From contig NZ_JAGGMM010000003.1 in NCBI RefSeq assembly GCF_017875315.1, positions 124,001 through 188,000 on the forward strand: 64,000 bases of DNA. Reading direction: 5' to 3'. The notes below the pieces were generated by a model that made no database searches, was not told the DNA's origin, and worked only from the letters and a program-made list of their open reading frames with translations. Positions within the stretch are counted from its first letter, which is position 1; every line of letters starts with the position of its first letter. Shown one piece after another: positions 1 through 64,000 of the stretch. Source of the stretch: Methanomicrobium sp. W14 (lineage in GTDB: Archaea > Halobacteriota > Methanomicrobia > Methanomicrobiales > Methanomicrobiaceae). Both the position numbers and the translations under genes were made by a program.

Positions 1-367
1 CGCAGGCCTTGTCTATATGCTCCTGTTTTGGTTCTGAAATAATACTTATCTGGTTCGTAAGCCCCATCAGGACGACGTCAAGGACAGTGAAATTAAACAC
101 AGGATATGTCGACTGCGGTATGTAAGCCACCTTTTTCGCTATCTGCCTGTGATCAAGAGTCTTTATGTCTGCATCATCCAGGTAAACAGAACCCGAATAG
201 TCTTTCAAAAAACCGAGGATGCACCGAAACATCGTGCTTTTGCCGACACCGTTCGGGCCGAGAACTGCGAGGAGATCGCCCTCCTTTGCGGAAAATGAAA
301 CGTCGGACAAGACCTTCCTGGACTTTTTCCGGTACGAAAACGTCAGGTCTTTCACCTCAAGCGTCAT
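1..367 (-). CDS. ABC importer ATP-binding protein, FecE/BtuD type (partial, runs off left edge)
   Basis: Cytoplasmic ATPase of an iron-chelate/cobalamin-type importer, powering the permease encoded immediately upstream. Only the first ~122 residues are inside the window. The Walker A loop GPNGVGKST is at residues 37-45 and the Q-loop (AYIPQ) ends near residue 85. The LSGG signature and Walker B would lie beyond the edge. The ATG at 365-367 overlaps the permease stop codon (ATGA), so the two are translationally coupled. Heme, siderophore or B12 as substrate cannot be told apart from this part. Confidence 0.9.
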   Translation of the reverse strand, partial: MTLEVKDLTFSYRKKSRKVLSDVSFSAKEGDLLAVLGPNGVGKSTMFRCILGFLKDYSGSVYLDDADIKTLDHRQIAKKVAYIPQSTYPVFNFTVLDVVLMGLTNQISIISEPKQEHIDKAC

Positions 368-1416
368 GAACGCCTGCCTCCCGTAATCAGAAGATACGCG
401 AATATAGGTCCTCCGATAAAGGAAGTAAGAATTCCGAGCGGAACCTCGATTGAAGCCATAGTTCTTGCAAAGTCGTCAACCAGAAGAAGAAAACCCCCCC
501 CCATAAAAATTGCGGCAGGAATAATCCTCCTGTAGTCGTAACCGAAGACCATTCTGCAGAAATGCGGTATTACAAGTCCTACCCACCCGATAATCCCGGA
601 AATGGACACAGAGACAGCTGTTATAAGTGTCGCACAGGCAATAACGACAATTCGCAGGAGGGTCGTGTTAATTCCCATGCTCTTCGCCTCGTCCTCGCCG
701 ACTGTAAGGACGTTGAGCCTCCACCGGAGAAGAATCAGGGGTATAAGCCCTGCAATTATTATAGGTCCTGCATAAAATATGTCGTTCATCGTGACCGCTG
801 AAAGGCTTCCCATGAGCCAGTAGGTTATCGCGGGGAGCTGGTCGGTGGTGTCCGCCGTAAGCTTTATGTAGGAAAGGGACGCTGAAAACAGACTTCCGAC
901 AAGAATTCCCGCAAGTACCATGCTCAATGTGGGCGATCCTCTTGCAAGCCTGCTCACGCAGTATGCAACACCAACGGCTGTCATTCCGCCCACAAAGGCA
1001 AAGAGAGTTACGGCACTGCTTCCAAGGTAAAGATATATTGCAAGGGCCGCCCCGAAACCTGCACCGGCCGAAGCTCCCAGTATATCAGGAGATACCAGGG
1101 GGTTTTGGAACATTCCCTGATAGGCTGCACCTGCCGTTGAAAGTGCAGCACCAACAAGGATTGCGGCAAGAATTCTCGGGAGCCGGATACCGCACACAAC
1201 GCTGTTCATCGCGTAGTCCCACGTGTGCTCAAAAGGGGATATATTTACTAAAGAAAGGATGTTTGACGAAAGAATCTTTACAACGTCGTCTATACATATC
1301 GAAAAACGCCCTATGCAAAGAGAAATAAGGGCACAGGCAAAAACAGCGACAAAAAGAATTACAAATCTCAACCTGTAATCAGGAAGTGTCCTTTCGGTTG
1401 CTTCAGGAATATTCAT
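364..1416 (-). CDS. FecCD-family ABC transporter permease (iron-chelate/B12 type)
   Basis: Membrane-spanning subunit of a type II ABC importer (FecCD/BtuC/FhuB family). The 350-residue length is normal for the family, with many hydrophobic segments. Two family stretches are readable: GIRLPRILAAILVGAALS with GMFQNPLVSPDILG after it, and GWVGLVIPHFCRMVFG near residue 275. The stop overlaps the ATPase start in the usual permease-ATPase order. No substrate-binding protein is visible on the upstream side. The substrate is probably an iron chelate or corrinoid; the sequence does not decide. Confidence 0.93.
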   Translation of the reverse strand: MNIPEATERTLPDYRLRFVILFVAVFACALISLCIGRFSICIDDVVKILSSNILSLVNISPFEHTWDYAMNSVVCGIRLPRILAAILVGAALSTAGAAYQGMFQNPLVSPDILGASAGAGFGAALAIYLYLGSSAVTLFAFVGGMTAVGVAYCVSRLARGSPTLSMVLAGILVGSLFSASLSYIKLTADTTDQLPAITYWLMGSLSAVTMNDIFYAGPIIIAGLIPLILLRWRLNVLTVGEDEAKSMGINTTLLRIVVIACATLITAVSVSISGIIGWVGLVIPHFCRMVFGYDYRRIIPAAIFMGGGFLLLVDDFARTMASIEVPLGILTSFIGGPIFAYLLITGGRRS

Positions 1417-1439
1417 AAAATGCCATAAAAAATTGTATT

Positions 1440-1485
1440 GTGGATTAAATAACTCAATATGTTAACTAAATGTTGCTAACACACG
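1440..1485 (-). promoter_or_regulatory. Possible promoter and inverted-repeat operator upstream of the FecCD permease
   Basis: Read on the minus strand, the 94-bp gap before the permease ATG holds an A/T-rich TATA-like element around 1444-1452. Upstream of it is an imperfect inverted repeat with TGTTA/TAACA ends at about 1460-1481. A metal-responsive repressor site would fit an iron transporter, but the match to any known operator is weak. Confidence 0.3.
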
Positions 1486-1510
1486 CTGAATTTCCATACC
1501 ACACTTTGGA

Positions 1511-2137
1511 TTACTCAGATTTGAATTTGAAATTAAGACAGACCCATTTTATCCAGCTTATTACAGTAGAAGCCCTTCTCCTGCATGTCACCATGCTGTA
1601 ATTACTGTAATTATCTTTGATTATTTGCGCCACGGATTCTCTTGTAACTTTCTTTAAATCATAGCCGCACTCTTTCAGAAGCATTGCAGCAGAACGAAAA
1701 ACCGGTTTTCTCATCAGCTGTACCAGTAATATTTTGTTGCGGTACCTCCTCAAAGGGTAATTTTTAACCTCGTTTCCAAGCCTTGTTAAAAGGAAAAAAC
1801 TTTTATAATGAGGGTCCCTCTCCAAAAAGTCCAGGTAAATTGCAGCATTTGCATAATACTCACCCTGCCGCCCGTTAAATTTGAACTGTTCTGAGATCTG
1901 TTCACTTGTTTTCCACTTTTCATCAAAAGAGACCACCATGTCAAGTATTTTATCCAGGTCGTTTGCCTGTGGAAAGGGAACTTTTACCGGATTATGCGGC
2001 CTTTCTTCTATATATAGGAGCATTTCACTAAGATCGACAGGAAGTTCTGATCCTAAGAAGAATGATGTTGTATGGCGTTTTTTTGTAATGGCGCCATTCT
2101 GAGCTGTTCCGGAATTCTTTTTTTGCACGGGATTCAC
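1511..2137 (-). CDS. Unknown ~208-residue protein with a helix-turn-helix-like C-terminal half
   Basis: I do not recognise this family with confidence. The N-terminal ~50 residues are polar and low in conservation cues. From about residue 70 the text (KTSEQISEQFKFNGRQGEYY, then a Y/L/F-rich helix and an RLG turn) resembles small winged-helix modules that accompany restriction or nuclease-type proteins, and a basic C-terminus follows (CRRRAST). The start used is a GTG at 2137; another GTG at 2128 has better spacing from GAGGGG. It lies in the same direction as the transporter with a 94-bp gap, so it may be a separate unit. A DNA-binding role is inference only. Confidence 0.6.
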   Translation of the reverse strand: MNPVQKKNSGTAQNGAITKKRHTTSFFLGSELPVDLSEMLLYIEERPHNPVKVPFPQANDLDKILDMVVSFDEKWKTSEQISEQFKFNGRQGEYYANAAIYLDFLERDPHYKSFFLLTRLGNEVKNYPLRRYRNKILLVQLMRKPVFRSAAMLLKECGYDLKKVTRESVAQIIKDNYSNYSMVTCRRRASTVISWIKWVCLNFKFKSE

Positions 2138-2420
2138 CCCTCTATACCCGGCCAGACCTGGACAGTTTCACTAATTTTGTCGCCCCCTTAAACAGGTGAT
2201 TGATCTATAATCGATTCCATATCAAATAATTCATTTCCGGGTATTGCAGTTACCGGATGTATATTTTTTCAGGGATATTCTTTTTTTAATAATAACCGGC
2301 TTAACTATTATAACGATTTTTAGAGACAGATTTTTTTAGTACATGTAATTCATTGGAATTTGATCTGCAAATCCGTAAAATGCCTTTTTCTTGCTATAAC
2401 GGATCCTGTTAATCAAATAA

Positions 2421-2553
2421 TGTTAATGTTTAATTTTAAATAAATGATCATAATTAAGTAAAAGAATTATCAAAAAGAGATCCTGCGAAGTGGCTCCTCA
2501 CTGACAGCCTGGTCCACTTCTGTGCAGCCGGCCTTAAAGCCGGAGGGGAAAAC
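2421..2553 (+). promoter_or_regulatory. Promoter and conserved structured leader of pilin block A
   Basis: A TATA-like element (TTTAAATA, 2435-2442) is followed by a leader of about 85-110 nt that recurs almost base for base at 8661-8792 in front of block B. Visible structure includes arms AAGTGG (2488-2493)/CCACTT (2514-2519). A second hairpin is CCGGC (2528-2532)/GCCGG (2539-2543), whose right arm runs directly into the SD sequence GGAGGGG (2542-2548) of the first pilin. In block B the first arm changes from A to G and still pairs (G-U). Conservation outside coding sequence suggests a transcribed regulatory leader. Confidence 0.6.
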
Positions 2554-3339
2554 ATGAATTTTCTGGAAAAAAAGCCTTTAAACAATAGCGATAGCGCTGT
2601 ATCGCCGGTTGTCGGCGTGATGCTGATGCTTGTCGTCACCATCATTATTGCAGCGGTTGTAAGCGGGTTTGCCGGAGGTCTTGTCGGGGGGACTGACCAG
2701 AAGGCGCCGCTTCTTACAATGGATGTAAAGATTTCGAACACGGGCACTTATATAGGGAGCGGATTTTCGGCGACCGTTACAAGTGTAAGCGATCCTATCC
2801 GGACAAAGGATATAAAAATAGCGACATCCTGGAAAGTTACCGGTGACACGGGAAGTGTTACAGCAGGAGGGAGCACTGCATCACCGTTTGTTTCAAACGT
2901 AAAAAGCCCTGAGATAACATCAGAAGATAAGTCAACTGATCTTATTGAAAGTTGTGCTCCCTATGGATTTGGTCCGGGCGTGAACTCTTCTTCAGGTGCA
3001 CAGGATTTGGTTAATCCATTCGACAAGCCCGGACAGCAGTTCGGGAATTATTCCCTTGTACAGGGAACGGGTCTTACTGCATACGCTTACGGAAGCAACT
3101 CAGAGAAAGCTGTAGGAGCTTCTCCAAAACATAGTGACACGGGCGGATACGGGGTAGTGACTGACTACACCTACACGAGAGGCGGCTCTTATAAAGACAG
3201 TGCTACTGATGCTGCAACTGCTGTCCTGGGTAACGGATGGGAGAAGTTAAGGACAGGTGACACTGTGAACGTCAAGGTCATTCATATACCGACCGGAAAA
3301 GTGATATTCGAAAAGAATGTCGCGGTTACGGAGGGCTGA
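2554..3339 (+). CDS. Type IV pilin-like protein, slot 1 block A (odd family)
   Basis: Secreted pilin-like subunit with an archaeal class III (PibD/EppA-type) prepilin leader. A short polar N-terminus ending NSDSA is followed by the hydrophobic VSPVVGVMLMLVVTIIIA segment, which would form the pilus core after cleavage just before VSP. The 261-residue protein belongs to the odd-slot family: MDVKISNTG after the core, APYGFGPGV mid-protein, FGNYSLVQGT, then VLGNGWEKLRTGD and a C-terminal PTGKVIF...VTEG. It has one cysteine (SCAPYG). Its SD is GGAGGGG. The final Glu-Gly codons GAG GGC serve as the SD of slot 2. Confidence 0.9.
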   Translation: MNFLEKKPLNNSDSAVSPVVGVMLMLVVTIIIAAVVSGFAGGLVGGTDQKAPLLTMDVKISNTGTYIGSGFSATVTSVSDPIRTKDIKIATSWKVTGDTGSVTAGGSTASPFVSNVKSPEITSEDKSTDLIESCAPYGFGPGVNSSSGAQDLVNPFDKPGQQFGNYSLVQGTGLTAYAYGSNSEKAVGASPKHSDTGGYGVVTDYTYTRGGSYKDSATDAATAVLGNGWEKLRTGDTVNVKVIHIPTGKVIFEKNVAVTEG

Positions 3340-3343
3340 TTTT

Positions 3344-3946
3344 ATGAAAACAAATGACACAGCAGTCTCACCTGTCGTAGGCGTCATGATGATGCTTGTT
3401 GTCACAATTATCATTGCGGCGGTTGTTTCCGCATTTGCGGGAAGTTCCATGAACAGCCAGCAGAAAGCTTCCCAGGCAACAATACAGGGAACTTTCAGCA
3501 TAGGTTCAGGGATGGAGATTACGCATATGGGCGGAGATGCACTTGCAACAAACGATTTGGTCTTTACTGTAAGAAACAGCCCGGTATTCGGACCAAATCT
3601 TGAACAGGTGACTGCGCAGACTCTCGACAAAACCACTATCTACGACGGACGGGGACGTCCTCTTGATTACGGTGACGGGAGCACAAACGCTACATCGTTT
3701 AAATCCGGCGATACCCTGTATATCAACGCATCTTCCATAAAGTGCGATCTTTTGCAGCCCATTGTTGTGCCCGACGATTATACATCTAAACATGGCAGCG
3801 ACGGCTACACATATTCAGGTGAAAAACAGGAGCGTTGGGCGCTGTGCTTCAAAAACAACGACAATATAGGAAACACCTTCTACCTTGATGTAAGCGACAA
3901 GAGCGGAAACCTCATCTGCAGAAGCGAGGTCACGATAACTGCGTGA
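3344..3946 (+). CDS. Type IV pilin-like protein, slot 2 block A (even family)
   Basis: 200-residue pilin-like protein starting MKTNDTA before the hydrophobic VSPVVGVMMMLVVTIIIAAVV core. I chose ATG 3344 rather than a longer upstream frame because the SD GGAGGG (inside the stop end of slot 1) sits 7-8 nt before it and the leader then matches its block B partner. The even-slot family is recognisable by the sequence after the core (QATIQGTFSI, GMEITHMGGDAL), FGPNLEQ, a GDTLYINA strand and the C-terminal YLDVSDKSGNLI. It carries three cysteines (KCDLL, ALCFK, LICRS), unlike most odd-slot pilins. Confidence 0.9.
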   Translation: MKTNDTAVSPVVGVMMMLVVTIIIAAVVSAFAGSSMNSQQKASQATIQGTFSIGSGMEITHMGGDALATNDLVFTVRNSPVFGPNLEQVTAQTLDKTTIYDGRGRPLDYGDGSTNATSFKSGDTLYINASSIKCDLLQPIVVPDDYTSKHGSDGYTYSGEKQERWALCFKNNDNIGNTFYLDVSDKSGNLICRSEVTITA

Positions 3947-3964
3947 TGACAGGGAGAAAAGGAA

Positions 3965-4750
3965 ATGATAATGAAAAATGATTCTGCGGTCTCTCCTGTT
4001 GTGGGTGTTATGCTGATGCTTGTTGTCACAATAATCATTGCAACAGTAGTCAGCGGATTTGCAGGGGGTCTTGTTGCATCAGGCAGCCAGAAGTCCCCCG
4101 CTCTTTCCATGGACGTTAAGATAACAAATTCAGGTACATGGACAGGAAGCGGTTTTTCTGCGGTTGTAACCGGAGTAAGTGAGCCGATTCAGACGAGCGA
4201 CCTTAAGATAGTAACGTCCTGGAAGACAAAAATGAAGTACAATTACGGCACTGCAAACGAGGAACTGGAGCAAATTAAAAACGGGACAATCATTACCGGC
4301 GGGAATACTTCTGCCGGTCGTGTGGCAAATGTTAATGTGATTGAGCCTCTTTCAGCCTCATCGGGACTGAATGTCGCAAGCATAGCACCGTACGGTTCCG
4401 GACTTGCGACTGTCCCGGGAGAACCGGCGGTTTCAGGAAATGCACTGACACAGTACAAGGTACCGGAGTGGCAGTTTGGAAACTACACACTCACAACAGG
4501 CGTAAGCATGAGTGCAAAGCCTTACGGAGAACTGAAAGACGGTACAGGTAAAGCGTATACAAGCGGCTACGGGGTAAAATCTCCATTTGCATACACTTCT
4601 GACAGCAGGGATTATACCGACCCCATGCAGGCAGTTCTTGGATACGGGTGGGAAGAGCTCAGGTCTGGAGATACAGTCTCTGTAAAGGTAGTCTTTGTAC
4701 CTACCGGAAAAACGGTCTTTTCAAAGGACATCCCGGTAACGGAGGGCTAA
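3965..4750 (+). CDS. Type IV pilin-like protein, slot 3 block A (odd family)
   Basis: 261-residue odd-family pilin-like protein. The leader is MIMKNDSA, then VSPVVGVMLMLVVTIIIATVV. Odd-family marks are MDVKITNSGTW, a SIAPYGSGLA stretch, FGNYTLTTGVSMSAK, VLGYGWEELRSGD and a PTGKTVFSKD...VTEG end. It has no cysteine at all, while its block B partner has four. The SD is GGGAG at 3952-3956, and ATG 3971 is an alternative two codons downstream. Its last codons again form the SD GGAGGG for slot 4. Confidence 0.9.
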   Translation: MIMKNDSAVSPVVGVMLMLVVTIIIATVVSGFAGGLVASGSQKSPALSMDVKITNSGTWTGSGFSAVVTGVSEPIQTSDLKIVTSWKTKMKYNYGTANEELEQIKNGTIITGGNTSAGRVANVNVIEPLSASSGLNVASIAPYGSGLATVPGEPAVSGNALTQYKVPEWQFGNYTLTTGVSMSAKPYGELKDGTGKAYTSGYGVKSPFAYTSDSRDYTDPMQAVLGYGWEELRSGDTVSVKVVFVPTGKTVFSKDIPVTEG

Positions 4751-4752
4751 TC

Positions 4753-5373
4753 ATGGCATATAAATCAAATGACAATGCAGTCTCTCCTGTTGTCGGTGTT
4801 ATGCTGATGCTTGTCGTGACAATTATCATTGCAGCGGTTGTCTCCGCTTTTTCAGGCGGACTTACCAGCGGACAGACAAAGGCTCCTCAGGCAAATATCA
4901 AAGGAACATTCAGCATATCCGAAGGGATGACCATCTCACATGCAGGCGGAGATTCTCTTGCGACAAAAGACATCATATTCACGATTCGTGATGGCTCTAC
5001 ATTCGGGCCGAATCTTGAATCATCAACGGCACAGACACTTGATATGACCACGATAAAAGTGAATACGCCTGACAGGGGTGAAGGACCTATGAGAACTATA
5101 GATGGTGCCTTTTATATGACATCTTTCAACTCAGGTGATACGGTAACAATTGATCCTGAAGACTGTACGTGCAATATAATGCAGCCTAATGTTGCGCCTA
5201 CTGATTTTGAAGAAAATGTCGGTGAAGACAACTATACTTACAAAGGAAACCAGACGGCTTCATGGGCTTACTGTATCAGAAATCAGGACAGTATCGGAAA
5301 AAAATTCATCCTTGAAGTAAGTGACACGGGTGGCCACCTGATTTCAAAGACTGATGTTCTGGTAACGGCATGA
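4753..5373 (+). CDS. Type IV pilin-like protein, slot 4 block A (even family)
   Basis: 206-residue even-family pilin-like protein, leader MAYKSNDNA before the core. ATG 4753 follows the slot 3 stop by two bases and uses the SD GGAGGG at 4741-4746. Even-family marks are QANIKGTFSISEGMTISHAG, FGPNLESSTA, a CTCNIMQPNVAP segment, SWAYCIRNQDSIGKKF and an ISKTDVLVTA end. Its three cysteines include a CxC pair, compatible with a disulfide after secretion. An unused upstream frame from 4648 is rejected as it lies inside slot 3. Confidence 0.9.
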   Translation: MAYKSNDNAVSPVVGVMLMLVVTIIIAAVVSAFSGGLTSGQTKAPQANIKGTFSISEGMTISHAGGDSLATKDIIFTIRDGSTFGPNLESSTAQTLDMTTIKVNTPDRGEGPMRTIDGAFYMTSFNSGDTVTIDPEDCTCNIMQPNVAPTDFEENVGEDNYTYKGNQTASWAYCIRNQDSIGKKFILEVSDTGGHLISKTDVLVTA

Positions 5374-5400
5374 GTGCTAATTTTCAAGGAGGGTTAAATA

Positions 5401-6408
5401 TTGAAGATTTCAACAAAGGGAAAACCTGTTTTCAGGCACAGAACTGGCAAAAATGATGAATCTGCTGTGTCTCCTGTCGTAGGTGTTATGCTTATGCTTG
5501 TCGTGACAATCATCATTGCAGCAGTAGTCAGCGGGTTTGCCGGAGGGCTTATTGAAAACGGGGGACACAAGACGCCGTCACTTGCAATGGACGTTCAGAT
5601 AACAAATTCCGGTAATTACAGAGGAAGTGAATTTGCAGCAACTGTTACCGGGGTGAGTGAACCGATCAGTACATCAGATATAAAGATTGTCACTTCCTGG
5701 ACAACGAAGGTAAAAAAGAACAGCTACATACTTGGAAATGGCATATCCATCTACGTACTTGTTGATGGTATATATAAGAAAATTCCAGAAGGGAGTGCAA
5801 TGAAAGGTAAGGGCTGTACCCTCGGCCTGCCGCTTGGGACTGTATATCATGGCGGTGCTGAATGTATTCCGGGTGTTTCAAATTCATATACACATAAAAC
5901 TGCAATGAGCGTTGCTCCATATGGCTTTGGCCCCGGGGTAACTAATACAACTACATCTGATATTGCACCAAGTATGGCTTATGATACAAGCGGTCCGACT
6001 ATTCCAATGTATAACTGGCAGTTTTTTTCAGTAACCCATTTTGGAAACTACAGTCTCGAGCAGGGAACTGTCATGCTTGCTGAAGCAGCCGGACGATGTA
6101 TTTATTATCCAAGAACTGGTGGAGATCCTGATGATTTTATAGGGGGCGGTTATGGCACTTTATCTAAAGGCAAGTTAACTCACCCATATATGTACCAGAG
6201 TGATAAGAGAACTTATACATTATATACCGGCAATGAAACGGTGCCAGTTGATATTATTGCCGACGGGGGAGAGGTCGACGGTATGCAGGCAGTTCTTGGC
6301 TGCGGATGGGAAAACCTCCGGGGAGGAGATGTCGTAAACGTAAAAGTTGTGTATACTCCTTCCGGGAAAACGATCTTCGATCAGGATGTGGTGGTGAGCT
6401 ATTCATGA
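5401..6408 (+). CDS. Type IV pilin-like protein, slot 5 block A (odd family, largest)
   Basis: 335-residue odd-family pilin-like protein with a long basic leader (MKISTKGKPVFRHRTGKNDES) before AVSPVVGVMLMLVV. The start is a TTG at 5401; the SD AAGGAGGG at 5387-5394 lies about 7 nt upstream and no in-frame ATG precedes the core, so TTG decides the start. Odd-family marks are MDVQITNSGNY, APYGFGPGV, FGNYSLEQGTVM and VLGCGWENLRGGD. Insertions in the middle make it the longest in the block. Four cysteines (GCTLGLP, AECIPG, GRCIYY, GCGWE). Its end overlaps slot 6. Confidence 0.88.
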   Translation: MKISTKGKPVFRHRTGKNDESAVSPVVGVMLMLVVTIIIAAVVSGFAGGLIENGGHKTPSLAMDVQITNSGNYRGSEFAATVTGVSEPISTSDIKIVTSWTTKVKKNSYILGNGISIYVLVDGIYKKIPEGSAMKGKGCTLGLPLGTVYHGGAECIPGVSNSYTHKTAMSVAPYGFGPGVTNTTTSDIAPSMAYDTSGPTIPMYNWQFFSVTHFGNYSLEQGTVMLAEAAGRCIYYPRTGGDPDDFIGGGYGTLSKGKLTHPYMYQSDKRTYTLYTGNETVPVDIIADGGEVDGMQAVLGCGWENLRGGDVVNVKVVYTPSGKTIFDQDVVVSYS

Positions 6409-7058
6409 AGGGGAACACTATGAATATCAGAGACAATAATGCCGTTTCACCTGTTGTCGGTGTGATGATGATGCTCGTCGTAACGATTATCATCGCCGCG
6501 GTCGTATCGGCGTTCGGCTCAGGGATGGCCGACAGCCAGTCAGAGGCTCTGCAGGCAAAGATTGGAGCAACATTCAGTGTTTCAGGAGGTATGACAATCA
6601 CTCACGATGGAGGAGACGCTATACCTCTTGATGATCTGGTGTTAATAACAAGCAATGGGAACGGTTTCGGTCCCAACGCAGAGAAAGTCACAACACAAAA
6701 AATTGATTTGACTTTAATTACCGATAAAGACGGCAACCAGGTCTTCTCAACAAACAGCGTAGGTGGCAAATCGTCCTTTAACCCCGGTGACACTCTCTAT
6801 ATCACTCCATACAATTGTACCTGCAGCCTTCTGCAGTATTCTGTTTCCGCACCTTTGTTTGATGATATACATGGTTCAAAATGCGGTGCTCCCTGGGACT
6901 GGGAGAATAATCCAACTACGTACGAGGGGACTAACTGTGATGCCTTATGGATGCTCTGCTTCAGGAACCCGGACAATGTTGGCAAAGTCTTTACATTCAA
7001 AGCAAGTGACAGGAACGGAAACATAATCTCGAAATGCGATGTGAAGATTACGTCATAG
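6405..7058 (+). CDS. Type IV pilin-like protein, slot 6 block A (even family, cysteine-rich)
   Basis: 217-residue even-family pilin-like protein. ATG 6405 overlaps the slot 5 stop (ATGA) and gives an MKG start like the partner at 12505. ATG 6420, preceded by AAGGGG, is an alternative that would shorten the leader by five residues. Even-family marks are AKIGATFSVSGGMTITHDGG, GFGPNAEKVTT, CTCSLLQ, LWMLCFRNPDNVGKVF and CDVKITS. Six cysteines, the most in the block, spread over the surface domain. A gap of nearly 200 bp follows before the thioredoxin-CcdA gene. Confidence 0.88.
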   Translation: MKGNTMNIRDNNAVSPVVGVMMMLVVTIIIAAVVSAFGSGMADSQSEALQAKIGATFSVSGGMTITHDGGDAIPLDDLVLITSNGNGFGPNAEKVTTQKIDLTLITDKDGNQVFSTNSVGGKSSFNPGDTLYITPYNCTCSLLQYSVSAPLFDDIHGSKCGAPWDWENNPTTYEGTNCDALWMLCFRNPDNVGKVFTFKASDRNGNIISKCDVKITS

Positions 7059-7252
7059 AAAGAAATCTGATGAAAAATCAAAAAAACAGGAAAATGCTGA
7101 ATATTCTGCTGCATAAAGGCAATCTGACAAAAATTTATTGCAGATTATATTTTTATGCAGTTTTCATAATTTCCGCCCGTACCTGTTTTGTTCATATGTT
7201 CAACCAAAAGATGAGGATAATTTAATTCACAAAAATACCCGCAGGATTAGTG

Positions 7253-8467
7253 ATGATATTCAAAATAAAAAAAGAATACACTTATTTTTGTTTTTTTCTA
7301 CTTTTTCTTTTGATTCTGGTTTTACCCGTATGTGCAGAAAACAACAGCGGCACAACACTCTCTGCTGACCCGATAACTTCAACCGGTTCAAACGTCACAC
7401 CAGAAGACCTCTTCAAAGACCTCATATCAGATGCAAACACCTCGGTAACGATATTCTACAGCAGCCGGTGCAGTTCATGCGTAAGAGTTCTTCCCGGCCT
7501 GGAGAACCTTTCGGACAGATACCCTGAAATTAAGGTCCGGTATTACGACCTTTACAACTCGACCGAAAACCTGACCCTTCTTTATGAGTTAGGGGCGCAA
7601 TATCACATGCACTATGTCTCTTACCCGATTCTTTTTACAGGTGACACGGTAGTTTTGTCCGGAATGGCTCCCATAACTGAAAACTCGGAATCCGTATTTG
7701 AAGCACTTGACAAAGGACTTATTCCGGACATTGAATATGAAAAAAGGTGGATAGAAGAAGACGAATACAAAGATTCAGCTGATCTTAGAAGTGACATCCC
7801 GGCGGGAATTATTCTTGTCGCATCTGCAGGACTTCTGGACGGAATAAATCCGTGTGCATTTGCAGTCCTTATTTTTCTTTTGATCTCCCTTATGGCAACA
7901 GACTCAGGGAAAAAAGTTCTTATCTCAGGACTTTTCTATACTTTTGCTGTTTTCCTTTTTTACACCCTGGCAGGACTCGGGATAATGAGTATTGTAAATC
8001 TTTCAGGTCTGTCGTTTTATTTCTCAATACTTGCCGGAATTATTGCTATAACGGCCGGTCTTGTAAACATCATCGATTCGTTGCGAAATGACCCCCGGTC
8101 ATCCTTATCGATACCGGCATCTTCAAAAGGAATTATAGGAAAATTCGTTAAAAGGGCAACATTACCCTCTTCATTTATCCTAGGAATAATAGTCGGGATG
8201 TTCGAACTCCCGTGTACAGGAGGCATATACCTCGCCATAATCAGTCTTTTGTCATCGGAGATGACCTTTTCTGAAGGAGTCCCCTATCTTATTCTGTATA
8301 ACATATTTTTCGTAATGCCGCTTTTGCTGATAACCTTTGCAGTTTTCCTCGGGCTTTCGCCGAAATTCGTGGACTCTGCAAGACTAAGATACAGGGGCAA
8401 AGTAAGACTTATTATGGGAATTGTTCTGATTGCAATAGGAATATTTGTAGTGTGGTGGCAGATCTGA
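7253..8467 (+). CDS. Membrane thiol-disulfide protein: thioredoxin domain fused to CcdA/DsbD-like domain (block A)
   Basis: 404-residue membrane protein predicted to pass reducing equivalents across the membrane. An N-terminal signal/anchor segment (residues ~10-28) is followed by an extracytoplasmic thioredoxin-like domain with the redox motif CSSC at 73-76 (FYSSRCSSCVRVLPGL). After it comes a multi-helix CcdA-type domain with the paired family cysteines in INPCAFAVL (C201) and ELPCTGGIYLA (C321). ATG 7253 is preferred over GTG 7250 because the block B copy starts at the same place. The position right after cysteine-containing pilins suggests it services their disulfides (inference). Confidence 0.9.
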   Translation: MIFKIKKEYTYFCFFLLFLLILVLPVCAENNSGTTLSADPITSTGSNVTPEDLFKDLISDANTSVTIFYSSRCSSCVRVLPGLENLSDRYPEIKVRYYDLYNSTENLTLLYELGAQYHMHYVSYPILFTGDTVVLSGMAPITENSESVFEALDKGLIPDIEYEKRWIEEDEYKDSADLRSDIPAGIILVASAGLLDGINPCAFAVLIFLLISLMATDSGKKVLISGLFYTFAVFLFYTLAGLGIMSIVNLSGLSFYFSILAGIIAITAGLVNIIDSLRNDPRSSLSIPASSKGIIGKFVKRATLPSSFILGIIVGMFELPCTGGIYLAIISLLSSEMTFSEGVPYLILYNIFFVMPLLLITFAVFLGLSPKFVDSARLRYRGKVRLIMGIVLIAIGIFVVWWQI

Positions 8468-8472
8468 AAATA

Positions 8473-8492
8473 CAGCTTTTTTCAGGAAGCTG
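8473..8492 (+). terminator. Hairpin with T-run after block A
   Basis: Arms CAGCTT (8473-8478) and AAGCTG (8487-8492) enclose a T-rich loop, with TTTTTT at 8477-8482, just after the stop of the thioredoxin-CcdA gene. T-runs of this kind terminate archaeal transcripts. Confidence 0.4.
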
Positions 8493-8660
8493 GTTAATTA
8501 CGGTTAGATAACTAATCAGATAAACGATTTATTAATTCAATAATCTTCTTATAATCACTTTTTAACTCAAAAACAGATGAACTTTTTCGTGAATATTTTT
8601 GATGGATCTACCCGGGCATATGTCATTTTTTTACCTTAGTATATATAGTTAAATTAGTTA

Positions 8661-8792
8661 TGTTAATATTAAATACTAAATAAATGATCATAGTTAAGTA
8701 TAATAATTATCAAAAACTACCCTGCGGAGTGGCTCCTCACAGACAGTCTGGTCCACTTCTGTGCAGCCGGCCCTAAAGCCGGAGGGGAAAAC
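8661..8792 (+). promoter_or_regulatory. Promoter and conserved structured leader of pilin block B
   Basis: Second copy of the element at 2421-2553. It has a TATA-like CTAAATAA (8675-8682), a TGATCA-containing stretch, the GAGTGG...CCACTT arms, and the CCGGC/GCCGG hairpin abutting the SD GGAGGGG before ATG 8793. Loop and flanking bases differ between copies while the paired bases hold. The rest of the spacer from 8468 to 8660 shows nothing else I can support. Confidence 0.6.
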
Positions 8793-9548
8793 ATGAATCT
8801 TCTGAAAATAAAACCTTTAAAAGATAGCGATAGCGCTGTATCGCCGGTTGTCGGCGTGATGCTGATGCTTGTCGTCACCATCATAATTGCAGCGGTTGTA
8901 AGCGGATTTGCCGGAGGTCTTGTAGACGGGACCGACCAGAACGCACCGCTTCTTACAATGGACGTAAAAATTTCAAATACGGGCTCTTACATAGGAAGCG
9001 GATTTTCGGCGACCGTTACAAGTGTCAGTGATCCTATTCCGACAAAGGATATAAAAATAGCGACATCATGGAAAATTACCGATGATTCCGGAGATGTAAC
9101 ACCAGGAGGGAGCACAACAACACCTCTTGTTACAAACGTAAGATGTCCCAGACTAAACTACAGCTGTGCTCCATACGGGTATGGCCCGGGTGTAATTTCC
9201 TCTTCTGATGAACAATACCTGACAAAAGCATACAAAAACCTTAACCAGCACTTTGGAAACTATTCACTTGTACAGGGAACAGGTCTCATTGCATACCCGT
9301 ACGGCAGTTACCAGGAAGACGCAATCGGTTCATCTGTAGGCATGAGCGACACCGGCGGTTATGGTGTCGTTACCGGCTATACGTACAGTAACGGTGGTTT
9401 GTACTGGAGAAATGCTGATGCTGCACAGTCTGTTCTCGGAACAGGGTGGGAGGCCCTGAGAGTCGGGGATACCGTGAATGTCAAGGTAATCCACATTCCT
9501 ACAGGAAAAGTCATATTTGAAAAAAATGTTGCAGTAACGGAGGGCTAA
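8793..9548 (+). CDS. Type IV pilin-like protein, slot 1 block B (odd family)
   Basis: 251-residue partner of the gene at 2554. The leader MNLLKIKPLKDSDSA and the VSPVVGVMLMLVVTIIIA core are nearly identical, and MDVKISNTGSYIGSGFSAT is also kept. The middle has diverged (ten residues shorter, two cysteines in RCPRLNYSCAPYG instead of one). The C-terminal PTGKVIFEKNVAVTEG is the same, and its GAG GGC codons form the SD of the next gene. The SD is GGAGGGG from the conserved leader. Confidence 0.9.
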   Translation: MNLLKIKPLKDSDSAVSPVVGVMLMLVVTIIIAAVVSGFAGGLVDGTDQNAPLLTMDVKISNTGSYIGSGFSATVTSVSDPIPTKDIKIATSWKITDDSGDVTPGGSTTTPLVTNVRCPRLNYSCAPYGYGPGVISSSDEQYLTKAYKNLNQHFGNYSLVQGTGLIAYPYGSYQEDAIGSSVGMSDTGGYGVVTGYTYSNGGLYWRNADAAQSVLGTGWEALRVGDTVNVKVIHIPTGKVIFEKNVAVTEG

Positions 9549-9550
9549 TA

Positions 9551-10165
9551 ATGTCATTAAAACCGGATGACAATGCAGTCTCACCTGTCGTGGGAGTTAT
9601 GATGATGCTTGTAGTTACAATCATCATAGCGGCGGTAGTTTCAGCTTTTGCAGGCAGTTCGATGGACAGTCACCAGAAAGCTCCCCAGGCAACAATCCAG
9701 GGGTCTTTCAGCATAAGCTCGGGAATGGAGATCACCCACATGGGCGGTGATGCACTTGCAATAAACGATTTGGTCTTTACTGTAAGGAACAGCCCGGTAT
9801 TCGGACCTAACCTTGAACAGGCAACAGCACAGGTACTTGACAAAACAATAATCACCGACAGCCAGGGAAGACTTCTCGATTACGGTGACGGGAGTACAAA
9901 CGTTACTTCGTTTAAATCGGGCGATACCCTGTATATTAATGCTTCTTCAATCAGGTGCGACCTGCTCCAGCCTGTTGTCGTACCTGACGATTATACAGAC
10001 AAACTTGGAAGTGACGGCTACAGCTATACCAGTGACGGCAAATACCAGAACCACTGGGCTTTATGCTTTAAAAACAACGACAATATCGGAAACAACTTTT
10101 ATCTTGATGTAAGCGACAAGAGCGGGAACCTCATATGCAGAAGTGAGGTTACAATCACTGCATAA
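9551..10165 (+). CDS. Type IV pilin-like protein, slot 2 block B (even family)
   Basis: 204-residue partner of the gene at 3344, and one of the most alike pairs. Shared are the VSPVVGVMMMLVVTIIIA core, SSMDSHQKAPQATIQG, GMEITHMGGDALAINDL, FGPNLEQATAQ and the three cysteines in RCDLL, ALCFK and LICRS. ATG 9551 is two bases after the slot 1 stop, with the SD embedded in that gene's last codons. Some substitutions in the central loop are the main difference. Confidence 0.9.
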   Translation: MSLKPDDNAVSPVVGVMMMLVVTIIIAAVVSAFAGSSMDSHQKAPQATIQGSFSISSGMEITHMGGDALAINDLVFTVRNSPVFGPNLEQATAQVLDKTIITDSQGRLLDYGDGSTNVTSFKSGDTLYINASSIRCDLLQPVVVPDDYTDKLGSDGYSYTSDGKYQNHWALCFKNNDNIGNNFYLDVSDKSGNLICRSEVTITA

Positions 10166-10182
10166 ATGCGGGTGATAAACAA

Positions 10183-10926
10183 ATGAGAAAATTTAATGAT
10201 AACGCCGTATCTCCCGTTGTCGGTGTAATGCTGATGCTTGTCGTGACGATTATAATTGCAACCGTTGTGAGCGGATTTGCCGGCGGCCTTGTCGCGGGCG
10301 GCTGCCAGAAGTCTCCGGCACTTGCAATGGACGTTAAAATAACAAATTCAGGCACATGGGTAAACAGCGGTTTTTCCGCAACTGTGACGGGAGTAAGCGA
10401 CCCTGTCAGGACAAGTGATCTCAAAATCGTCACATCATGGAAGAAAAATGATATTACAGGCGGAAATGCGTCTATAGGAAACGTCTTAAATGTTTTTGAG
10501 CCGTCTGTGGCTTCATCCGGCCTGAATGTGGCAAGTATAGCACCATACGGTTTTGGAATGGCGTCAGTCCCGGGAGAACCGGGAATTTCCGGAAGTGCAC
10601 TGACACCTGGCAAAGTACCTGAACGACAATTCGGGAACTACACGCTTTCAAACGGAGTGAGTATGAGTGCACAGCCGTTCGGCGGCAGAAATGACGGGAC
10701 AGGAGACTGTTATAACGATAGTTTTGGTAACCTGTGCGGCTATGGTGTGGTGTCAGATTATTTATACACGGATTTTGACAGCGAAAATTACATAGACCCG
10801 ATGCAGGCCGTACTCGGCTGCGGCTGGGAAAAACTCAGGGCGGGAGACACGGTTTCCGTAAAAGTCGTTTTCGTGCCGAGCGGGAAGACAATATTCTCAA
10901 AGGACGTCACTGTCCTGGAGGGCTGA
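10183..10926 (+). CDS. Type IV pilin-like protein, slot 3 block B (odd family)
   Basis: 247-residue partner of the gene at 3965, leader MRKFNDNA before the core. MDVKITNSGTWVNSGFSAT, SIAPYGFGMASVPGEPG and FGNYTLSNGVSMSAQPFG identify the slot. Unlike the cysteine-free partner it has four cysteines (GGCQKS, GDCYND, NLCGYG, LGCGWE). The end reads SKDVTVLEG and again supplies the SD GGAGGG for slot 4. A GGGTGAT motif lies upstream of ATG 10183. Confidence 0.9.
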   Translation: MRKFNDNAVSPVVGVMLMLVVTIIIATVVSGFAGGLVAGGCQKSPALAMDVKITNSGTWVNSGFSATVTGVSDPVRTSDLKIVTSWKKNDITGGNASIGNVLNVFEPSVASSGLNVASIAPYGFGMASVPGEPGISGSALTPGKVPERQFGNYTLSNGVSMSAQPFGGRNDGTGDCYNDSFGNLCGYGVVSDYLYTDFDSENYIDPMQAVLGCGWEKLRAGDTVSVKVVFVPSGKTIFSKDVTVLEG

Positions 10927-10928
10927 TT

Positions 10929-11540
10929 ATGAGAGAAAACAACTATGCGGTCTCTCCTGTTGTAGGCGTCATGCTGATGCTCGTCGTTACAATCATCATT
11001 GCAGCGGTCGTCTCCGCTTTTTCAGGAGGACTTATGGAAGGGCAGAGTAAGGCCCCGCAGGCAAACATCAGGGGAACTTTCAGTATATCAGAAGGCATGA
11101 CTATCACCCATGCAGGAGGGGATTCCCTTCCTACAAAGAACCTTATATTCACAATCAGGGACGGCCCCACATTCGGCCCGAATCTCGAATCTACAACAGC
11201 AGAGGCACTTGATCTCTCCAAAACCTACGTAAGTACCGATAGAGGCAAAGGCCCTGTAGTGACAAAACAGGGGACATACTTTATGGTCTCCTTCAACCCC
11301 GGGAACATAATAACCGTTGAACCGAAGTACTGCACATGCAACGTTTCCCAGCCCAATGTCGCCCCGACGGACTTTGAGGACAATATCGGGGAGGACGGCT
11401 ACACATACAACGGGACACAGACCGTAGCCTGGGCGCACTGCATAAGAAACCAGGACAGCATTGGCAAGAGCTTCATCCTGGAAGTGAGTGATACGGAAGG
11501 TCACCTGATCTCAAAGAGCGACGTACTGGTAACGGCATGA
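10929..11540 (+). CDS. Type IV pilin-like protein, slot 4 block B (even family)
   Basis: 203-residue partner of the gene at 4753. The leader is only MRENNYA, then VSPVVGVMLMLVVTIIIA. QANIRGTFSISEGMTITHAG, FGPNLESTTAEALD, CTCNVSQPNVAPTDFEDN, AHCIRNQDSIGKSF and SKSDVLVTA are shared. The CxC plus one further cysteine are kept at the same positions, which argues that they are structural. ATG follows the slot 3 stop by two bases. Confidence 0.9.
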   Translation: MRENNYAVSPVVGVMLMLVVTIIIAAVVSAFSGGLMEGQSKAPQANIRGTFSISEGMTITHAGGDSLPTKNLIFTIRDGPTFGPNLESTTAEALDLSKTYVSTDRGKGPVVTKQGTYFMVSFNPGNIITVEPKYCTCNVSQPNVAPTDFEDNIGEDGYTYNGTQTVAWAHCIRNQDSIGKSFILEVSDTEGHLISKSDVLVTA

Positions 11541-11557
11541 CCTATGGAGGATTTATT

Positions 11558-12508
11558 ATGAAAAATGAGAATTATTCTGCAGTCTCTCCTGTTGTAGGCG
11601 TCATGCTGATGCTTGTCGTAACGATTATCATCGCGGCTATTGTAAGCGGGTTCGCAGGAGGACTAATAGAGAGCGACAGCCAGAAGGCCCCTTCTCTTAG
11701 TATGGATGTAAGTATAACGAATTCCGGCACTTACAGGGACAGCGGATTCCACGCAAAAGTAACAGGGGTCAGCGAGCCTATTCCGACAAGTGACCTGAAA
11801 ATTATCACCTCGTGGACGACCACCGTAAAAACAAATACGTATATTGACGTGCTGCATAAGGACGACGCAACGCAATGGGAGGAAGTCGATGGTGCCGGCT
11901 GCGTCCTCGGGCTGCCGCTCGGCACAATCTATCACGGCGGTGCTGAAGTACTTCCGGGTGTCTCCAACACCCGCACTGACAGAACCTACACGAACGGAGG
12001 TGGTGTTGCACCATTCGGATCGGGTACCGGCGTTGAGGGGTCGGTTCCTGTCACAAAGTGGAGTTCCTATCAAAAAACAGCATATTTCGGGAACTATGCC
12101 CTGGAACAGGGGACTGTCCTGACAGCCGAGCCTATCGGTGAATGTAAGGCAAACGATCCTGTGGTCGGGGGTTATCCGGGTAAAGGAAAAATTGGAGGTG
12201 CATTTTTTTATGGCGGTTATGGCACAAATGTAATGTCTGAAGACAGGCAGTTAATTACCAGTTTATTCCACTACCAGTCGGATGGTAAAATCAACGACCC
12301 CTGGAGCAGGTACGTGTATAATGTATATACCGGGGACAAGACCACTCCCGCTGACATCATTGCCGACGGCGGACAGGTCGACAATACCCAGGCAGTGCTT
12401 GGATGCGGGTGGGAGAACCTGCGGACAGGGGATACTGTAAACGTTAAGGTTATCTATATCCCGAGCGGGAAGACAATCTTTGACAAGGACGTGACGGTGA
12501 GCGCATGA
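11558..12508 (+). CDS. Type IV pilin-like protein, slot 5 block B (odd family)
   Basis: 316-residue partner of the TTG-started gene at 5401, here with ATG 11558 and the SD GGAGG at 11546-11550. An upstream in-frame ATG at 11537 overlaps the slot 4 stop but has no SD. MDVSITNSGTYRDSGF, GCVLGLPLGTIYHGGAEVLPG, FGNYALEQGTVLTAEP and VLGCGWENLRTGD match its partner. The block between those anchors is partly different. Three cysteines. Confidence 0.9.
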   Translation: MKNENYSAVSPVVGVMLMLVVTIIIAAIVSGFAGGLIESDSQKAPSLSMDVSITNSGTYRDSGFHAKVTGVSEPIPTSDLKIITSWTTTVKTNTYIDVLHKDDATQWEEVDGAGCVLGLPLGTIYHGGAEVLPGVSNTRTDRTYTNGGGVAPFGSGTGVEGSVPVTKWSSYQKTAYFGNYALEQGTVLTAEPIGECKANDPVVGGYPGKGKIGGAFFYGGYGTNVMSEDRQLITSLFHYQSDGKINDPWSRYVYNVYTGDKTTPADIIADGGQVDNTQAVLGCGWENLRTGDTVNVKVIYIPSGKTIFDKDVTVSA

Positions 12509-13125
12509 AAGGAGCAAAAATCGATGCGGTCTCACCAGTTGTCGGTGTGATGCTCATGCTTGTGGTTACGATAATAATAGCTGCTGTAGTCTCGGCATTT
12601 GCCGGAGGTCTGGCGCATACCCAGTCAAAGGCCCCGCAGGCAACAATAAGTGCAACATTCAGCGTCTCGCAGGGCATGACAATCACCCATTGCGGAGGGG
12701 AGGCGATACCTCTTGACAGTCTCGTCTTCACAACCCAGAACGGAGACGGCTTCGGGCCGAACACAGAATCGCTTACCACAGAGGAAATCAACAGGAGCAT
12801 AATCTCCGACAAAAACGGGGACCTGGTGTTCCTGAACAATTCCGGCGGAAAGTCCTCGTTTAACCCCGGAGACACCCTCTACATTTCAGCCTATAACTGC
12901 ACGGCCCCGATTCTTCAGCCTGACGTGGGATTATCAATACGTGGCTGGGACTGGAAGAAAAAGCCTACTTATTACAAGTGTAAAGGCGGCGGCTATACCT
13001 GCTATGCATCTCTTTGGTCTCTCTGCTACCGCAACCCGAATAATGTTGGCAAGACCTTTATCCTCCAGACCGGTGACAGGTCGGGAAACACAATCTCGAC
13101 GTGCGGGGTGAAGATTACGTCATAG
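12505..13125 (+). CDS. Type IV pilin-like protein, slot 6 block B (even family, cysteine-rich)
   Basis: 206-residue partner of the gene at 6405. ATG overlaps the slot 5 stop (ATGA). The leader MKGAKIDA is the shortest of the set. QATISATFSVSQGMTITHCG, DGFGPNTESLTTEEI, SSFNPGDTLYISAYNC, LWSLCYRNPNNVGKTF and CGVKITS match slot 6. Six cysteines as in the partner, but not all at the same positions (THCGG is new, the CxC is reduced to NCT). The following ~200-bp spacer keeps some similarity to the block A spacer but shows no gene. Confidence 0.9.
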   Translation: MKGAKIDAVSPVVGVMLMLVVTIIIAAVVSAFAGGLAHTQSKAPQATISATFSVSQGMTITHCGGEAIPLDSLVFTTQNGDGFGPNTESLTTEEINRSIISDKNGDLVFLNNSGGKSSFNPGDTLYISAYNCTAPILQPDVGLSIRGWDWKKKPTYYKCKGGGYTCYASLWSLCYRNPNNVGKTFILQTGDRSGNTISTCGVKITS

Positions 13126-13324
13126 AAAAATAAGATGTAAAGTCAAAAAAAACAGGAAAAGGCTAAAACTATCTGCTGCATAAAAAGAATCCGACAGAAA
13201 ATTGCCAGGATTTCCTTTTTTATACAGCTTTGATAATTCAAAGCCTGTACCCGTTTTATTCATATGTTTCTGCCAAAAATGATCAAAATCCAATCCGTTA
13301 AGACAACAATTAGAATTATTTAAG

Positions 13325-14548
13325 ATGCTCTCCAAAATAAAAAAAGAATATACTTTTTTTTGCAGATTTTGCCTATTTATACTGTTTTTTTCATACCTGG
13401 TTTTTCCTGTATGCGCAGAAGACAAAAACGTCGCAATGAATTTTTCCGGCCCGGCGGTCTTTGCCGGTTCAAACGTCACACCAGAAGACCTCTTCAAAGA
13501 CCTCATACCAGATGCAAACACTACAGTGACAGTATTTTACAGCAGCCGGTGCAGTTCATGCGTAAGAGTTCTTCCCGGCCTGGAGAACCTTTCGGACAGA
13601 TACCCTGAAATTAAGGTCCGGTATTACGACCTTTACAACTCGACCGAAAACCTGACCCTTCTTTATGAGTTCGGGGCGCAATATCACATGCACTATGTCT
13701 CTTACCCGATTCTTTTTACAGGTGACACGGTAGTTTTGTCCGGAATGGCTCCCATAACTGAAAACTCGGAATCCGTATTTGAAGCACTTGACAAAGGACT
13801 TATTCCGGACATTGAATATGAAAAAAGGTGGATAGAAGAAGACAAATACGAAAATTCAACTGATCTTAGAAGTGACATCCCGGCGGGAATTATTCTTGTC
13901 GCATCTGCAGGACTTATTGACGGAATAAATCCGTGTGCATTTGCAGTCCTTGTCTTCCTGATTATATCCCTTCTATCATCAGGTCATGGAAAAAAAGTTC
14001 TTTTCTCAGGACTTTTCTACACACTGGCGGTATTTGTCTTCTATTTTTTTGCAGGACTTGGAATAATGAACTTTGTCAGGTTTACAGGCTACTCCTACAT
14101 ATTTTCACTGTTTGCGGGAATTGTCGCAATCACGGCCGGACTTATAAACATCCTCGATTCACTGAAAAAAGACACACGGGCATCTTTATCGATACCCGCA
14201 TCTTCAAAAGGGATCATAGGGAAGTTCATTAATAAGGCAACATTACCTTCATCTTTTTTACTGGGAATAATTGTCGGAATGTTTGAACTCCCGTGTACGG
14301 GCGGCATATACCTTGCAATAATCAGCCTTTTGTCATCGGAAATGACCTTTACTGAAGGTGTCCCTTATCTTCTTTTATACAATCTATTCTTCGTTATGCC
14401 TCTGCTCATGATAACCTTTGCAGTAGGATTCGGACTTTCACCGAAATTCGTGGACTCTGCAAGACTCAGGTACAGGAACAAAATAAGATTTGCAATGGGA
14501 ATCGCCCTGATATTAATAGGAATATTTGTAGTCTGGTGGCAGATATGA
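13325..14548 (+). CDS. Membrane thiol-disulfide protein: thioredoxin domain fused to CcdA/DsbD-like domain (block B)
   Basis: 407-residue copy of the gene at 7253 with the same order: signal/anchor, thioredoxin fold with CSSC, and a CcdA-type membrane domain with INPCAFAVL and ELPCTGGIYLA. Roughly the central 400 bp (13540-13950) is almost identical at DNA level to block A, while the signal peptide region and the membrane domain have many differences, including silent ones. No clear SD precedes ATG 13325. Retention of all four redox cysteines in both copies indicates both are active. Confidence 0.9.
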   Translation: MLSKIKKEYTFFCRFCLFILFFSYLVFPVCAEDKNVAMNFSGPAVFAGSNVTPEDLFKDLIPDANTTVTVFYSSRCSSCVRVLPGLENLSDRYPEIKVRYYDLYNSTENLTLLYEFGAQYHMHYVSYPILFTGDTVVLSGMAPITENSESVFEALDKGLIPDIEYEKRWIEEDKYENSTDLRSDIPAGIILVASAGLIDGINPCAFAVLVFLIISLLSSGHGKKVLFSGLFYTLAVFVFYFFAGLGIMNFVRFTGYSYIFSLFAGIVAITAGLINILDSLKKDTRASLSIPASSKGIIGKFINKATLPSSFLLGIIVGMFELPCTGGIYLAIISLLSSEMTFTEGVPYLLLYNLFFVMPLLMITFAVGFGLSPKFVDSARLRYRNKIRFAMGIALILIGIFVVWWQI

Positions 14549-14553
14549 GATAA

Positions 14554-14561
14554 TTTTTTTT
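14554..14561 (+). terminator. T-run terminator after block B
   Basis: Eight consecutive T residues begin five bases after the stop of the thioredoxin-CcdA gene, the usual form of an intrinsic archaeal terminator. The spacer to 14732 shows nothing else. Confidence 0.45.
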
Positions 14562-14732
14562 AAATATTCCGGAAGCTTACTATTCTAACCCCAAGAAACA
14601 TGAAAAATCAAGCTTTAACCTTTTTTATGACAAAAACAGGAATATACTCCTGATAAAATAATGATTCCGGGACAACAGTATAATCAAATGCAATAAAAAC
14701 CCTGAAAATCCGGATTTTGGCAGTATAAAACA

Positions 14733-14755
14733 ATTCTTGATAAAAACAAAAAAAA
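14733..14755 (-). terminator. T-run terminator of the fwd-hdr operon
   Basis: On the minus strand the bases directly after the fwdC stop are two T-runs separated by a G, making a strong oligo-T termination site at the end of the ten-gene operon. Confidence 0.5.
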
Positions 14756-15556
14756 TTATTTTTTAAGGTATATATTACCGTAGACGATCTCACCCTTTCT
14801 CTTGGGGTGGCGTTCGCCCAGGTCACCGATATAGTGTGCGAATTTTGCAGTTTCCCCTTCAACTTCAGCGTCAACATCATCAACGTACTTGAATCCGGGC
14901 ATCATGTATTTGATGCCTTTGTAGACATATACGTCTCCCTTGACCATCTGACCGCCGACACGGGACTCAACGCTGCCTTTGATTATAACCGTTCCGCCTT
15001 CGGCGTGGGTCGCGACGTGGATAAATGCATCGCCGTCGATGATGATTTTTCCGCCTCTCATGAAGGTTGCGATATCACTGCCGGCATTTCCCTTTACGTG
15101 GATAAGTCCGCCTTTCATACCGCGCCAGTCACCACGGTAGGCACTTCCCACATGGTTCTGTGCATCGCCGTCGACGATGAACTCCCCGCCTTCCATACCA
15201 ATACCGCAGAACGAGTCGACGTTTCCTTTTACATGCACTTTGCCGCCTTTCATCCAGCCGGCTGTGTACATATCGCAGTCGCTCTCGACTATAACTTCGC
15301 CAGCGGTCATCTGCTGACCGATACGCTTTATCTTTTTGCAGTCGCCCCTGACAACAATAGTTGTCTCTGCAGCTGTTGCACCGCCGTTGCCTTCAATATC
15401 AAAATACTCGCCGAGTTTTGATTTGAGGTTTCCCTCGTGGCACTCTATTTCGGCAATTTCCACAGCTGTCTTCCCGGCAAATGCATCCGGTGTGACATTG
15501 TACGCCTCAAGGTAAAGCTCGTGAGTTCCTTTAGCTGTAATTGTAACTGTACTCAT
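14756..15556 (-). CDS. fwdC: Formylmethanofuran dehydrogenase subunit C
   Basis: Structural subunit of the CO2-reducing formylmethanofuran dehydrogenase, with the right-handed parallel beta-helix found also in the glutamate synthase alpha C-terminal domain. About seven G-G-x-(V/I)-x-(V/I)-x-G-(D/N) repeats run from residue ~80 to 230 (GGKVHVKGN, GGEFIVDGD, GGLIHVKGN, GGKIIIDGD, GGTVIIKGS). ATG 15556 (MSTVTI) is chosen over an upstream frame reaching 15640, which overlaps fwdA. GAGGTGA lies ~9 nt upstream. 266 residues, the usual size. Last gene of the operon. Confidence 0.95.
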   Translation of the reverse strand: MSTVTITAKGTHELYLEAYNVTPDAFAGKTAVEIAEIECHEGNLKSKLGEYFDIEGNGGATAAETTIVVRGDCKKIKRIGQQMTAGEVIVESDCDMYTAGWMKGGKVHVKGNVDSFCGIGMEGGEFIVDGDAQNHVGSAYRGDWRGMKGGLIHVKGNAGSDIATFMRGGKIIIDGDAFIHVATHAEGGTVIIKGSVESRVGGQMVKGDVYVYKGIKYMMPGFKYVDDVDAEVEGETAKFAHYIGDLGERHPKRKGEIVYGNIYLKK

Positions 15557-15569
15557 AACCTTGTTCACC

Positions 15570-17279
15570 TCATGCTGTAGTATCAACCTCAATAGCGCGT
15601 GGGTTGTGGACGTGTTCATCAAACACCATGTAATTCTCAAGGCCTACCGTGTAGTACTTGGCAAATTTCTCGCGAATGTCGTGGTCAACGATTGGATTGT
15701 CAGGTACCCTGACGTGGGTCCAGACCGTGTAGTTAGGTGTAGTTGCAACAACTTTACCGTTCTCAACAACGATGACACCGTCCTTAATGGTGTATGCGGT
15801 TTCAGCGAATGCCTTCTCGATAAGCTCGGGATCAGACGGCATATCCTCCGGGTTGATGTTGTATATAGCAATGTTTGCGTTTGTACCTTCCCTGAGTGAA
15901 CCGTACATGTCCGAAATACCGAGACACTTTGCCGTTCCGGCACGTGTCATCTGTGCTATCTCGTAGAGATTCAGCTCGCGGTCCAGAGACTCGAGAATCG
16001 TTGCATCGATAACCTTGTCAGCCCACTTGAACGAGTGCAGAAGACTGTCACGTGATTTCTTTGACATGAGCCACTTTATGATACGCGGGTAGCGGAAGAA
16101 CGGGCCCGCATTCGGGTGGTCTGTCGTCAGGTGGCATCTCATGTGATCCTTTGCAAGAAGTGCAAGCTCAAGACCGATAGCCCACTGGATGTCGCAGACC
16201 TTGATCTTCGGGTCGTATACGTAAGGTACAATACCTGAAGACGTCTCAAGCTCCACATCGCTGTTTGCCCACTTAAGGTGGTTAAGCATCTGAAGGTGAT
16301 ACTCGAACGGGCCGTCTGCGGTCATCGTAGTAGTTTCGTCAAACGTAACGCACCCAAGATCAAACGAGATGTTTTTCTGCTTGTTCACGTAGTCCATAAC
16401 CTGCTGTGATGCCGAGCAGAAGTCACCCCAGCCTGTTCCGTCGTAGGAGTGGAACTGGAGATGGGTGTTATGAAGGACCTGGTCACGGCCGAACTTGTTG
16501 TTGGTCTTTACGCCCTCTGCAAGCTTTAACGTATCAAGTGTCGTCTCGTAGTTGCCTGGATTTCCGATGTTGTTCGGGTGAATATGCAGGGAATGCGGAA
16601 GGCCAAGCTCCTCATTTGTCTGCATCTGGCCCTTTATAATCTCTGCAGGTGTTATGTCAAAGTATGGAACAGGGTCATGAATTGTTGTACAGTTCATACC
16701 CCAGCCCCAGGCCTCACTTCCGCCGGGGTTCACGCACTTTATACCGAATCCCTTGGTTGCGTTCAAAAGCCAGGCAGTATATGCGGCATTATTGTCAAAT
16801 TCCTTGTTCTTCAGGTATTCAAGCTGGAACCAGTTGTTTCCGAGAACAGGCATGGCTGAGATATCTATGATAGGCGTATCACGGATTTCCTCGTGAATAT
16901 GCGGGGAGTCAAGAGGCGGCATTGCAGCTTCGTTTGCATATACATACCCCATACGTGCATATTCGTATCCTGTTGCGAATGTGCTCGGTACTGCAAATCC
17001 CATCTGAACCCTTGTATTGCCTTCTTTTACGCGGCTTCTGAAAAGCTTGTCCTCAGGACGCATCAGGCGGCCGATGTTGACCTTTGGCCCGACACAGTGC
17101 GTGTGTATATCAACACCACCGGCCATGACGGTCTTACCGGATGCATCAATCACTTTTCCTTTTTTGACTTCAGATGCATCTACAATTTTTCCGTCCTTGA
17201 CACCTATGTCCTTTTTTTCACCTTTGATGCCCAAAAGAGGGTCAAATACAAACCCGTTTTTGATGATGTACTCACTCAT
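15570..17279 (-). CDS. fwdA: Formylmethanofuran dehydrogenase subunit A
   Basis: Amidohydrolase-family subunit that condenses formate, made from CO2 in FwdB, with methanofuran. 569 residues. The binuclear metal site is visible: DIHTH (H59, H61) near the N-terminus and the later metal-site aspartate in LTTDHPNAGP. A typical dihydroorotase-like N-terminal beta region with ASGKTVMAGGVDIH precedes it. Overlaps the end of fwdB by four bases (ATGA). Confidence 0.97.
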   Translation of the reverse strand: MSEYIIKNGFVFDPLLGIKGEKKDIGVKDGKIVDASEVKKGKVIDASGKTVMAGGVDIHTHCVGPKVNIGRLMRPEDKLFRSRVKEGNTRVQMGFAVPSTFATGYEYARMGYVYANEAAMPPLDSPHIHEEIRDTPIIDISAMPVLGNNWFQLEYLKNKEFDNNAAYTAWLLNATKGFGIKCVNPGGSEAWGWGMNCTTIHDPVPYFDITPAEIIKGQMQTNEELGLPHSLHIHPNNIGNPGNYETTLDTLKLAEGVKTNNKFGRDQVLHNTHLQFHSYDGTGWGDFCSASQQVMDYVNKQKNISFDLGCVTFDETTTMTADGPFEYHLQMLNHLKWANSDVELETSSGIVPYVYDPKIKVCDIQWAIGLELALLAKDHMRCHLTTDHPNAGPFFRYPRIIKWLMSKKSRDSLLHSFKWADKVIDATILESLDRELNLYEIAQMTRAGTAKCLGISDMYGSLREGTNANIAIYNINPEDMPSDPELIEKAFAETAYTIKDGVIVVENGKVVATTPNYTVWTHVRVPDNPIVDHDIREKFAKYYTVGLENYMVFDEHVHNPRAIEVDTTA

Positions 17280-18610
17280 AGGAATCCATCCCCTTCAAGT
17301 TCTACCATGCGATTGTATACTGCATCGAGGAATTCCTCATCTGAGGGAACACCTTCGGGAGCGTCTACCACCTTTCTGTACTGTATAGGAACGTTGTCCA
17401 TACGATAAACGATACCTCCGTCATCTACACCGCATATTTTTACCGGGACGTGAAGGTCCGATATTTCACTTGCCATGTTAATGTGGGGATCGACTGTAAT
17501 GAAAGGATGCTTCTTCAGGTGCTGTACTGCCGGAATCGGGAAGTGTGCACCTGCGTCTGTACCGATGTTTATGAATGCGTCAACCTCGTCGCGCATCGCA
17601 AGGTCTACAGAGCTTGTCTCACCCGGATTCATATGAACCATGGTCTTCTTTGTTAAGTCAAGACAGTAAGGGAATCCGAACTGCCACGACCAGACCGCTC
17701 CGGGACCTGTAATGTTGTAGTGGCCACGCATAGCCATGATTGTACACTTTGTGAACTCGTTTAAGTCACGGGTAAGAGAGATTGCGATATCGATGTTGTG
17801 GTTTCGGCCGTCGGAGTGGCACAGGCCCATCCCGTAGAAGAAATTGCAGTAGCGTGCATTTTTAATGATTTCTGCAACTTCAAGGATCTTCTCCTTCGGG
17901 ATGTTTGCAACGACATCAGGAATATCATCCTCGTGACCGTGGCAGACCATACGGAATGCATCGAACAGTTCGTAGTCGTGCCCCTGCCTCACCTGGAGGT
18001 AATGGTCTGCAACACGTGCCGTGTCTGTATACCTCGGGTCGATTACAATGACCGTCCTCGAGTTGTGGCCTTTACCGGTGAAGAATCCACGCGGGAAGAT
18101 AGAATACCTTGACATGTGGCGCGGGTGTGCATGCGCAGGGTTTGAACCCCAGAACACTACCACATCTGCACGGTTCTTGACCTCTCCGAGTGTGCATGAC
18201 GGGTAGCCGTTGTCAAATATTGCCAGGAATGAACTTCCGTGACAGATTGATGCACAGTTGTCGAGGCAGCCTCCTGACCTCTCCATAACACGTGCAGCCG
18301 CCGCATGGCCTTCACAGTTGGTTGAACCAAAGCCGTACATAAGGGGTTTTTTTGCCTTAAGGAGGACTTTCGCTGTATAGTCAATAGCTTCTTCAAAGCT
18401 GACATCCTTCATTGAGCCGTCAGGCTGGCGCATACGCGGGAGTTTTATACGGCCTTCATGGTCGCCACCGTGCATGAATATCTGGGTTCCGATTGCACAG
18501 ACGTTCTTTACTTCAAGAACTCTCTTGCCGTCATCGGACACTGTGACTTCCACATCATCACAGCATGTACCACAGTATGGACATCCTACGTTTTTGATTA
18601 CTTTCGGCAT
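17276..18610 (-). CDS. fwdB: Formylmethanofuran dehydrogenase subunit B (Mo/W-bis-pterin catalytic subunit)
   Basis: Catalytic CO2-reducing subunit of the formate-dehydrogenase-like family. N-terminal cysteines C10, C13, C17 and C38 (CPYCGTCCD...NVC) would hold a [4Fe-4S] cluster. The metal-ligating position is cysteine, in SICHG (C123), not selenocysteine. WGSNPAHAHPRH and VIDPRYTDTA are dinucleotide-binding segments. 444 residues. A tungsten or molybdenum form (Fwd vs Fmd) cannot be decided from sequence alone. Confidence 0.97.
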   Translation of the reverse strand: MPKVIKNVGCPYCGTCCDDVEVTVSDDGKRVLEVKNVCAIGTQIFMHGGDHEGRIKLPRMRQPDGSMKDVSFEEAIDYTAKVLLKAKKPLMYGFGSTNCEGHAAAARVMERSGGCLDNCASICHGSSFLAIFDNGYPSCTLGEVKNRADVVVFWGSNPAHAHPRHMSRYSIFPRGFFTGKGHNSRTVIVIDPRYTDTARVADHYLQVRQGHDYELFDAFRMVCHGHEDDIPDVVANIPKEKILEVAEIIKNARYCNFFYGMGLCHSDGRNHNIDIAISLTRDLNEFTKCTIMAMRGHYNITGPGAVWSWQFGFPYCLDLTKKTMVHMNPGETSSVDLAMRDEVDAFINIGTDAGAHFPIPAVQHLKKHPFITVDPHINMASEISDLHVPVKICGVDDGGIVYRMDNVPIQYRKVVDAPEGVPSDEEFLDAVYNRMVELEGDGFL

Positions 18611-19024
18611 TTACTCATCACCTTTCCAAAGGCCGACTGCTCCCTGGACACACTCGAGTGCTGATTTGATGCGTTCATTTGGAGCCGGTTCAACAATTAC
18701 CGGAAAACCGCTGTACTGCGGCTCGCCTGTTGACTGTGTTCTGGGGGGGACTACCTGGTTTGCCCATACACTCTGGCGTATATGGCACAGACCCCTGTAA
18801 CACGACTGGCGGGCTACAATCGCTTTAACTACTACTTCACCGCTTTCGCTTGTGACCTTTACATTGGTGTTCGGGGTGATACCAAGCTCCTTGATATCAT
18901 CCTCGTTCATCTCAATGAGCGCACAGGCATCGAAATATTCGGGTGAAGGCTTTCCAATCTCCATTGCGATACCTTCCTCAATGGAGCGCTGGGTAATCAT
19001 GTTCAACAAAATTTTATCTGCCAT
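18611..19024 (-). CDS. fwdD: Formylmethanofuran dehydrogenase subunit D (molybdopterin dinucleotide-binding)
   Basis: Small subunit corresponding to the C-terminal domain of formate dehydrogenases, closing the pterin cofactor site. NVKVTSESGEVVVKAIV is the barrel core and QSVWANQVVPPRTQSTGEPQYSG is characteristic of FwdD. ATG 19024 (MADKILL) is preferred over ATG 19030 because GGTGA at 19032-19036 then has a 7-nt spacing. 137 residues. Confidence 0.95.
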   Translation of the reverse strand: MADKILLNMITQRSIEEGIAMEIGKPSPEYFDACALIEMNEDDIKELGITPNTNVKVTSESGEVVVKAIVARQSCYRGLCHIRQSVWANQVVPPRTQSTGEPQYSGFPVIVEPAPNERIKSALECVQGAVGLWKGDE

Positions 19025-19031
19025 TGTCATA

Positions 19032-19448
19032 TCACCTGTTCAGCGGGCTTGGACCCAGTTCCTTTACTGTCTTGACTACGTCTTCCATGACCATACCCCA
19101 TTTTGCACCTTCTGATGCGGATACAAAGGTCATCCTGAGCCTTTTATCGTTGACTCCGATATTTTTGAGGACGTTTTTAACAAGGAACATACGCTTTGCG
19201 CATTTGTAGTTCCCTTCAAGATAGTGGCAGTCACCGAAGTGGCATCCGGATACAAGAACTCCGTCTGCACCGTCCTGGAATGCTTTCATTATAAAAAGCG
19301 GGTCTACACGTCCTGTACACATTACGCGTATTGCACGTACATCAGGCGGGTACTGAATACGTGAACCTCCCGCAAGATCTGCTCCTGCATATGAACACCA
19401 GTTGCAGATGATTGCAATAATTTTTGGTTTCCAGTTTCCTTCTGCCAT
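19032..19448 (-). CDS. mvhD: MvhD-type electron-transfer subunit (methyl viologen hydrogenase delta)
   Basis: [2Fe-2S] protein that hands electrons from a hydrogenase or formate dehydrogenase to HdrA. 138 residues. The ligand cysteines are seen in IICNWCSYAGADLAG, VMCTGRVDP and VSGCHFGDCHYLEGN. No mvhA/mvhG hydrogenase subunits follow, so the electron donor partner must be encoded elsewhere. It sits directly after hdrA and before fwdD. Confidence 0.95.
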   Translation of the reverse strand: MAEGNWKPKIIAIICNWCSYAGADLAGGSRIQYPPDVRAIRVMCTGRVDPLFIMKAFQDGADGVLVSGCHFGDCHYLEGNYKCAKRMFLVKNVLKNIGVNDKRLRMTFVSASEGAKWGMVMEDVVKTVKELGPSPLNR

Positions 19449-21479
19449 TTACTGTTCACCTCCAAGTCCGCCAAGGAGGAATGAATCTATCTGGGCGCAT
19501 ATCTGCGGACTTGTAAAGTGCTGCATGCGAATAGCACCGCCTGGGCAGAAACCTCCGCACGTACCGCAGCCTTTGCATTTTGCTTCTGTTACAGTCATTA
19601 CCTGCCTGCCGTCTTCTTTCTGGATTAACGAGAGTGCACCGTACGGACACTGGGGAACACACATTCCGCAGCCTGCACAAAGGTCTTCCACACACTGGGC
19701 GAAATAAGGCTCAAGCTGAACTTCTCCCTGGTGTATAGGAATGCTTGCCGCGGATGCCGCTCCTTCTGCCTGTGCTACTGTGTCAGGAATATCCTTCGGG
19801 CCCTGGCAGACACCTGCAAGGAAGATACCTGCTGTTGTTGTTCCGCACGGGTTCAGCTTTGGGTGGGCTTCAAGGTACCATCCGTCCTGAGACTTTGAAA
19901 TACCAAACATCTGGCGTATATGCTCTGCATCAGGTTTCGGCTGAATTGCAGCTGCAAGGACTACAAGGTCACATTCAACTGAAACCGGCCTTCCGAGAAG
20001 GGTGTCCTCCGCTTTTACGTAGACGTTCTTTGTAACCGGGTCCTCCTGTAGCGCTGCGACACGTCCGCGTATGAACTTGGCGCCTTCGTTCTGGATACGG
20101 TAGTAGAACTCCTCGTACATTTTACCGAAAGAACGGATATCCATGTAGAAGATGTATGGCTGGCAGCCCGGGATCTTCTCCATTACCTGGTGTGCATGCT
20201 TAAGCGAATACATGCAGCAGAACCTTGAACAGTAGGGTTTTGCAACTCCGCCTGTGTTGTCTCTTGATCCTGCACAGAGAACGAATCCGACTTTCATCGG
20301 CGTAACACCGTCAGACGGGCGTATAAGGTGACCTCCGGTTGGTCCGGATGCACAGATTAAACGCTCAAACTCAAGACCGGTGATGACATTTTCGTATCTC
20401 TTGTATCCCCATTCGACCTTGTTTTCGATTGGGATAAGGTCATATCCTGTTGCAAGAATTACACATCCGACTTTTACCTTCTCAAGCTCGTCGACCATGT
20501 CAAGGTCAATTGCGTTCTTCTCAGGTCCGCAGATCTCTTTGCACAGTCCGCACTTTACACAGGCGTTAAAGTCAATTGTGTACTGAAGAGGCATAACCTG
20601 GGGGTGGTAGATGTAGATAGCCTTTCTCGGGGCCATTCCGAATTCAAACGGATTTGGCTTTATGACAGGACAGACTGAGGCACAGTCACCACAGCCGTTG
20701 CAGCCTGAACCTTCAATTTTTGCCGCCTTCATCTCTTTCGCGTCTCTTGTTCCGCGTGCCTTCCTCCTGAGGGTTATCTCAAAGTTTCCGATGTAGCCCT
20801 CCACGGTTTCGACTTCTGTGTATGTCTTGAGTATAATGTTCGGGTGACGGCCTGCGTCCACCATCTTTGGTGTCAGGATACACTGCGAACAGTCAAGCGT
20901 CGGGAAAGTTTTATCAAGTTGGGACATCCTTCCGCCGATTGTCGGAAGCTGCTCGACAAGGTATGTCTTGATTCCTGCGTTTGCAAGGTCAAGGGAAGCC
21001 TGAATACCACCGACACCTCCGCCGACGACCATTGCTGCATGCTCTACCGGCACACTCTTTGGCTGAAGGTCTTCAAGGAGTCTTGCCTTTGCAACGGCTA
21101 TCCTTACCTGGTCCTTTGCCTTTTCTGTTGCACCTTCCCAGTCGTGCATGTGCACCCATGAGTTCTGGTCACGTATGTTTGCCATCTCGAAGCGGAACTT
21201 GTTTAAGCCTCCCTCTTCGGTCGCAGTCCTGAATGTGGGCTCGTGAAGACGCGGTGAACATGCCGCAACGACAACCCCTGTCAGGTTATATTCCTTTATT
21301 GCGTCCTCTATCTTGGTCTGACCGGGCGTGGAGCACATGTACTGGTAATGATCTGCAACAACCACATCAGGGAGGGTTTTTGCATATTCCACAACATCGT
21401 CAATTGACAGTGAACCTGCAATGTTCGTACCGCAGTGGCAAATAAATACGCCAATCCTCGGTTTCTGATTTTCTGCCAT
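19449..21479 (-). CDS. hdrA: Heterodisulfide reductase subunit A (flavin-bifurcating)
   Basis: FAD- and iron-sulfur-containing subunit where electron bifurcation between CoM-S-S-CoB and ferredoxin takes place. 676 residues. An N-terminal cluster region (ICHCGTNIAGS), a Rossmann FAD motif VVGGGVGGIQASLDLA at 151-166, and C197/C200 in DCSQCILTPKM, so cysteine where some methanogens have selenocysteine. Ferredoxin motifs CNGCGDCASVC, CVKCGLCKEIC, CAGCGMCVPQC and CKGCGTCGGFC. Adjacent to hdrB and mvhD as expected for the soluble HdrABC-MvhD module. Confidence 0.98.
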   Translation of the reverse strand: MAENQKPRIGVFICHCGTNIAGSLSIDDVVEYAKTLPDVVVADHYQYMCSTPGQTKIEDAIKEYNLTGVVVAACSPRLHEPTFRTATEEGGLNKFRFEMANIRDQNSWVHMHDWEGATEKAKDQVRIAVAKARLLEDLQPKSVPVEHAAMVVGGGVGGIQASLDLANAGIKTYLVEQLPTIGGRMSQLDKTFPTLDCSQCILTPKMVDAGRHPNIILKTYTEVETVEGYIGNFEITLRRKARGTRDAKEMKAAKIEGSGCNGCGDCASVCPVIKPNPFEFGMAPRKAIYIYHPQVMPLQYTIDFNACVKCGLCKEICGPEKNAIDLDMVDELEKVKVGCVILATGYDLIPIENKVEWGYKRYENVITGLEFERLICASGPTGGHLIRPSDGVTPMKVGFVLCAGSRDNTGGVAKPYCSRFCCMYSLKHAHQVMEKIPGCQPYIFYMDIRSFGKMYEEFYYRIQNEGAKFIRGRVAALQEDPVTKNVYVKAEDTLLGRPVSVECDLVVLAAAIQPKPDAEHIRQMFGISKSQDGWYLEAHPKLNPCGTTTAGIFLAGVCQGPKDIPDTVAQAEGAASAASIPIHQGEVQLEPYFAQCVEDLCAGCGMCVPQCPYGALSLIQKEDGRQVMTVTEAKCKGCGTCGGFCPGGAIRMQHFTSPQICAQIDSFLLGGLGGEQ

Positions 21480-21491
21480 ATTTTAACCTCC

Positions 21492-22397
21492 TTAAAGAAT
21501 CTTCTCCAAAAACGGCTTGCAGTCTATTGCATGCAGATCAAGTGCAAGCTCTTCAGGCGTCATACCCTGCGCAAGTCCCAGGAGTTCATTGTAGTGAAGA
21601 ACCGGCAGGTTGTACTCCTGTCCGAAGTTTTCCTTAATTTCTACCTGACCACGGTCATACTGAAGCTGACAGAAAGGACAGACTTCAGTCAGTGCATCCG
21701 CACCGGCTTCACGGAGATTGATGAGCTTCTCGTTTGTAATATCAAGCGAGTGGATTAGATCGTATCCACGCACACCGCCGCCCGCTCCGCAGCACTGCAT
21801 TTTGTTGCGGTACTGGACAGGTTCTGCTCCGAGTGCACCAACAAGTTCGTCTATCCACATAGGGTTTTCGGTGTCTCCAAAGTGGCGGTCCTTCTGCGGC
21901 TTCATCAGGTGACACCCGTAGTGGACTGCAATCTTTGTGCCTGTAAGAGGCCTTGTCACGCTGTCGGCTATCTTTTTTACACCGCAGATCTTCTCGTCGT
22001 AATAAAGTTCAGCCAGGTGCCAGACATCGATTGTACCCTTGTACTCCATGTCAATTTCCGAGAGGACTTCGTTTACTTTGTCACGAAGCTCGTCGTTGTG
22101 CTTTAATTTGTGGTTTACTTCCCAGATTGACTTGTAGCAGCCGTTGCATATCAGGGTTATGTCCTTTTTCATCTCTTCTGCAAGGCAGAGGTTTCTCGCC
22201 GCCATTGCATACCAGACATTCATATCTATTGCCCCGAATGCACCCGGTGCCGGACAGCAGCTTGCTCCCTTCAGGGGAAGAAGCTCAATTCCTACCTTCT
22301 CACTGGTCCTGATTGCAGCCGCCTCACAACCGGGGTAGCGGTTTGGAGCAATACAGCCAAGGAAAAATGCATATGAGTGTTCCATCTTATTAGCCAT
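21492..22397 (-). CDS. hdrB: Heterodisulfide reductase subunit B
   Basis: Catalytic subunit splitting the CoM-S-S-CoB heterodisulfide on noncubane [4Fe-4S] clusters. 301 residues with two CCG-type domains. The first is built from LGCIAP, ASCCPAPG (a CCP variant) and CNGCYKS; the second from HYGCHLMKP, CCGAGGG and CPFCQLQYD. MANKMEHS is taken as the start, with ATG 22385 (MEHS) as an alternative. It lies 8 bp after hdrC. Confidence 0.97.
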   Translation of the reverse strand: MANKMEHSYAFFLGCIAPNRYPGCEAAAIRTSEKVGIELLPLKGASCCPAPGAFGAIDMNVWYAMAARNLCLAEEMKKDITLICNGCYKSIWEVNHKLKHNDELRDKVNEVLSEIDMEYKGTIDVWHLAELYYDEKICGVKKIADSVTRPLTGTKIAVHYGCHLMKPQKDRHFGDTENPMWIDELVGALGAEPVQYRNKMQCCGAGGGVRGYDLIHSLDITNEKLINLREAGADALTEVCPFCQLQYDRGQVEIKENFGQEYNLPVLHYNELLGLAQGMTPEELALDLHAIDCKPFLEKIL

Positions 22398-22405
22398 TTA
22401 TATAC

Positions 22406-22984
22406 TCACTCCTCCGAAAGAATGCGGTCAGCTTCCTCTTTTAAATGGAAATGGTCGATAATCTTTCTTATTCCATCCATATACTCGGGATACGAGTGCG
22501 TTGTCGGCGGGTCTCTTGGAAGACCGAGCTTCTCACGTGCCGCACGGTTTACGTCGTTGTTGGGCACACCGTGTCCCGTTGAATAGATAAGCTGAACGGT
22601 TTTAAGGAAATTGCGCGGAACTATGCCTTTTCTGAACGCAAGATTTCTCATTGCCATAATGACGTCAGTCGGGAAGATGTCACGCGGGCAACGGTCAGAG
22701 CAGGAATAGCATGTTGTGCACAGCCAGAGATCAGGGTCTGTTAAGGCCTCCTCCTCAAGACCGAGGACTGCTCTTCTCATGAAAATGCGTATGCGGTATG
22801 AACTGCGCGGCGCAGACGGGCATGAACCCGTGCAGGTGCCGCACTGGAAACACATATGCGAAATTGTTCCGCTGATCTCCTCAACTTCCTTGCTGAAGTC
22901 TTTCTTGGAGTCAACAGTGTAATAATTCCGGTCCTTAAGTTTTTCCTCAAGCTCCGGGTTGTTGTAGTTTTTCTCAGTTGCCAT
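22406..22984 (-). CDS. hdrC: Heterodisulfide reductase subunit C
   Basis: Small iron-sulfur subunit wiring HdrA to HdrB. 192 residues, with two [4Fe-4S] motifs: CFQCGTCTGSCP near residue 45 and CTTCYSCSDRCP near residue 90. The C-terminal STGHGVPNN and HSYPEYMDGIRKI are typical of the soluble type. Sits between fwdF and hdrB in one transcript. Confidence 0.97.
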   Translation of the reverse strand: MATEKNYNNPELEEKLKDRNYYTVDSKKDFSKEVEEISGTISHMCFQCGTCTGSCPSAPRSSYRIRIFMRRAVLGLEEEALTDPDLWLCTTCYSCSDRCPRDIFPTDVIMAMRNLAFRKGIVPRNFLKTVQLIYSTGHGVPNNDVNRAAREKLGLPRDPPTTHSYPEYMDGIRKIIDHFHLKEEADRILSEE

Positions 22985-23000
22985 GTAAATACCTCATCAC

Positions 23001-24170
23001 TCAGAGGGCCTTTACCTCTACCTCACCAAATTCGTCCTTTGATTCCCTGACCTTGGATGTTCTGGAAGTCAGAAGCTTTTCCTTTACGGACTTGAAGAGA
23101 GCAGAATCCTCCTTGCCTTTCATGCGAAGGCCTGTACGCTTAAGAACAATAATGTCCTCACCCGGGCAGGCGTTAACGCATGCACCACAGAGGATGCAGA
23201 ATTCCTTGTTGACTGCAATATTAGGCTCAATCTCACCGTGCATATCGGCCGGGGATTTTGGTGTGGGTACATAGATTGCGTTTGCCGGACAGACTTCAAC
23301 ACATGTCGAACATCCTCCGGGGCACTTCTCCGCGTGGAACTCAATCTCTCCTTCGAAGAGCTTTTCAACGGTAATTGCCTGCGTCGGACAGCTTATTGCA
23401 CACCACCGGCAGGTGCAGCACTCTTCCTTGTCGATGTGTACCTTGCCTTTGTTTTTCTTCCTCTTGCTTATCTTTCCTTTCTTGACTTCAATAGCCTCGG
23501 ACGGGCAGATTTCGGCGCAGAGAAGACATCCGTCGCAGAGCTTCGGGTTCCACTTGACCTCACCTGTGACTTCTCCGGTCTCGGCGCTGATTGGCTTTCT
23601 TGTTACATCAATTGCCGCACAGATTTCACCGCACAGTCCGCAGAACGTGCACTTGTCTTCGTTGTATACGAATTCATTCTCGGACCTGAGAGCCTCAGCC
23701 TTCTTCAGACCGCACCTGTCAGTCCCCTCAAAGACAGGGACTTCACGTACAATTGCCTCACGCGGGCACACGTTCTCGCACTTTGTACACTGAACGCATT
23801 TCTCCTGGTCAATCTCGGCAAGCTTGTCATAAACAGGGAAACCTTCCTTTTCTACTATCGGAAGAGACGGCTCTCCGTCAATTTCAAGCTTCATTGCATT
23901 GAACGGGCACATTACTGTACATACACCACAGTATGAGCACTTCTCCTCGTCCACCTGAACTGCTGAGCCGTATTCTATAGCACCCCTGCGGAATGCTCCT
24001 ACAGGGCCTACACTTATGGCCTCTTCAGGGCAGGAATCTGCGCATATCCCGCAGCCCGTGCAGCGTGAATTATCCAGAATAAGGTTGTTCACCTGTTTCA
24101 GAAGCTTCTGCTCCATTATGGTGAAGCAGCCCTCCTGCCTCTTGGAGTATTTTGGAAAAAGCGATTTCAT
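23001..24170 (-). CDS. fwdF: Polyferredoxin subunit F of formylmethanofuran dehydrogenase
   Basis: Electron-wire subunit joining the bifurcating Hdr module to the CO2-reducing core. I count eight [4Fe-4S] motifs across 389 residues (CTGCGICADSC, CSYCGVCTVMC, CVQCTKCENVC, CTFCGLCGEIC, CDGCLLCAEIC, CTCRWCAISC, GGCSTCVEVC, CILCGACVNAC). The real start is taken as ATG 24170 (MKSLF): the upstream GTG at 24182 lies inside the AGGAGTG SD. A lysine-rich linker (KISKRKKNKGKV) separates the fifth and sixth motifs. Confidence 0.95.
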   Translation of the reverse strand: MKSLFPKYSKRQEGCFTIMEQKLLKQVNNLILDNSRCTGCGICADSCPEEAISVGPVGAFRRGAIEYGSAVQVDEEKCSYCGVCTVMCPFNAMKLEIDGEPSLPIVEKEGFPVYDKLAEIDQEKCVQCTKCENVCPREAIVREVPVFEGTDRCGLKKAEALRSENEFVYNEDKCTFCGLCGEICAAIDVTRKPISAETGEVTGEVKWNPKLCDGCLLCAEICPSEAIEVKKGKISKRKKNKGKVHIDKEECCTCRWCAISCPTQAITVEKLFEGEIEFHAEKCPGGCSTCVEVCPANAIYVPTPKSPADMHGEIEPNIAVNKEFCILCGACVNACPGEDIIVLKRTGLRMKGKEDSALFKSVKEKLLTSRTSKVRESKDEFGEVEVKAL

Positions 24171-24197
24171 TAATTTCAGCACTCCTAAATCAATATC

Positions 24198-24617
24198 TTA
24201 TGCTTTTTGTTCCTCTGTACGGGACTTTGAAAACTCTTTTCTGAGCTCCCAGAACTCCGGGAATTTCTTAAGCTTCGCCTGCCTCTCGGCAAGAGCTTCG
24301 CATTCCTCTTTGTAGTCCCTTACGTCCTCGAGTCCTTCCATCAGGGGGTGGGTAAACCTGTCTTCGTTTCGAAGCTGTTCCCAGCGACCCTTCAGGGTTA
24401 TAACATCGTATGGACATGCCTCAATGCAAACACCGCATCCTGCACAGAGCTCATGATTAATGTCAAGGATTGTAGCCTTTCCATTAATGACAACGTAGAT
24501 CTTGTCTGTTGTTACAGGATCTACAGTGTTGAGTTCCAGTGCATCAACCGGGCATGCAACCACACAATTGTTACAACCAGTACAATTAGTCATGTTTACA
24601 TGAACTGCAAATGCCAT
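24198..24617 (-). CDS. fwdG: Dicluster ferredoxin, FwdG-like
   Basis: First gene of the operon: a two-cluster ferredoxin (CTGCNNCVVACP and CAGCGVCIEACP) with a charged helical C-terminal extension of about 60 residues (RQAKLKKFPEFWELRKEF). ATG 24617 (MAFAVHV) is preferred to GTG 24629. FwdG is the family's usual linker between FwdF and the catalytic core. The extension is longer than in a minimal ferredoxin, so an interaction role is likely. A plain polyferredoxin outside the complex is the alternative. Confidence 0.85.
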   Translation of the reverse strand: MAFAVHVNMTNCTGCNNCVVACPVDALELNTVDPVTTDKIYVVINGKATILDINHELCAGCGVCIEACPYDVITLKGRWEQLRNEDRFTHPLMEGLEDVRDYKEECEALAERQAKLKKFPEFWELRKEFSKSRTEEQKA

Positions 24618-24629
24618 TATATCACGCAC

Positions 24630-25250
24630 CGCTATATCGATCGTTAATCGATCGCTAAAAGTTGGAAAAAAAAATAGATAAAGGTTCTGAAGTTGTGCAA
24701 CCTTTTAAATGAAAAAAAAAAGGAAATTTATAGATATATATTTGACAAATAAGCTTTGTTAATGCTTATAATTTGATATCCCGCAATATAAGGGCTGCGT
24801 CAAAAGAATCAAACAGAAAGCATTATATCCGCGTTAAACGGCATTGAATTAATTTTTTGGAAGAACAAACCCTTAAATAAGCTATATACACTTTTTAATG
24901 CCCGAAATACCGGACATATAGAGACATTACAAACAGCGCAGACTGACGCGGAAAGTCATTTTTAATTGACAAAATAGATTAAATTAACATTATGCACTTT
25001 TTTTCAGATTTCTCCACACGCATTTTGCTTAAACCTTACCGGCACGCCGGTGCCCCCGTGCCCCATATATTATTTGTGTGTTTTACAACCCTGTGATTTT
25101 CATACTGCAGGCAATGATATCAAAGAAATAATATTTTACCTTACAAGAATGAAATAAGACTGTTAGAAAACTTTGAATAAACATTAATTGTATTATTCAA
25201 TGTTTGATAAAAATCAGGCTGCAATTTTCATCCTGATATGAGGTTATTCT
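24630..25250 (+). other. Divergent intergenic region between the fwd-hdr operon and ftr
   Basis: About 620 bp without a supportable gene. It holds the fwd promoter side, a GC-rich palindrome ACCGGC/GCCGGT at 25038-25051 followed by CCCCCGTGCCCC in otherwise AT-rich DNA, and an overlapping set of inverted repeats at 25173-25205 (TTGAATA/TATTCAA and AAACATT/AATGTTT) about 45-80 nt upstream of ftr. The last is positioned like an ftr promoter-proximal control site. The remainder shows nothing I recognise. Confidence 0.5.
24638..24654 (-). promoter_or_regulatory. CGATCG inverted repeat before the fwd-hdr operon
   Basis: Two CGATCG hexamers separated by TTAAT form a perfect inverted (and direct) repeat 21-37 nt upstream of the fwdG ATG. 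TATA-like A/T-rich stretches lie further upstream on the minus strand (around 24705-24745). The position suits an operator near the transcription start or a small hairpin in the leader. No regulator is identified. Confidence 0.4.
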
Positions 25251-26138
25251 ATGGAATTGAATGGCGTTACAATCGAAAACGAATACGCAGAAGCATTCCC
25301 GAACTGGGCATGCAGGGTTATAATAACCGCAATAAACGAAAAGTGGGCTTACCAGGCGGCAACAGAGGCTACAGGCTTTGCAACATCTGCAATCGGCTGC
25401 CCGTGCGAGGCAGGAATAGAGATGTTCGTCTCGGCAACCGAGACACCCGACAAAAGACCCGGAGTTGCCGTACTCTTCTTTGCAGGAGGCAAAAAGAAAT
25501 TAAAGGCACAGGTCGTGGAACGCCTTGCTGAATGCGTTCTTACCCAGCCCACAGCAGCAGTATTTGACGGGATGCCTGAAGCTGAAGAGAGAATTGACGT
25601 AAAGCTCCACTTCTTCGGCGACGGATACGAATACGAAAAGGAAGTCGGCGGCAGAAAGTGCTGGGCGATTCCCATCATGAACGGTGAGTACATCGGTGAA
25701 GAGAACTTCGGCATTGTAAAAGGTGTCGCAGGCGGAAACTTCTTCATCATGGGCGAGAACCAGCCTGCGGCCTTAATGGCGGCAGATGCGGCAATCGACG
25801 CAATATATGAAGTAGAGGGGTGCATGTGTTCATTCCCTGTCGTTGCATCAGGTTCAAAGGTCGGCTCAAAGAAGTACAAGTTCATGGCCGCAACAACAAA
25901 CGAGAAATACTGCCCGACAATCCGCGACAAGGTAGAGGACTCCAAGGTCCCCGAGGGCGTCAGTGCAGTCTATGAAATAGTAATCGACGGTGTCGACGAG
26001 GATTCAATCAGGGAAGCTACAAAAGCCGGAATCGAGGCTGCTACACTTGTTCCGGGAGTAAAGCTTATCTCTGCAGGAAACTTCGGAGGAAACCTCGGAC
26101 CGTTCAGGTTCGACCTCCACGAGATCCTCAAAGAATAA
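25251..26138 (+). CDS. ftr: Formylmethanofuran-tetrahydromethanopterin formyltransferase
   Basis: Second enzyme of CO2 methanogenesis, moving the formyl group from methanofuran to H4MPT, and the natural partner of the divergent fwd operon. 295 residues, standard length. Family stretches are EYAEAFPNWACRVIITA, GCPCEAGIE, DGMPEAEERIDVKLHFFGDG and SAGNFGGNLGPFRF at the end. The SD GAGGTT lies 8 nt before ATG. A T-run (26145-26150) closes the unit. Confidence 0.98.
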   Translation: MELNGVTIENEYAEAFPNWACRVIITAINEKWAYQAATEATGFATSAIGCPCEAGIEMFVSATETPDKRPGVAVLFFAGGKKKLKAQVVERLAECVLTQPTAAVFDGMPEAEERIDVKLHFFGDGYEYEKEVGGRKCWAIPIMNGEYIGEENFGIVKGVAGGNFFIMGENQPAALMAADAAIDAIYEVEGCMCSFPVVASGSKVGSKKYKFMAATTNEKYCPTIRDKVEDSKVPEGVSAVYEIVIDGVDEDSIREATKAGIEAATLVPGVKLISAGNFGGNLGPFRFDLHEILKE

Positions 26139-26144
26139 ACCACC

Positions 26145-26150
26145 TTTTTT
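26145..26150 (+). terminator. T-run after ftr
   Basis: Six T residues begin seven bases after the ftr stop, a likely intrinsic terminator separating ftr from the next operon. Confidence 0.4.
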
Positions 26151-26247
26151 GCATGTTAAATCTGTTCGGAAAACTTTTCCGGCATGTTTTTAACCGAGAT
26201 ATTTCCTGCCGGGCATCTTATTTCTGCCCCGAATGCAATCAAACAGA

Positions 26248-26290
26248 TTATATAATATGCCGCCGAAAATTCTGTTAACGAAATTTTCGG
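26248..26290 (+). promoter_or_regulatory. TATA box and 9-bp inverted repeat before the marker-11/aks operon
   Basis: A TATA box ATTATATAA (26248-26256) is followed by a perfect inverted repeat, CCGAAAATT (26263-26271) and AATTTTCGG (26282-26290), with a 10-nt centre. The repeat spans the expected transcription start about 25 nt after the TATA box, where an archaeal repressor would block initiation. It could alternatively be a leader hairpin. GGTGA overlaps its right arm and may act as SD for the ATG at 26304. Confidence 0.5.
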
Positions 26291-26303
26291 TGACAAACTT
26301 AAC

Positions 26304-27257
26304 ATGGTTACGCTTACACCTTCCGAAGTAAGGGAAAAATACGGGCAGATGTTCTGCAAAAAGTTTCTTGTTATAGTTGATGAAAAGGCAGGAAAAGCTG
26401 AAATTATTGAAAACTGTCGTCACAGGGGGGCAATAGAATGGGACGTCATGAACCGCAAAAGAGCAGGCGGCGCAGTTGAGTCAATAAGCGTTGAAGGCGC
26501 TTCAATGACTATTTCGGCAAAACTTGGGACATACCCCATAAACTTCGGTGCCGCAGGAGAGCATATAGGAGGACAGGCACTTGAAGGTGTAACAGTCAGC
26601 AGAAACCTTGTAACAACAAAGTGGGCCGGAATTGCAGGAGCAGGCGTGGGGATTGCGGTGTGCCTCCCACAGGCGCCAGGCGTCATCAAAACAGAATACC
26701 CCACAGATGACGACCTGAATGCAGGCGGTGCGAGGACTTGCAGGACTAGCATTGTCTCTCCCAAATATGTCAGGGTCTCTATAGGAATTGACGACACTGA
26801 TACAAAGGAGTCCGGTGCCACCTGGGTCCTTGCATCAAAATGCGCCGAAGCGTGCAGCATTGAAGGTGTCGAATACCTTAACATGAGACTTATCCAGCTC
26901 AACCCTAAAGTCCCGAACAAGACCACAAACTGCGTAGGTTCAGCTCTCAACTTTGCGGTCCTTCCCGAAAAGGAGAAAGAGCTTCTTGATTTCGTCAGGG
27001 ATTACATTGAAGAAAGGGCTGTAAGCAACAGCACCGGTATCGCCGTTTTAAGGGGGCTTTCAGTTCCCGAATCGCCATACCTTGAAAAGATCAAAACCGA
27101 AATCCTGACGCAGGAGGAATGCGAAAGGGAGGCGGAAAGGCTCGGTATAGAGTACATAGATTCTGCTTGCGGAAAGGGAAGAATAGGTGCTCTTGGCGCC
27201 GTTTTGTGGGCCAACAGAAATATAGAGGCGGCAGGTCTTTATGGTGAGCATCTCTGA
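26304..27257 (+). CDS. TiaS/methanogenesis-marker-11-like protein (paralog 1)
   Basis: 317-residue protein with the nucleotide-binding motif GIDDTDT at 161-167, the hallmark of the DUF1743 domain of archaeal tRNA(Ile2) agmatinylcytidine synthetase (TiaS). The zinc ribbon and tRNA-binding parts of TiaS are not apparent. The N-terminal half has a glycine-rich stretch GIAGAGVGIAVC. It overlaps the next gene by 17 bp, and that gene has the same architecture. The substrate is unknown; position in the aks operon points to cofactor synthesis rather than tRNA modification (inference). Confidence 0.75.
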   Translation: MVTLTPSEVREKYGQMFCKKFLVIVDEKAGKAEIIENCRHRGAIEWDVMNRKRAGGAVESISVEGASMTISAKLGTYPINFGAAGEHIGGQALEGVTVSRNLVTTKWAGIAGAGVGIAVCLPQAPGVIKTEYPTDDDLNAGGARTCRTSIVSPKYVRVSIGIDDTDTKESGATWVLASKCAEACSIEGVEYLNMRLIQLNPKVPNKTTNCVGSALNFAVLPEKEKELLDFVRDYIEERAVSNSTGIAVLRGLSVPESPYLEKIKTEILTQEECEREAERLGIEYIDSACGKGRIGALGAVLWANRNIEAAGLYGEHL

Positions 27258-28188
27258 AGCGGACATCGTGGAAAAAGGTGCAGGGGAAAGGGGCATGTCG
27301 GCATATAATGAGCCTTTTCTCCCCGGAAATCCTTACTCCGTAATATACCCGGAAATCCTTGCGGTCGCATCCGAAGACAAAAAAAGAATAGAGCTTATCG
27401 AAAGATTCGACTGCATAGGCGGCGCCATGTGGGTCAGACAGCACTACGTCAAAAGCCCTCTTGTAAAGTCTTCAAAAATCGTCGGGAATACCCAGAGGTT
27501 TATGCTTGACGCCGGAATTGTCAGCCTTGACCTTAAAGGGTCATACTTTCCCGCAGGCATCTGCGGAGCAAAGGTAGAAGACGAGGAGATATCAGTCACA
27601 TATCTTGGAATGGGCGGTGGAGGCGTAGGCGCAAGCGTATGCAGGTCTTCTGCCGGTGGTGTTCTCAGGCACAGGACCGACCCCTGCGGGGGAGGAAAGA
27701 TTGCAGGCTCAACAATCTGGCTTCCGAAATACACAAGGGTCATAATAGGACTTGACGACACTGACACACCGGAAAATGGTGCAACATGGACTCTTGCACA
27801 CAATATATCAAAGGCAGTCGAAGACGAAAACTCAAGATATCTCTCCCACACCATAACCCAGCTCTTCCCGGTCCCCTACAGGACTAAAAACTGTGTTGCA
27901 GTCGCATGCGAGTTCGCAACAACAGAGCCGGAGAGGCTTATCGACAGGTTTGAAGATTACGTCAGGAAATACACACTTTCAGACAGCACAGGTCTCTGCG
28001 CATATATAGGATTCGACCCGTCGCCTCTTTCCGAGTACGCATGTTCAGTCAAGAAAGGGGAAGTGAAAAAGGAAAGTTTTGACAAAATCAGGAAATTCCT
28101 TGAGATAAGAATGGAAGGTCAGGGCATAATAGGGGCCGCCGCCTCGATACCGTTTTACACGAACTACGATGAGGCCCTGACGATATGA
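27241..28188 (+). CDS. Methanogenesis marker protein 11-like protein (paralog 2)
   Basis: 315 residues, same fold plan as the preceding gene: GLDDTDT at 170-176, a preceding glycine-rich GMGGGGVGASVC, and a conserved NCVA/DSTGL region after it. The stretches DCIGGAMWVRQHYVKSPLV and GSYFPAGI match my recollection of methanogenesis marker 11, a protein found across methanogens without a proven function. ATG 27241 overlaps the upstream stop region. A later ATG at 27295 (MSAYNEP) is possible. The ATP-dependent chemistry of the TiaS domain suggests activation of a carboxylate or hydroxyl. Confidence 0.78.
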   Translation: MVSISEADIVEKGAGERGMSAYNEPFLPGNPYSVIYPEILAVASEDKKRIELIERFDCIGGAMWVRQHYVKSPLVKSSKIVGNTQRFMLDAGIVSLDLKGSYFPAGICGAKVEDEEISVTYLGMGGGGVGASVCRSSAGGVLRHRTDPCGGGKIAGSTIWLPKYTRVIIGLDDTDTPENGATWTLAHNISKAVEDENSRYLSHTITQLFPVPYRTKNCVAVACEFATTEPERLIDRFEDYVRKYTLSDSTGLCAYIGFDPSPLSEYACSVKKGEVKKESFDKIRKFLEIRMEGQGIIGAAASIPFYTNYDEALTI

Positions 28189-29219
28189 ACAGCCCTTCCT
28201 GCAGCCCGAAGAACTGCCACCCGGCATCCCGGGAAAAACATGACCTGCCGGAGACGACCACCCTTAAAGAGGTCAAGGCATACCTGTTGTCAAACGGGAC
28301 TGCAAGGATTACCGGAGAAGAACCAGAAAAAAACGCAGAGTCACACGCAGGTCCTGGCGCAGGAAAAAGGGGGTCAGTCTTTTTTTCTGACGGCTGTACA
28401 AGAGTCAGGCTTTCATTGGACGACAAAAGCCCTGTTGAGATTAAAAACTTCGGGAAGAATGCGGAAATGCACGTAAACGGGCGCACAATAACAGGATTTC
28501 TTGAGCCTGCGGCGTGGCACTGCCCTAAGCAGGCATATATCACGGTAAGCGAAGGGTGCATATTCGGGTGCAGGTTCTGTGCAGTCCCTAAACAGGATAT
28601 GAGAGTCAAAACCGCCGGTGAAATCGAAGAAATGGTCGGTTCGGTAAAAGATTGGATAGAATGCATATCTATAACAAGCGGGGTCGCAGAAAGCCCTGAA
28701 GAGGACGAAGAGCAGATTATAGAGATTTTAAAAAGACTGGATAAATTTGGCCTCCCTATTGGTGTTTCAATATACCCGGCCCCCGACACTCCCGCAAGAC
28801 TTCATGACGCAGGAGTACGCGAGGTCAAGTTCAACCTCGAAACCGCAACCGACAGACTGTTTCGCGAGATCTGCAAAGGGACCGACAGAGATGCAATAAA
28901 GAAGGCACTGTCAGAGTCCGTCAGGTTATTCGGAAAGAACAGGGTCTTTTCAAACGTCATCTTAGGTCTCGGTGAAACCGATGTGGAAATGAAGGAGTGC
29001 ATATCAGGTCTGTGCATGGAAGGCGTTATCCCGGTCATAAGACCTCTTACGCCTTCAGGAGAACTATCAGGCTACAGGCGCCCCTCTGAAGAGAGAATCA
29101 GACAGACCTCGGAATTTCTCAAAAATGAGCTTGAAAAATACGGCCTTGACACGACAAAGGCACACACGATGTGCACAAAATGCACAGGGTGCGACCTTGT
29201 TCCGGGAAGGGATTTATAA
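28185..29219 (+). CDS. Radical SAM protein of unknown function
   Basis: 344-residue radical SAM enzyme. The CxxxCxxC cluster motif is C125-C129-C132 in SEGCIFGCRFCAVPKQ. The TIM-barrel continues with ITSGVAESPEEDEEQ and NLETATDRLFREICKGTDRD, and VILGLGET marks a later strand. An additional C-terminal cysteine cluster, MCTKCTGCDLV, could bind a second [4Fe-4S]. Start ATG overlaps the previous stop by four bases, and its own stop shares a base with the next ATG. Sulfur insertion or methylation are both open; the auxiliary cluster makes sulfur chemistry attractive. Confidence 0.85.
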   Translation: MNSPSCSPKNCHPASREKHDLPETTTLKEVKAYLLSNGTARITGEEPEKNAESHAGPGAGKRGSVFFSDGCTRVRLSLDDKSPVEIKNFGKNAEMHVNGRTITGFLEPAAWHCPKQAYITVSEGCIFGCRFCAVPKQDMRVKTAGEIEEMVGSVKDWIECISITSGVAESPEEDEEQIIEILKRLDKFGLPIGVSIYPAPDTPARLHDAGVREVKFNLETATDRLFREICKGTDRDAIKKALSESVRLFGKNRVFSNVILGLGETDVEMKECISGLCMEGVIPVIRPLTPSGELSGYRRPSEERIRQTSEFLKNELEKYGLDTTKAHTMCTKCTGCDLVPGRDL

Positions 29220-30466
29220 TGAAGACCTCCGCGGTTCTTGCAGAGGCCGTGATTAAAGGGGCGGACACCTGCTACTGCGTACCGGGCTATCCTGTAACAG
29301 AACTTGCGGAGATGTGCCGCAGTGAATATGTAATCAATGAAAAAACCGCCCTCGAGTATGCCCTCGGCGACTCCCTTTCAGGTCTGAGATCCGTTGTCAT
29401 AGTCAAAAACGCCGGGATGAACGCCCTGTGCGACCCTCTTGTACAGTCGGTGACACAGGGACTCAGAGGAGGAGTTGTTCTAATCGCAGGAGACGACACA
29501 GAGGCAAAAGGGTCACAGAACAGGCAGAACTCAAGGTATTTTGCAGAGGCTGCGAAAGTCCCGCTCTTGGAACCCGGGCCTGAAGATGTACCCTCGTCAG
29601 TCTGGACTGCAATGCAGGTCTCGGAAAGGTTTTCAAGGGTCTGCCTTATAAGAATGACGCAGGACGTCCTTGAAAGCTGCATTGAAGGCTGCAACTGCGT
29701 GAAAAAAAATTCTCCAGGGGAATACCGCTACGGAAATCCCGCACCTCCCGACCTTACGATGAAAGGCAGGTGCGAGAACGCCGACAACATAACAGCTGAG
29801 ATGTTTGAACAGTCTGACTACCCGCTCGCATGGCCGCCCCAGACGGCGGGCGGCAAAATCACCGGAGAGAAAATTTCCCGGAAAGAAGGACTTTACCAAA
29901 TAAGCAGAAATTTTCCACACGAACACGAAAATTCATGCGGACCGAAAAAAACACTCAGCCCTGAAACATACGAAGCACGGGGCGGGTTTAAGACACTCTG
30001 CAAAAACTGCCCTTATAAAACTCTTTTTGAAGTCCTGACAGGTGCCGGGGTAACAGCAATCTGCGACACCGGGTGCTCTCTTCTGTCAAAAAATCCTCCA
30101 TACGGGTTTGGGGTTGCAAACTACGGCCTCGGGTCCGCGCCTGCTGTCGCGGCAAAGAGCACAAAAATTGCAGTTACGGGGGACTTTGCACTCCTGCACT
30201 CGGGGATTAACTCTCTAATAGATATACGCGAAAAAGGGAACTCTCTTTTGTGCATAGTCCTGAAGAACCGCAGGATGGCGATGACCGGGGGGCAGGTCTG
30301 CCCTGACATAACGCCTTATATCAGTTTTTTAAACCCCGTGACAATTGATGCGTCCTCAAAAGATGCACTTAAAGAGAACCTTATGGAGATTCCAGATTCA
30401 CTCAAAGTAGTCGTTGTCGAGGGGACCTGCCCGGAAGGTGAAGAACATGAAACCGTTAAATGTTGA
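29219..30466 (+). CDS. TPP-dependent enzyme, IorA-like without ferredoxin domain
   Basis: 415 residues. The N-terminal pyrimidine-binding domain carries the catalytic-type glutamate in NEKTALEYALGDSLSG (E41), followed by KNAGMNALCDPL. The C-terminal TPP/Mg2+ domain has GDFALLHSGINSLID from residue 321 and NRRMAMTGGQ. Both segments resemble indolepyruvate:ferredoxin oxidoreductase alpha (IorA). IorA is ~600 residues with a C-terminal 2x[4Fe-4S] domain; that part is missing and no iorB is nearby, so a nonoxidative decarboxylation is more likely. A cysteine-rich middle (NSCGPKK, LCKNCPY) is unusual. ATG 29219 follows the SD GGGAAGG. Next gene is aksA, making 2-oxosuberate decarboxylation a candidate reaction (inference). 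Confidence 0.8.
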   Translation: MKTSAVLAEAVIKGADTCYCVPGYPVTELAEMCRSEYVINEKTALEYALGDSLSGLRSVVIVKNAGMNALCDPLVQSVTQGLRGGVVLIAGDDTEAKGSQNRQNSRYFAEAAKVPLLEPGPEDVPSSVWTAMQVSERFSRVCLIRMTQDVLESCIEGCNCVKKNSPGEYRYGNPAPPDLTMKGRCENADNITAEMFEQSDYPLAWPPQTAGGKITGEKISRKEGLYQISRNFPHEHENSCGPKKTLSPETYEARGGFKTLCKNCPYKTLFEVLTGAGVTAICDTGCSLLSKNPPYGFGVANYGLGSAPAVAAKSTKIAVTGDFALLHSGINSLIDIREKGNSLLCIVLKNRRMAMTGGQVCPDITPYISFLNPVTIDASSKDALKENLMEIPDSLKVVVVEGTCPEGEEHETVKC

Positions 30467-31583
30467 GATATGCGATGTCACGCTAAGGGACGGCGAACAG
30501 ACGCCCGGCGTTACATTCGCATGCGACGAAAAAAAGGATATCGCACAGAAGCTTGACGCCGTCGGAGTGGAGGTCATAGAGGCCGGTTTTCCGAGTGTCT
30601 CCGAAAACGAGAAGAAAACTGTAAGGTCAATCGTTGAAATGGGCCTTTGCGCAAAGACATGCTGCCTGTCAAGGTGCGTAAAATCCGACCTTGATGCGGC
30701 GATTGACTGCGGAGTCGACCTCGTAAGCATTTTTTTTGCGACATCGGATCTCCATATAAAAATCAAATACAAAAAGACCCGCGAGGAGATGCTTGACCTT
30801 GCGCTTGATATGATAGACTACGCAAACGACCATGGTATAAAGGTCCGCTTTTCGGCAGAAGAGGCGTCAAGGACAGATATAGAATTCCTAAAGGAGATGT
30901 ACAGCAAAGGTGCTGAAAGAGGTGCCGCCTACAGCAGCTTTGCAGACACCGTGGGATGCATGACACCCCTCGAGATGTACAATACAGTAAAGGATCTGAA
31001 AAAAGACCTGAAAAATCCCCTCTGCGTCCACTGCCACAATGATATGGGCTTTGCATCGGCAAACACCTTCGTTGCGGCCCAGGCAGGTGCCTTTCAGCTG
31101 CATACGACAGTCAACGCAATAGGCGAGCGTGCCGGAAACGCAAGCCTTGAGGAGGTTTTGGTCGCACTCAGGATGAAAGGAGGCGTTGACAGGTACAACC
31201 TTTCAGGCCTCACCGAACTCTCGAAAACCGTCGAGAAATACTCAGGAGTCAAAGTTTCAAAAACAAAGGCGGTAGTCGGGAGAAATGCATTTTCGCATGA
31301 AAGCGGAATTCACATAGCGGCACTTCTCGAAGACAGAAACACATACGAATATTTCCCGCCGGAAATGGTCGGCGGAGAACAGAAATTCGTCCTCGGAAAG
31401 CATACCGGAAGAAAAGGCCTTGAACACGTCCTCCTGTCACTGGGATACGACTTTTCACCCGACGAGGTTATGTGGGTTCTGAACAGGGTAAAGACCATCA
31501 GCGAGGGGAAATGCAGCATAACCAAAGAAGTCCTTATGTCCGTAATACAGCAGGCTGAACTTATGCATAAAAAGGAGGACTGA
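30447..31583 (+). CDS. aksA: Homocitrate synthase-type enzyme (2-oxoacid chain elongation, AksA-like)
   Basis: Acyltransferase of the isopropylmalate/homocitrate synthase family, joining acetyl-CoA to 2-oxoglutarate and its longer homologues. 378 residues. Metal-binding and catalytic motifs are LRDGEQTPGVTF near the N-terminus and CVHCHNDMGFASANT. AFSHESGIHIAALLEDRNTYE and KHTGRKGLEHVL are also family marks. There is no C-terminal leucine-regulatory domain, which fits AksA or CimA rather than LeuA. The neighbours aksD/E/F support AksA. ATG 30447 has the SD GGAAGGTGA and overlaps the TPP gene by 20 bp. Confidence 0.85.
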   Translation: MKPLNVEICDVTLRDGEQTPGVTFACDEKKDIAQKLDAVGVEVIEAGFPSVSENEKKTVRSIVEMGLCAKTCCLSRCVKSDLDAAIDCGVDLVSIFFATSDLHIKIKYKKTREEMLDLALDMIDYANDHGIKVRFSAEEASRTDIEFLKEMYSKGAERGAAYSSFADTVGCMTPLEMYNTVKDLKKDLKNPLCVHCHNDMGFASANTFVAAQAGAFQLHTTVNAIGERAGNASLEEVLVALRMKGGVDRYNLSGLTELSKTVEKYSGVKVSKTKAVVGRNAFSHESGIHIAALLEDRNTYEYFPPEMVGGEQKFVLGKHTGRKGLEHVLLSLGYDFSPDEVMWVLNRVKTISEGKCSITKEVLMSVIQQAELMHKKED

Positions 31584-32815
31584 TTGGAATAACGGCTGAA
31601 AACTCTACCCTTTCGGAGAGAATTCTCGGGGCGCCTGCAGGTGAATATGTCGACAAAAAGGTTGACAGGGCTTTTGCGCACGACGGCACCGGCATACAGG
31701 CTTTAATCGCGCTGAAAGGCTTCAAAAACCAAAAAATAAAAGACCCTGGCATGATTTCCATAATCTATGACCACATCGCACCTGCAAACAACACAACAGC
31801 CGCAAATCTCCAGCATGAACTCAGGGACTTCTCCTGCAGCGAGGGCTTTTCGTTTTATGACGTCGGGTGCGGGATATGCCACCAGGTAATGAGCGAAGGC
31901 TTATGCCTTCCCGGAGAAATCGTCGTCGGTGCAGACTCGCATTCATGCACTATGGGCGCCCTCGGGGCGTTTGCCACAGGAGTAGGTGCGACCGACATGG
32001 CAGGCATATGGGCGACAGGAGAAACCTGGTTTAAGGTCCCAGAGACGATAGAAATAAACCTTTCAGGCGAACTGGGAGGCTTTTCCGACCCTAAAGACGC
32101 AGCCCTCTTATACGTAAAAAAACTCGGCATGGACGGGGGGACCTACAAGGCCCTTGAGTTCACCGGAGAAGGTGCAGAAAACATGCCTGTCGAAGGAAGG
32201 CTCACGCTTTCAAATATGGCGGTCGAGACCGGGGCCAAGGCGGGACTTTTCTATTCGGATAAAAAAACGCAGGAATACCTCTCGGGGTTCGGAAAAGAGG
32301 CTGGCCGCCAGGCAAAACAGGACTGTACATACGAGTCCTCGGTGGAAATTGACCTGTCAGGCATCGAACCCCTCCTCGCGGTTCCGGACAGGGTCGACAA
32401 CGCCGTTCCGGTAACAAAATATTCCGGAACAAATCTTGACGAGGTTTTTGTAGGGACATGCACAAACGGCAGGTATGAAGACCTCAGAAGGTTTGCCGGA
32501 ATCGTCAAAGGAAAAAAGGTCAGTGTCAGGACAATCGTAGTCCCCGCTTCAAGAAACGTCCTATTAAAAGCGCTCTCCGGCGGACTTATAGAAGACATTG
32601 TTAAAGCGGGATGCACGGTCTGCCCCCCGGGGTGCGGACCATGCCTTGGTGCACATATGGGCGTCCTCGGTGAAGGAGAGGTAGGACTTTCCACGGCAAA
32701 CAGAAACTTCAGGAACAGGATGGGAGTGGGCGCAGAATATTTCCTGTGTTCACCCTCGACAGCTGCCGCAAGCGCCCTTAAAGGCGAGATAACTTCACCG
32801 GAGGATATATCATGA
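31583..32815 (+). CDS. aksD: Homoaconitase large subunit (AksD-like), apparently starting at ATT
   Basis: [4Fe-4S] hydro-lyase subunit isomerising homocitrate-type acids. Cluster cysteines are seen in GTCTNGRYEDL and CTVCPPGCGPCLG; DVGCGICHQ and GADSHSCTMGALGAFATG are family marks. The homologous N-terminus (ENSTLSERILGAPAGEYVD, then RAFAHDGTG) lies upstream of the first ATG (31751) and is open back to the aksA stop, with no ATG, GTG or TTG in frame. The SD AAAGGAGG (31571-31578) is 4 nt before an ATT at 31583, the best start. ATG 31751 would remove 56 conserved residues. 410 residues as called, normal for the family. Confidence 0.82.
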   Translation: MGITAENSTLSERILGAPAGEYVDKKVDRAFAHDGTGIQALIALKGFKNQKIKDPGMISIIYDHIAPANNTTAANLQHELRDFSCSEGFSFYDVGCGICHQVMSEGLCLPGEIVVGADSHSCTMGALGAFATGVGATDMAGIWATGETWFKVPETIEINLSGELGGFSDPKDAALLYVKKLGMDGGTYKALEFTGEGAENMPVEGRLTLSNMAVETGAKAGLFYSDKKTQEYLSGFGKEAGRQAKQDCTYESSVEIDLSGIEPLLAVPDRVDNAVPVTKYSGTNLDEVFVGTCTNGRYEDLRRFAGIVKGKKVSVRTIVVPASRNVLLKALSGGLIEDIVKAGCTVCPPGCGPCLGAHMGVLGEGEVGLSTANRNFRNRMGVGAEYFLCSPSTAAASALKGEITSPEDIS

Positions 32816-33288
32816 AGCTTTCCGGCCACGCCGTTGTAATAGGCGAAGACGTCGACACCGACATGATAATAGCAGGACGCTACCTCAGGACAAAGGACAG
32901 GTCGGTCTGGGCTGAGCATGCTTTCGAGGACTATGACAAAACGATTGCAGGAAAACTAAAAGGCTCTGTAATCATAGCAGGAAAAAACGTCGGGTGCGGT
33001 TCTTCGCGTGAACAGGCGGCGGCGGCCTTAAAAGAGGCAGGCGTCGTTGCCATAGTTTCACCGTCATTTGCAAGAATTTTTTTCAGGAACTGCGTCAATC
33101 TCGGGCTTTATGTATTTGAAACAGAAGTCAGGAACTGCAAAGACGGTGATTTCGTAACTCTTGACACAGGTGTCCCCTGTGCAGAGGTAAACGGCGTCTT
33201 TTATGGGGCAAAACCGCTTTCCAAAAGAATGAACGACATTCTAAACGCAGGAGGACTTGCGGAATATCTGGGGGAAAAACAGAAATGA
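32812..33288 (+). CDS. aksE: Homoaconitase small subunit (AksE-like)
   Basis: 158-residue swivel domain that completes the hydro-lyase. GEDVDTDMIIAGRYLRTKD near the N-terminus contains YLRT at residues 24-27. An arginine in this loop is described for methanogen homoaconitase, while isopropylmalate isomerases carry a hydrophobic residue, so this favours homoaconitase. GKNVGCGSSREQAAAAL is the substrate-binding loop. Overlaps aksD and the next gene by four bases each. Confidence 0.88.
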   Translation: MKLSGHAVVIGEDVDTDMIIAGRYLRTKDRSVWAEHAFEDYDKTIAGKLKGSVIIAGKNVGCGSSREQAAAALKEAGVVAIVSPSFARIFFRNCVNLGLYVFETEVRNCKDGDFVTLDTGVPCAEVNGVFYGAKPLSKRMNDILNAGGLAEYLGEKQK

Positions 33289-34115
33289 TCTTTCCTCTCC
33301 AGTGCAAGGAGGTCGGTTTTGCCGACCAAAAACCTTTCGGGGACCTCGTCTATTTTCTGAGCAGGTACCTTGTTAAAAAGACGGAATCAGGGTATGAGGT
33401 GCTTGAAATAGAGACCGAGGAAGGAACAGGTCTTTTAAGGAAAATCAGGTCGGTAAAGACAGTTGCAGACGACTCAGAAACATATTTCTACGAAAAACCG
33501 GTAATTCTCCAGGACAGGGCAAACCTCATCCGGCTCTCAAAGGATGTTTTCGACAGAACAAAAAAGAGGTGCACTATTTTCAAGGGATTTGACGAGCACA
33601 TGAACTTTGTCGCCGACCCCGGCCCTGACTTGCTCCTGAAAATTTACGTATATGATGCACAGCCCCCGTGGCCCAACCTTTCAAAGACCATCAAAAAACT
33701 TGAAAATACGGGTCTTTTCGGGGAGCTTGAAGTGGAATTCGTCCACCTTATCCGCGATATCCATGACGCCAACGCCGATGTCTACCCGTGCAGGGCATCC
33801 GGATTCGGCATAACGCTTGACGAGGACAGGCTTTCCGGCGGGGAAAGGATTGCAGGCTGCCTTACGGCCCGGCAGTTTCTTTCGGAGTGCTACAGTGGCA
33901 AAGAGTTTGATATAGAAAACATCTGCCCCGCGGACAGGGCCCTGGAAGAGAAAAAAAGTCCGTATATAGCCAGGTGCTGCCGCATCGAAAGGTGTGGGCC
34001 GAAGACTGATGAAAACGGAACCGGTTACGTCGTCCACTGGGGTGCATCACCGAAGACGATAGCAGACGCCGTATTTGAACTTTGCAGGCTTTGCAGGGAA
34101 GGTTGTGGGAAATAA
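33285..34115 (+). CDS. Unknown conserved protein inside the aks operon
   Basis: 276 residues; I recognise no characterised domain. It is soluble (no membrane segment), rich in charged residues, with a cysteine-containing C-terminal half (VYPCRASGFG, CRIERCGPKTDENGTG, ELCRLCREGCGK). The terminal CxxCxxxC could bind a metal. It overlaps aksE by four bases and precedes aksF by 6 bp, so it is co-expressed with the 2-oxoacid elongation enzymes. A role in coenzyme B or a related cofactor is guilt by association only. Confidence 0.7.
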   Translation: MIFPLQCKEVGFADQKPFGDLVYFLSRYLVKKTESGYEVLEIETEEGTGLLRKIRSVKTVADDSETYFYEKPVILQDRANLIRLSKDVFDRTKKRCTIFKGFDEHMNFVADPGPDLLLKIYVYDAQPPWPNLSKTIKKLENTGLFGELEVEFVHLIRDIHDANADVYPCRASGFGITLDEDRLSGGERIAGCLTARQFLSECYSGKEFDIENICPADRALEEKKSPYIARCCRIERCGPKTDENGTGYVVHWGASPKTIADAVFELCRLCREGCGK

Positions 34116-34121
34116 AGTATC

Positions 34122-35123
34122 ATGAAGATTGCAGTATGTGAAGGCGACGGGATAGGACACGAGGTTATACCGGAGGCGGCAAAAGTCCTTGAGCTGTTCC
34201 TGCCTGACGCCGACTATTTTGACGTTTCACTGGGTTATGACAAATGGAAGGATACCGGGTGTTCATGCAGTGATGAGGATATCGGCCTTCTCAAATCATC
34301 GGACGCAATACTTTTCGGTGCAGTCACAACACCCCCTAACCAAAATTACAGAAGCGTTCTTTTAACGGTCAGGCATGAACTTGACCTCTACGCAAACCTC
34401 CGCCCGGTCATTGGAGATTCGTTTGACATAATGATTGTAAGGGAAAACACCGAAGGGCTCTATTCGGGAATCGAAGAGGCAGTCGCAGAGAGGGCAACAA
34501 CCCTGAGAGTTATCACGAGGAATGGGAGCGAAAGGATTGCAAAGGCGGCATGCACTATTTTCGCTGAAAGGGGAGACAAAAAACCCCTTGTCATAGGAAA
34601 CAAGGCCAATGTACTCAAATCCGACGTTCTATTCAGGGACACCTGCATAAACGTTGCAGAATCACTTTCAGTCCCGTACAGAACAGCGTATATCGATGCA
34701 TTGACGCTTGATGTTCTCATGCACCCTGAAAACTACGGCGTTATAGTCACGACGAATATGTTTGGGGATATTTTAAGTGATGCCTGCGGGTATCTTACGG
34801 GAGGTCTCGGCATGCTTCCCAGTGCAAACATCGGTGAGAAATACGCTTTGTTTGAGCCGGTCCACGGGAGCGCTCCTGATATTGCAGGAAAAGGGGTTGC
34901 AAACCCCGTTGCGACAATCAGGAGTGCTGCAATGATGCTTGAACATTTCGGGATGAAAAAAGAGGCTTTGATAACAGAAAAGTGCATAAAAAAAGTCATC
35001 ATTTCAGGGGTATGTACGCCTGACCTCGGCGGAAACGCAAATACCCGGCAGTTTGCAGACAAAATTTACGAATGTATAAAAGAAAAGATTTCATCCGACA
35101 GCATTAAACCATATAACCGCTGA
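34122..35123 (+). CDS. aksF: Isohomocitrate dehydrogenase-type enzyme (AksF-like)
   Basis: Beta-decarboxylating dehydrogenase of the isopropylmalate/isocitrate family, producing the 2-oxoacid one carbon longer. 333 residues. Readable motifs are EGDGIGHEVIPEAAKVL, LYANLRPV, VRENTEGLYSG, the lysine in IGNKANVLK, NMFGDILSD and EPVHGSAPDIAG. LeuB and AksF cannot be separated reliably by eye; operon position favours AksF. Last gene of the operon; a 56-bp gap with A/T-rich sequence follows. Confidence 0.85.
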   Translation: MKIAVCEGDGIGHEVIPEAAKVLELFLPDADYFDVSLGYDKWKDTGCSCSDEDIGLLKSSDAILFGAVTTPPNQNYRSVLLTVRHELDLYANLRPVIGDSFDIMIVRENTEGLYSGIEEAVAERATTLRVITRNGSERIAKAACTIFAERGDKKPLVIGNKANVLKSDVLFRDTCINVAESLSVPYRTAYIDALTLDVLMHPENYGVIVTTNMFGDILSDACGYLTGGLGMLPSANIGEKYALFEPVHGSAPDIAGKGVANPVATIRSAAMMLEHFGMKKEALITEKCIKKVIISGVCTPDLGGNANTRQFADKIYECIKEKISSDSIKPYNR

Positions 35124-35179
35124 AAAGACCGTTTAATGAAAAAATATAATGAAATAAACAATAAAGGTGAACCGAAAAG

Positions 35180-36580
35180 ATGACTGAAGGCGAAAAAAGG
35201 TACCTGGATGTCATAAATCCTGCAACAGGAGAGACTGTCGGAAGTGTCCCTGAATACACTACAGAAGATGTCAGCGGTGCTGTCGACAGGGCCGAGGGAG
35301 GATTTTTTGAGTGGTCCGAAAAAAGTGTACGTTTTAGAAGCGTTGTTTTGTTTCGGGCCGCAGAACTTGTAAGAGAAGAGCAGGGAAGACTTTCAGAGCT
35401 TCTTACATCCGAGCAGGGAAAAATTCTGCCTGAAGCAAAAAACGAAGTGCAGGGATTTGCAAATGTCCTCGAATACTACGCCTCCATATCGGGAACAGTT
35501 GCGGGAGACGCGTTTCCAAAGTCGGACTACGGCTACGCCTTTACAAAAAAAGAGCCTTTGGGGGTCTGCGGCGCGATAATCCCCTGGAATATGCCGGTCC
35601 TGATTATGGCCTGGAAAGTGGGTCCCGCTCTTGCCGCAGGAAACTCGCTTGTCCTGAAACCTTCCGGGAAAACACCCCTTACTGCAATCGAAATTTCTAA
35701 AATAATGAAGAAAGCCGGACTTCCTGAAGGTGTCCTTGAAATTGTCACCGGAAGAGGGGAGACAACAGGAAGAGCCGTTGCAGAAAACAGAAAGATTTCA
35801 GCCCTTTCGTTTACGGGCTCCGTCAGGACCGGAGATGAGATTGAAAAGAAGTCCTGCGGGACTAAAAAGAGGCTCACCCTTGAACTAGGGGGAAGCGACC
35901 CGATGGTCGTATGCAGCGACGCTGACATTGACATGGCCGTTTCAGGTGCTGCATCAGGGCGTTTTTACAACTGCGGCCAGACCTGTACAGCAGTTAAAAG
36001 ACTTTTTTTGTTCGAGGATATAGCGGATGAATTCATTGAGAAGCTAAAGACAAAAACAGCTGCCATACGTGTTGGAAACGGCCATTTAAAGGGAGTCAGA
36101 ATGGGGCCCATGAACAGCCAAAAAGGGCTTTCTGATATAGAAAGAATAATTGACGAATCTAAAAGAGGAGGAGATGAAATCCTTTCGGGCGGAAACAGAT
36201 TAACGGGAGCGGAGTTTGAATCAGGAAACTTCTTTGAGCCGACGATTATAAAAAATCCCTACGAAAAGAGCAACCTCTTAAACGAAGAGATATTCGGGCC
36301 TGTACTCCCTGTTGTTGTAGTCGGCGGGATGGACGAAGCCGTTGAATATGCAAATAAAACAAAATTCGGGCTTGGTGCATCTGTATGGACAAAAAGCCTG
36401 AAAAACGCGTATTCCTTCTCCGACAGTGTCGACGCCGGAATTGTCTGGGTAAACAAACACCTCAAAATCCCTCCCGAAGTCCCGTTCGGCGGCGAAAAGG
36501 CAAGCGGGACCGGAAGAGAGAACGGACTGTCCGCACTTGACAGGTACATGCGTGAAAAGACAGTAATTATTTCTCCGTAA
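35180..36580 (+). CDS. NAD(P)-dependent aldehyde dehydrogenase
   Basis: 466-residue soluble ALDH-superfamily enzyme oxidising an aldehyde to the acid. The catalytic cysteine is in FYNCGQTCTAVKR and the general-base glutamate in LTLELGGSDPM. IIPWNMPVLIMAWKVGPALA, LSFTGSVRTG and EEIFGPVLPV are family marks. Succinate-semialdehyde and lactaldehyde (CofA, F420 side chain) dehydrogenases are the closest functional options in a methanogen. It has its own spacer with TATA-like sequence (35147-35155) but follows the aks operon closely, so a link to 7-oxoheptanoate handling cannot be excluded. Confidence 0.9.
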   Translation: MTEGEKRYLDVINPATGETVGSVPEYTTEDVSGAVDRAEGGFFEWSEKSVRFRSVVLFRAAELVREEQGRLSELLTSEQGKILPEAKNEVQGFANVLEYYASISGTVAGDAFPKSDYGYAFTKKEPLGVCGAIIPWNMPVLIMAWKVGPALAAGNSLVLKPSGKTPLTAIEISKIMKKAGLPEGVLEIVTGRGETTGRAVAENRKISALSFTGSVRTGDEIEKKSCGTKKRLTLELGGSDPMVVCSDADIDMAVSGAASGRFYNCGQTCTAVKRLFLFEDIADEFIEKLKTKTAAIRVGNGHLKGVRMGPMNSQKGLSDIERIIDESKRGGDEILSGGNRLTGAEFESGNFFEPTIIKNPYEKSNLLNEEIFGPVLPVVVVGGMDEAVEYANKTKFGLGASVWTKSLKNAYSFSDSVDAGIVWVNKHLKIPPEVPFGGEKASGTGRENGLSALDRYMREKTVIISP

Positions 36581-36640
36581 TTTTCACAATTTATGCTGAC
36601 AAACATGATAATGGCTGAAAAGATATAAACAGGCGATAGT

Positions 36641-37354
36641 ATGAAACCAGACAGCGATATTTCAGAAGGCCTCTCGGACCTTCTTACAAAAAAAGACGTT
36701 GATATATTCGGTTACTGCGACCTCTCCAAGGTCTCACCTCTCCCCTTTCCCAACCTTAAAAACGGTATATCAATCGGAATATCCCTGAACCCGGAAATCG
36801 TGAAAAACCTTGAAAAGGGTCCTGACGACAGATACGTCGCCGAATATGCGTCAGTCAACAAAAGGCTTTACAGGTCATCGGAAATTATTGCAGAATTTTT
36901 AAAGGAAAACGGGTATGATGCCTCATTCATTCCGCCTACAAAACAGGTAGACGACCCTAAAGTCCTCTATGCGGAATTCCCGCACAAAACAGCGGCGACA
37001 GCATCAGGACTCGGATGGATTGGGAAATGTGCACTTCTCATAACAAAAAAGTTTGGTTCTGCTCTCAGGATTACGACCGTCTTCACGAATGCACCCCTTC
37101 CCTTCGCAGAACCGGTATCAAAGTCATACTGTGGCAGGTGCACGGAGTGCATGGACATCTGCCCGGCAGGCGCTGTATCGGGAAAAGAGTGGTCACCGGA
37201 ACTTTACAGGGACGAGTTCTGGAACGCCGGACTTTGTTTTGAATACAGCAGGAATAAAGGCGGTGCAGCAGGTTCGGAGCACCCCGTATGCGGCTTATGC
37301 ATAGCTGCATGCCCATGGACAAAAAAATATATTAAAAGAGAAGAAATTATCTGA
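36641..37354 (+). CDS. 4Fe-4S double-cluster protein, QueG-like reductase family
   Basis: 237-residue cytoplasmic protein related to epoxyqueuosine reductase. The C-terminal region has two ferredoxin-type motifs, CGRCTECMDICPAGAV and VCGLCIAACPWTKKY. The middle carries GLGWIGKCALLITKKFGSALRI, a QueG-type cobalamin/substrate-side stretch. It is shorter than QueG (~350) and lacks its C-terminal repeat domain, so the substrate is unknown. The spacer before it is 60 bp. Confidence 0.8.
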   Translation: MKPDSDISEGLSDLLTKKDVDIFGYCDLSKVSPLPFPNLKNGISIGISLNPEIVKNLEKGPDDRYVAEYASVNKRLYRSSEIIAEFLKENGYDASFIPPTKQVDDPKVLYAEFPHKTAATASGLGWIGKCALLITKKFGSALRITTVFTNAPLPFAEPVSKSYCGRCTECMDICPAGAVSGKEWSPELYRDEFWNAGLCFEYSRNKGGAAGSEHPVCGLCIAACPWTKKYIKREEII

Positions 37355-37371
37355 AATTTCGTCGGGGTAAA

Positions 37372-38220
37372 ATGATTTTTAAAGTAGGATGTCATGTATC
37401 GATAGCAGGATCTCTTGAAAAATCTGTGGAAAGGGCCGAAAACATAGGCTGCACGACATTCCAGATATTCACCGGAAACCCACGCGGGTGGAATGCAAAA
37501 GATATTTCCGAAAAAGATGTAGGTGATTTTACCGGAAAACTTGAAAACTCGCACATTTCACCAGTCGTCGCACATATGCCCTACCTTCCTAACCTTGCGA
37601 CCCCGAAGCCCGATCTCTACAAAAAATCATGCGATGTACTGATAAGAGAGATTGAAAGGTGCAGTCTTCTCAAAGTCCCGTACCTTGTAACGCACCTCGG
37701 GAGTCACCTTGGAAAAGGAAGGGATGAAGGTGTCCAGAGAACCGTGGAAGCCCTTTCAGGTGCGGTGGAATCCGTGAAAAGCGACGTCATGATTCTTCTT
37801 GAAAACACAGCAGGGACAAAAAACTCCATCGGCGGAACTTTAGAGGATATTGGTGAAATACTGGACACTGCCGGAAAAACAAAGAGGATTGGAACATGCT
37901 TTGACACATGCCATGCCTTTGCCGCAGGCTACGACCTGTCTACAGAAAAAGGCTTTAATGAAACCATTTCAGGATACGACACCTGTATAGGTCTTGACAG
38001 GCTCAAAGTTGTCCACTTAAACGACGCAAAAGGCGAGTGCAACAGCAGGCTGGACAGACACGAGCATATAGGGCTTGGAAAAATAGGCGACGAAGGCTTA
38101 AAAAGAGTAGTAAACCACCCGAAGTTAAGAGAACTTGCGTTTATCCTTGAAACACCCGTTGACAAAAAACGGGGGGACATTGAAAACGTATCACATGCAA
38201 GAGAACTCTTTGACGAATAA
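37372..38220 (+). CDS. nfo: Endonuclease IV (AP endonuclease)
   Basis: Base-excision repair enzyme cutting DNA at abasic sites. 282 residues, zinc TIM barrel. Metal ligands sit in VGCHVSIAGS, VVAHMPYLPNLATP, VTHLGSHLGKG, LLENTAGTKNSIGG, CFDTCHAFAAGYD, VVHLNDAKGECNSRLDRHEHIGLG and FILETP. The set is complete. Follows the QueG-like gene by 17 bp, probably one transcript. Confidence 0.97.
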   Translation: MIFKVGCHVSIAGSLEKSVERAENIGCTTFQIFTGNPRGWNAKDISEKDVGDFTGKLENSHISPVVAHMPYLPNLATPKPDLYKKSCDVLIREIERCSLLKVPYLVTHLGSHLGKGRDEGVQRTVEALSGAVESVKSDVMILLENTAGTKNSIGGTLEDIGEILDTAGKTKRIGTCFDTCHAFAAGYDLSTEKGFNETISGYDTCIGLDRLKVVHLNDAKGECNSRLDRHEHIGLGKIGDEGLKRVVNHPKLRELAFILETPVDKKRGDIENVSHARELFDE

Positions 38221-38843
38221 AGGACTTTTTAAGGGATTTGCAGTATGAGCATCTACATTATGCGTGTACTAACCGGTTACAGTGTTTTTTTGCACACCGG
38301 AGTAAATACATAAAAATCCACATTTTTAATAAATGAATGCATGCTATCACGGCACTTTTCATTTCGGAACTATTCAAAATAAGATCTAAACATTAAATAC
38401 GTGTTAAACGCTATAAAAAATAGAGGGAAAATCATCCAGGCTTTTGAGAGAGGGTAAGAAGGAGATTACCTGCAAATTCGTAATGGAGATTTGAATTTGC
38501 AGATCTGCAGATGCATCGTGGAACACATCCCTGACAGCTCTTCTCTTAAACTAAAGTCCTGAATCACTTTTTCCCTTCTTTTTTCATCTAACCTATCACA
38601 TGGTGGTCTATGTTAGATCACAGAGATTTCTGATAGACGGATTATTTTTAATGAAGTGAAGATCTTTAATGAAAAGCCTTCAGTTCGAGATGAAGCCTTT
38701 TCATATCTCTCGCACGACCCGGCAGAACAGACAAATGAGAGAAGAATTTATCAGAAAAAACTGCTGTCTTTCCTGAAAAATTCAGCTCTCACCGGCTGAT
38801 ACCGGGCGCAATGATTGGTGTGTAACCGTTTTAATATGAGCCC
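38221..38843 (+). other. Intergenic region between nfo and glnK
   Basis: About 620 bp. It contains a perfect 10-bp inverted repeat, CTGCAAATTC (38470-38479) and GAATTTGCAG (38493-38502), with a 13-nt centre and a run of short palindromes directly after it. A coding-like gene remnant (38617-38799) is described separately. No promoter for a downstream plus-strand gene is needed, as glnK is on the other strand. Confidence 0.5.
38617..38799 (+). pseudogene. Possible gene remnant, ~60 codons without a proper start
   Basis: An open frame from just after a TAG (38614-38616) to a TGA at 38799 reads like real protein (NEKPSVRDEAFSYLSH, ERRIYQKKLLSFLKNSALTG) but has only a GTG at 38656 and no SD. It looks like the C-terminal tail of a lost gene. 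I cannot name the parent family. Confidence 0.3.
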
Positions 38844-39182
38844 TTACAGTACCTTATCGCCACGCTCCTTTGTCCTTACGCGGATAGCATCGGATACCGG
38901 GCTCATGAAAATTTTCCCGTCACCAATGTTGCCGGTATTCGCCGCATCGCAGATCAAATCCACGACTTTCTCAGCCAGATCGTCTGAAACGACGACTTCA
39001 ACCTTAATCTTCGGGATAAAATCGACTACATACTCAGCACCTCTCCAGTTCTGGGTTATACCTTTCTGCTGACCTCTTCCGCGAACCTCTGAAACGGTCA
39101 TTGAACCTGCACCAACCGAGTCCAGGGCTTCTTTTACACTGTCCACTTTCTGTGCACGTATTATCGCTTCAATTTTTATCAT
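38844..39182 (-). CDS. glnK: Nitrogen regulatory protein PII (GlnK)
   Basis: Trimeric PII protein that senses ATP/ADP and 2-oxoglutarate and plugs the ammonium channel encoded just upstream. 112 residues from ATG 39182, which has GGGTGA (inside the amtB end) as SD; GTG 39191 is a less likely start. The T-loop reads GQQKGITQNWRGAEYVVD, with the tyrosine equivalent to Tyr51 present. IGDGKIFMSPV is the ATP-binding C-loop signature. Confidence 0.96.
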   Translation of the reverse strand: MIKIEAIIRAQKVDSVKEALDSVGAGSMTVSEVRGRGQQKGITQNWRGAEYVVDFIPKIKVEVVVSDDLAEKVVDLICDAANTGNIGDGKIFMSPVSDAIRVRTKERGDKVL

Positions 39183-39183
39183 A

Positions 39184-40545
39184 TCACTCACCCTTTACAA
39201 CAGGCTCTGTCTGCATAAAGTCCGGATATCCACTCATTCCATGTTCACCGATATCAAGGCCTTCTATTTCCTCACGCTCGGATACACGCAGTCCGACGGT
39301 CTTCTTCAGTATATAGAACATTATTGTTCCCACACCGAATGCCCAGACGAATACAGTCACTGCACTTATGATCTGCGAAACCATAAATCCGGCGTTTCCG
39401 TATAAGAGACCGGATACGTCTCCGTAGGTTCCGTCTGCAAGGAGACCTAACGACAGGATACCCCATAAACCGCATACACCATGAACCGATATTGCTCCTA
39501 CAGGGTCGTCTATTTTAAGTTTCCACTCGATGAACCAGACGCTTCCTATTACAAGGGCACCTGCAATAAGACCGATTACAACTGCTGCAACAGGGTTAAC
39601 CCATGCACAGGGGGCAGTTATTGCAACAAGACCTGCAACGACACCGTTTCCTGTCATCGGAACATCAGGTTTTCCGTATTTAAGCCATGTAACTATCATT
39701 GCCATTATTCCGCCGGCAGCTGCGGCAAGCACAGTGTTTGCGGCGATTATTGAAATCCTGAGATCAGTTGCTGCAAGTGTGCTGCCCGGGTTGAAGCCGA
39801 ACCATCCAAACCAGAGGATAAAGACACCGAGTATTGCAAGGGTAATGCTGTGTCCCGGAATACCCACAGGTGTCCCGTCCTTTTTGAATTTGCCGATACG
39901 GGGACCGACAAGCCAGGCACCTGCAAGTGCAACGAAACCGCCTACTGCATGAACTACTCCTGAACCTGCAAAGTCAAGTGCACCGAGCTGGGAAAGCCAC
40001 CCTCCGCCCCACATCCAGTGCCCGTATATCGGGTAGATTATTGTCGTGACCAGAAGACTTGCAATACAGTATGTACTGAATTTTGTCCTTTCTGCCATTG
40101 CCCCGGATACAATTGTTGCAGCCGTTGCACAGAAGACCATCTGCCAGAACCACAGTTCTATAACCGAAACATCATAAGAGTCCCCGATAAGGAAGAACCC
40201 GTTGAGACCTACGAACATTCCGGTAATTCCGGTTGCTGTCCCCATCATAAGGGCAAAACCGATACCCCAGTACCCAAGAGCACCGATACAGAAGTCCACC
40301 ATGTTCTTCATCATGATGTTTGCTGAATTTTTAGCTCTTGTAAGACCGGCTTCAAGCAGTGCAAAACCTGCCTGCATAAGCATCACCAGAAATCCACAGA
40401 TAAGAACCCAGGTGAAGTTTATTGCTGTGTCCGGATCGGAACTGTATGTGTCTGCTCCTGACGGATCAGCACCCATTACAGGTGAGATCATCGCAAGAAT
40501 AAAGATCAAGAAAATGATCTGCATTACTCTGACTTTGTTTATCAT
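39184..40545 (-). CDS. amtB: Ammonium transporter AmtB
   Basis: Trimeric ammonia channel with about eleven membrane helices after a cleavable signal peptide (IFLIFILAMISPVMGA). Family stretches are AGFALLEAGLTRAKNSANIMMKN, GDSYDVSVIELWFWQM, GSGVVHAVGGFVALAGAWLVGP and VHGVCGLWG. 453 residues. The last bases form the SD for glnK one base downstream of the stop. A GGAGG SD precedes ATG 40545. Confidence 0.97.
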   Translation of the reverse strand: MINKVRVMQIIFLIFILAMISPVMGADPSGADTYSSDPDTAINFTWVLICGFLVMLMQAGFALLEAGLTRAKNSANIMMKNMVDFCIGALGYWGIGFALMMGTATGITGMFVGLNGFFLIGDSYDVSVIELWFWQMVFCATAATIVSGAMAERTKFSTYCIASLLVTTIIYPIYGHWMWGGGWLSQLGALDFAGSGVVHAVGGFVALAGAWLVGPRIGKFKKDGTPVGIPGHSITLAILGVFILWFGWFGFNPGSTLAATDLRISIIAANTVLAAAAGGIMAMIVTWLKYGKPDVPMTGNGVVAGLVAITAPCAWVNPVAAVVIGLIAGALVIGSVWFIEWKLKIDDPVGAISVHGVCGLWGILSLGLLADGTYGDVSGLLYGNAGFMVSQIISAVTVFVWAFGVGTIMFYILKKTVGLRVSEREEIEGLDIGEHGMSGYPDFMQTEPVVKGE

Positions 40546-40570
40546 CAGATTATAACCTCCTCAACAAGAA

Positions 40571-40584
40571 GGAAGTTTCTTTCT
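40571..40584 (-). promoter_or_regulatory. Imperfect NrpR-like site at the amtB promoter
   Basis: GGAA-N6-TTCT, one mismatch from the methanogen nitrogen repressor NrpR operator GGAA-N6-TTCC, lies 26-39 nt upstream of the amtB ATG. It is just downstream (minus strand) of a TATA-like TTTAATAT near 40590-40598, where NrpR sites are expected. Confidence 0.35.
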
Positions 40585-40724
40585 ATTGATATTAAATGTT
40601 TTCTTTTAGACAAATTGAGGAACAGCGCATAAATACGGCATTAACAGACTTTAAAATTTAAAATTTCCAGTATAAACACTCAAAACAGGAGTCGTGCACA
40701 AAAGTATCTGAACAGGAAGTGGCA

Positions 40725-40738
40725 GGAATATTATTTCC
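40725..40738 (-). promoter_or_regulatory. Perfect NrpR-type operator GGAA-N6-TTCC
   Basis: GGAA TATTAT TTCC, an exact palindromic match to the NrpR consensus known from Methanococcus and Methanosarcina nitrogen genes. On the minus strand it lies about 25 nt after a TATATTAAATG stretch (about 40763-40774), which would place it at a far transcription start of amtB. It is also about 100 bp upstream of the plus-strand lipoprotein gene. Linkage to amtB-glnK makes regulation of that operon the natural reading. Confidence 0.5.
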
Positions 40739-40839
40739 ACCTCTTTCACATGCGCTGTTAGTTATAACATTTAATATACGGGAAAATTACCCGTAACCAA
40801 TATCAGCCCTTACGCCAATTATCAGAACAGGTGGGACTA

Positions 40840-41625
40840 ATGAAAAAATATCAGAAAATAGTCCTGTTGCTCCTAATGATATTTGCAATAACTCTTGCTG
40901 CCGGATGCATGCAAAATTCAGGCAAAACATCAGGTGTGAACAACAACGGCGGAGGAAACATAAGCGCAGGAAACGGCATGAACAATGATACAAACCCTGG
41001 ACCCGGGGCAGGTGCCGGACCTTCATTCTCGCAGGGTTATTACAGAAACAACTTCTCTGAAAATCTTACAAACGAGATTTTATCACTCCCGGCAGGAGAA
41101 CTGACGGAAAACGAAAAATCATTGATATTGTACATCACTGAAGAAGAAAAGCTTGCACGTGACACTTACCTTATGTACTTCGATATCTGGGGAAGAAACG
41201 TGTTCCAGAACATCGCCGGATCAGAGCAGTCCCATATGGATGCAATGGAGATGCTGATAGACAGGTATGGTCTTACAGACCCTGTAAACGAGAGGAGAGG
41301 AGTTTTCACAAATGAAAACATCCAGAACATGTATGACAAATTCGTATCCTCAGGCTCCGAATCCGTGGAAAAGGCCCTGAACAACTCAATATACATAGAG
41401 GAAACTGACATAAGCGACCTTGAAGAGGCAATAGCAGGTACTGACAAACAGGACCTCAGGCTTGTATACAGAAACCTCCTGAACGGGTCGCAAAGGCATC
41501 TTGATTCTTTCAAAGAGAACCTGGAACTTTTAAGGCTAAAGTCCATGATGGGCCCGGGACCCGTTATACTCCCTCCGGATGAAATAGAAAATCTTACCGG
41601 GCCGCAAAACACAACACAGACATAA
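40840..41625 (+). CDS. DUF2202 ferritin-like lipoprotein
   Basis: 261 residues. The N-terminal lipoprotein signal has a lipobox ending at cysteine (ITLAAGCMQ) and is followed by a low-complexity Asn/Gly linker to about residue 70. The C-terminal four-helix ferritin-like domain (DUF2202) has spaced acidic/His motifs: TEEEKLARDTYL, GSEQSHMDAMEML, DISDLEEAI and NGSQRHLDSFKENLE. These could bind a di-metal site. Extracytoplasmic, anchored by lipid. Function of the family is not established. ATG 40840 is chosen over GTG 40831. Confidence 0.85.
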   Translation: MKKYQKIVLLLLMIFAITLAAGCMQNSGKTSGVNNNGGGNISAGNGMNNDTNPGPGAGAGPSFSQGYYRNNFSENLTNEILSLPAGELTENEKSLILYITEEEKLARDTYLMYFDIWGRNVFQNIAGSEQSHMDAMEMLIDRYGLTDPVNERRGVFTNENIQNMYDKFVSSGSESVEKALNNSIYIEETDISDLEEAIAGTDKQDLRLVYRNLLNGSQRHLDSFKENLELLRLKSMMGPGPVILPPDEIENLTGPQNTTQT

Positions 41626-41911
41626 AAATATACTTCTTTTTCACTGAAACGTCCCCGACAAACGGACAGGCAACTGCCAAATACATGGAAAAAACGGTTT
41701 TGTCAAAAGCAAAATAGCATAAGCTAATGGAGAGAGAACATATAATTATAAATATCGGTACGAGACAAGCCGCTTTATTCTCCTTACATTGCCCGGATTC
41801 CTGAAGGATTTTACCGGGTACAATGCAAAAAATCGCAGAAATACCTATTTTCATCGCGAAATTGAGGAAAGACAAAAAACCAGAACTGGCATCAGGCAAA
41901 AGTGGATAGTT

Positions 41912-42916
41912 ATGATTAAAGGCGAACTTAAAGGTGACGGGGTAGTCCTCGGGGAAGACGGACTTTCACTCTATGAACAGGGCGGATACGGAAGACCCGG
42001 TGGGGATAAACTTGCTCTCTCTGCTGAAGAAGCTCTATATCTTGCTGCAAGGGGCAGAATCTGTGTCGGCTGCTACAGTTTTGAACAGCTTCTCGGACAA
42101 TTTATGGAAAAGTCCTATTTTCTGCGAAAGTTTCTGGTCTACCGCGATATCCGCGAAAGAGGATTTGTAATACAGGCAGGGCCGCAGGACTTCAGGGTTT
42201 TTAAGAGAGGACAGAAACCGGGAACAGGTTCGTCATATTACCTGATGCGTGTACTCTCCGAGCGTGATCTCATAGAATTCTCAAAAGTTGCAGAAGAGGT
42301 AAAAAGTGCTCACAACATGCGCAAACAGTTTCTCCTTGCTGTAGTAGATGACGAAGAAGAGATAACATACTACGAGGTAAAGATAAGCAGCCCTATGGAA
42401 GGCACTGCAAAGCCCATATGCAGTCACATAACAGGAAATGCATACGAAAACGCGGTTATAATCCCTGCAAATCCGGAAGACTCGGAATTCGAGGAGACAA
42501 TGCTTGGGACAAAATTTGACCAGGAAAGAATTATGCTGTCATCGGTTGAGGCCCTGTACCTCCTGAAAAAGGGTATTCTGGAGCTGAACGGAGGAATGAC
42601 ATACGATGAATATTACAGGCGCGCCGAGGAAAACGATCACGAACTCAGCCAGAAGACCATCACGTACACAAACCTCCGCGACCTTAAGAACATCCCGAGG
42701 ACGGCATATAAATTCGGCCACCATTTCAGGGTTTATTCCGGAAAAAAGCAGCACTCGGAACTTTTGGTACACTCACTTCCAGAGAATGAGTCAATGCCCA
42801 TGAGCGTTATATCACGCTCAGTAAGACTTGCTCACAGTGTTCGCAAGAAGATGCTTTTTGCCTGTGTAAAAAAAGACAATATAGAGTACATCGAATTCGC
42901 AAGAATCAAACTATAA
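41912..42916 (+). CDS. endA: tRNA-splicing endonuclease (fused two-repeat type)
   Basis: Cuts introns from archaeal pre-tRNA at bulge-helix-bulge sites. 334 residues made of two homologous repeats. The C-terminal repeat holds the catalytic triad region (HFRVYSG, HSELLVHSLPE, RKKMLFACV), while the N-terminal repeat (RERGFVIQAGPQDFRVFKRG) is degenerate and structural. This is the homodimeric epsilon/alpha2 arrangement of Euryarchaeota. ATG 41912 is used; an upstream frame from 41789 adds a non-homologous stretch. Confidence 0.95.
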   Translation: MIKGELKGDGVVLGEDGLSLYEQGGYGRPGGDKLALSAEEALYLAARGRICVGCYSFEQLLGQFMEKSYFLRKFLVYRDIRERGFVIQAGPQDFRVFKRGQKPGTGSSYYLMRVLSERDLIEFSKVAEEVKSAHNMRKQFLLAVVDDEEEITYYEVKISSPMEGTAKPICSHITGNAYENAVIIPANPEDSEFEETMLGTKFDQERIMLSSVEALYLLKKGILELNGGMTYDEYYRRAEENDHELSQKTITYTNLRDLKNIPRTAYKFGHHFRVYSGKKQHSELLVHSLPENESMPMSVISRSVRLAHSVRKKMLFACVKKDNIEYIEFARIKL

Positions 42917-42948
42917 ATATATTTACAGAACCAGCAGTTGGAAAAAAC

Positions 42949-44211
42949 ATGCAGTCCGAGATAAATCCGTGGTCAAGCAGGCAGAATATTGACACGGAAA
43001 AACTATTCCGTGATTTTGGTATAAAACCCGCAGGACAGGCTATAAAAGATCTGAAAAATCCCCCTGTCTTTTTCAGGAGAGGAATCGTTGCAGGCCAGAG
43101 AGACTATGCCGCTGTTGCAGACGCAATAGAAAACCACAAAAAATTCTATGTTATGACAGGCTTTATGCCGTCGGGGCACCCCCATCTGGGACACCTGATG
43201 GTCATGAAGGAAGTGGTCTGGCATACACTGATGGGAGGTACAGGCTATATCTCGGTTGCAGACAGGGAGGCACACGCGGTACGCGGGATATCCTGGGATA
43301 AATGTAAGGAATTCGGAAAAGAGTATCTCAAATGCATATATGCTCTCGGATACAGGGGAAACACATACTTCCAGAGCGAAAACAACCCCTTAAAGGACCT
43401 TGCCTTCGAAAGTGCCACAAAAATAAATTTCTCGGAGCTTTCGGCAATATACGGCTTTACCCAGGAGACTTCCCTTGCACACGCAATGAGCGTTGCAACT
43501 CAGGTCGCGGACATCCTCTACCCGCAGACGAGAGAAGGGCCTGCACCGACAGTCGTTCCTGTAGGAATCGACCAGGACCCTCATATAAGACTTACAAGGG
43601 ACGTTGCCGGAAAACTCAGGATGTTTACCGTAATCGACCTTGAATCCGGATCTCCCGGTGTAAGCATACGCTCAAAAAATGCCCCTGTTAAAGCGATGGA
43701 CAAACTGGAAAAAGCATTTCCTGGATGCAAAAGATACGAAGGTCACATTGACGTATACGGTGCAGACAGGGACTTAGTTGAAAAAACGGTAAGAGAGACA
43801 GAGCTGGACTGCGGCGGATACGGATTCTACCTTCCTTCAGCAACATACCACACCTTCCTCCAGGGGCTGATGGGTGGAAAAATGTCGTCAAGTGTTCCCG
43901 AGAGTCTTTTCAGGTTCGACGAGCCTGAAAAGGATATCAGGAAAAAAATAATGAACGCTCTCACCGGGGGAAGAATGACCCTTGAAGAGCAGAAAAGACT
44001 AGGGGGAGAACCTGAAAAATGCTCGGTGTACCTCTTAAACCTGTTCCATATGCAGGAGGACGACGAAGAGCTGAAGGATATGCGGTGTGCATGCAGGGAG
44101 GGAAGACTTATGTGCGGAACCTGCAAAAAAGAGACATTTGAAAGGGTCAAAACATTTTTGAAGGACTTCAATGAAAAGATGGACGAAGTCTCACATATGG
44201 TGGAGGAATAG
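42949..44211 (+). CDS. trpS: Tryptophanyl-tRNA synthetase
   Basis: Class I aminoacyl-tRNA synthetase charging tRNA-Trp. 420 residues. The HIGH-type motif is SGHPHLGH in GFMPSGHPHLGHLMV and the KMSKS-type motif is GKMSSSVPES. QTREGPAPTVVPVGIDQDPH is the archaeal/eukaryal signature. A C-terminal CACREGRLMCGTC cysteine group may bind zinc. The first of three synthetase genes in a row; pheS follows within 3 bp. Confidence 0.97.
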   Translation: MQSEINPWSSRQNIDTEKLFRDFGIKPAGQAIKDLKNPPVFFRRGIVAGQRDYAAVADAIENHKKFYVMTGFMPSGHPHLGHLMVMKEVVWHTLMGGTGYISVADREAHAVRGISWDKCKEFGKEYLKCIYALGYRGNTYFQSENNPLKDLAFESATKINFSELSAIYGFTQETSLAHAMSVATQVADILYPQTREGPAPTVVPVGIDQDPHIRLTRDVAGKLRMFTVIDLESGSPGVSIRSKNAPVKAMDKLEKAFPGCKRYEGHIDVYGADRDLVEKTVRETELDCGGYGFYLPSATYHTFLQGLMGGKMSSSVPESLFRFDEPEKDIRKKIMNALTGGRMTLEEQKRLGGEPEKCSVYLLNLFHMQEDDEELKDMRCACREGRLMCGTCKKETFERVKTFLKDFNEKMDEVSHMVEE

Positions 44212-44213
44212 AC

Positions 44214-45863
44214 TTGGTGGAGCTTACATACAACGAAAAAAGGCTGCTTGCCGTATTAAAACCTCTTAAAGACGCGGAAGAGGCGAGAAAAAAGACCCAG
44301 AGAACGATTAATGATACGGTAAAGGATGTTACTGATATAAGAAAATCGGAATTAAACCCCCTGCGTGACGTCCTGAACATTCTGGAAGAGACCAGAAACA
44401 TTGCAATAAACCCCATAAAAAAGGCCCTTGAACTCTTTGAGGATGCCGCCGAAGAAAAACTTGGCCCCGTATCAGACCTTGACCGTCCTGAGGCAGCCTA
44501 TCTTGCAAAGATAATGGACACGACGGAAGAGGCGGTCGTCCAGTACGCAGGCCTTCTCCAGACAAAAGGCCTCGTGGACCTCCGGAAGAAAGTATCGGTA
44601 AAATACACCCTCACGGAAGAAGGCAGAAAATACGCAGCCGAAGGCCTGCCTGAAAGAGTTCTTTTTGACTCATTCGTGGACAGTATACCGGTAACAGACC
44701 TCCAGTCCCACCCGCAGGCAAAGCTTGGAATCGGGTGGCTCAGAAAGAAAAGATGGGTCTCGATAAAGGACGGCATCGTAACGAAGATGTCGGATGCCCC
44801 GTTCGGAGACGATGAGATTGCACTTAAAAACCCCACCGCCGAAAGCCCCGGGATAAAAGACCTCCTGAAGAGAAAACTTGTAGAAGAAAAGGAGACACCG
44901 GAGTTTCGGGTATCTCTTACGACAGAAGGAGAGATACTTGTAGAGACCGGCCTTGACCTGAGAATCGAAGCAGGAACACTTACTTCGGAGCAGATAAGAA
45001 CCGGGGAATGGTCAAATCTCAAACTCCGCAGGTACAGTGTAAAAACTCCTCCAAAACGTATCTTTGCCGGAAAAAAACACCCTTACCAGAGCCTTATAGA
45101 TGAGATGAGGAAAATCCTGATAAGCATGGGTTTCACCGAAATATACGGCGGAATTGTGCAGGGCTCATTCTGGAATTTCGATGCTCTCTTCCAGCCCCAG
45201 GACCACCCGGCACGTGAGATGCAGGACACGTTCTTTTTGGACATGAACCAGGAGCTTCCGGAAAACTACGAAGTGATAAGAGATATCCACGAATTCGGCG
45301 GAGACACCTCGTCGACAGGCTGGGGAGGCGTCTGGAAAGAGGAAAAGGCAAAGCAGTGCGTATTAAGGACGCACACGACAGGCCTTTCAATCCAGTACCT
45401 CAAAGACCACCCGCAGGGCCCGTCGAAGGCCTTCTGCATTGGCCGTGTATACAGGCGCGAAGCGATTGACCCGACGCATACGCCGGAGTTCGAACAGCTT
45501 GAAGGAATAGTCATGGACGACAACGTCTCGTTCAGGCACCTTATGGGATTTTTGAAAGAGCTTTACCACAGGATGGGATTCGAAAACGTCAGGTTCCGCC
45601 CGGCGTATTTCCCTTACACAGAGCCTTCCGTGGAACCCGAGGTGTACGTCGACGGCCTCGGGTGGGTTGAACTCGGCGGGGCCGGAATATTCCGCGAGGA
45701 GGTAACAGCACCCTGGGGAGTAAAATACCCGGTCCTTGCATGGGGGCTTGGGGTATCACGTGTCGCGATGCTCAAAATGGGCCTGAAGGACTTAAGGCAG
45801 CTCTACAGGAGTGATATCGAATGGATAAGAGAGAGCCCTGTCAACAAAAAACTGGAGGACTAA
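44214..45863 (+). CDS. pheS: Phenylalanyl-tRNA synthetase alpha subunit
   Basis: Class II catalytic subunit. Motif regions are visible in [63 protein letters not shown] and [17 protein letters not shown]. 549 residues, longer than the ~500 usual because a charged helical stretch (about residues 22-86) interrupts the N-terminal winged helix between LKPLKDAEE and DRPEAAYLA. Start TTG 44214 has GGAGG 7 nt upstream; GTG 44217 gives a more usual MELT start. Confidence 0.95.
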
Positions 45864-45864
45864 A

Positions 45865-47502
45865 ATGGCGATTATAACTCTTCCATACAAATATCTCGAG
45901 AGCCTCACAGGTGTCTCAAAGGATATCATCATAGACAGGCTTCCGATGATTGCGGCCGACATCGAAAGGTACGAGGACGACCACTTCGACGTGGAATTCT
46001 TCCCTGACAGACCTGACATGTTCTCTACGGAAGGTGTGGCCCGTGCGATGAGAGGGTTCCTGGAAATAGAGACAGGTCTCGAGAAATACGATGTCAGACC
46101 GTCTGGAATAAGTTTCTCAGTGGACGAAGGCCTCAAAGAGATAAGGCCCTATATAGCATCCGCCGTCATAAGAGGGCTGAACTTCACCGAAGAATCAATA
46201 CAGAGCCTCATGGGACTCCAGGAAGCGCTGCACTGGGCTGTCGGCCGCGGAAGGGCCAAGGTTGCAATAGGAGTCCATGACCTCGACAGGGTGAAGCCAC
46301 CATTTTCATATATCGCTTCAGAAAGAAGCAGAAAATTCGTCCCCCTCGACTTCGACCGTTCCATGACGATGGACGAGATACTAAAGGAGCACCCGAAAGG
46401 AAAAGACTATGCACACCTCGTCAACAAATTCGACAGGTTCCCTCTTATAGTCGACTCGGAAGACAATGTCCTGTCATTTCCGCCGATAATAAACGGCGAA
46501 CTGACAAAGGTCACTACAGAGACCGGAAACATCCTCCTCGACTGCACCGGGACCGACAAAAAAGCGGTGATGATTGCGGCAAACATCATATGCACCGCCC
46601 TTGCCGAGGCAGGCGGAAAGGTTGAGAGCGTGGACGTTTCCGGAGAGATAATGCCGTCTCTTGAGCCGGCGGAAAGAACCGTAAAAGTTTCGGAATGCAA
46701 CCGTCTCATAGGCTTTAACCTCTCTGTCGAAAGCATGACAGAAATGCTTGAGAAGATGCGTTTCGGCGCAGAGCCGCTTGACGAAGAGAACGTCAGGGTC
46801 CTTATACCGTGCTACCGTGCCGACATTATGCATGACTGGGATATATTCGAGGACGTCGCGATAGCCTACGGGTTCGACAACTTAAAAGCAGAGCTGCCCG
46901 ACACTTTCACAATCGGAAAGGAGCATGTTCTCCAGAAAAATATGGGCACGGCAAGGACTATCATGGCAGGCCTGGGCTTTATCGAGATGATGCCTTTTAC
47001 TCTTTCAAACGAGAGAATCATGTATGAGAACATGCAGAGAAGCATTCCCGACTACGCACTGTTCGTCCTCCACCCCATATCGGAGGAGCAGACCCTCGTA
47101 AGGACAGACATACTCCCGCTTTTAATGGAGACTCTCAAGATAAACCAGCACAGGGAGCTTCCCCAGAAGCTGTTTGCAACCGGAGACGTCGTCCACGGAA
47201 GGGAGACATTCCAGAAGGTTGCAGGTGTAACAATGCACACAGACGCCGATTTTTCGGAGATTTACGCCATATTCGATGCTTTTATGCACGAACTCGGTGT
47301 CGAGTACACTGTCAGGGAATCCGAGGACCAGGCATTTATTGACGGAAGACGTGCGGATGTCTTTGTAAAAGACAGGCTTGCGGGTGTTTTCGGGGAAATT
47401 CACCCCCAGGTTATACAAAACTTCGAAATGGACCAGCCGGTATCGGGATTCGAACTGGACTTAAGGATTCTTAACGGGCAGTGCAGCCGGAACACAGAGT
47501 GA
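45865..47502 (+). CDS. pheT: Phenylalanyl-tRNA synthetase beta subunit
   Basis: Editing and tRNA-binding subunit, archaeal/eukaryal type (545 residues, without the bacterial N-terminal OB extension). [20 protein letters not shown], a B3/4 editing region with [21 protein letters not shown], and the class II-like [23 protein letters not shown] are readable, then [12 protein letters not shown] near the end. One base after the pheS stop. T-runs after 47528 probably end the transcript. Confidence 0.96.
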
Positions 47503-47564
47503 AGAATCCTTTTCAGAACATTATCAATATTTTTTGGCTTTTTTTCAGGAAAACCGGTTATTAT

Positions 47565-48215
47565 TCATGCGGATTTTCCGGTGAACCTGTCTTTATAAAA
47601 ATTATTCTGGCTGATATACAACGCTGCAACAGGATTATGGCCAAGGGCCCGGTCTTTGACTATAAGAGGTGTTGTTTCTCCCTTACAATGGCGAAGGAAA
47701 AGGATATCATGACCGACACAAAGTCCTGCCATTATGTTTAACTCTGTTTTTTCGCGGTTAAGCACCTCTGCCTGGAGTATCGGATTGCAAAAGATATTCC
47801 CTTTCAGTCCCACATCCTGCGGGCAGATTTCGCCGCAAAGGCAGCAAACCGAGACAACTTCAAAGCCGTTTTCTTCAAGAATCCCGGATAATAACTTTGA
47901 TTCAAACAATAACGCATAGCACGTGGCAATTCCCAGTTTCTTCATTCCACGTATCTTTGCATACTCAATTATTTCATCAACCCTTGTCCAGGAATATTTT
48001 TCCCGCGGCTTTTCAGGATCAAGAATCCTGCTCATCAGAATCTGCCAGCCCTGAATCACTGCCTGGTTTTCAGGCAGATTATACTTTTCTTTTGTTTCCT
48101 CAATTAAATCCTTATACTTAACTGTAGGACAGGATGACGGCACTCTGCCTTTCTTTTCTATGGTACTGCACCTTAGAACATTACATTTTACACAATGCGG
48201 GCTAAATTTCTCCAT
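47565..48215 (-). CDS. DUF1847 cysteine-rich putative metal-binding protein
   Basis: 216 residues. Cysteine motifs at the N-terminus (HCVKCNVLRCS, SCPT) and centre (CCLCGEICPQDVG, FCNPILQAEVLN, GLCVGHDILFLRH) match the DUF1847 group of predicted metal-binding proteins found in methanogens and anaerobes. The central LGIATCYALLFESKLLSGIL looks Rossmann-like. Function unknown. Divergent from the HxlR regulator with under 100 bp between start codons, so probably controlled by it. Confidence 0.8.
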   Translation of the reverse strand: MEKFSPHCVKCNVLRCSTIEKKGRVPSSCPTVKYKDLIEETKEKYNLPENQAVIQGWQILMSRILDPEKPREKYSWTRVDEIIEYAKIRGMKKLGIATCYALLFESKLLSGILEENGFEVVSVCCLCGEICPQDVGLKGNIFCNPILQAEVLNREKTELNIMAGLCVGHDILFLRHCKGETTPLIVKDRALGHNPVAALYISQNNFYKDRFTGKSA

Positions 48216-48252
48216 AATTATGCTCCGTTTTTTACATATTCATGATTACCCC

Positions 48253-48311
48253 TATAGTTATTTATACAAATCAGGAATACAAAACTAATATAGTTATAAA
48301 AAAATAACTAT
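48253..48311 (+). promoter_or_regulatory. HxlR operator candidate in the DUF1847/hxlR spacer
   Basis: A perfect 8-bp inverted repeat, ATAGTTAT (48290-48297) and ATAACTAT (48304-48311) around six A residues, ends one base before the hxlR ATG. A further half-site TATAGTTAT at 48253-48261 points to the DUF1847 side. Size and symmetry suit a dimeric winged-helix repressor. Confidence 0.55.
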
Positions 48312-48312
48312 T

Positions 48313-48666
48313 ATGGATTCTCCGTTAAAATCCGATATAAAATCCAAATGCCTCATAGATTTATTTATTGAAATTCTGGGAAACAAATGGAATATTCTCA
48401 TAATCTGGCACCTGCGTAATCATGCACTACGATTTACGGACCTGCAGAAAAAAATGCATGGAGTAAATTCAAATACCCTTACATCTCATCTCCGTGAACT
48501 TGAAGATCAAAAGATAATATCCAGGGTAATGTTTCCTGAAATTCCGCCCCGCGTTGAATATTCACTGACTGAAAATGGAAAAGCACTTTTCCCCGTATTT
48601 GATGCACTCAGGATCTGGGGAACACATTACCTGGAATCCGAGGGCATGAAAATGGACGTCTGCTGA
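48313..48666 (+). CDS. HxlR-family winged-helix transcriptional regulator
   Basis: 117 residues, one domain. The HxlR pattern is clear: LGNKWNILIIWHLRNHALRFTDL, then GVNSNTLTSHLRELEDQKII as recognition helix region, and the wing PPRVEYSLTENGKAL. Acts as a DNA-binding dimer in the cytoplasm. The palindrome next to its start and the divergent DUF1847 gene suggest autoregulation and control of that neighbour. Confidence 0.92.
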   Translation: MDSPLKSDIKSKCLIDLFIEILGNKWNILIIWHLRNHALRFTDLQKKMHGVNSNTLTSHLRELEDQKIISRVMFPEIPPRVEYSLTENGKALFPVFDALRIWGTHYLESEGMKMDVC

Positions 48667-48930
48667 TTCATATAATTAAGTTAAATGAAGATATATCTCC
48701 CGGAAATTTTTCGGTATAAATAAACCTGCAGACCGCAACCGGGGAATGAGAATATTTTCAACCGGCAACAAAAACCAGTTACGTCCTGGATTTTACTGCA
48801 TCCAGGGCAATTCATACTTATACCGGAGAACTCATTTATTTTTTCGGACTGCTAAAGTCAGGCTCAATGTTACTACAGAATTAATTGAATAATTCTATAT
48901 ACTGATAAACTGCACTTCCTTTTGATACTG

Positions 48931-50664
48931 ATGGCTAAAATACTGGTCTGGTCTATATTTTTTGCCGCTGCAATATTCATTGCACTGGCACCGCCCGTTA
49001 TTGCGGATAACACTACAAACACCACAGGTTCAGATGATGCTTTTCTTACGGTAACATCAGACCCCTCCGGCGCAGATGTAGCAATTAACGGCAAAGACAT
49101 AGGAACGACACCCGTTACAGGCTATAAACTTGTCGCGGGGACATATACCCTGTCCTTCTCAAAAAATGGATATGAAGATAAATCACAGAGCGTCACACTC
49201 TCTGCCGCCGAACAAAAGGCGGTTTCAGTAACCCTTGAGCCAGTACCGACTCCGACACCAACTCCAACACAAACTAAAACACCTGCACCTACACCCACAC
49301 CTTCCCCAACACAGACTAAAACGCCTGCACCTACACCCACACCAACCCCAACACAAACTAAAACGCCTGCACCTACACCCACACCAACCCCAACACAAAC
49401 TAAAACGCCTGCACCTACCGTGACTCCTGCTCCTACTCAGACAGCCGCCCCCGGGATAGGATGGTACAATGTCCACTGCAATGTCGACGGAGCGTCAGTC
49501 TATTTTGACGGAAACTACATGGGAGAGATAAAAGGAGGAATGCTTTCAGTCCAGTGGACAGTAGGTTCATCAGGGTACTCCACTGTCACTGTTGAAAAAC
49601 AGGGATATACGACAGCATCACAGAGTCTTCCGGCAGCACCTCCGGCAGGCCAGACTGTTGATGCATATGTAACGCTCCAGGCGCAAACGACATCAGGCGG
49701 ACAGCTTACAGTTGACACGACTCCTTTGGGTGCAAGTCTTTACGTGGACAAAATCTTCAAAGGGACGACTCCTCTGACTGTAAGTCTCAGTTCAGGGGTC
49801 CATTACATCGACATCGCGAAAAGCGGCTACAACCAGGTCACAGACACTGTCAGCATTTCAGACGGAGCGAGTAAAACAAGATATTATACGCTTGAACAGG
49901 CTTCCTCCTACGGGACTCTTGTAGTAACATCAAACCCGACAGGTGCCCAGGTCTATGTAGACGGTGCAAATACTGGAAGAGCTCCCGTGAAAATAAACAA
50001 CATCCCGGCAGGAAGCCACACAGTAACTGTTTCTGCAAACGGATATTATGACTGGACGAACAGCCAGTACGTAAACGCAGGCTCGGTCGCAACAGTCAAC
50101 GCCGCCCTGACCCCCGTCCCGGACCAGACGACAGGGCATATATATGCATCGTCAACACCCGGAGATGCTGAAGTTTACTTAAACGGAGCTTATATGGGGC
50201 AGACCGGAGAAAACAGCCCGTATGACCTTGTGGTGAACCCGGGCACCTACAAGGTCTCAATTGAAAAAACAGGATACCGGGATTATGACACCCAGGTCTC
50301 CGTTTCGGCAGGCCAGACGGTAAACGTAAACACAGACCTTGTCTTCATTACCGATCCCCTCACAGGCTCGATAAGCATAAATTCAAACCCATCCGGTGCA
50401 AACGCCTACGTAGACGACGTCTACAAAGGGATTACAAATTTTACTGTTCCGGGAATATCGTCAGGACAACATGAAGTAACCTTAAAACTCTCAGGATATG
50501 ATGATTCTACAGGAAAAATCACTGTCACTGCGGGTGGGACGGCAACTGTATCAGTCGACATGAAACCTGAGTCAGAACCGAAAAAGTCTCCGGGCTTTGG
50601 CGCACCACTGGGAGTTCTGGCTATAATTACGGTATTTGCGATATTAAAACGCAAATATAACTGA
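48931..50664 (+). CDS. PEGA-repeat surface protein with PT-rich linker and PGF-CTERM anchor
   Basis: 577-residue secreted protein. Signal peptide ([19 protein letters not shown]), one PEGA domain ([20 protein letters not shown]), a Pro/Thr linker encoded by four 42-bp units, then five more PEGA-type domains (for example [36 protein letters not shown]). The C-terminus [20 protein letters not shown] plus KRK is a PGF-CTERM sorting signal, as used by archaeosortase A with lipid attachment. The linker is a likely O-glycosylation zone. ATG 48931 is chosen over TTG 48922. Cell-surface role; partner unknown. Confidence 0.88.
49255..49422 (+). repeat. Four 42-bp tandem repeats in the PEGA protein gene
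   Basis: Units at 49255, 49297, 49339 and 49381, each coding for 14 residues of the form [14 protein letters not shown]. Units 3 and 4 are almost identical, unit 2 has a few substitutions. In-frame length keeps the protein intact if copy number changes. Confidence 0.9.
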
Positions 50665-50671
50665 TTTTTTT
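50665..50671 (+). terminator. T-run after the PEGA protein gene
   Basis: Seven consecutive T bases directly after the TGA stop, extended by TATTTT, typical of archaeal termination. Confidence 0.4.
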
Positions 50672-50798
50672 ATTTTCGCACTTTCACACCACACGCGGCG
50701 AGGTCGTTTATATCCAAAATTCCAACTATTATGACGTCGGCATGCAGATACCTGCATGAAACGGCAACAATTGAAGAAATAGTAGGTTAGTGAAGAAA

Positions 50799-51302
50799 AT
50801 GACTGATTTTATTGAGACCGGAAGCTCAAAAAGCGCCGTCAGAAATCTCGAAAAGCCTGTGGAAGACATCGCATCCTTTGATGCCATGATAAGCAGAATC
50901 GTCTCCGAAAACCCGTTTGAATGCACTGATTACTCCTATGGCGGTGAAGATTTCCTTGGGATAACCAGAAACAGGGAATACTATACCGCAAAAATAAATT
51001 TTGAAGACGATAATGCAAAAGTGACAGGCTCAGTATCAGTAAAAGCACCGTCAGTTAACTCCTTCGGCTCGGCAGCGGAAAAAATCGTTTCTGATACTGA
51101 ACTTGCAGGGACAATAGGTGCAGACCCTGTAAGGGACAGCTCGAAAGATGCATATTACTGCCAGCTGAAATGCCACGATGCAAACGGTGAAACATATTAC
51201 GTAACCTTTACCCGCTCAAAAGTCAGGGTATCCTCCTACGAAGACGACGCAATTATGGCAAGAATAGAAAACTGGGCAGACACGGTTGATATTTTGTCAT
51301 AA
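50799..51302 (+). CDS. Unknown small acidic protein
   Basis: 167 residues, soluble, no recognised domain. The sequence is acidic with beta-type alternation (YYTAKINFEDDNAKVTGSVS, ETYYVTFTRSKVRVSSYED), two cysteines in YCQLKCHD and a C-terminal helix ending ENWADTVDIL. ATG 50799 is used, GTG 50790 is the alternative. It may form a unit with the small protein at 51388. Confidence 0.65.
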   Translation: MTDFIETGSSKSAVRNLEKPVEDIASFDAMISRIVSENPFECTDYSYGGEDFLGITRNREYYTAKINFEDDNAKVTGSVSVKAPSVNSFGSAAEKIVSDTELAGTIGADPVRDSSKDAYYCQLKCHDANGETYYVTFTRSKVRVSSYEDDAIMARIENWADTVDILS

Positions 51303-51387
51303 GAAAAAAAGCTTTCAAAAAAAGATTTGGATTTTTCCCGCGATTTTTCCGGGGCAAAACCATCTTTTAAACTTAACTGAGGATAAT

Positions 51388-51627
51388 ATGGACCCTGAAG
51401 CTTTGCATGACCTTATTATCGAGACGAGCAGGGATGTAAAATGTATCCGCGAATCAATATCGGCAATAAAGGAAAAGGAGAATGAGATGGATGCAAGAAT
51501 CAGAAATCTCGAGAAAAACTTATCCAAAGCACCTGTCTCGTCCCTTAAAGAATCGCAAATTTCAGCCGGAATAGGTGCCGGTGCCGGCGGCATCGTTGCC
51601 TTTCTGATTAAACTCTTAGGGGGATAA
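51388..51627 (+). CDS. Small coiled-coil membrane protein (XhlA/holin-accessory-like architecture)
   Basis: 79 residues. Residues ~8-47 form a charged coiled coil (IIETSRDVKCIRESISAIKE, then MDARIRNLEKNL); residues ~60-77 are a glycine-rich membrane helix (AGIGAGAGGIVAFLIKLL). This layout resembles phage-derived XhlA-type proteins, but there are no phage genes nearby. ATG 51388 has GAGGA upstream; a longer frame from 51286 overlaps the previous gene and adds improbable sequence. Confidence 0.6.
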   Translation: MDPEALHDLIIETSRDVKCIRESISAIKEKENEMDARIRNLEKNLSKAPVSSLKESQISAGIGAGAGGIVAFLIKLLGG

Positions 51628-51801
51628 AAGATTCATTTTTTGTACAGAAAATAAACCGTGACATACATTTCTGCAATACTCCCCCTTTCAATAATTAAGA
51701 TTTCTGACTGTTCATTGGTTAAAAACTGTCGGAACTTTTTCTGGCATCAACGTTTAAGTCTTATTGGCTTCAAAGTATTCCTTTATTAAAAAAGAGGGCT
51801 T

Positions 51802-52242
51802 ATGACAGAGATAAAACCGATAGGGATAACAAGATCTCCGTATAAAATCCGCGGCGAGGCACCGAGGCAGGGAAGAGAGGAAGATTCTGTTGAGACCGTT
51901 ATAGAGATTTATGACGAATTTGAGGAGGGTCTCGGAGGTTTTGAAGGTATAAGCCACATAATAGTCCTTTTGTGGTTTGACAGGGCCGACAGAACGACGC
52001 TTTCCGGTACACCTCACGGGGCTGGCGGTGAAAAAAGACCGGTATTTACCATAAGAAGCCCCAACAGGCCAAATCCTATAGGTTTTGACATAGGGCGCAT
52101 CGTATCCGTCGACGGGAGAAGAATTACCGTATCAGGTCTTGACGCCCTTGACAACACCCCTGTCCTTGATATAAAGCCGTATGTGCCTTCTATTGACTGC
52201 GTTCCCGGTGCCAGCTACCCGGATAAAAAGAAAAAAGCATAA
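51802..52242 (+). CDS. TsaA/TrmO-type tRNA t6A methyltransferase
   Basis: 146-residue SAM-dependent enzyme with a beta-barrel fold, predicted to methylate N6-threonylcarbamoyladenosine at position 37 of tRNA. MTEIKPIGITRSPYK at the start, then FEGISHIIVLLWFDRAD and TIRSPNRPNPIGFDIGRIVS are diagnostic. Monocistronic. The family (also called VirR/TsaA) has few characterised members in archaea, so the tRNA substrate is by homology. Confidence 0.88.
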   Translation: MTEIKPIGITRSPYKIRGEAPRQGREEDSVETVIEIYDEFEEGLGGFEGISHIIVLLWFDRADRTTLSGTPHGAGGEKRPVFTIRSPNRPNPIGFDIGRIVSVDGRRITVSGLDALDNTPVLDIKPYVPSIDCVPGASYPDKKKKA

Positions 52243-52419
52243 TTCTCCGATTTTTTGAGTTTGAGTTAAGGAAGAGCAACAGGATATTTCTCCTGTTGGC
52301 TAAAAAAATAAGTACTTTCCTGTACCGCCGGCACACGTGCGATAATATTTAGTAAATACTTAATTAACAAATTATACAAATTATCTTTCAGGTTAACCGG
52401 ATGAAAAGAAACACCTTTT

Positions 52420-52824
52420 ATGCAGCGGCCTCAAGGAATAATAGTAGCCCTGATTTTCTGCCGGGTCGCCCTTTACTCCGGCTCAAAAGACCTCCCAGTG
52501 CCTGTAGTCACAATAGCGGCAATAGCCGGCGCTGCTGCAATCTATATACTGAGACTGAGACTCAAAATCGATGATGCCGTAATAGTCGACGGGATTAACT
52601 CGAAGATAAATGAAAAAGCGGGAATGAGAAAACTGCAGGTCCTGTGGGTGGTATTTTTAGCACTGACAATCTCAGGCTTTTCAACTGCAATGAGCATAGA
52701 AAACCCGCGTATCGGGGACAGGATTCTGCGTGGGTCTATAACGCAGCTGATTTTCCTTGCATCAATTCTGCTTATATACCCCGCGTTCAGGATATACTAC
52801 TCACGAAAATACAGAGGAGACTAG
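52420..52824 (+). CDS. DUF2178 membrane protein
   Basis: 134 residues with four predicted helices (residues ~7-20 weakly, 28-45, 73-92, 108-126). The stretch INEKAGMRKLQVLWVVFLAL between helices two and three is the DUF2178 signature. An XRE regulator starts 4 bp after its stop. Such membrane protein plus Cro-like regulator pairs are common in archaea; function is unknown. No SD is seen before ATG 52420, so it may be leaderless or start elsewhere. Confidence 0.75.
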   Translation: MQRPQGIIVALIFCRVALYSGSKDLPVPVVTIAAIAGAAAIYILRLRLKIDDAVIVDGINSKINEKAGMRKLQVLWVVFLALTISGFSTAMSIENPRIGDRILRGSITQLIFLASILLIYPAFRIYYSRKYRGD

Positions 52825-52828
52825 GAAA

Positions 52829-53026
52829 ATGAAGAATCGGATTAAAGTATTTCGTGCAATGTATGACCTCACGCAAAAAGCGCTTGCCGACGAACTGGGC
52901 GTCACAAGACAGACGATTCTTGCAATCGAAAAAGGGAAATATGACCCTTCCCTTGACCTTGCATTCAAGATAGCAAAACGGTTTAAGGTCACAATAGAGG
53001 ACGTCTTTACATATGAAAAAGAATGA
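52829..53026 (+). CDS. XRE-family helix-turn-helix regulator (YozG-like)
   Basis: 65 residues, nearly all one Cro/C1-type HTH: RAMYDLTQKALADELGVTRQ with recognition helix TRQTILAIEKGKYDPSLDLA and FKVTIEDVF. Minimal DNA-binding protein. Start ATG 52829 with AGGA just upstream; a longer reading from 52757 would overlap the DUF2178 gene. Confidence 0.92.
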   Translation: MKNRIKVFRAMYDLTQKALADELGVTRQTILAIEKGKYDPSLDLAFKIAKRFKVTIEDVFTYEKE

Positions 53027-53119
53027 TTTTTTATTTTACATGGCATGCCAAAAATAAAGGCCCATAAAGATAACCTGAAAACACAGGTATATACAGCAAG
53101 GGTCTATTGATGTACATAT

Positions 53120-53743
53120 ATGTTCACACCCCCTGAATATTTTATATTCTCATTTCTGATAGGCTTAACAGGAGCTCTTGCACCAGGCCCTACCCTTATC
53201 GCCACTATACGTTCATCGGTTGACAGGGGATGGACTGCAGGGCCGATGGTAACCGCAGGCCATGCTGCAATAGAGACAATACCTGCTCTCCTGATAATAT
53301 TCGGGCTTTCAGCGGTATTTTCGTCGTACACAAGTTATATTGCGGTTTTCGGTGGGGTAGCACTGGTTTTATTCGGCATTCTGAGCATAAAACCAGTAAT
53401 AACTCCGTTTAAAAGTGACAATAATACAGGAAAATTATTCAGAAACCCGTTTACTGCAGGCGTTATAACATCCGCATCAAACCCGTATTTCTGGCTGTGG
53501 TGGTTAACTATCGGGAGCGGTTTTCTTTTAGACGGGATTAGGGGTGGTGTTATTATGGCTGTTGCTTTTATGGCAGGCCACTGGATGTCTGACTTTTTAT
53601 GGTTTACATTTGTCTCAACAGGAGTTTCACGCGGAAAAAAGATTATGCCAGAGAAATTTTACGGGAAAATAAATGCAGTATGCGGAGGGTTTCTTGTGAT
53701 ATTCGGGATATATTACATATATTCCGTGACCGGATTTACATAA
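53120..53743 (+). CDS. LysE-family exporter
   Basis: 207-residue membrane protein with six helices of the LysE/RhtB superfamily (amino acid efflux). GLTGALAPGPTLIATIRSSVDRGW is the conserved N-terminal signature, and ITSASNPYFWLWWLTIGSGFLL is the second half hallmark. Substrate not predictable. A TATATATG-rich upstream region lacks an SD. Confidence 0.9.
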   Translation: MFTPPEYFIFSFLIGLTGALAPGPTLIATIRSSVDRGWTAGPMVTAGHAAIETIPALLIIFGLSAVFSSYTSYIAVFGGVALVLFGILSIKPVITPFKSDNNTGKLFRNPFTAGVITSASNPYFWLWWLTIGSGFLLDGIRGGVIMAVAFMAGHWMSDFLWFTFVSTGVSRGKKIMPEKFYGKINAVCGGFLVIFGIYYIYSVTGFT

Positions 53744-54190
53744 AACCTTAATTTTAAGGACAGGTTTTTTTGCCAAAAGACGACGGGAAGGAGACTTTCT
53801 GAAAATAAATACCCTCTGGTTTCTGAATGATTTATACAGGGAGTATTTTTAATATGAAATGCAAAACGGCAGACCTGCATCTTCTTTATAACCATATAAC
53901 CGGATTGTTAAACCGGACAAACACACCCATTTTATTCATATATATACCGACGAAAACGACATTTACAGGAAGTGCCCCCAAAAAGAAAAAACTGATTCAA
54001 AGAAGTAAAAAAAGGCAGCATTGTTTTGCAGCCGCAATACTTCATTGGCGGTTTAGTCTTTTTTTGGCATCTCATACCAGAAAAATTAGCATTACCAAAA
54101 CCTCCTGAATTAAAACCAGAATAAAAAAAACAGATCAAACAACGGCAAAAACAAAAACCAGAAATAAGCATTACCAACCCCCCCAAAGAT

Positions 54191-54250
54191 ACCGGAAAAA
54201 CCCTTTTTCAAATATATCAGCCAGACATAGGAAAAAGGGTTTTATCCGGT
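54191..54250. repeat. Inverted repeat 1 (19/20-bp arms)
   Basis: Left arm 54191-54209 and right arm 54231-54250 pair over about 18 positions with one small mismatch/bulge; the arms contain ACCGGA, an A-run and CCCTTTTTC. The loop is 21 nt. Confidence 0.75.
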
Positions 54251-54338
54251 AAAAAACAACAGCAAAAATTTGTTGTGAAAAAACTTAAACCAGATACATT
54301 TTTCACTTTTTTCATTTTTCTGCAAAGGCCAAAAAAAG

Positions 54339-54407
54339 AGTGCCCCGCTGATTTTAACAGATTTTTAAACTTGCAGGTATTTCTTGAATTTTAAAAACCC
54401 GGGCACT
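54339..54407. repeat. Inverted repeat 2 (AGTGCCC/GGGCACT)
   Basis: AGTGCCC at 54339-54345 and GGGCACT at 54401-54407, flanked outside by an A-run and a T-run that extend the pairing. The T-run at the end makes it terminator-like on the plus strand. Confidence 0.55.
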
Positions 54408-54786
54408 TTTTGTCAGTAAAAATCACTGATAATTACTGTCAAAACACAACCATTATCCTGGAGCGGGCCTTCTTTCAAGGAACAGTCCTATAATAAAAAT
54501 TCCCGTCGTTTAACCTGACCGTTAAACAAAAAGAGCGTATCCATTGTATCCATATATATAAGGATAAGTATGACATTTATTCAGGGTGCCAAAGACGAAG
54601 GGCATTAAAAGGATTAAAAATTGAAATCCGGAATAAAATATGTCAAAATCGTGTCTTTTGCATCCTGAAGAGCAGAAGAACATCCAAAATAGTTAATGAT
54701 TAACTGTTTAAAGTTTAACAGTGAAGATAAGTCCCATAACAACAGCATAAAAAGATTAAATCATAAAATCTTCATAAAACCCTGGA

Positions 54787-54843
54787 AAATTGCGGAAAAA
54801 ATATCCAACACTCCTCATTTAAAAAAAGTTTTTTCCGCAATTT
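54787..54843. repeat. Inverted repeat 3 (perfect 15-bp arms)
   Basis: AAATTGCGGAAAAAA at 54787-54801 and its exact complement at 54829-54843, with a 27-nt loop. A perfect 15-bp match is well beyond what short-range chance would give in this region. Confidence 0.8.
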
Positions 54844-54954
54844 AAATCGAGAAACAAATAATCTCAGAAAGTTCTTAAAAACTTCTCATCCAGGCTGTTA
54901 TGTTATTTTATCTCGACACTCATTCAACATTATATTCTGTTAATTTCGTGGATA

Positions 54955-54986
54955 TCCTAAAACCATAGGTACGCTATGCTTTAGGA
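54955..54986. repeat. Inverted repeat 4 (two-part stem, 7 + 5 bp)
   Basis: Outer arms TCCTAAA (54955-54961)/TTTAGGA (54980-54986) and inner arms CATAG (54964-54968)/CTATG (54974-54978) around GTACG. A compact hairpin with a small internal loop. Confidence 0.7.
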
Positions 54987-55429
54987 AAATGTTTTTCTCC
55001 CGCATGCAGTGACTGTACCAGTAGTTCCTGAAGTTAAAAGTTCATGGTAATGAATAAAATAAAAAATATTTCAAATTTAACGGATAATATGCAGATATTT
55101 TTTATTATTACTAGATTTTCATCGTAATGTTTAGATTTAATTAAAAAAAGATTAATTTATGTATTATAAATTAGTTGATAGTTATTTTTAGATTAATAAT
55201 TTGTTACTCTCAATAGATTATGAATAATATTAGTGTATATTATATTAAAATTGTGAATAAGATCAAATTTTAAAGTATTGATATAATTTTAAACTGAATG
55301 AAATCAAATGGCCTTGTTTATCAAAAATGAGATAAAACTGGTTTTTTCGGTGGATAACTAAGGGTTATTTCAATATTAATTAAAATAATGAATCAATGTC
55401 ACAGGAATTAAGGAGGGGGTAATAAGAAA

Positions 55430-55525
55430 ATGAAATATTCAGGTATATTTCTTAATTACAGTCAAACAAAATTTTCTGTAAACGAATTCTCTGATAGTCA
55501 TCTGAACAGTCTCCAGTGTCCTTAA
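55430..55525 (+). pseudogene. Well-started 31-codon frame, probable detached 5' end of the caspase-like gene
   Basis: ATG 55430 has a very strong SD (AAGGAGGGGGT, 9 nt upstream) and reads MKYSGIFLNYSQTKF and on for 31 residues before TAA at 55523-55525. The large downstream frame overlaps its end in another phase and has no SD of its own. The simplest reading is one gene split by a frameshift, though a genuine small leader peptide is possible. Confidence 0.5.
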
Positions 55526-56310
55526 ATTCAATTCCTCAGGTGATGAATGGTCAGGCAGTCTTGTCCCGGACGGTTAACTACTATGTCTTTGCCGATGGTG
55601 TAGGTGAATATCACGGTTACCAGAATAACACAAATCTGGGGACTGACCCGGTTGCAAATTCACAGGAATTATACAGGCGTATGACAGACGAGGACTGCTG
55701 TCATGAATATGACGGAATAAATTACTGCTGGAATGAAAGGAGCAACCCTGTCGACGACAGCACTGGTTCGGTCTACCGGAGCAGGACAGAGTCGGCCGAC
55801 ACAATAGGCGCGAACAGCGCGGAATTCGCGTATCACTCAGGTCACGGCTGGAATGACGGCATACTTTTCGGGACTGCAAACCAGTATCATGAGGTATTTA
55901 GTTCAAACATGAGTTTCAGCACAGCAAAATGGGTTGTACTGGACTCATGCAGTGTATTAAACGAGCCAACGCATGGCAACCGGGAATCGGTATTTAACGG
56001 GCTTCATATTCTTATGTCATATGATACGACGGGGTTGATAAATAGTAATACGGGTCCGCAGTTTGTCGAAAGAATGAGAGGCGGAACGTATGGAGGAACA
56101 ACTTATGCTTCCACCAAAATTCGAATAGCTTGGAAAAAGACCCTAGAAAGTATTATTGAAAATTCTACGTATAGAGGAGCATATATGTGGGCTGACCCCT
56201 GCGGGGACGATTATCTTCCGGGATACGGACCTTTTGAAGAGCCGGTGAAAAATAACGAAAACTATGTCATTAACTGGGAGAATTTTCCATGCAAACCTGG
56301 GAGGGTGTAA
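55516..56310 (+). CDS. Caspase/gingipain-fold protein (DUF6345-like), N-terminus uncertain
   Basis: 264 residues as read from a GTG without SD; the authentic start may be ATG 55430 via a frameshift. The His-Cys dyad pattern of clan CD peptidases is visible: EFAYHSGHGWNDGILF and, about 40 residues on, KWVVLDSCSVL, each after a hydrophobic strand. FNGLHILMSYDT follows as a further core strand. I recall such sequences as DUF6345, whose substrates are unknown. No signal peptide is seen. Two extra cysteine groups (DEDCCHEYDGINYC, ADPCGD). Followed after 5 bp by a membrane-anchored protein, so a two-gene unit. Confidence 0.65.
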   Translation: MSLNSIPQVMNGQAVLSRTVNYYVFADGVGEYHGYQNNTNLGTDPVANSQELYRRMTDEDCCHEYDGINYCWNERSNPVDDSTGSVYRSRTESADTIGANSAEFAYHSGHGWNDGILFGTANQYHEVFSSNMSFSTAKWVVLDSCSVLNEPTHGNRESVFNGLHILMSYDTTGLINSNTGPQFVERMRGGTYGGTTYASTKIRIAWKKTLESIIENSTYRGAYMWADPCGDDYLPGYGPFEEPVKNNENYVINWENFPCKPGRV

Positions 56311-56315
56311 GGCAA

Positions 56316-57281
56316 ATGAAAACTAAATTAACTGGTGTTTTAATCCTTTTTGCAATAGTAATTATCGGAAGTTTTGTCTTCTTATATTCTGAGGGGTCTG
56401 AAACAAATTCTGATGATAACGTTAGTTCTGTACAGAATACAACAATAACTACTTCCGAATCCAGCAACGTAGCAGGCAGAGTTTCGCATAACCTTGTCCT
56501 TACTTCACCTGCAAAGGAATCCGTTGACAACGTTATGGTTTACAAAACAGTTGCTCCTGTTGTTAACAAAGAAGTAACACTGGAGTATGCAAAAAAATTT
56601 GATGTATCCGGGACACTCCGGGGAGAAACAACTGTTCAGTCTGAAGATTTGAGGTATTATCTTACAATAACAAAAAATTCTGGATCCATAGACTATTGCG
56701 ATCAAGATCGTCCAAATGAAAATCAGGACGCACCACAGTATCTCCCTTCGGATGAAGAGGCAATAGAAATTGCGACAAAATTCCTGGAGGAAAAAGATCT
56801 TTATCCAGATGGTGCAGTTAACCCGTCAGTTGAGCGTGAGAATGCCTACACTGTCGGAAAAGGTGACGAGATTTATTTTAGTCAAATCGGTGTCTGGTAC
56901 AGTCGTAGTCTTAATGATATGAAAGTCGAAGGTACCCAGCTTGTAGTCTATGTCGGCGGTGGCGGAGATGTCATAGGGTATTACGCCAACTGGCGTGACT
57001 ATGAACCTTATAAGGAGTACCCCGTTGTTTCCTCCGGCAAAGCTTTTGAAAGTCTGAAGTCCCGGGGAGTCTCTGTTGGTATGAACAGCCAGGATTCCCT
57101 GGTCTCTTTTGATGAAGTGTATCTTGCGTACCAGACGACAGCCGGCGCCTATTCTGAGGACTACCTTGAACCTGTCTGGGTCTTTAAGGGGAATGTCCTT
57201 GTCAACAATGAATCCGTGATGAGTGCTGAAGAGTATGTCCCCGCACTGTCAGAAGAGCCTGCTGAACTAACCTCAAAATAA
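56316..57281 (+). CDS. Membrane-anchored protein paired with the caspase-like protein, unknown function
   Basis: 321 residues. One N-terminal membrane helix (KLTGVLILFAIVIIGSFVFL) followed by a Ser/Thr-rich spacer and a large extracytoplasmic region. From residue ~65 there are two alpha/beta modules: YLTITKNSGSIDY with DEEAIEIATKFLEEKDLYP, and VVYVGGGGDVIGYYANWRDY with SSGKAFESLKSRG, which recall PepSY/YycI-like propeptide or inhibitor domains. I cannot assign the family. ATG 56316 has GGGAGGG about 10 nt upstream, overlapping the end of the upstream gene. An inhibitor, receptor or propeptide-like partner for the protease-like neighbour is conceivable. Confidence 0.7.
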   Translation: MKTKLTGVLILFAIVIIGSFVFLYSEGSETNSDDNVSSVQNTTITTSESSNVAGRVSHNLVLTSPAKESVDNVMVYKTVAPVVNKEVTLEYAKKFDVSGTLRGETTVQSEDLRYYLTITKNSGSIDYCDQDRPNENQDAPQYLPSDEEAIEIATKFLEEKDLYPDGAVNPSVERENAYTVGKGDEIYFSQIGVWYSRSLNDMKVEGTQLVVYVGGGGDVIGYYANWRDYEPYKEYPVVSSGKAFESLKSRGVSVGMNSQDSLVSFDEVYLAYQTTAGAYSEDYLEPVWVFKGNVLVNNESVMSAEEYVPALSEEPAELTSK

Positions 57282-57288
57282 TTTTTTT
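57282..57288 (+). terminator. T-run after the membrane-anchored partner gene
   Basis: Seven T bases begin at the first base after the TAA stop's neighbourhood, with a second T-run at 57304-57309; probable end of the two-gene unit. Confidence 0.35.
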
Positions 57289-57788
57289 CAGATAATCTGA
57301 CTGATTTTTTGGAGAAGGAAAAACAGGCATCATTTAAAATATCCCACAGGCTGTAATACTACGGCACCCGTATCCTTCGAAGGTTTTATCACTTATTAAG
57401 TTCACTTAAAATGTCATGTGTGGTGAATGCCCGACTGTGATCGACAGCGTCGCATTGAGCCTGCGCCATGCACCGTTCCTGAAAAAAGAAACGCTTTTTG
57501 ATGAAGAGATGCCTCCGGTCCGGGGAAGCCTTCTTTTCGCATATCGCAAATTCGGATTTTTCTTTGGCTTTAGCTATTTCTTTAGCTATTACTTCTGGTT
57601 TAGACAGTAGGAAAACTGCACCGGAACGAATTTCCATAAGAAAAATACAAAAAAAAGATTTTACGGGAATTTTTTTTGGTGCAGTTACGGCTATGTATTT
57701 TTAATTTTCAGTAAAACCCGGGTAAAACCGTTCACCAAAAAACAAATCCAAAAAAAGGCAGCTAAAACAGCAAAAAAGGGATACAAAA
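57282..57788. other. Intergenic region before the aromatic operon
   Basis: About 500 bp. A T-run at 57282-57288 ends the preceding unit. Short frames on both strands (for example 57416-57610 plus, 57389-57637 minus) mirror each other and lack SD sites, so no gene is called. The A-rich stretch 57725-57780 leads into the first aroA' gene. Confidence 0.5.
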
Positions 57789-58586
57789 ATGAGAGGAAAA
57801 GAGATAAGACTTGAAAGGATAATGAAACGTGACACAGGAACAACCGTCATAGTCCCGATGGACCACGGGGTCTCAAGCGGACCGATACCAGGGTTGATTG
57901 ACCTTGAAAGAAGCGTCGACCTTGTTGCAAAGGGAGGTGCAAACGCCGTCATAGGACACATGGGACTTGCTCTCCACGGGCACAGGAAAGTAGGGCCTGA
58001 CATAGGGCTTATACTTCATCTCTCGGCAAGCACCGACCTCGGGCCTGACCCGAACAACAAGGTCATCATAAATACCGTGCAGAACGCACTCAAAATGGGT
58101 GCCGACGGTGTCTCTATACACGTAAACATCGGAGCGGAAAACGAGGCGAACATGCTCTCCGACCTCGGCAGGGTTGCAATAGAATGCATAGAATGGGGAA
58201 TGCCTCTTCTTGCGATGATGTACCCCCGCGGAAAAAAGATTAACGGCGAGAACATGACAGAATCGATAAAACTCGCGGCACGTGTAGGATCAGAGCTCGG
58301 AGCTGACATCGTAAAGACGGTATACACCGGAGACCCCGACTCGTTCAGGGAAGTCACCGAAGGATGCCACGTCCCGGTAGTTATTGCAGGCGGGTCCAAG
58401 ACCGACGACTACTCGACGATGAAAATAATCGAAGGTGCAATGGAAGGAGGTGCGGCAGGCGTTTCAATCGGAAGAAACGCATTCCAGCACAAATACCCCG
58501 ACAGGTTCGTGAGGGCTGCGACTATGATAGTCCATGAAAGAAAGACGGCCGAAGAGGCCATGGAAATCCTGAAAGAAGATGCGTGA
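57789..58586 (+). CDS. aroA': DhnA-type class I aldolase / ADH synthase, paralog 1
   Basis: Class I aldolase-like enzyme of the archaeal shikimate entry route: either 2-amino-3,7-dideoxy-D-threo-hept-6-ulosonate synthase or the related enzyme supplying its 6-deoxy-5-ketofructose phosphate substrate. 265 residues. VIVPMDHGVSSGPIPGL, ILHLSASTDLGPDPN, the barrel MMYPRGKKING, the Schiff-base lysine in DIVKTVYTG, and VVIAGGSKTDD are readable. It overlaps the next gene region by one codon. Which paralog does which reaction is not decided here. Confidence 0.9.
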   Translation: MRGKEIRLERIMKRDTGTTVIVPMDHGVSSGPIPGLIDLERSVDLVAKGGANAVIGHMGLALHGHRKVGPDIGLILHLSASTDLGPDPNNKVIINTVQNALKMGADGVSIHVNIGAENEANMLSDLGRVAIECIEWGMPLLAMMYPRGKKINGENMTESIKLAARVGSELGADIVKTVYTGDPDSFREVTEGCHVPVVIAGGSKTDDYSTMKIIEGAMEGGAAGVSIGRNAFQHKYPDRFVRAATMIVHERKTAEEAMEILKEDA

Positions 58587-58588
58587 AA

Positions 58589-59368
58589 ATGATAGGAAAA
58601 GAGATCAGACTCGAAAGGATAATGAACAGAAACACAAAAAGAACCGTCATTATCCCGCTCGACCACGGGTTTACGCTCGGCCAGATAAAGGGGCTTGAGG
58701 ACATGCCAAAAATTATCGGCGAAATTTCCGACGGCGGTGCGAACGCGATAATAATGCACAAGGGAATGGTGAAGGCTGGCCACAGGAAACACGGCCGCGA
58801 TATCGGGCTTATCGTCCACCTCTCCGCGAGCACGTCAATGAATCCCGACCCGGACGACAAGGTCATGGTCTGCACCGTTGAGGAGGCCATAGCACTCGGC
58901 GCCGATGCGGTCTCAATCCACATAAACCTCGGTGCTGCACACGAATCGAGAATGATAGAGGAGGCCGGAGCCGTATCAAAGGAGTGCACGAAATGGGGAA
59001 TGCCTCTTCTTATCATGATCTACCCGAGAGGAGAAGGAATAGACCCGCAGTCTCCGGATGCAATCGGGCACTGCGTAAGGGTCGCAGAGGAGCTCGGTGC
59101 AGATATAATAAAGACAAGCTACACGAAAGATGCGGAATCGTTCAAAAGGATAACGTCGGCATGTTCGGTCCCTGTAATAGTCGCAGGCGGAGAAAAGGCC
59201 GGCGACCTGGAGACCCTTAAAGTCGTGAAGGAAGCCGTTTTGTCAGGTGCCGCAGGCGTCGCACTCGGTAGGAACTCATTCCAGAGGGAAAACCCGAAAG
59301 AGTTCATAAAGGCCCTCTGCAGCGTTGTGCATGACGAATCAAACCCCGAAGACGTATTAAAAGCCTGA
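58589..59368 (+). CDS. aroA': DhnA-type class I aldolase / ADH synthase, paralog 2
   Basis: 259 residues, about half identical by eye to the gene before it: same KEIRLERIM start, VIIPLDHGFTLGQIKGL, IVHLSASTSMNPDPDDK, MIYPRGEGID, DIIKTSYTK and VIVAGGEKAGD. DHGFTLGQI resembles the ADH synthase version more than paralog 1. ATG 58589 is preferred over GTG 58583, which lies within the previous stop region. Next to aroB', as ADH synthase normally is. Confidence 0.9.
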   Translation: MIGKEIRLERIMNRNTKRTVIIPLDHGFTLGQIKGLEDMPKIIGEISDGGANAIIMHKGMVKAGHRKHGRDIGLIVHLSASTSMNPDPDDKVMVCTVEEAIALGADAVSIHINLGAAHESRMIEEAGAVSKECTKWGMPLLIMIYPRGEGIDPQSPDAIGHCVRVAEELGADIIKTSYTKDAESFKRITSACSVPVIVAGGEKAGDLETLKVVKEAVLSGAAGVALGRNSFQRENPKEFIKALCSVVHDESNPEDVLKA

Positions 59369-59379
59369 GGTTAAAAACG

Positions 59380-60369
59380 ATGAAAAAAGAGTTATGGGTC
59401 GACCTGACCGACTGGGACAAGGACGCTGCAACAGCCGCAATAGAAAGCGGTGCGGACGCAATACTGACTGACGATGCGCACAGGGTGAAGGAGCTCGGCA
59501 GGATAAAAACAATTGCAAAAAACGGTGACCTTGTGCCCGGAAAGGACGTCTACGAAGTCCTCCTCAAAGACAGGATAACGGAAGACAAAGCGGTTTCACT
59601 TTCGAAAAAAGGCTATGTAATCGTCAGGACTACCGACTGGACGGTCATCCCGCTGGAAAACCTCGTCGCACAGTCCGACAAAATAATCGCAGGCGTTTCG
59701 GATGAAAACGAGGCGGCAATGGCTATCGGTGTCCTTGAAAAAGGCGTCTTTGGGATAGTCCTCAAAAACAAAGACCCCGCCGTAATAAAGAAAGTCTCGG
59801 AAATGGTCAGGGGCTCCGGAATAAAACTTCAGCTTTCGTCGTTTACGATAAAATCAGTGACTCCGGCAGGAATGGGCGACCGGGTATGCGTCGATACGTG
59901 CTCTCTTATGAAAGACGGAGAAGGCATGATGGTCGGCAATACATCGTCGTCTTTTCTGCTTGTGCATGCAGAAACTCTTGAAAACCCCTACGTTGCACCA
60001 AGGCCCTTCAGGGTCAACGCAGGCGCCGTCCACGCATACGCCCTGATGGCTGACGGAAAAACGTCATACCTTTCAGAGCTTAAGGCGGGAGACCGCGTAC
60101 TTATCGCCGGCTCATCCGGAAACACAAGAGAGGTGACGGTAGGCAGGGTAAAGATAGAGAGCCGCCCGCTGCTACTGGTGGAAGCGGAATCAGGCGACAG
60201 CAGACTATCTCTGGTACTCCAGAACGCCGAGACCATAAGGCTCGTCGGAGAGGACAAAAAAGCTGTGTCCGTCGTCGACATAAAACCCGGCGACAAAGTC
60301 CTCGGGCGTATTGAATCAGGCGGAAGACACTTTGGGCACTCCGTAGAAGAGACGATACTTGAGAAATGA
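59380..60369 (+). CDS. aroB': 3-dehydroquinate synthase II (AroB')
   Basis: Oxidative deamination and cyclisation of ADH to 3-dehydroquinate. 329 residues. Family stretches are KELWVDLTDWDKDAATAAIESGAD near the start, GMGDRVCVDTCSLMKDGEGMMVG, SSSFLLVHAETLENPYVAPRPFRVNAGAVHAY and ESGGRHFGHSVEETILEK at the end. Works directly after the aldolase step encoded upstream. Confidence 0.97.
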   Translation: MKKELWVDLTDWDKDAATAAIESGADAILTDDAHRVKELGRIKTIAKNGDLVPGKDVYEVLLKDRITEDKAVSLSKKGYVIVRTTDWTVIPLENLVAQSDKIIAGVSDENEAAMAIGVLEKGVFGIVLKNKDPAVIKKVSEMVRGSGIKLQLSSFTIKSVTPAGMGDRVCVDTCSLMKDGEGMMVGNTSSSFLLVHAETLENPYVAPRPFRVNAGAVHAYALMADGKTSYLSELKAGDRVLIAGSSGNTREVTVGRVKIESRPLLLVEAESGDSRLSLVLQNAETIRLVGEDKKAVSVVDIKPGDKVLGRIESGGRHFGHSVEETILEK

Positions 60370-60375
60370 AGACCT

Positions 60376-61215
60376 ATGGACAGTGGAGTTGTTATAGGCA
60401 TAATAGGCGGCTTCGGCGGGATGGGGCGCCTTTTTTCCGGCGTTTTTGAAGCGGCCGGGTACAGCGTGACATGCTCGGGCAGAAACACTCCTGTTTCAAA
60501 CGAAGAGATCGCCCTGACCTGCGATATCGTAATAGTATCCGTCCCCATTCATGATACAGTAAGAGTAATCGGGGAAATTGCCCCGCTTCTAAACGATGAA
60601 CAGCTCTTGTGCGATTTCACATCGCTTAAAACGGAGCCTGTCAGGGCGATGCTTAAATCCAAGGCGAAAGTAATCGGTCTTCACCCGATGTTCGGCCCCT
60701 CGGTCTCCGGCATCTCGGGACAGACAATTGTCGCATCTCCGGCACGCTGCGATGAAAGGACACAGGAAGTGCTTTACAACATATTCAGGAAGCAGGGAGC
60801 GGACGTCTGTATAATGACGCCTGAAAAGCACGACAAAGTCATGAGCATCGTACAGGGGCTTGTCCATTTTTCCACGCTCTGCGTTGCCGAGACCATAAAG
60901 AAGACAGGCATATCTCCGGATGAACTGCTGCCGGTAATGAGTCCGGTATACAGGATAGAAACAGGCCTTATCGGAAGAATACTCGGCCAGGACCCTGCCC
61001 TTTACGCGGACATCCTGCAGCAGAACCCGCAGAGTGAAGATGTTATGGAAAAATTCCTGGAATCCGCAGAGAAATTACAGGAAATCGTAAAATCAAAGGA
61101 CATTGACAGGTTCACAGTTTTTTTCAGTGAAAACAGGAAAGTGTTCGAAAACGTCATCCCGCAGGCTACAAAAGACACCGACCTTCTCATAGATACACTG
61201 GCAGGCAGAAGATGA
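60376..61215 (+). CDS. tyrA: Prephenate dehydrogenase
   Basis: Converts prephenate to 4-hydroxyphenylpyruvate for tyrosine. 279 residues. An NAD(P) Rossmann motif IGIIGGFGGMGRLFSGVF at the N-terminus, CDIVIVSVPIHDT, the active-site region GLHPMFGPSV and MSIVQGLVHFSTL. No fused chorismate mutase domain. Six bp after aroB', overlapping pheA by four bases. Confidence 0.93.
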   Translation: MDSGVVIGIIGGFGGMGRLFSGVFEAAGYSVTCSGRNTPVSNEEIALTCDIVIVSVPIHDTVRVIGEIAPLLNDEQLLCDFTSLKTEPVRAMLKSKAKVIGLHPMFGPSVSGISGQTIVASPARCDERTQEVLYNIFRKQGADVCIMTPEKHDKVMSIVQGLVHFSTLCVAETIKKTGISPDELLPVMSPVYRIETGLIGRILGQDPALYADILQQNPQSEDVMEKFLESAEKLQEIVKSKDIDRFTVFFSENRKVFENVIPQATKDTDLLIDTLAGRR

Positions 61216-62015
61216 CTATAGCAGCACTCGGACCAAAAGGCACGTTTTCACATGAGCTTGCCGAAAAGATAAAAAGAAAAGACGAGGAGGTCCTTCTTTT
61301 CCCGACGATTAAAGACGTCTTCAGGGAGGTCTGTCTCAGAAAAACAAAGGGTGTCAGGGGAATCGTCCCCGTCGAAAACAGCGAGGCCGGGGGTGTAGGA
61401 GAAACTCTTGACGCAATTATGACCTCTGAATGCAGAATTTTTGCCGAATACTATATGCCGATACACCACCTCTTCGTCTCCGGGTGCAGCCATAAAGATA
61501 TCTCGGTCATATATACGCACCCGCAGTCTCATGAACAGTGCAGCATATTCCTGGAGAAACTGGAAAACATTCCCGTAATTCATACAAGCAGCAACGCACA
61601 AAGCGCAAAAGAGGCAAAGACGACCGCAAATTCCGCCGCTGTAACAACAGAAACCGCAGCGAAATTATATAACCTGCCTGTTCTAAAAAAAGATATACAG
61701 AATTCGGGAAACAATACCACAAGATTTCTGGAAATTTCAGCAGAAGGCACGTTACCTGAAAATCCTGAAAAGTGCAGCATTGTCATTATTCCTAAAGAAA
61801 ACCGTCCCGGTCTTTTATACGGCATCCTGGAGATTTTCGCCCGCAAAAACATAAACCTAACAAGGATTGAATCCAGGCCGTCAAAGGACGGCATAGGAAG
61901 GTACGTCTTTTTCATCGACTTTGAAACCGGCGAAAACTGCAGGGACGCGATATCGGAATTAAAGACAGTCACAGTTTTAAAAGAACTCGGATGCTACAGC
62001 AGAAAGGAGTTATAA
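61212..62015 (+). CDS. pheA: Prephenate dehydratase
   Basis: Makes phenylpyruvate. 267 residues: an N-terminal PDT catalytic domain with GPKGTFSHELA, GIVPVENSEAGGV and NNTTRFLEIS, then a C-terminal ACT domain (ENRPGLLYGILEIFARKNIN and LTRIESRPSKDGIGRYVFFI) that normally binds phenylalanine for feedback control. No mutase domain. ATG overlaps the tyrA stop (ATGA). Confidence 0.96.
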   Translation: MTIAALGPKGTFSHELAEKIKRKDEEVLLFPTIKDVFREVCLRKTKGVRGIVPVENSEAGGVGETLDAIMTSECRIFAEYYMPIHHLFVSGCSHKDISVIYTHPQSHEQCSIFLEKLENIPVIHTSSNAQSAKEAKTTANSAAVTTETAAKLYNLPVLKKDIQNSGNNTTRFLEISAEGTLPENPEKCSIVIIPKENRPGLLYGILEIFARKNINLTRIESRPSKDGIGRYVFFIDFETGENCRDAISELKTVTVLKELGCYSRKEL

Positions 62016-62020
62016 AAAAT

Positions 62021-63292
62021 ATGGATATAAATATTGCAAAAAAGAAGAATGTCTCAGCGGAATTTACAGCACCCCCTTCAAAAAGCTATACTCACAGGGC
62101 CCTTATCGCGGCGGCACTCGCACAGGGGACATCTGTTATAAGAAAACCCCTTGTCGCAGACGACATAGATGTTACAACAGAGGCCTTAAAAAAACTTGGC
62201 ATTGAGATAATGCAGTGCAACGAATGCGTCATCGTAAAAGGTTGTGGCGGTGTCCTTCCCGATATGGGGGACGTCACAATAGACTGCAGAAACTCAGGCA
62301 CGTCTTTAAGACTTCTCGCAACGTTTGCACTTTTGTCCCCTTCAAAGATAACGCTTACAGGCTCGGAACGTATGAAACAAAGGCCTGCGAAAGGACTTTG
62401 CGATGCACTGAAGCAGGCCGGTGCGGATATCAAATTTCTGGGCATGACAGGATATCCTCCCTTCAGGATATCAGGAGAACTCCGGGGAGGAAGAATCATA
62501 ATAGATGCATCCAAGAGCAGCCAGTTCGTTTCATCGGTTATGCTGTGCTCACCATACGCCGACAGCCCCGTTGACATAATGCCTAAGGGAAGTGTCGTCT
62601 CGCGTTCTTACGTGGACATTACAACCGATATCATGCGTAAATTCGGCGCAAACGTATACCTTACCCCCGACAGGACATGGCACGTCTCCCAGTCCGTATA
62701 CAATGCAACGGACTACACAATCGAAGGCGACTATTCATCTGCCTCGTACTTTTTTGCAATAGCCCCCGTATGCGGGGGAAAAATCAAAGTAAACAATTTA
62801 AACACGGAGTCAGTGCAGGGTGACAGGGCTTTTCTGATTGCCCTGCACGATATGGGATGCAAAATCTCAAAAGGGAAGAATTCCGTAACCGTTAAGTGCG
62901 ACGGCGGCATCAAAGGTGTTGCGGCTGATATGACATCATGTCCTGATACAGTTCAGACTCTCTGTGCCGTTGCGGCTTTCGCATCTACAAAGACGGTAAT
63001 AAACGGCATTTCCCACCTTAAATACAAAGAAAGCGACAGAATTGATGCGATTGAAGATATGGTAGTCAAATCAGGGTGCGGATTCGAGGCGGGTGAAAAC
63101 TCCATCTCGATAACACCGGGAGAGGTGCACGGATTTGCCGCAGACCCTAATGATGATCACAGGACCGCGATGTCCTCCGCAATCATAGGGCTTGGGACAG
63201 GCGGTGTCACGGTAAAGGGTTCCGAATGCGTCTCAAAGTCATTTCCGGGTTTCTGGGACGAATTAAGGAGGGCAGGACTATTAGAAGAATAG
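62021..63292 (+). CDS. aroA: 3-phosphoshikimate 1-carboxyvinyltransferase (EPSP synthase)
   Basis: Adds enolpyruvyl to shikimate 3-phosphate. 423 residues. PPSKSYTHRALIAAALA at the N-terminus, DCRNSGTSLRLLATFAL, a QRPAKGLCDAL loop (normally LxxRPxxxL), GDYSSASYFFAIA and LKYKESDRIDAI near the end. ATG 62021 is chosen with AAAGGAGT upstream; a longer frame from 61991 overlaps pheA without homology. Confidence 0.97.
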   Translation: MDINIAKKKNVSAEFTAPPSKSYTHRALIAAALAQGTSVIRKPLVADDIDVTTEALKKLGIEIMQCNECVIVKGCGGVLPDMGDVTIDCRNSGTSLRLLATFALLSPSKITLTGSERMKQRPAKGLCDALKQAGADIKFLGMTGYPPFRISGELRGGRIIIDASKSSQFVSSVMLCSPYADSPVDIMPKGSVVSRSYVDITTDIMRKFGANVYLTPDRTWHVSQSVYNATDYTIEGDYSSASYFFAIAPVCGGKIKVNNLNTESVQGDRAFLIALHDMGCKISKGKNSVTVKCDGGIKGVAADMTSCPDTVQTLCAVAAFASTKTVINGISHLKYKESDRIDAIEDMVVKSGCGFEAGENSISITPGEVHGFAADPNDDHRTAMSSAIIGLGTGGVTVKGSECVSKSFPGFWDELRRAGLLEE

Positions 63293-64000
63293 TGATTACA
63301 GGCTTTCGCGGAGCAGGAAAGAGCACAATAGGAAAGATCCTTTCAAAAAAACTCGGTGTTGAATTCATCGACACCGATACCGAAATTGAAAAGGCTTCAG
63401 GAATAGACATCCCGCAGATATTCTCCGAATACGGGGAGGAACACTTCAGAAAACTTGAAAAAGACATTATTGGAAAACTACCCGAAAAGGACTGCGTAAT
63501 CTCTACAGGCGGCGGGGCGGTTCTGGATAATGAAAATGTCAAAAATCTCAGGAGACACTCATATGTCGTCTTCTTAGACGTCGACCCGAAAACTTCCTAC
63601 ATGAGAATTTCAGGAAGCGACAGACCGGCCCTGACTGACAATGAACCAGACGACGAAGTGAAATACCTTATCAGAAAAAGGTACGCACACTATGCAAGGA
63701 CTTCCGACACCTGCATAGACGCGTCCGGAGACCCTGACGAAATATGCGATGATATTACTTGCAGGGCCTTTCTGAGCGAAAAAAAAGCAAAAACCAGGGT
63801 CAGGACAATAACCGGTGTTTTTTCGGGACTTAAAATGCCTGATGGTGCAATGGAAAAACTTACAGGTTTTCTTGAAGAGCACCCGGGAGGACACATCTGC
63901 GCAATAGCGGGAAACCCGTGCGGGCACAGCAAAAGCCCTCTTATATACAACACTCTCTTTGAAAGATACGGGATATGCGGTCATTATACCTATCTTGAAA
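63280..64000 (+). CDS. Bifunctional shikimate kinase (bacterial AroK type)-shikimate dehydrogenase, partial
   Basis: Open to the right edge; 240 codons visible. Residues 1-~165 are a bacterial-type shikimate kinase: GFRGAGKST (P-loop, 8-16), EFIDTDTEIEKASG, EEHFRKLEKDII and ISTGGGAVLDNENV. From about residue 195 a shikimate dehydrogenase begins with CAIAGNPCGHSKSPLIYNTLF. The two would phosphorylate and make shikimate. The start is unusual: the SD AGGAGGG (63266-63272) is 7 nt before ATT 63280, giving the expected MRRIVITGFRG; the first standard start is GTG 63292, 19 nt from the SD. Directly follows aroA. Confidence 0.9.
   Translation, partial: MRRIVITGFRGAGKSTIGKILSKKLGVEFIDTDTEIEKASGIDIPQIFSEYGEEHFRKLEKDIIGKLPEKDCVISTGGGAVLDNENVKNLRRHSYVVFLDVDPKTSYMRISGSDRPALTDNEPDDEVKYLIRKRYAHYARTSDTCIDASGDPDEICDDITCRAFLSEKKAKTRVRTITGVFSGLKMPDGAMEKLTGFLEEHPGGHICAIAGNPCGHSKSPLIYNTLFERYGICGHYTYLE

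Follow-up and report, generated by a model that had tools for sequence, protein, structure and literature searches.

Paired pilin genes beside metal or cofactor importers in Methanomicrobiales, and their two-block, three-pair arrangement in Methanomicrobium sp. W14

What might a methanogen do with two successive arrays of pilin genes, each closed by a thioredoxin-containing membrane protein, beside the permease gene of an importer? The question is raised by positions 2554-14548 of the window (the whole stretch of 64,000 nucleotides that was analysed), which hold two collinear blocks, each with three A-B pilin pairs and then T, a fusion of a thioredoxin (Trx) domain with a CcdA-like domain. The two seven-gene blocks with intact frames described in the first-pass annotation were recovered, all 14 ORFs being intact, in order and on a single strand. 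Its count of six pilins and one fusion per block was also right, but the pilins form three A-B pairs rather than six independent slots. The features are:

364..1416, minus strand: FecCD-type importer permease, heading a divergent cluster
1511..2137, minus strand: DUF7226 protein, divergent from block 1 and adjoining the block in Methanolacinia too
2408..2427, unstranded: RTTAA-N10-TTAAY palindrome resembling an operator; block 1 starts 126 bp downstream
2489..2553, plus strand: leader 1, a pair of small hairpins that runs up to the ribosome-binding site
2554-8467, plus strand: block 1, six pilins and T
2554..3339, plus strand: block 1 pilin A1, 261 aa
3344..3946, plus strand: block 1 pilin B1, 200 aa
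3965..4750, plus strand: block 1 pilin A2, 261 aa
4753..5373, plus strand: block 1 pilin B2, 206 aa
5401..6408, plus strand: block 1 pilin A3, at most 335 aa (non-ATG start codon, exact start uncertain)
6420..7058, plus strand: block 1 pilin B3, about 212 aa, six ectodomain cysteines
7250..8467, plus strand: block 1 T (T1), secreted thioredoxin domain (CSSC) and CcdA-like membrane domain (NPCA, ELPCTGG)
7457..7762, plus strand: recent gene-conversion tract within T1, differing from 13538-13843 at one base
8648..8667, unstranded: operator-like palindrome upstream of block 2
8728..8792, plus strand: leader 2, same hairpins as leader 1
8793-14548, plus strand: block 2, six pilins and T
8793..9548, plus strand: block 2 pilin A1
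9551..10165, plus strand: block 2 pilin B1
10183..10926, plus strand: block 2 pilin A2
10929..11540, plus strand: block 2 pilin B2
11537..12508, plus strand: block 2 pilin A3
12505..13125, plus strand: block 2 pilin B3
13325..14548, plus strand: block 2 T (T2), Trx-CcdA-like fusion

All six block 1 pilins match Pfam Pilin_N (PF07790; E-values of 1e-16 to 1e-21), and those of block 2 all exceeded the cut-off in a PF07790 search of the genome, which returned about 50 pilin genes; a class III-type hydrophobic N-terminus, as given by a Pilin_N score above cut-off, is thus present in all 12. Block 2 pilins also match NCBIfam archaellin and type IV pilin N-terminal models, some just below cut-off. 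In archaeal type IV pilins the N-terminal helix leads into a beta-sandwich ectodomain; the weak predicted structures (pLDDT 68 and 53) show a helix and strands at low confidence. In fold searches, the best match of the A model was an archaeal filament (8rey, E 1e-3), archaeal filaments and archaellins making up most of the top matches, while the low-confidence B model gave no informative match; the solved archaeal pilins 8fj5, 8gi2 and 9myg match the B profile. Across 36 loci, 74 adjacent same-strand pairs had A followed by B, with five unpaired A and one unpaired B genes; as a module, the pair is widespread in Methanomicrobiales. As for motors, the genome has seven T2SSE matches, none within the locus; one of them (C3:501 kb), in the VirB11/TadC-type motor at C3:501-504 kb, adjoins another A-B pair.

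Similarity between corresponding slots of the two blocks does exceed that between slots of one block, as first noted: ectodomain identities are 70% (A1), 84% (B1), 67% (A2), 72% (B2), 54% (A3) and 59% (B3), i.e. 54-84%, against 35-49% for non-corresponding slots within a class and 13-23% for A vs. B, with A3 and B3 the most divergent slots between blocks. A tree of 82 pairs grouped them by slot and not by block, in three slot clades with 99-100% support. Since these clades also contain arrays from two other families, the three-pair array is older than the block duplication. Single three-pair arrays occur in other families, and two such genomes have no adjacent T, so T is an add-on, outside the core. 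Syntenic blocks sought in other Methanomicrobiales were found in two Methanolacinia genomes, M. petrolearia and a congener, in both of which the two-block locus has the same neighbours on either side as in the window.

Three versions of the pilin block are distinguished (alpha, beta and gamma), and each genome has two. The earlier proposal of a unit duplicated whole is right but incomplete: a diversified unit was copied entire, but three block versions and the Methanolacinia locus exceed a simple doubling. A simple two-copy duplication was ruled out, since the slot trees yield three versions; an ancestor with a strict alpha-beta-gamma array, followed by losses, is possible, but not required given the inter-genus transfer of a beta segment. 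This transfer, the one exchange between genera detected among block versions besides gene conversion, is indicated by dS in the beta B2-A3-B3 segment, which is low (0.5-0.7 between genera, W2 vs. Y1), the flanking genes of those genera having a dS of about 0.9-2.1. Concerning gene conversion, T1 and T2 share 81% identity over the whole protein, and a tract of 306 bp (7457-7762 and 13538-13843) differs by a single base, the mark of a recent conversion. Between the two window blocks, dN/dS is 0.09-0.25 per gene, which indicates purifying selection on both and agrees with the claim that both copies are maintained by selection; across the compared block genes it is 0.05-0.25. As for the two related filaments, or switching between them, suggested in the first-pass annotation, the data give no sign of switching; they show three lasting block versions, with gene conversion and inter-genus exchange.

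These patterns could be read as a surface-variant locus under virus or grazer pressure, where the versions are kept and exchanged because changed exposed pilins escape binding. Three long-lived versions with two per genome, the dS contrast of the beta segment and the divergence of A3 and B3 would fit, and one report ties Sulfolobus islandicus pilins to virus resistance (PMC7217056). However, dN/dS is low throughout, silent cassettes or switch elements were not seen, and the linkage to importers is left unexplained, making this reading improbable.

That linkage, the metal-importer context, does not figure in the first-pass annotation and is the strongest functional clue. Within 10 kb of FecCD or SBP_bac_5 (NikA-type) genes lie 25 of 37 A-B loci (1.8 expected), and within 15 kb 33 (2.4 expected). 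In the Methanomicrobium genome itself, six of the nine FecCD genes have a Pilin_N gene no more than about 3 kb away. The cluster headed by the permease at 364..1416 comprises an ATPase, a CobW-type GTPase, an ABC ATPase and a DUF364/DUF4213 protein ('putative heavy-metal chelation'). The neighbours of A-B loci include FecCD, Peripla_BP_2, Opp/Nik permeases, a NikA-like binding protein, CobN/BchH, ChlD/CobT-like proteins, FmdE, CobW and SAM methyltransferases. Two loci of a family outside the order (L160 and L161) have CobN-ATPase-FecCD-FecB divergent from A-B-T2SSE-T2SSF, and at L153 the three-pair array directly follows NikA-OppB-OppC-ATPases. The linked importers belong to two kinds, FecBCD/BtuCDF (frequently accompanied by a CobN-like chelatase) and Nik/Opp, so a single ligand cannot account for all A-B loci; the three-pair array itself is found with Fec-type and Nik-type importers alike. 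One complete three-pair array, that of genome G088, has neither a FecCD nor a NikA-type gene in its vicinity. The idea that pilin ectodomain type tracks importer type was not retained, only partial clustering being obtained (25 label changes vs. 38 in shuffles).

Pili for adhesion or biofilm, merely co-regulated with metal uptake (e.g. for attachment to minerals or partner cells) and not binding the imported metal, are a rather unlikely explanation. Multiple distinct subunits suit an adhesive filament; in archaea, PilA-type pilins serve as major subunits in adhesion, and pilin genes that stand alone or in tandem and rely on motors in trans are common (PMC4858521). Nevertheless, the genes to which A-B pairs are linked, in many families, encode importers, chelatases and methyltransferases, and other pilin clusters of the Methanomicrobium genome (C1:1019-1031 kb; C2:229-237 kb) lie away from FecCD genes.

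With euryarchaeal PilA-family pili (Haloferax PilA/PilB3; PMC4858521), the blocks share the Pilin_N N-terminus, several paralogous pilins outside the motor operon and VirB11/TadC-type motors in the genome; they differ by strict A-B pairing, the three-pair array, importer/chelatase linkage and the adjacent Trx-CcdA protein. The text of that pilin census mentions neither transporters nor iron. The Sulfolobus bindosome, in which sugar-binding proteins have class III signal peptides (PMC4471445), is similar in concept, with type IV pilin-like proteins assembled at the surface for nutrient uptake, and its genetic association with a nutrient importer is paralleled by the A-B loci. There, however, the pilin signal is on the solute-binding proteins, whereas here pilins and FecB/NikA-type binding proteins are separate genes, profile searches of the block pilins gave no solute-binding family match in A or B, and the importers are of metal/cofactor type. 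No paper found in the open-access literature searched reports a system of this composition, in line with the first-pass annotation, and the searches gave nothing relevant on an archaeal link of pilins to CobN, CcdA or metal uptake.

Upstream, the reported conserved leader is indeed common to both blocks, but conservation starts further upstream, at the 20-bp palindrome. The leader hairpins show compensatory change in 5 of 14 pairs; an Rfam search of 2150-8900 gave no match in either leader, and a known riboswitch was dismissed. RTTAA-N10-TTAAY also lies ahead of FecB and FecCD, of a further T and of additional pilin operons. Over 600 kb of the genome, it has nine matches in 67 kb of A-B loci (0.5 expected), every one of them between genes and at 53-228 bp from a gene start, and four in the other 533 kb (5.7 expected). 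Because the pattern was derived from the block leaders and the count made in that same group of loci, the count is no independent test and the palindrome is a candidate. The DUF7226 protein is a possible regulator.

T shares with DsbD/CcdA thiol-reductant transporters a thioredoxin CxxC domain fused to a membrane domain of several spans that carries two conserved cysteines, and its CSSC/CSAC, NPCA and ELPCTGG motifs are invariant in four paralogues. It differs in falling short of the curated CcdA/DsbD models, none of which exceeded its cut-off (DsbD PRK00293: E 0.027, 13 bits vs. a cut-off of 330), and in a linkage to pilins restricted to few genomes; a Pfam search gave an SfLAP match exactly at cut-off. 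T adjoins Cys-rich pilins in the two block-bearing genera and G088, and B pilins with at least two ectodomain cysteines number 18 of 20 in T-bearing loci vs. 8 of 31 elsewhere. This link may merely mirror slot ancestry, since the orthologous arrays L153 and L154 keep their cysteines with no adjacent T, T being encoded elsewhere in those genomes; adjacency of T as sole cause of cysteine content is thereby weakened, and an obligatory partnership ruled out. A redox filament, in which T passes reductant via pilin cysteines to an extracellular acceptor or mineral, would account for T beside Cys-rich pilins, and importer and surface-protein levels do shift in pyrite-using methanogens (PMC10846266). 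It is nonetheless very improbable given these arrays, block 2 of M. petrolearia, which lost T with all six pilins intact, and A and B sequences in which no cofactor motif was noticed (without a dedicated search).

We tentatively favour, at slightly short of an even chance, A-B pilins as importer-coupled surface structures used to acquire a metal or a metal cofactor, T acting on the pilin thiols. Each block would encode a multi-subunit archaeal type IV surface structure of three A-B pairs, working alongside high-affinity importers. A metal-responsive regulator binding at RTTAA-N10-TTAAY would induce blocks and importer genes jointly; A and B prepilins would be processed and assembled by a VirB11/TadC-type motor encoded outside the locus; the ectodomains, which vary between alpha, beta and gamma, would capture a metal complex or metal-bearing surface for the importer's binding protein; and T would move reducing equivalents across the membrane, reducing or reshuffling cysteines in the B (and A3) ectodomains, which are rich in them. 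Against metal capture, the analysis revealed neither a ligand nor a metal-binding site for the A-B pilins. On a broader view, possible but on the doubtful side, A-B dual-pilin modules would be an undescribed class of importer-coupled type IV filaments capturing metal complexes or cofactors, the window holding a six-subunit form with its own thiol reductant and exchangeable block versions.

Methanogens have a high demand for Fe, Ni, Co and Mo/W, metals that sulfides often lock up; to our knowledge, metal gathering at their cell surface is poorly known, and we know of no pili with a role in metal capture. That a defined pilin pair is repeatedly linked, at the gene level, to metal/cofactor importers provides a direct, testable hypothesis, and offers a function for part of the very many Methanomicrobiales pilin genes; the two-block locus is present in a cultured type strain, M. 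petrolearia. If the hypothesis is true, filaments may help methanogens to capture scarce metals.

As the first-pass annotation had proposed, the genome (2.54 Mb, order Methanomicrobiales) carries a duplicated pilin/thiol-relay locus, laid out as follows:

2408 and 8648: palindrome RTTAA-N10-TTAAY, upstream of the blocks
2554-14548: two blocks, all ORFs on the same strand, seven intact ORFs per block

All six pilins of block 1 matched Pilin_N in a profile search, and the 12 pilins of both blocks were recovered as Pilin_N places in a genome-wide search. Two kinds alternate, A (ca. 250-335 aa) and B (ca. 200 aa), with likeness found from A to A and from B to B, while A and B ectodomains share just 13-23% identity. 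The seventh gene, T, codes for a predicted secreted thioredoxin-like domain with CSSC and a membrane domain with the cysteine motifs NPCA and ELPCTGG; since it stayed below the curated DsbD/CcdA models in a model search, "CcdA-like" is the fitting term. The block leader (2489-2553 and 8728-8792) has two hairpins that adjoin the ribosome-binding site and show some compensatory changes; a hairpin similar to the first lies near 7525-7554 of locus L001. A search of window positions 2150-8900 gave no Rfam match for the leader.

Matching slots (A1 to B3) of the two blocks share 54-84% ectodomain identity vs. 35-49% for other same-class slots, so that likeness across blocks indeed exceeds that between slots within a block. 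Clustering by slot, not by block, also held in a tree of 82 A-B pairs, where pairs 1, 2 and 3 of all arrays formed three clades (support 99, 100 and 100). Each has nine members: both window blocks, both blocks of each of two Methanolacinia genomes (G037 and G060), and arrays from two further families, one with the single array of G088 and one with those of G194 and G195. Because these clades are common to arrays of several families, the three-pair array must predate the two-block state.

Both Methanolacinia genomes have two blocks, flanked by the same FecCD/DUF7226 and fmd genes. Slot trees, in which A1, B1 and A2 are resolved in part only, gave three block versions: alpha (window block 1, G037 block 1), beta (window block 2, G060 block 1) and gamma (second blocks of G060 and G037). 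Between the window genus and Methanolacinia, dS is ca. 0.9-2.1 for flanking genes and 1.2-2.0 for alpha genes, vs. only 0.5-0.7 for the beta B2-A3-B3 genes, which indicates that this segment was exchanged between genera. The T genes cluster by genome; those of the window share a 306-bp tract (7457-7762 / 13538-13843) with one mismatch, the whole proteins being ca. 81% identical, and this tract marks a recent gene conversion. In G037, only a deletion remnant is left of the T in block 2 (L122, ca. 13650-14300), its N- and C-terminal pieces surviving in different frames, yet all six pilins are still open. Across block genes, dN/dS is 0.05-0.25; both blocks are therefore maintained, in line with the selection suggested earlier.

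At least two ectodomain cysteines occur in 18 of 20 B pilins of T-bearing loci vs. 8 of 31 elsewhere (Fisher p 8e-6, kinship ignored). Two orthologous arrays, L153 and L154, lack an adjoining T yet keep the cysteines, and their genomes carry T at another place. T may plausibly act on the pilins as their reductant or isomerase.

Same-strand A-then-B pairs (74 vs. 6 unpaired genes in 36 loci) are a module in their own right. An exception to this rule is a tandem of two A-type pilins without B partners (G194, L158 1540-3289).

The genomic link of A-B pilins to metal or cofactor import is strong. Among 37 A-B loci of 27 genomes, found by the B pilin only, a FecCD permease or SBP_bac_5 (NikA-like) gene lies within 10 kb of 25 and within 15 kb of 33, vs. 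1.8 and 2.4 expected from random placement. Other neighbours include Peripla_BP_2 binding proteins, Opp/Nik permeases, CobN/BchH, ChlD/CobT-like, FmdE, CobW and methyltransferases. In the window, FecCD, an ATPase, a CobW-type GTPase and a DUF364/DUF4213 "putative heavy-metal chelation" protein are divergent from block 1; outside the order (family f8, L160 and L161), CobN-ATPase-FecCD-FecB is divergent from A-B-T2SSE-T2SSF; and in L153 the orthologous three-pair array, itself followed by two methyltransferases, comes directly after a complete NikA-OppB-OppC-ATPase-ATPase set.

More distant pilin pairs, A-like then B-like, each adjoin a FecB-FecCD-ATPase cluster (L002 5147-6615, L006 5574-6832). 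A conserved short secreted protein (ca. 145-196 aa), without Pfam match in the copies tested, lies between FecB and CobN or pilins (L160 7979-8416, L161 8014-8451, L149 13506-14027) and is a candidate ligand-binding partner.

The palindrome is present in three of four Methanolacinia block leaders. The A-B loci of the window genome (67 kb) hold nine matches, a count only partly independent in sister loci because the motif was first noticed in block leaders; 533 kb of further stretches hold four (5.7 expected). All nine are intergenic, 53-228 bp upstream of gene starts. They precede the two window blocks and two further A-B operons, the genes for FecB and FecCD, the T of a different A-B locus, a ParA/CooC-like ATPase gene and an fwdD-fwdB fusion. 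A near-match outside A-B loci (L174 12508, contig C2 ca. 162.5 kb) is upstream of an uncharacterised secreted protein.

The site 91 bp before the fwdD-fwdB fusion (formylmethanofuran dehydrogenase; contig C3 ca. 103-104 kb, L001 1-804) hints at Mo/W or at an isoenzyme switch, so that Mo or W is one candidate ligand; tetrapyrroles are suggested by CobN and BtuC-like permeases, and nickel by NikA-like proteins.

The locus would work like type IV pilin systems. It is alike in concept to the Sulfolobus bindosome (PMC4471445); however, its pilins are without a solute-binding domain, and it is thus not a bindosome. The 2016 census of archaeal pili (PMC4858521) mentions neither transporters nor iron, and the open-access literature searched gave no description of this composition. 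Given the import link, this odd duplication yields a hypothesis that can be tested.
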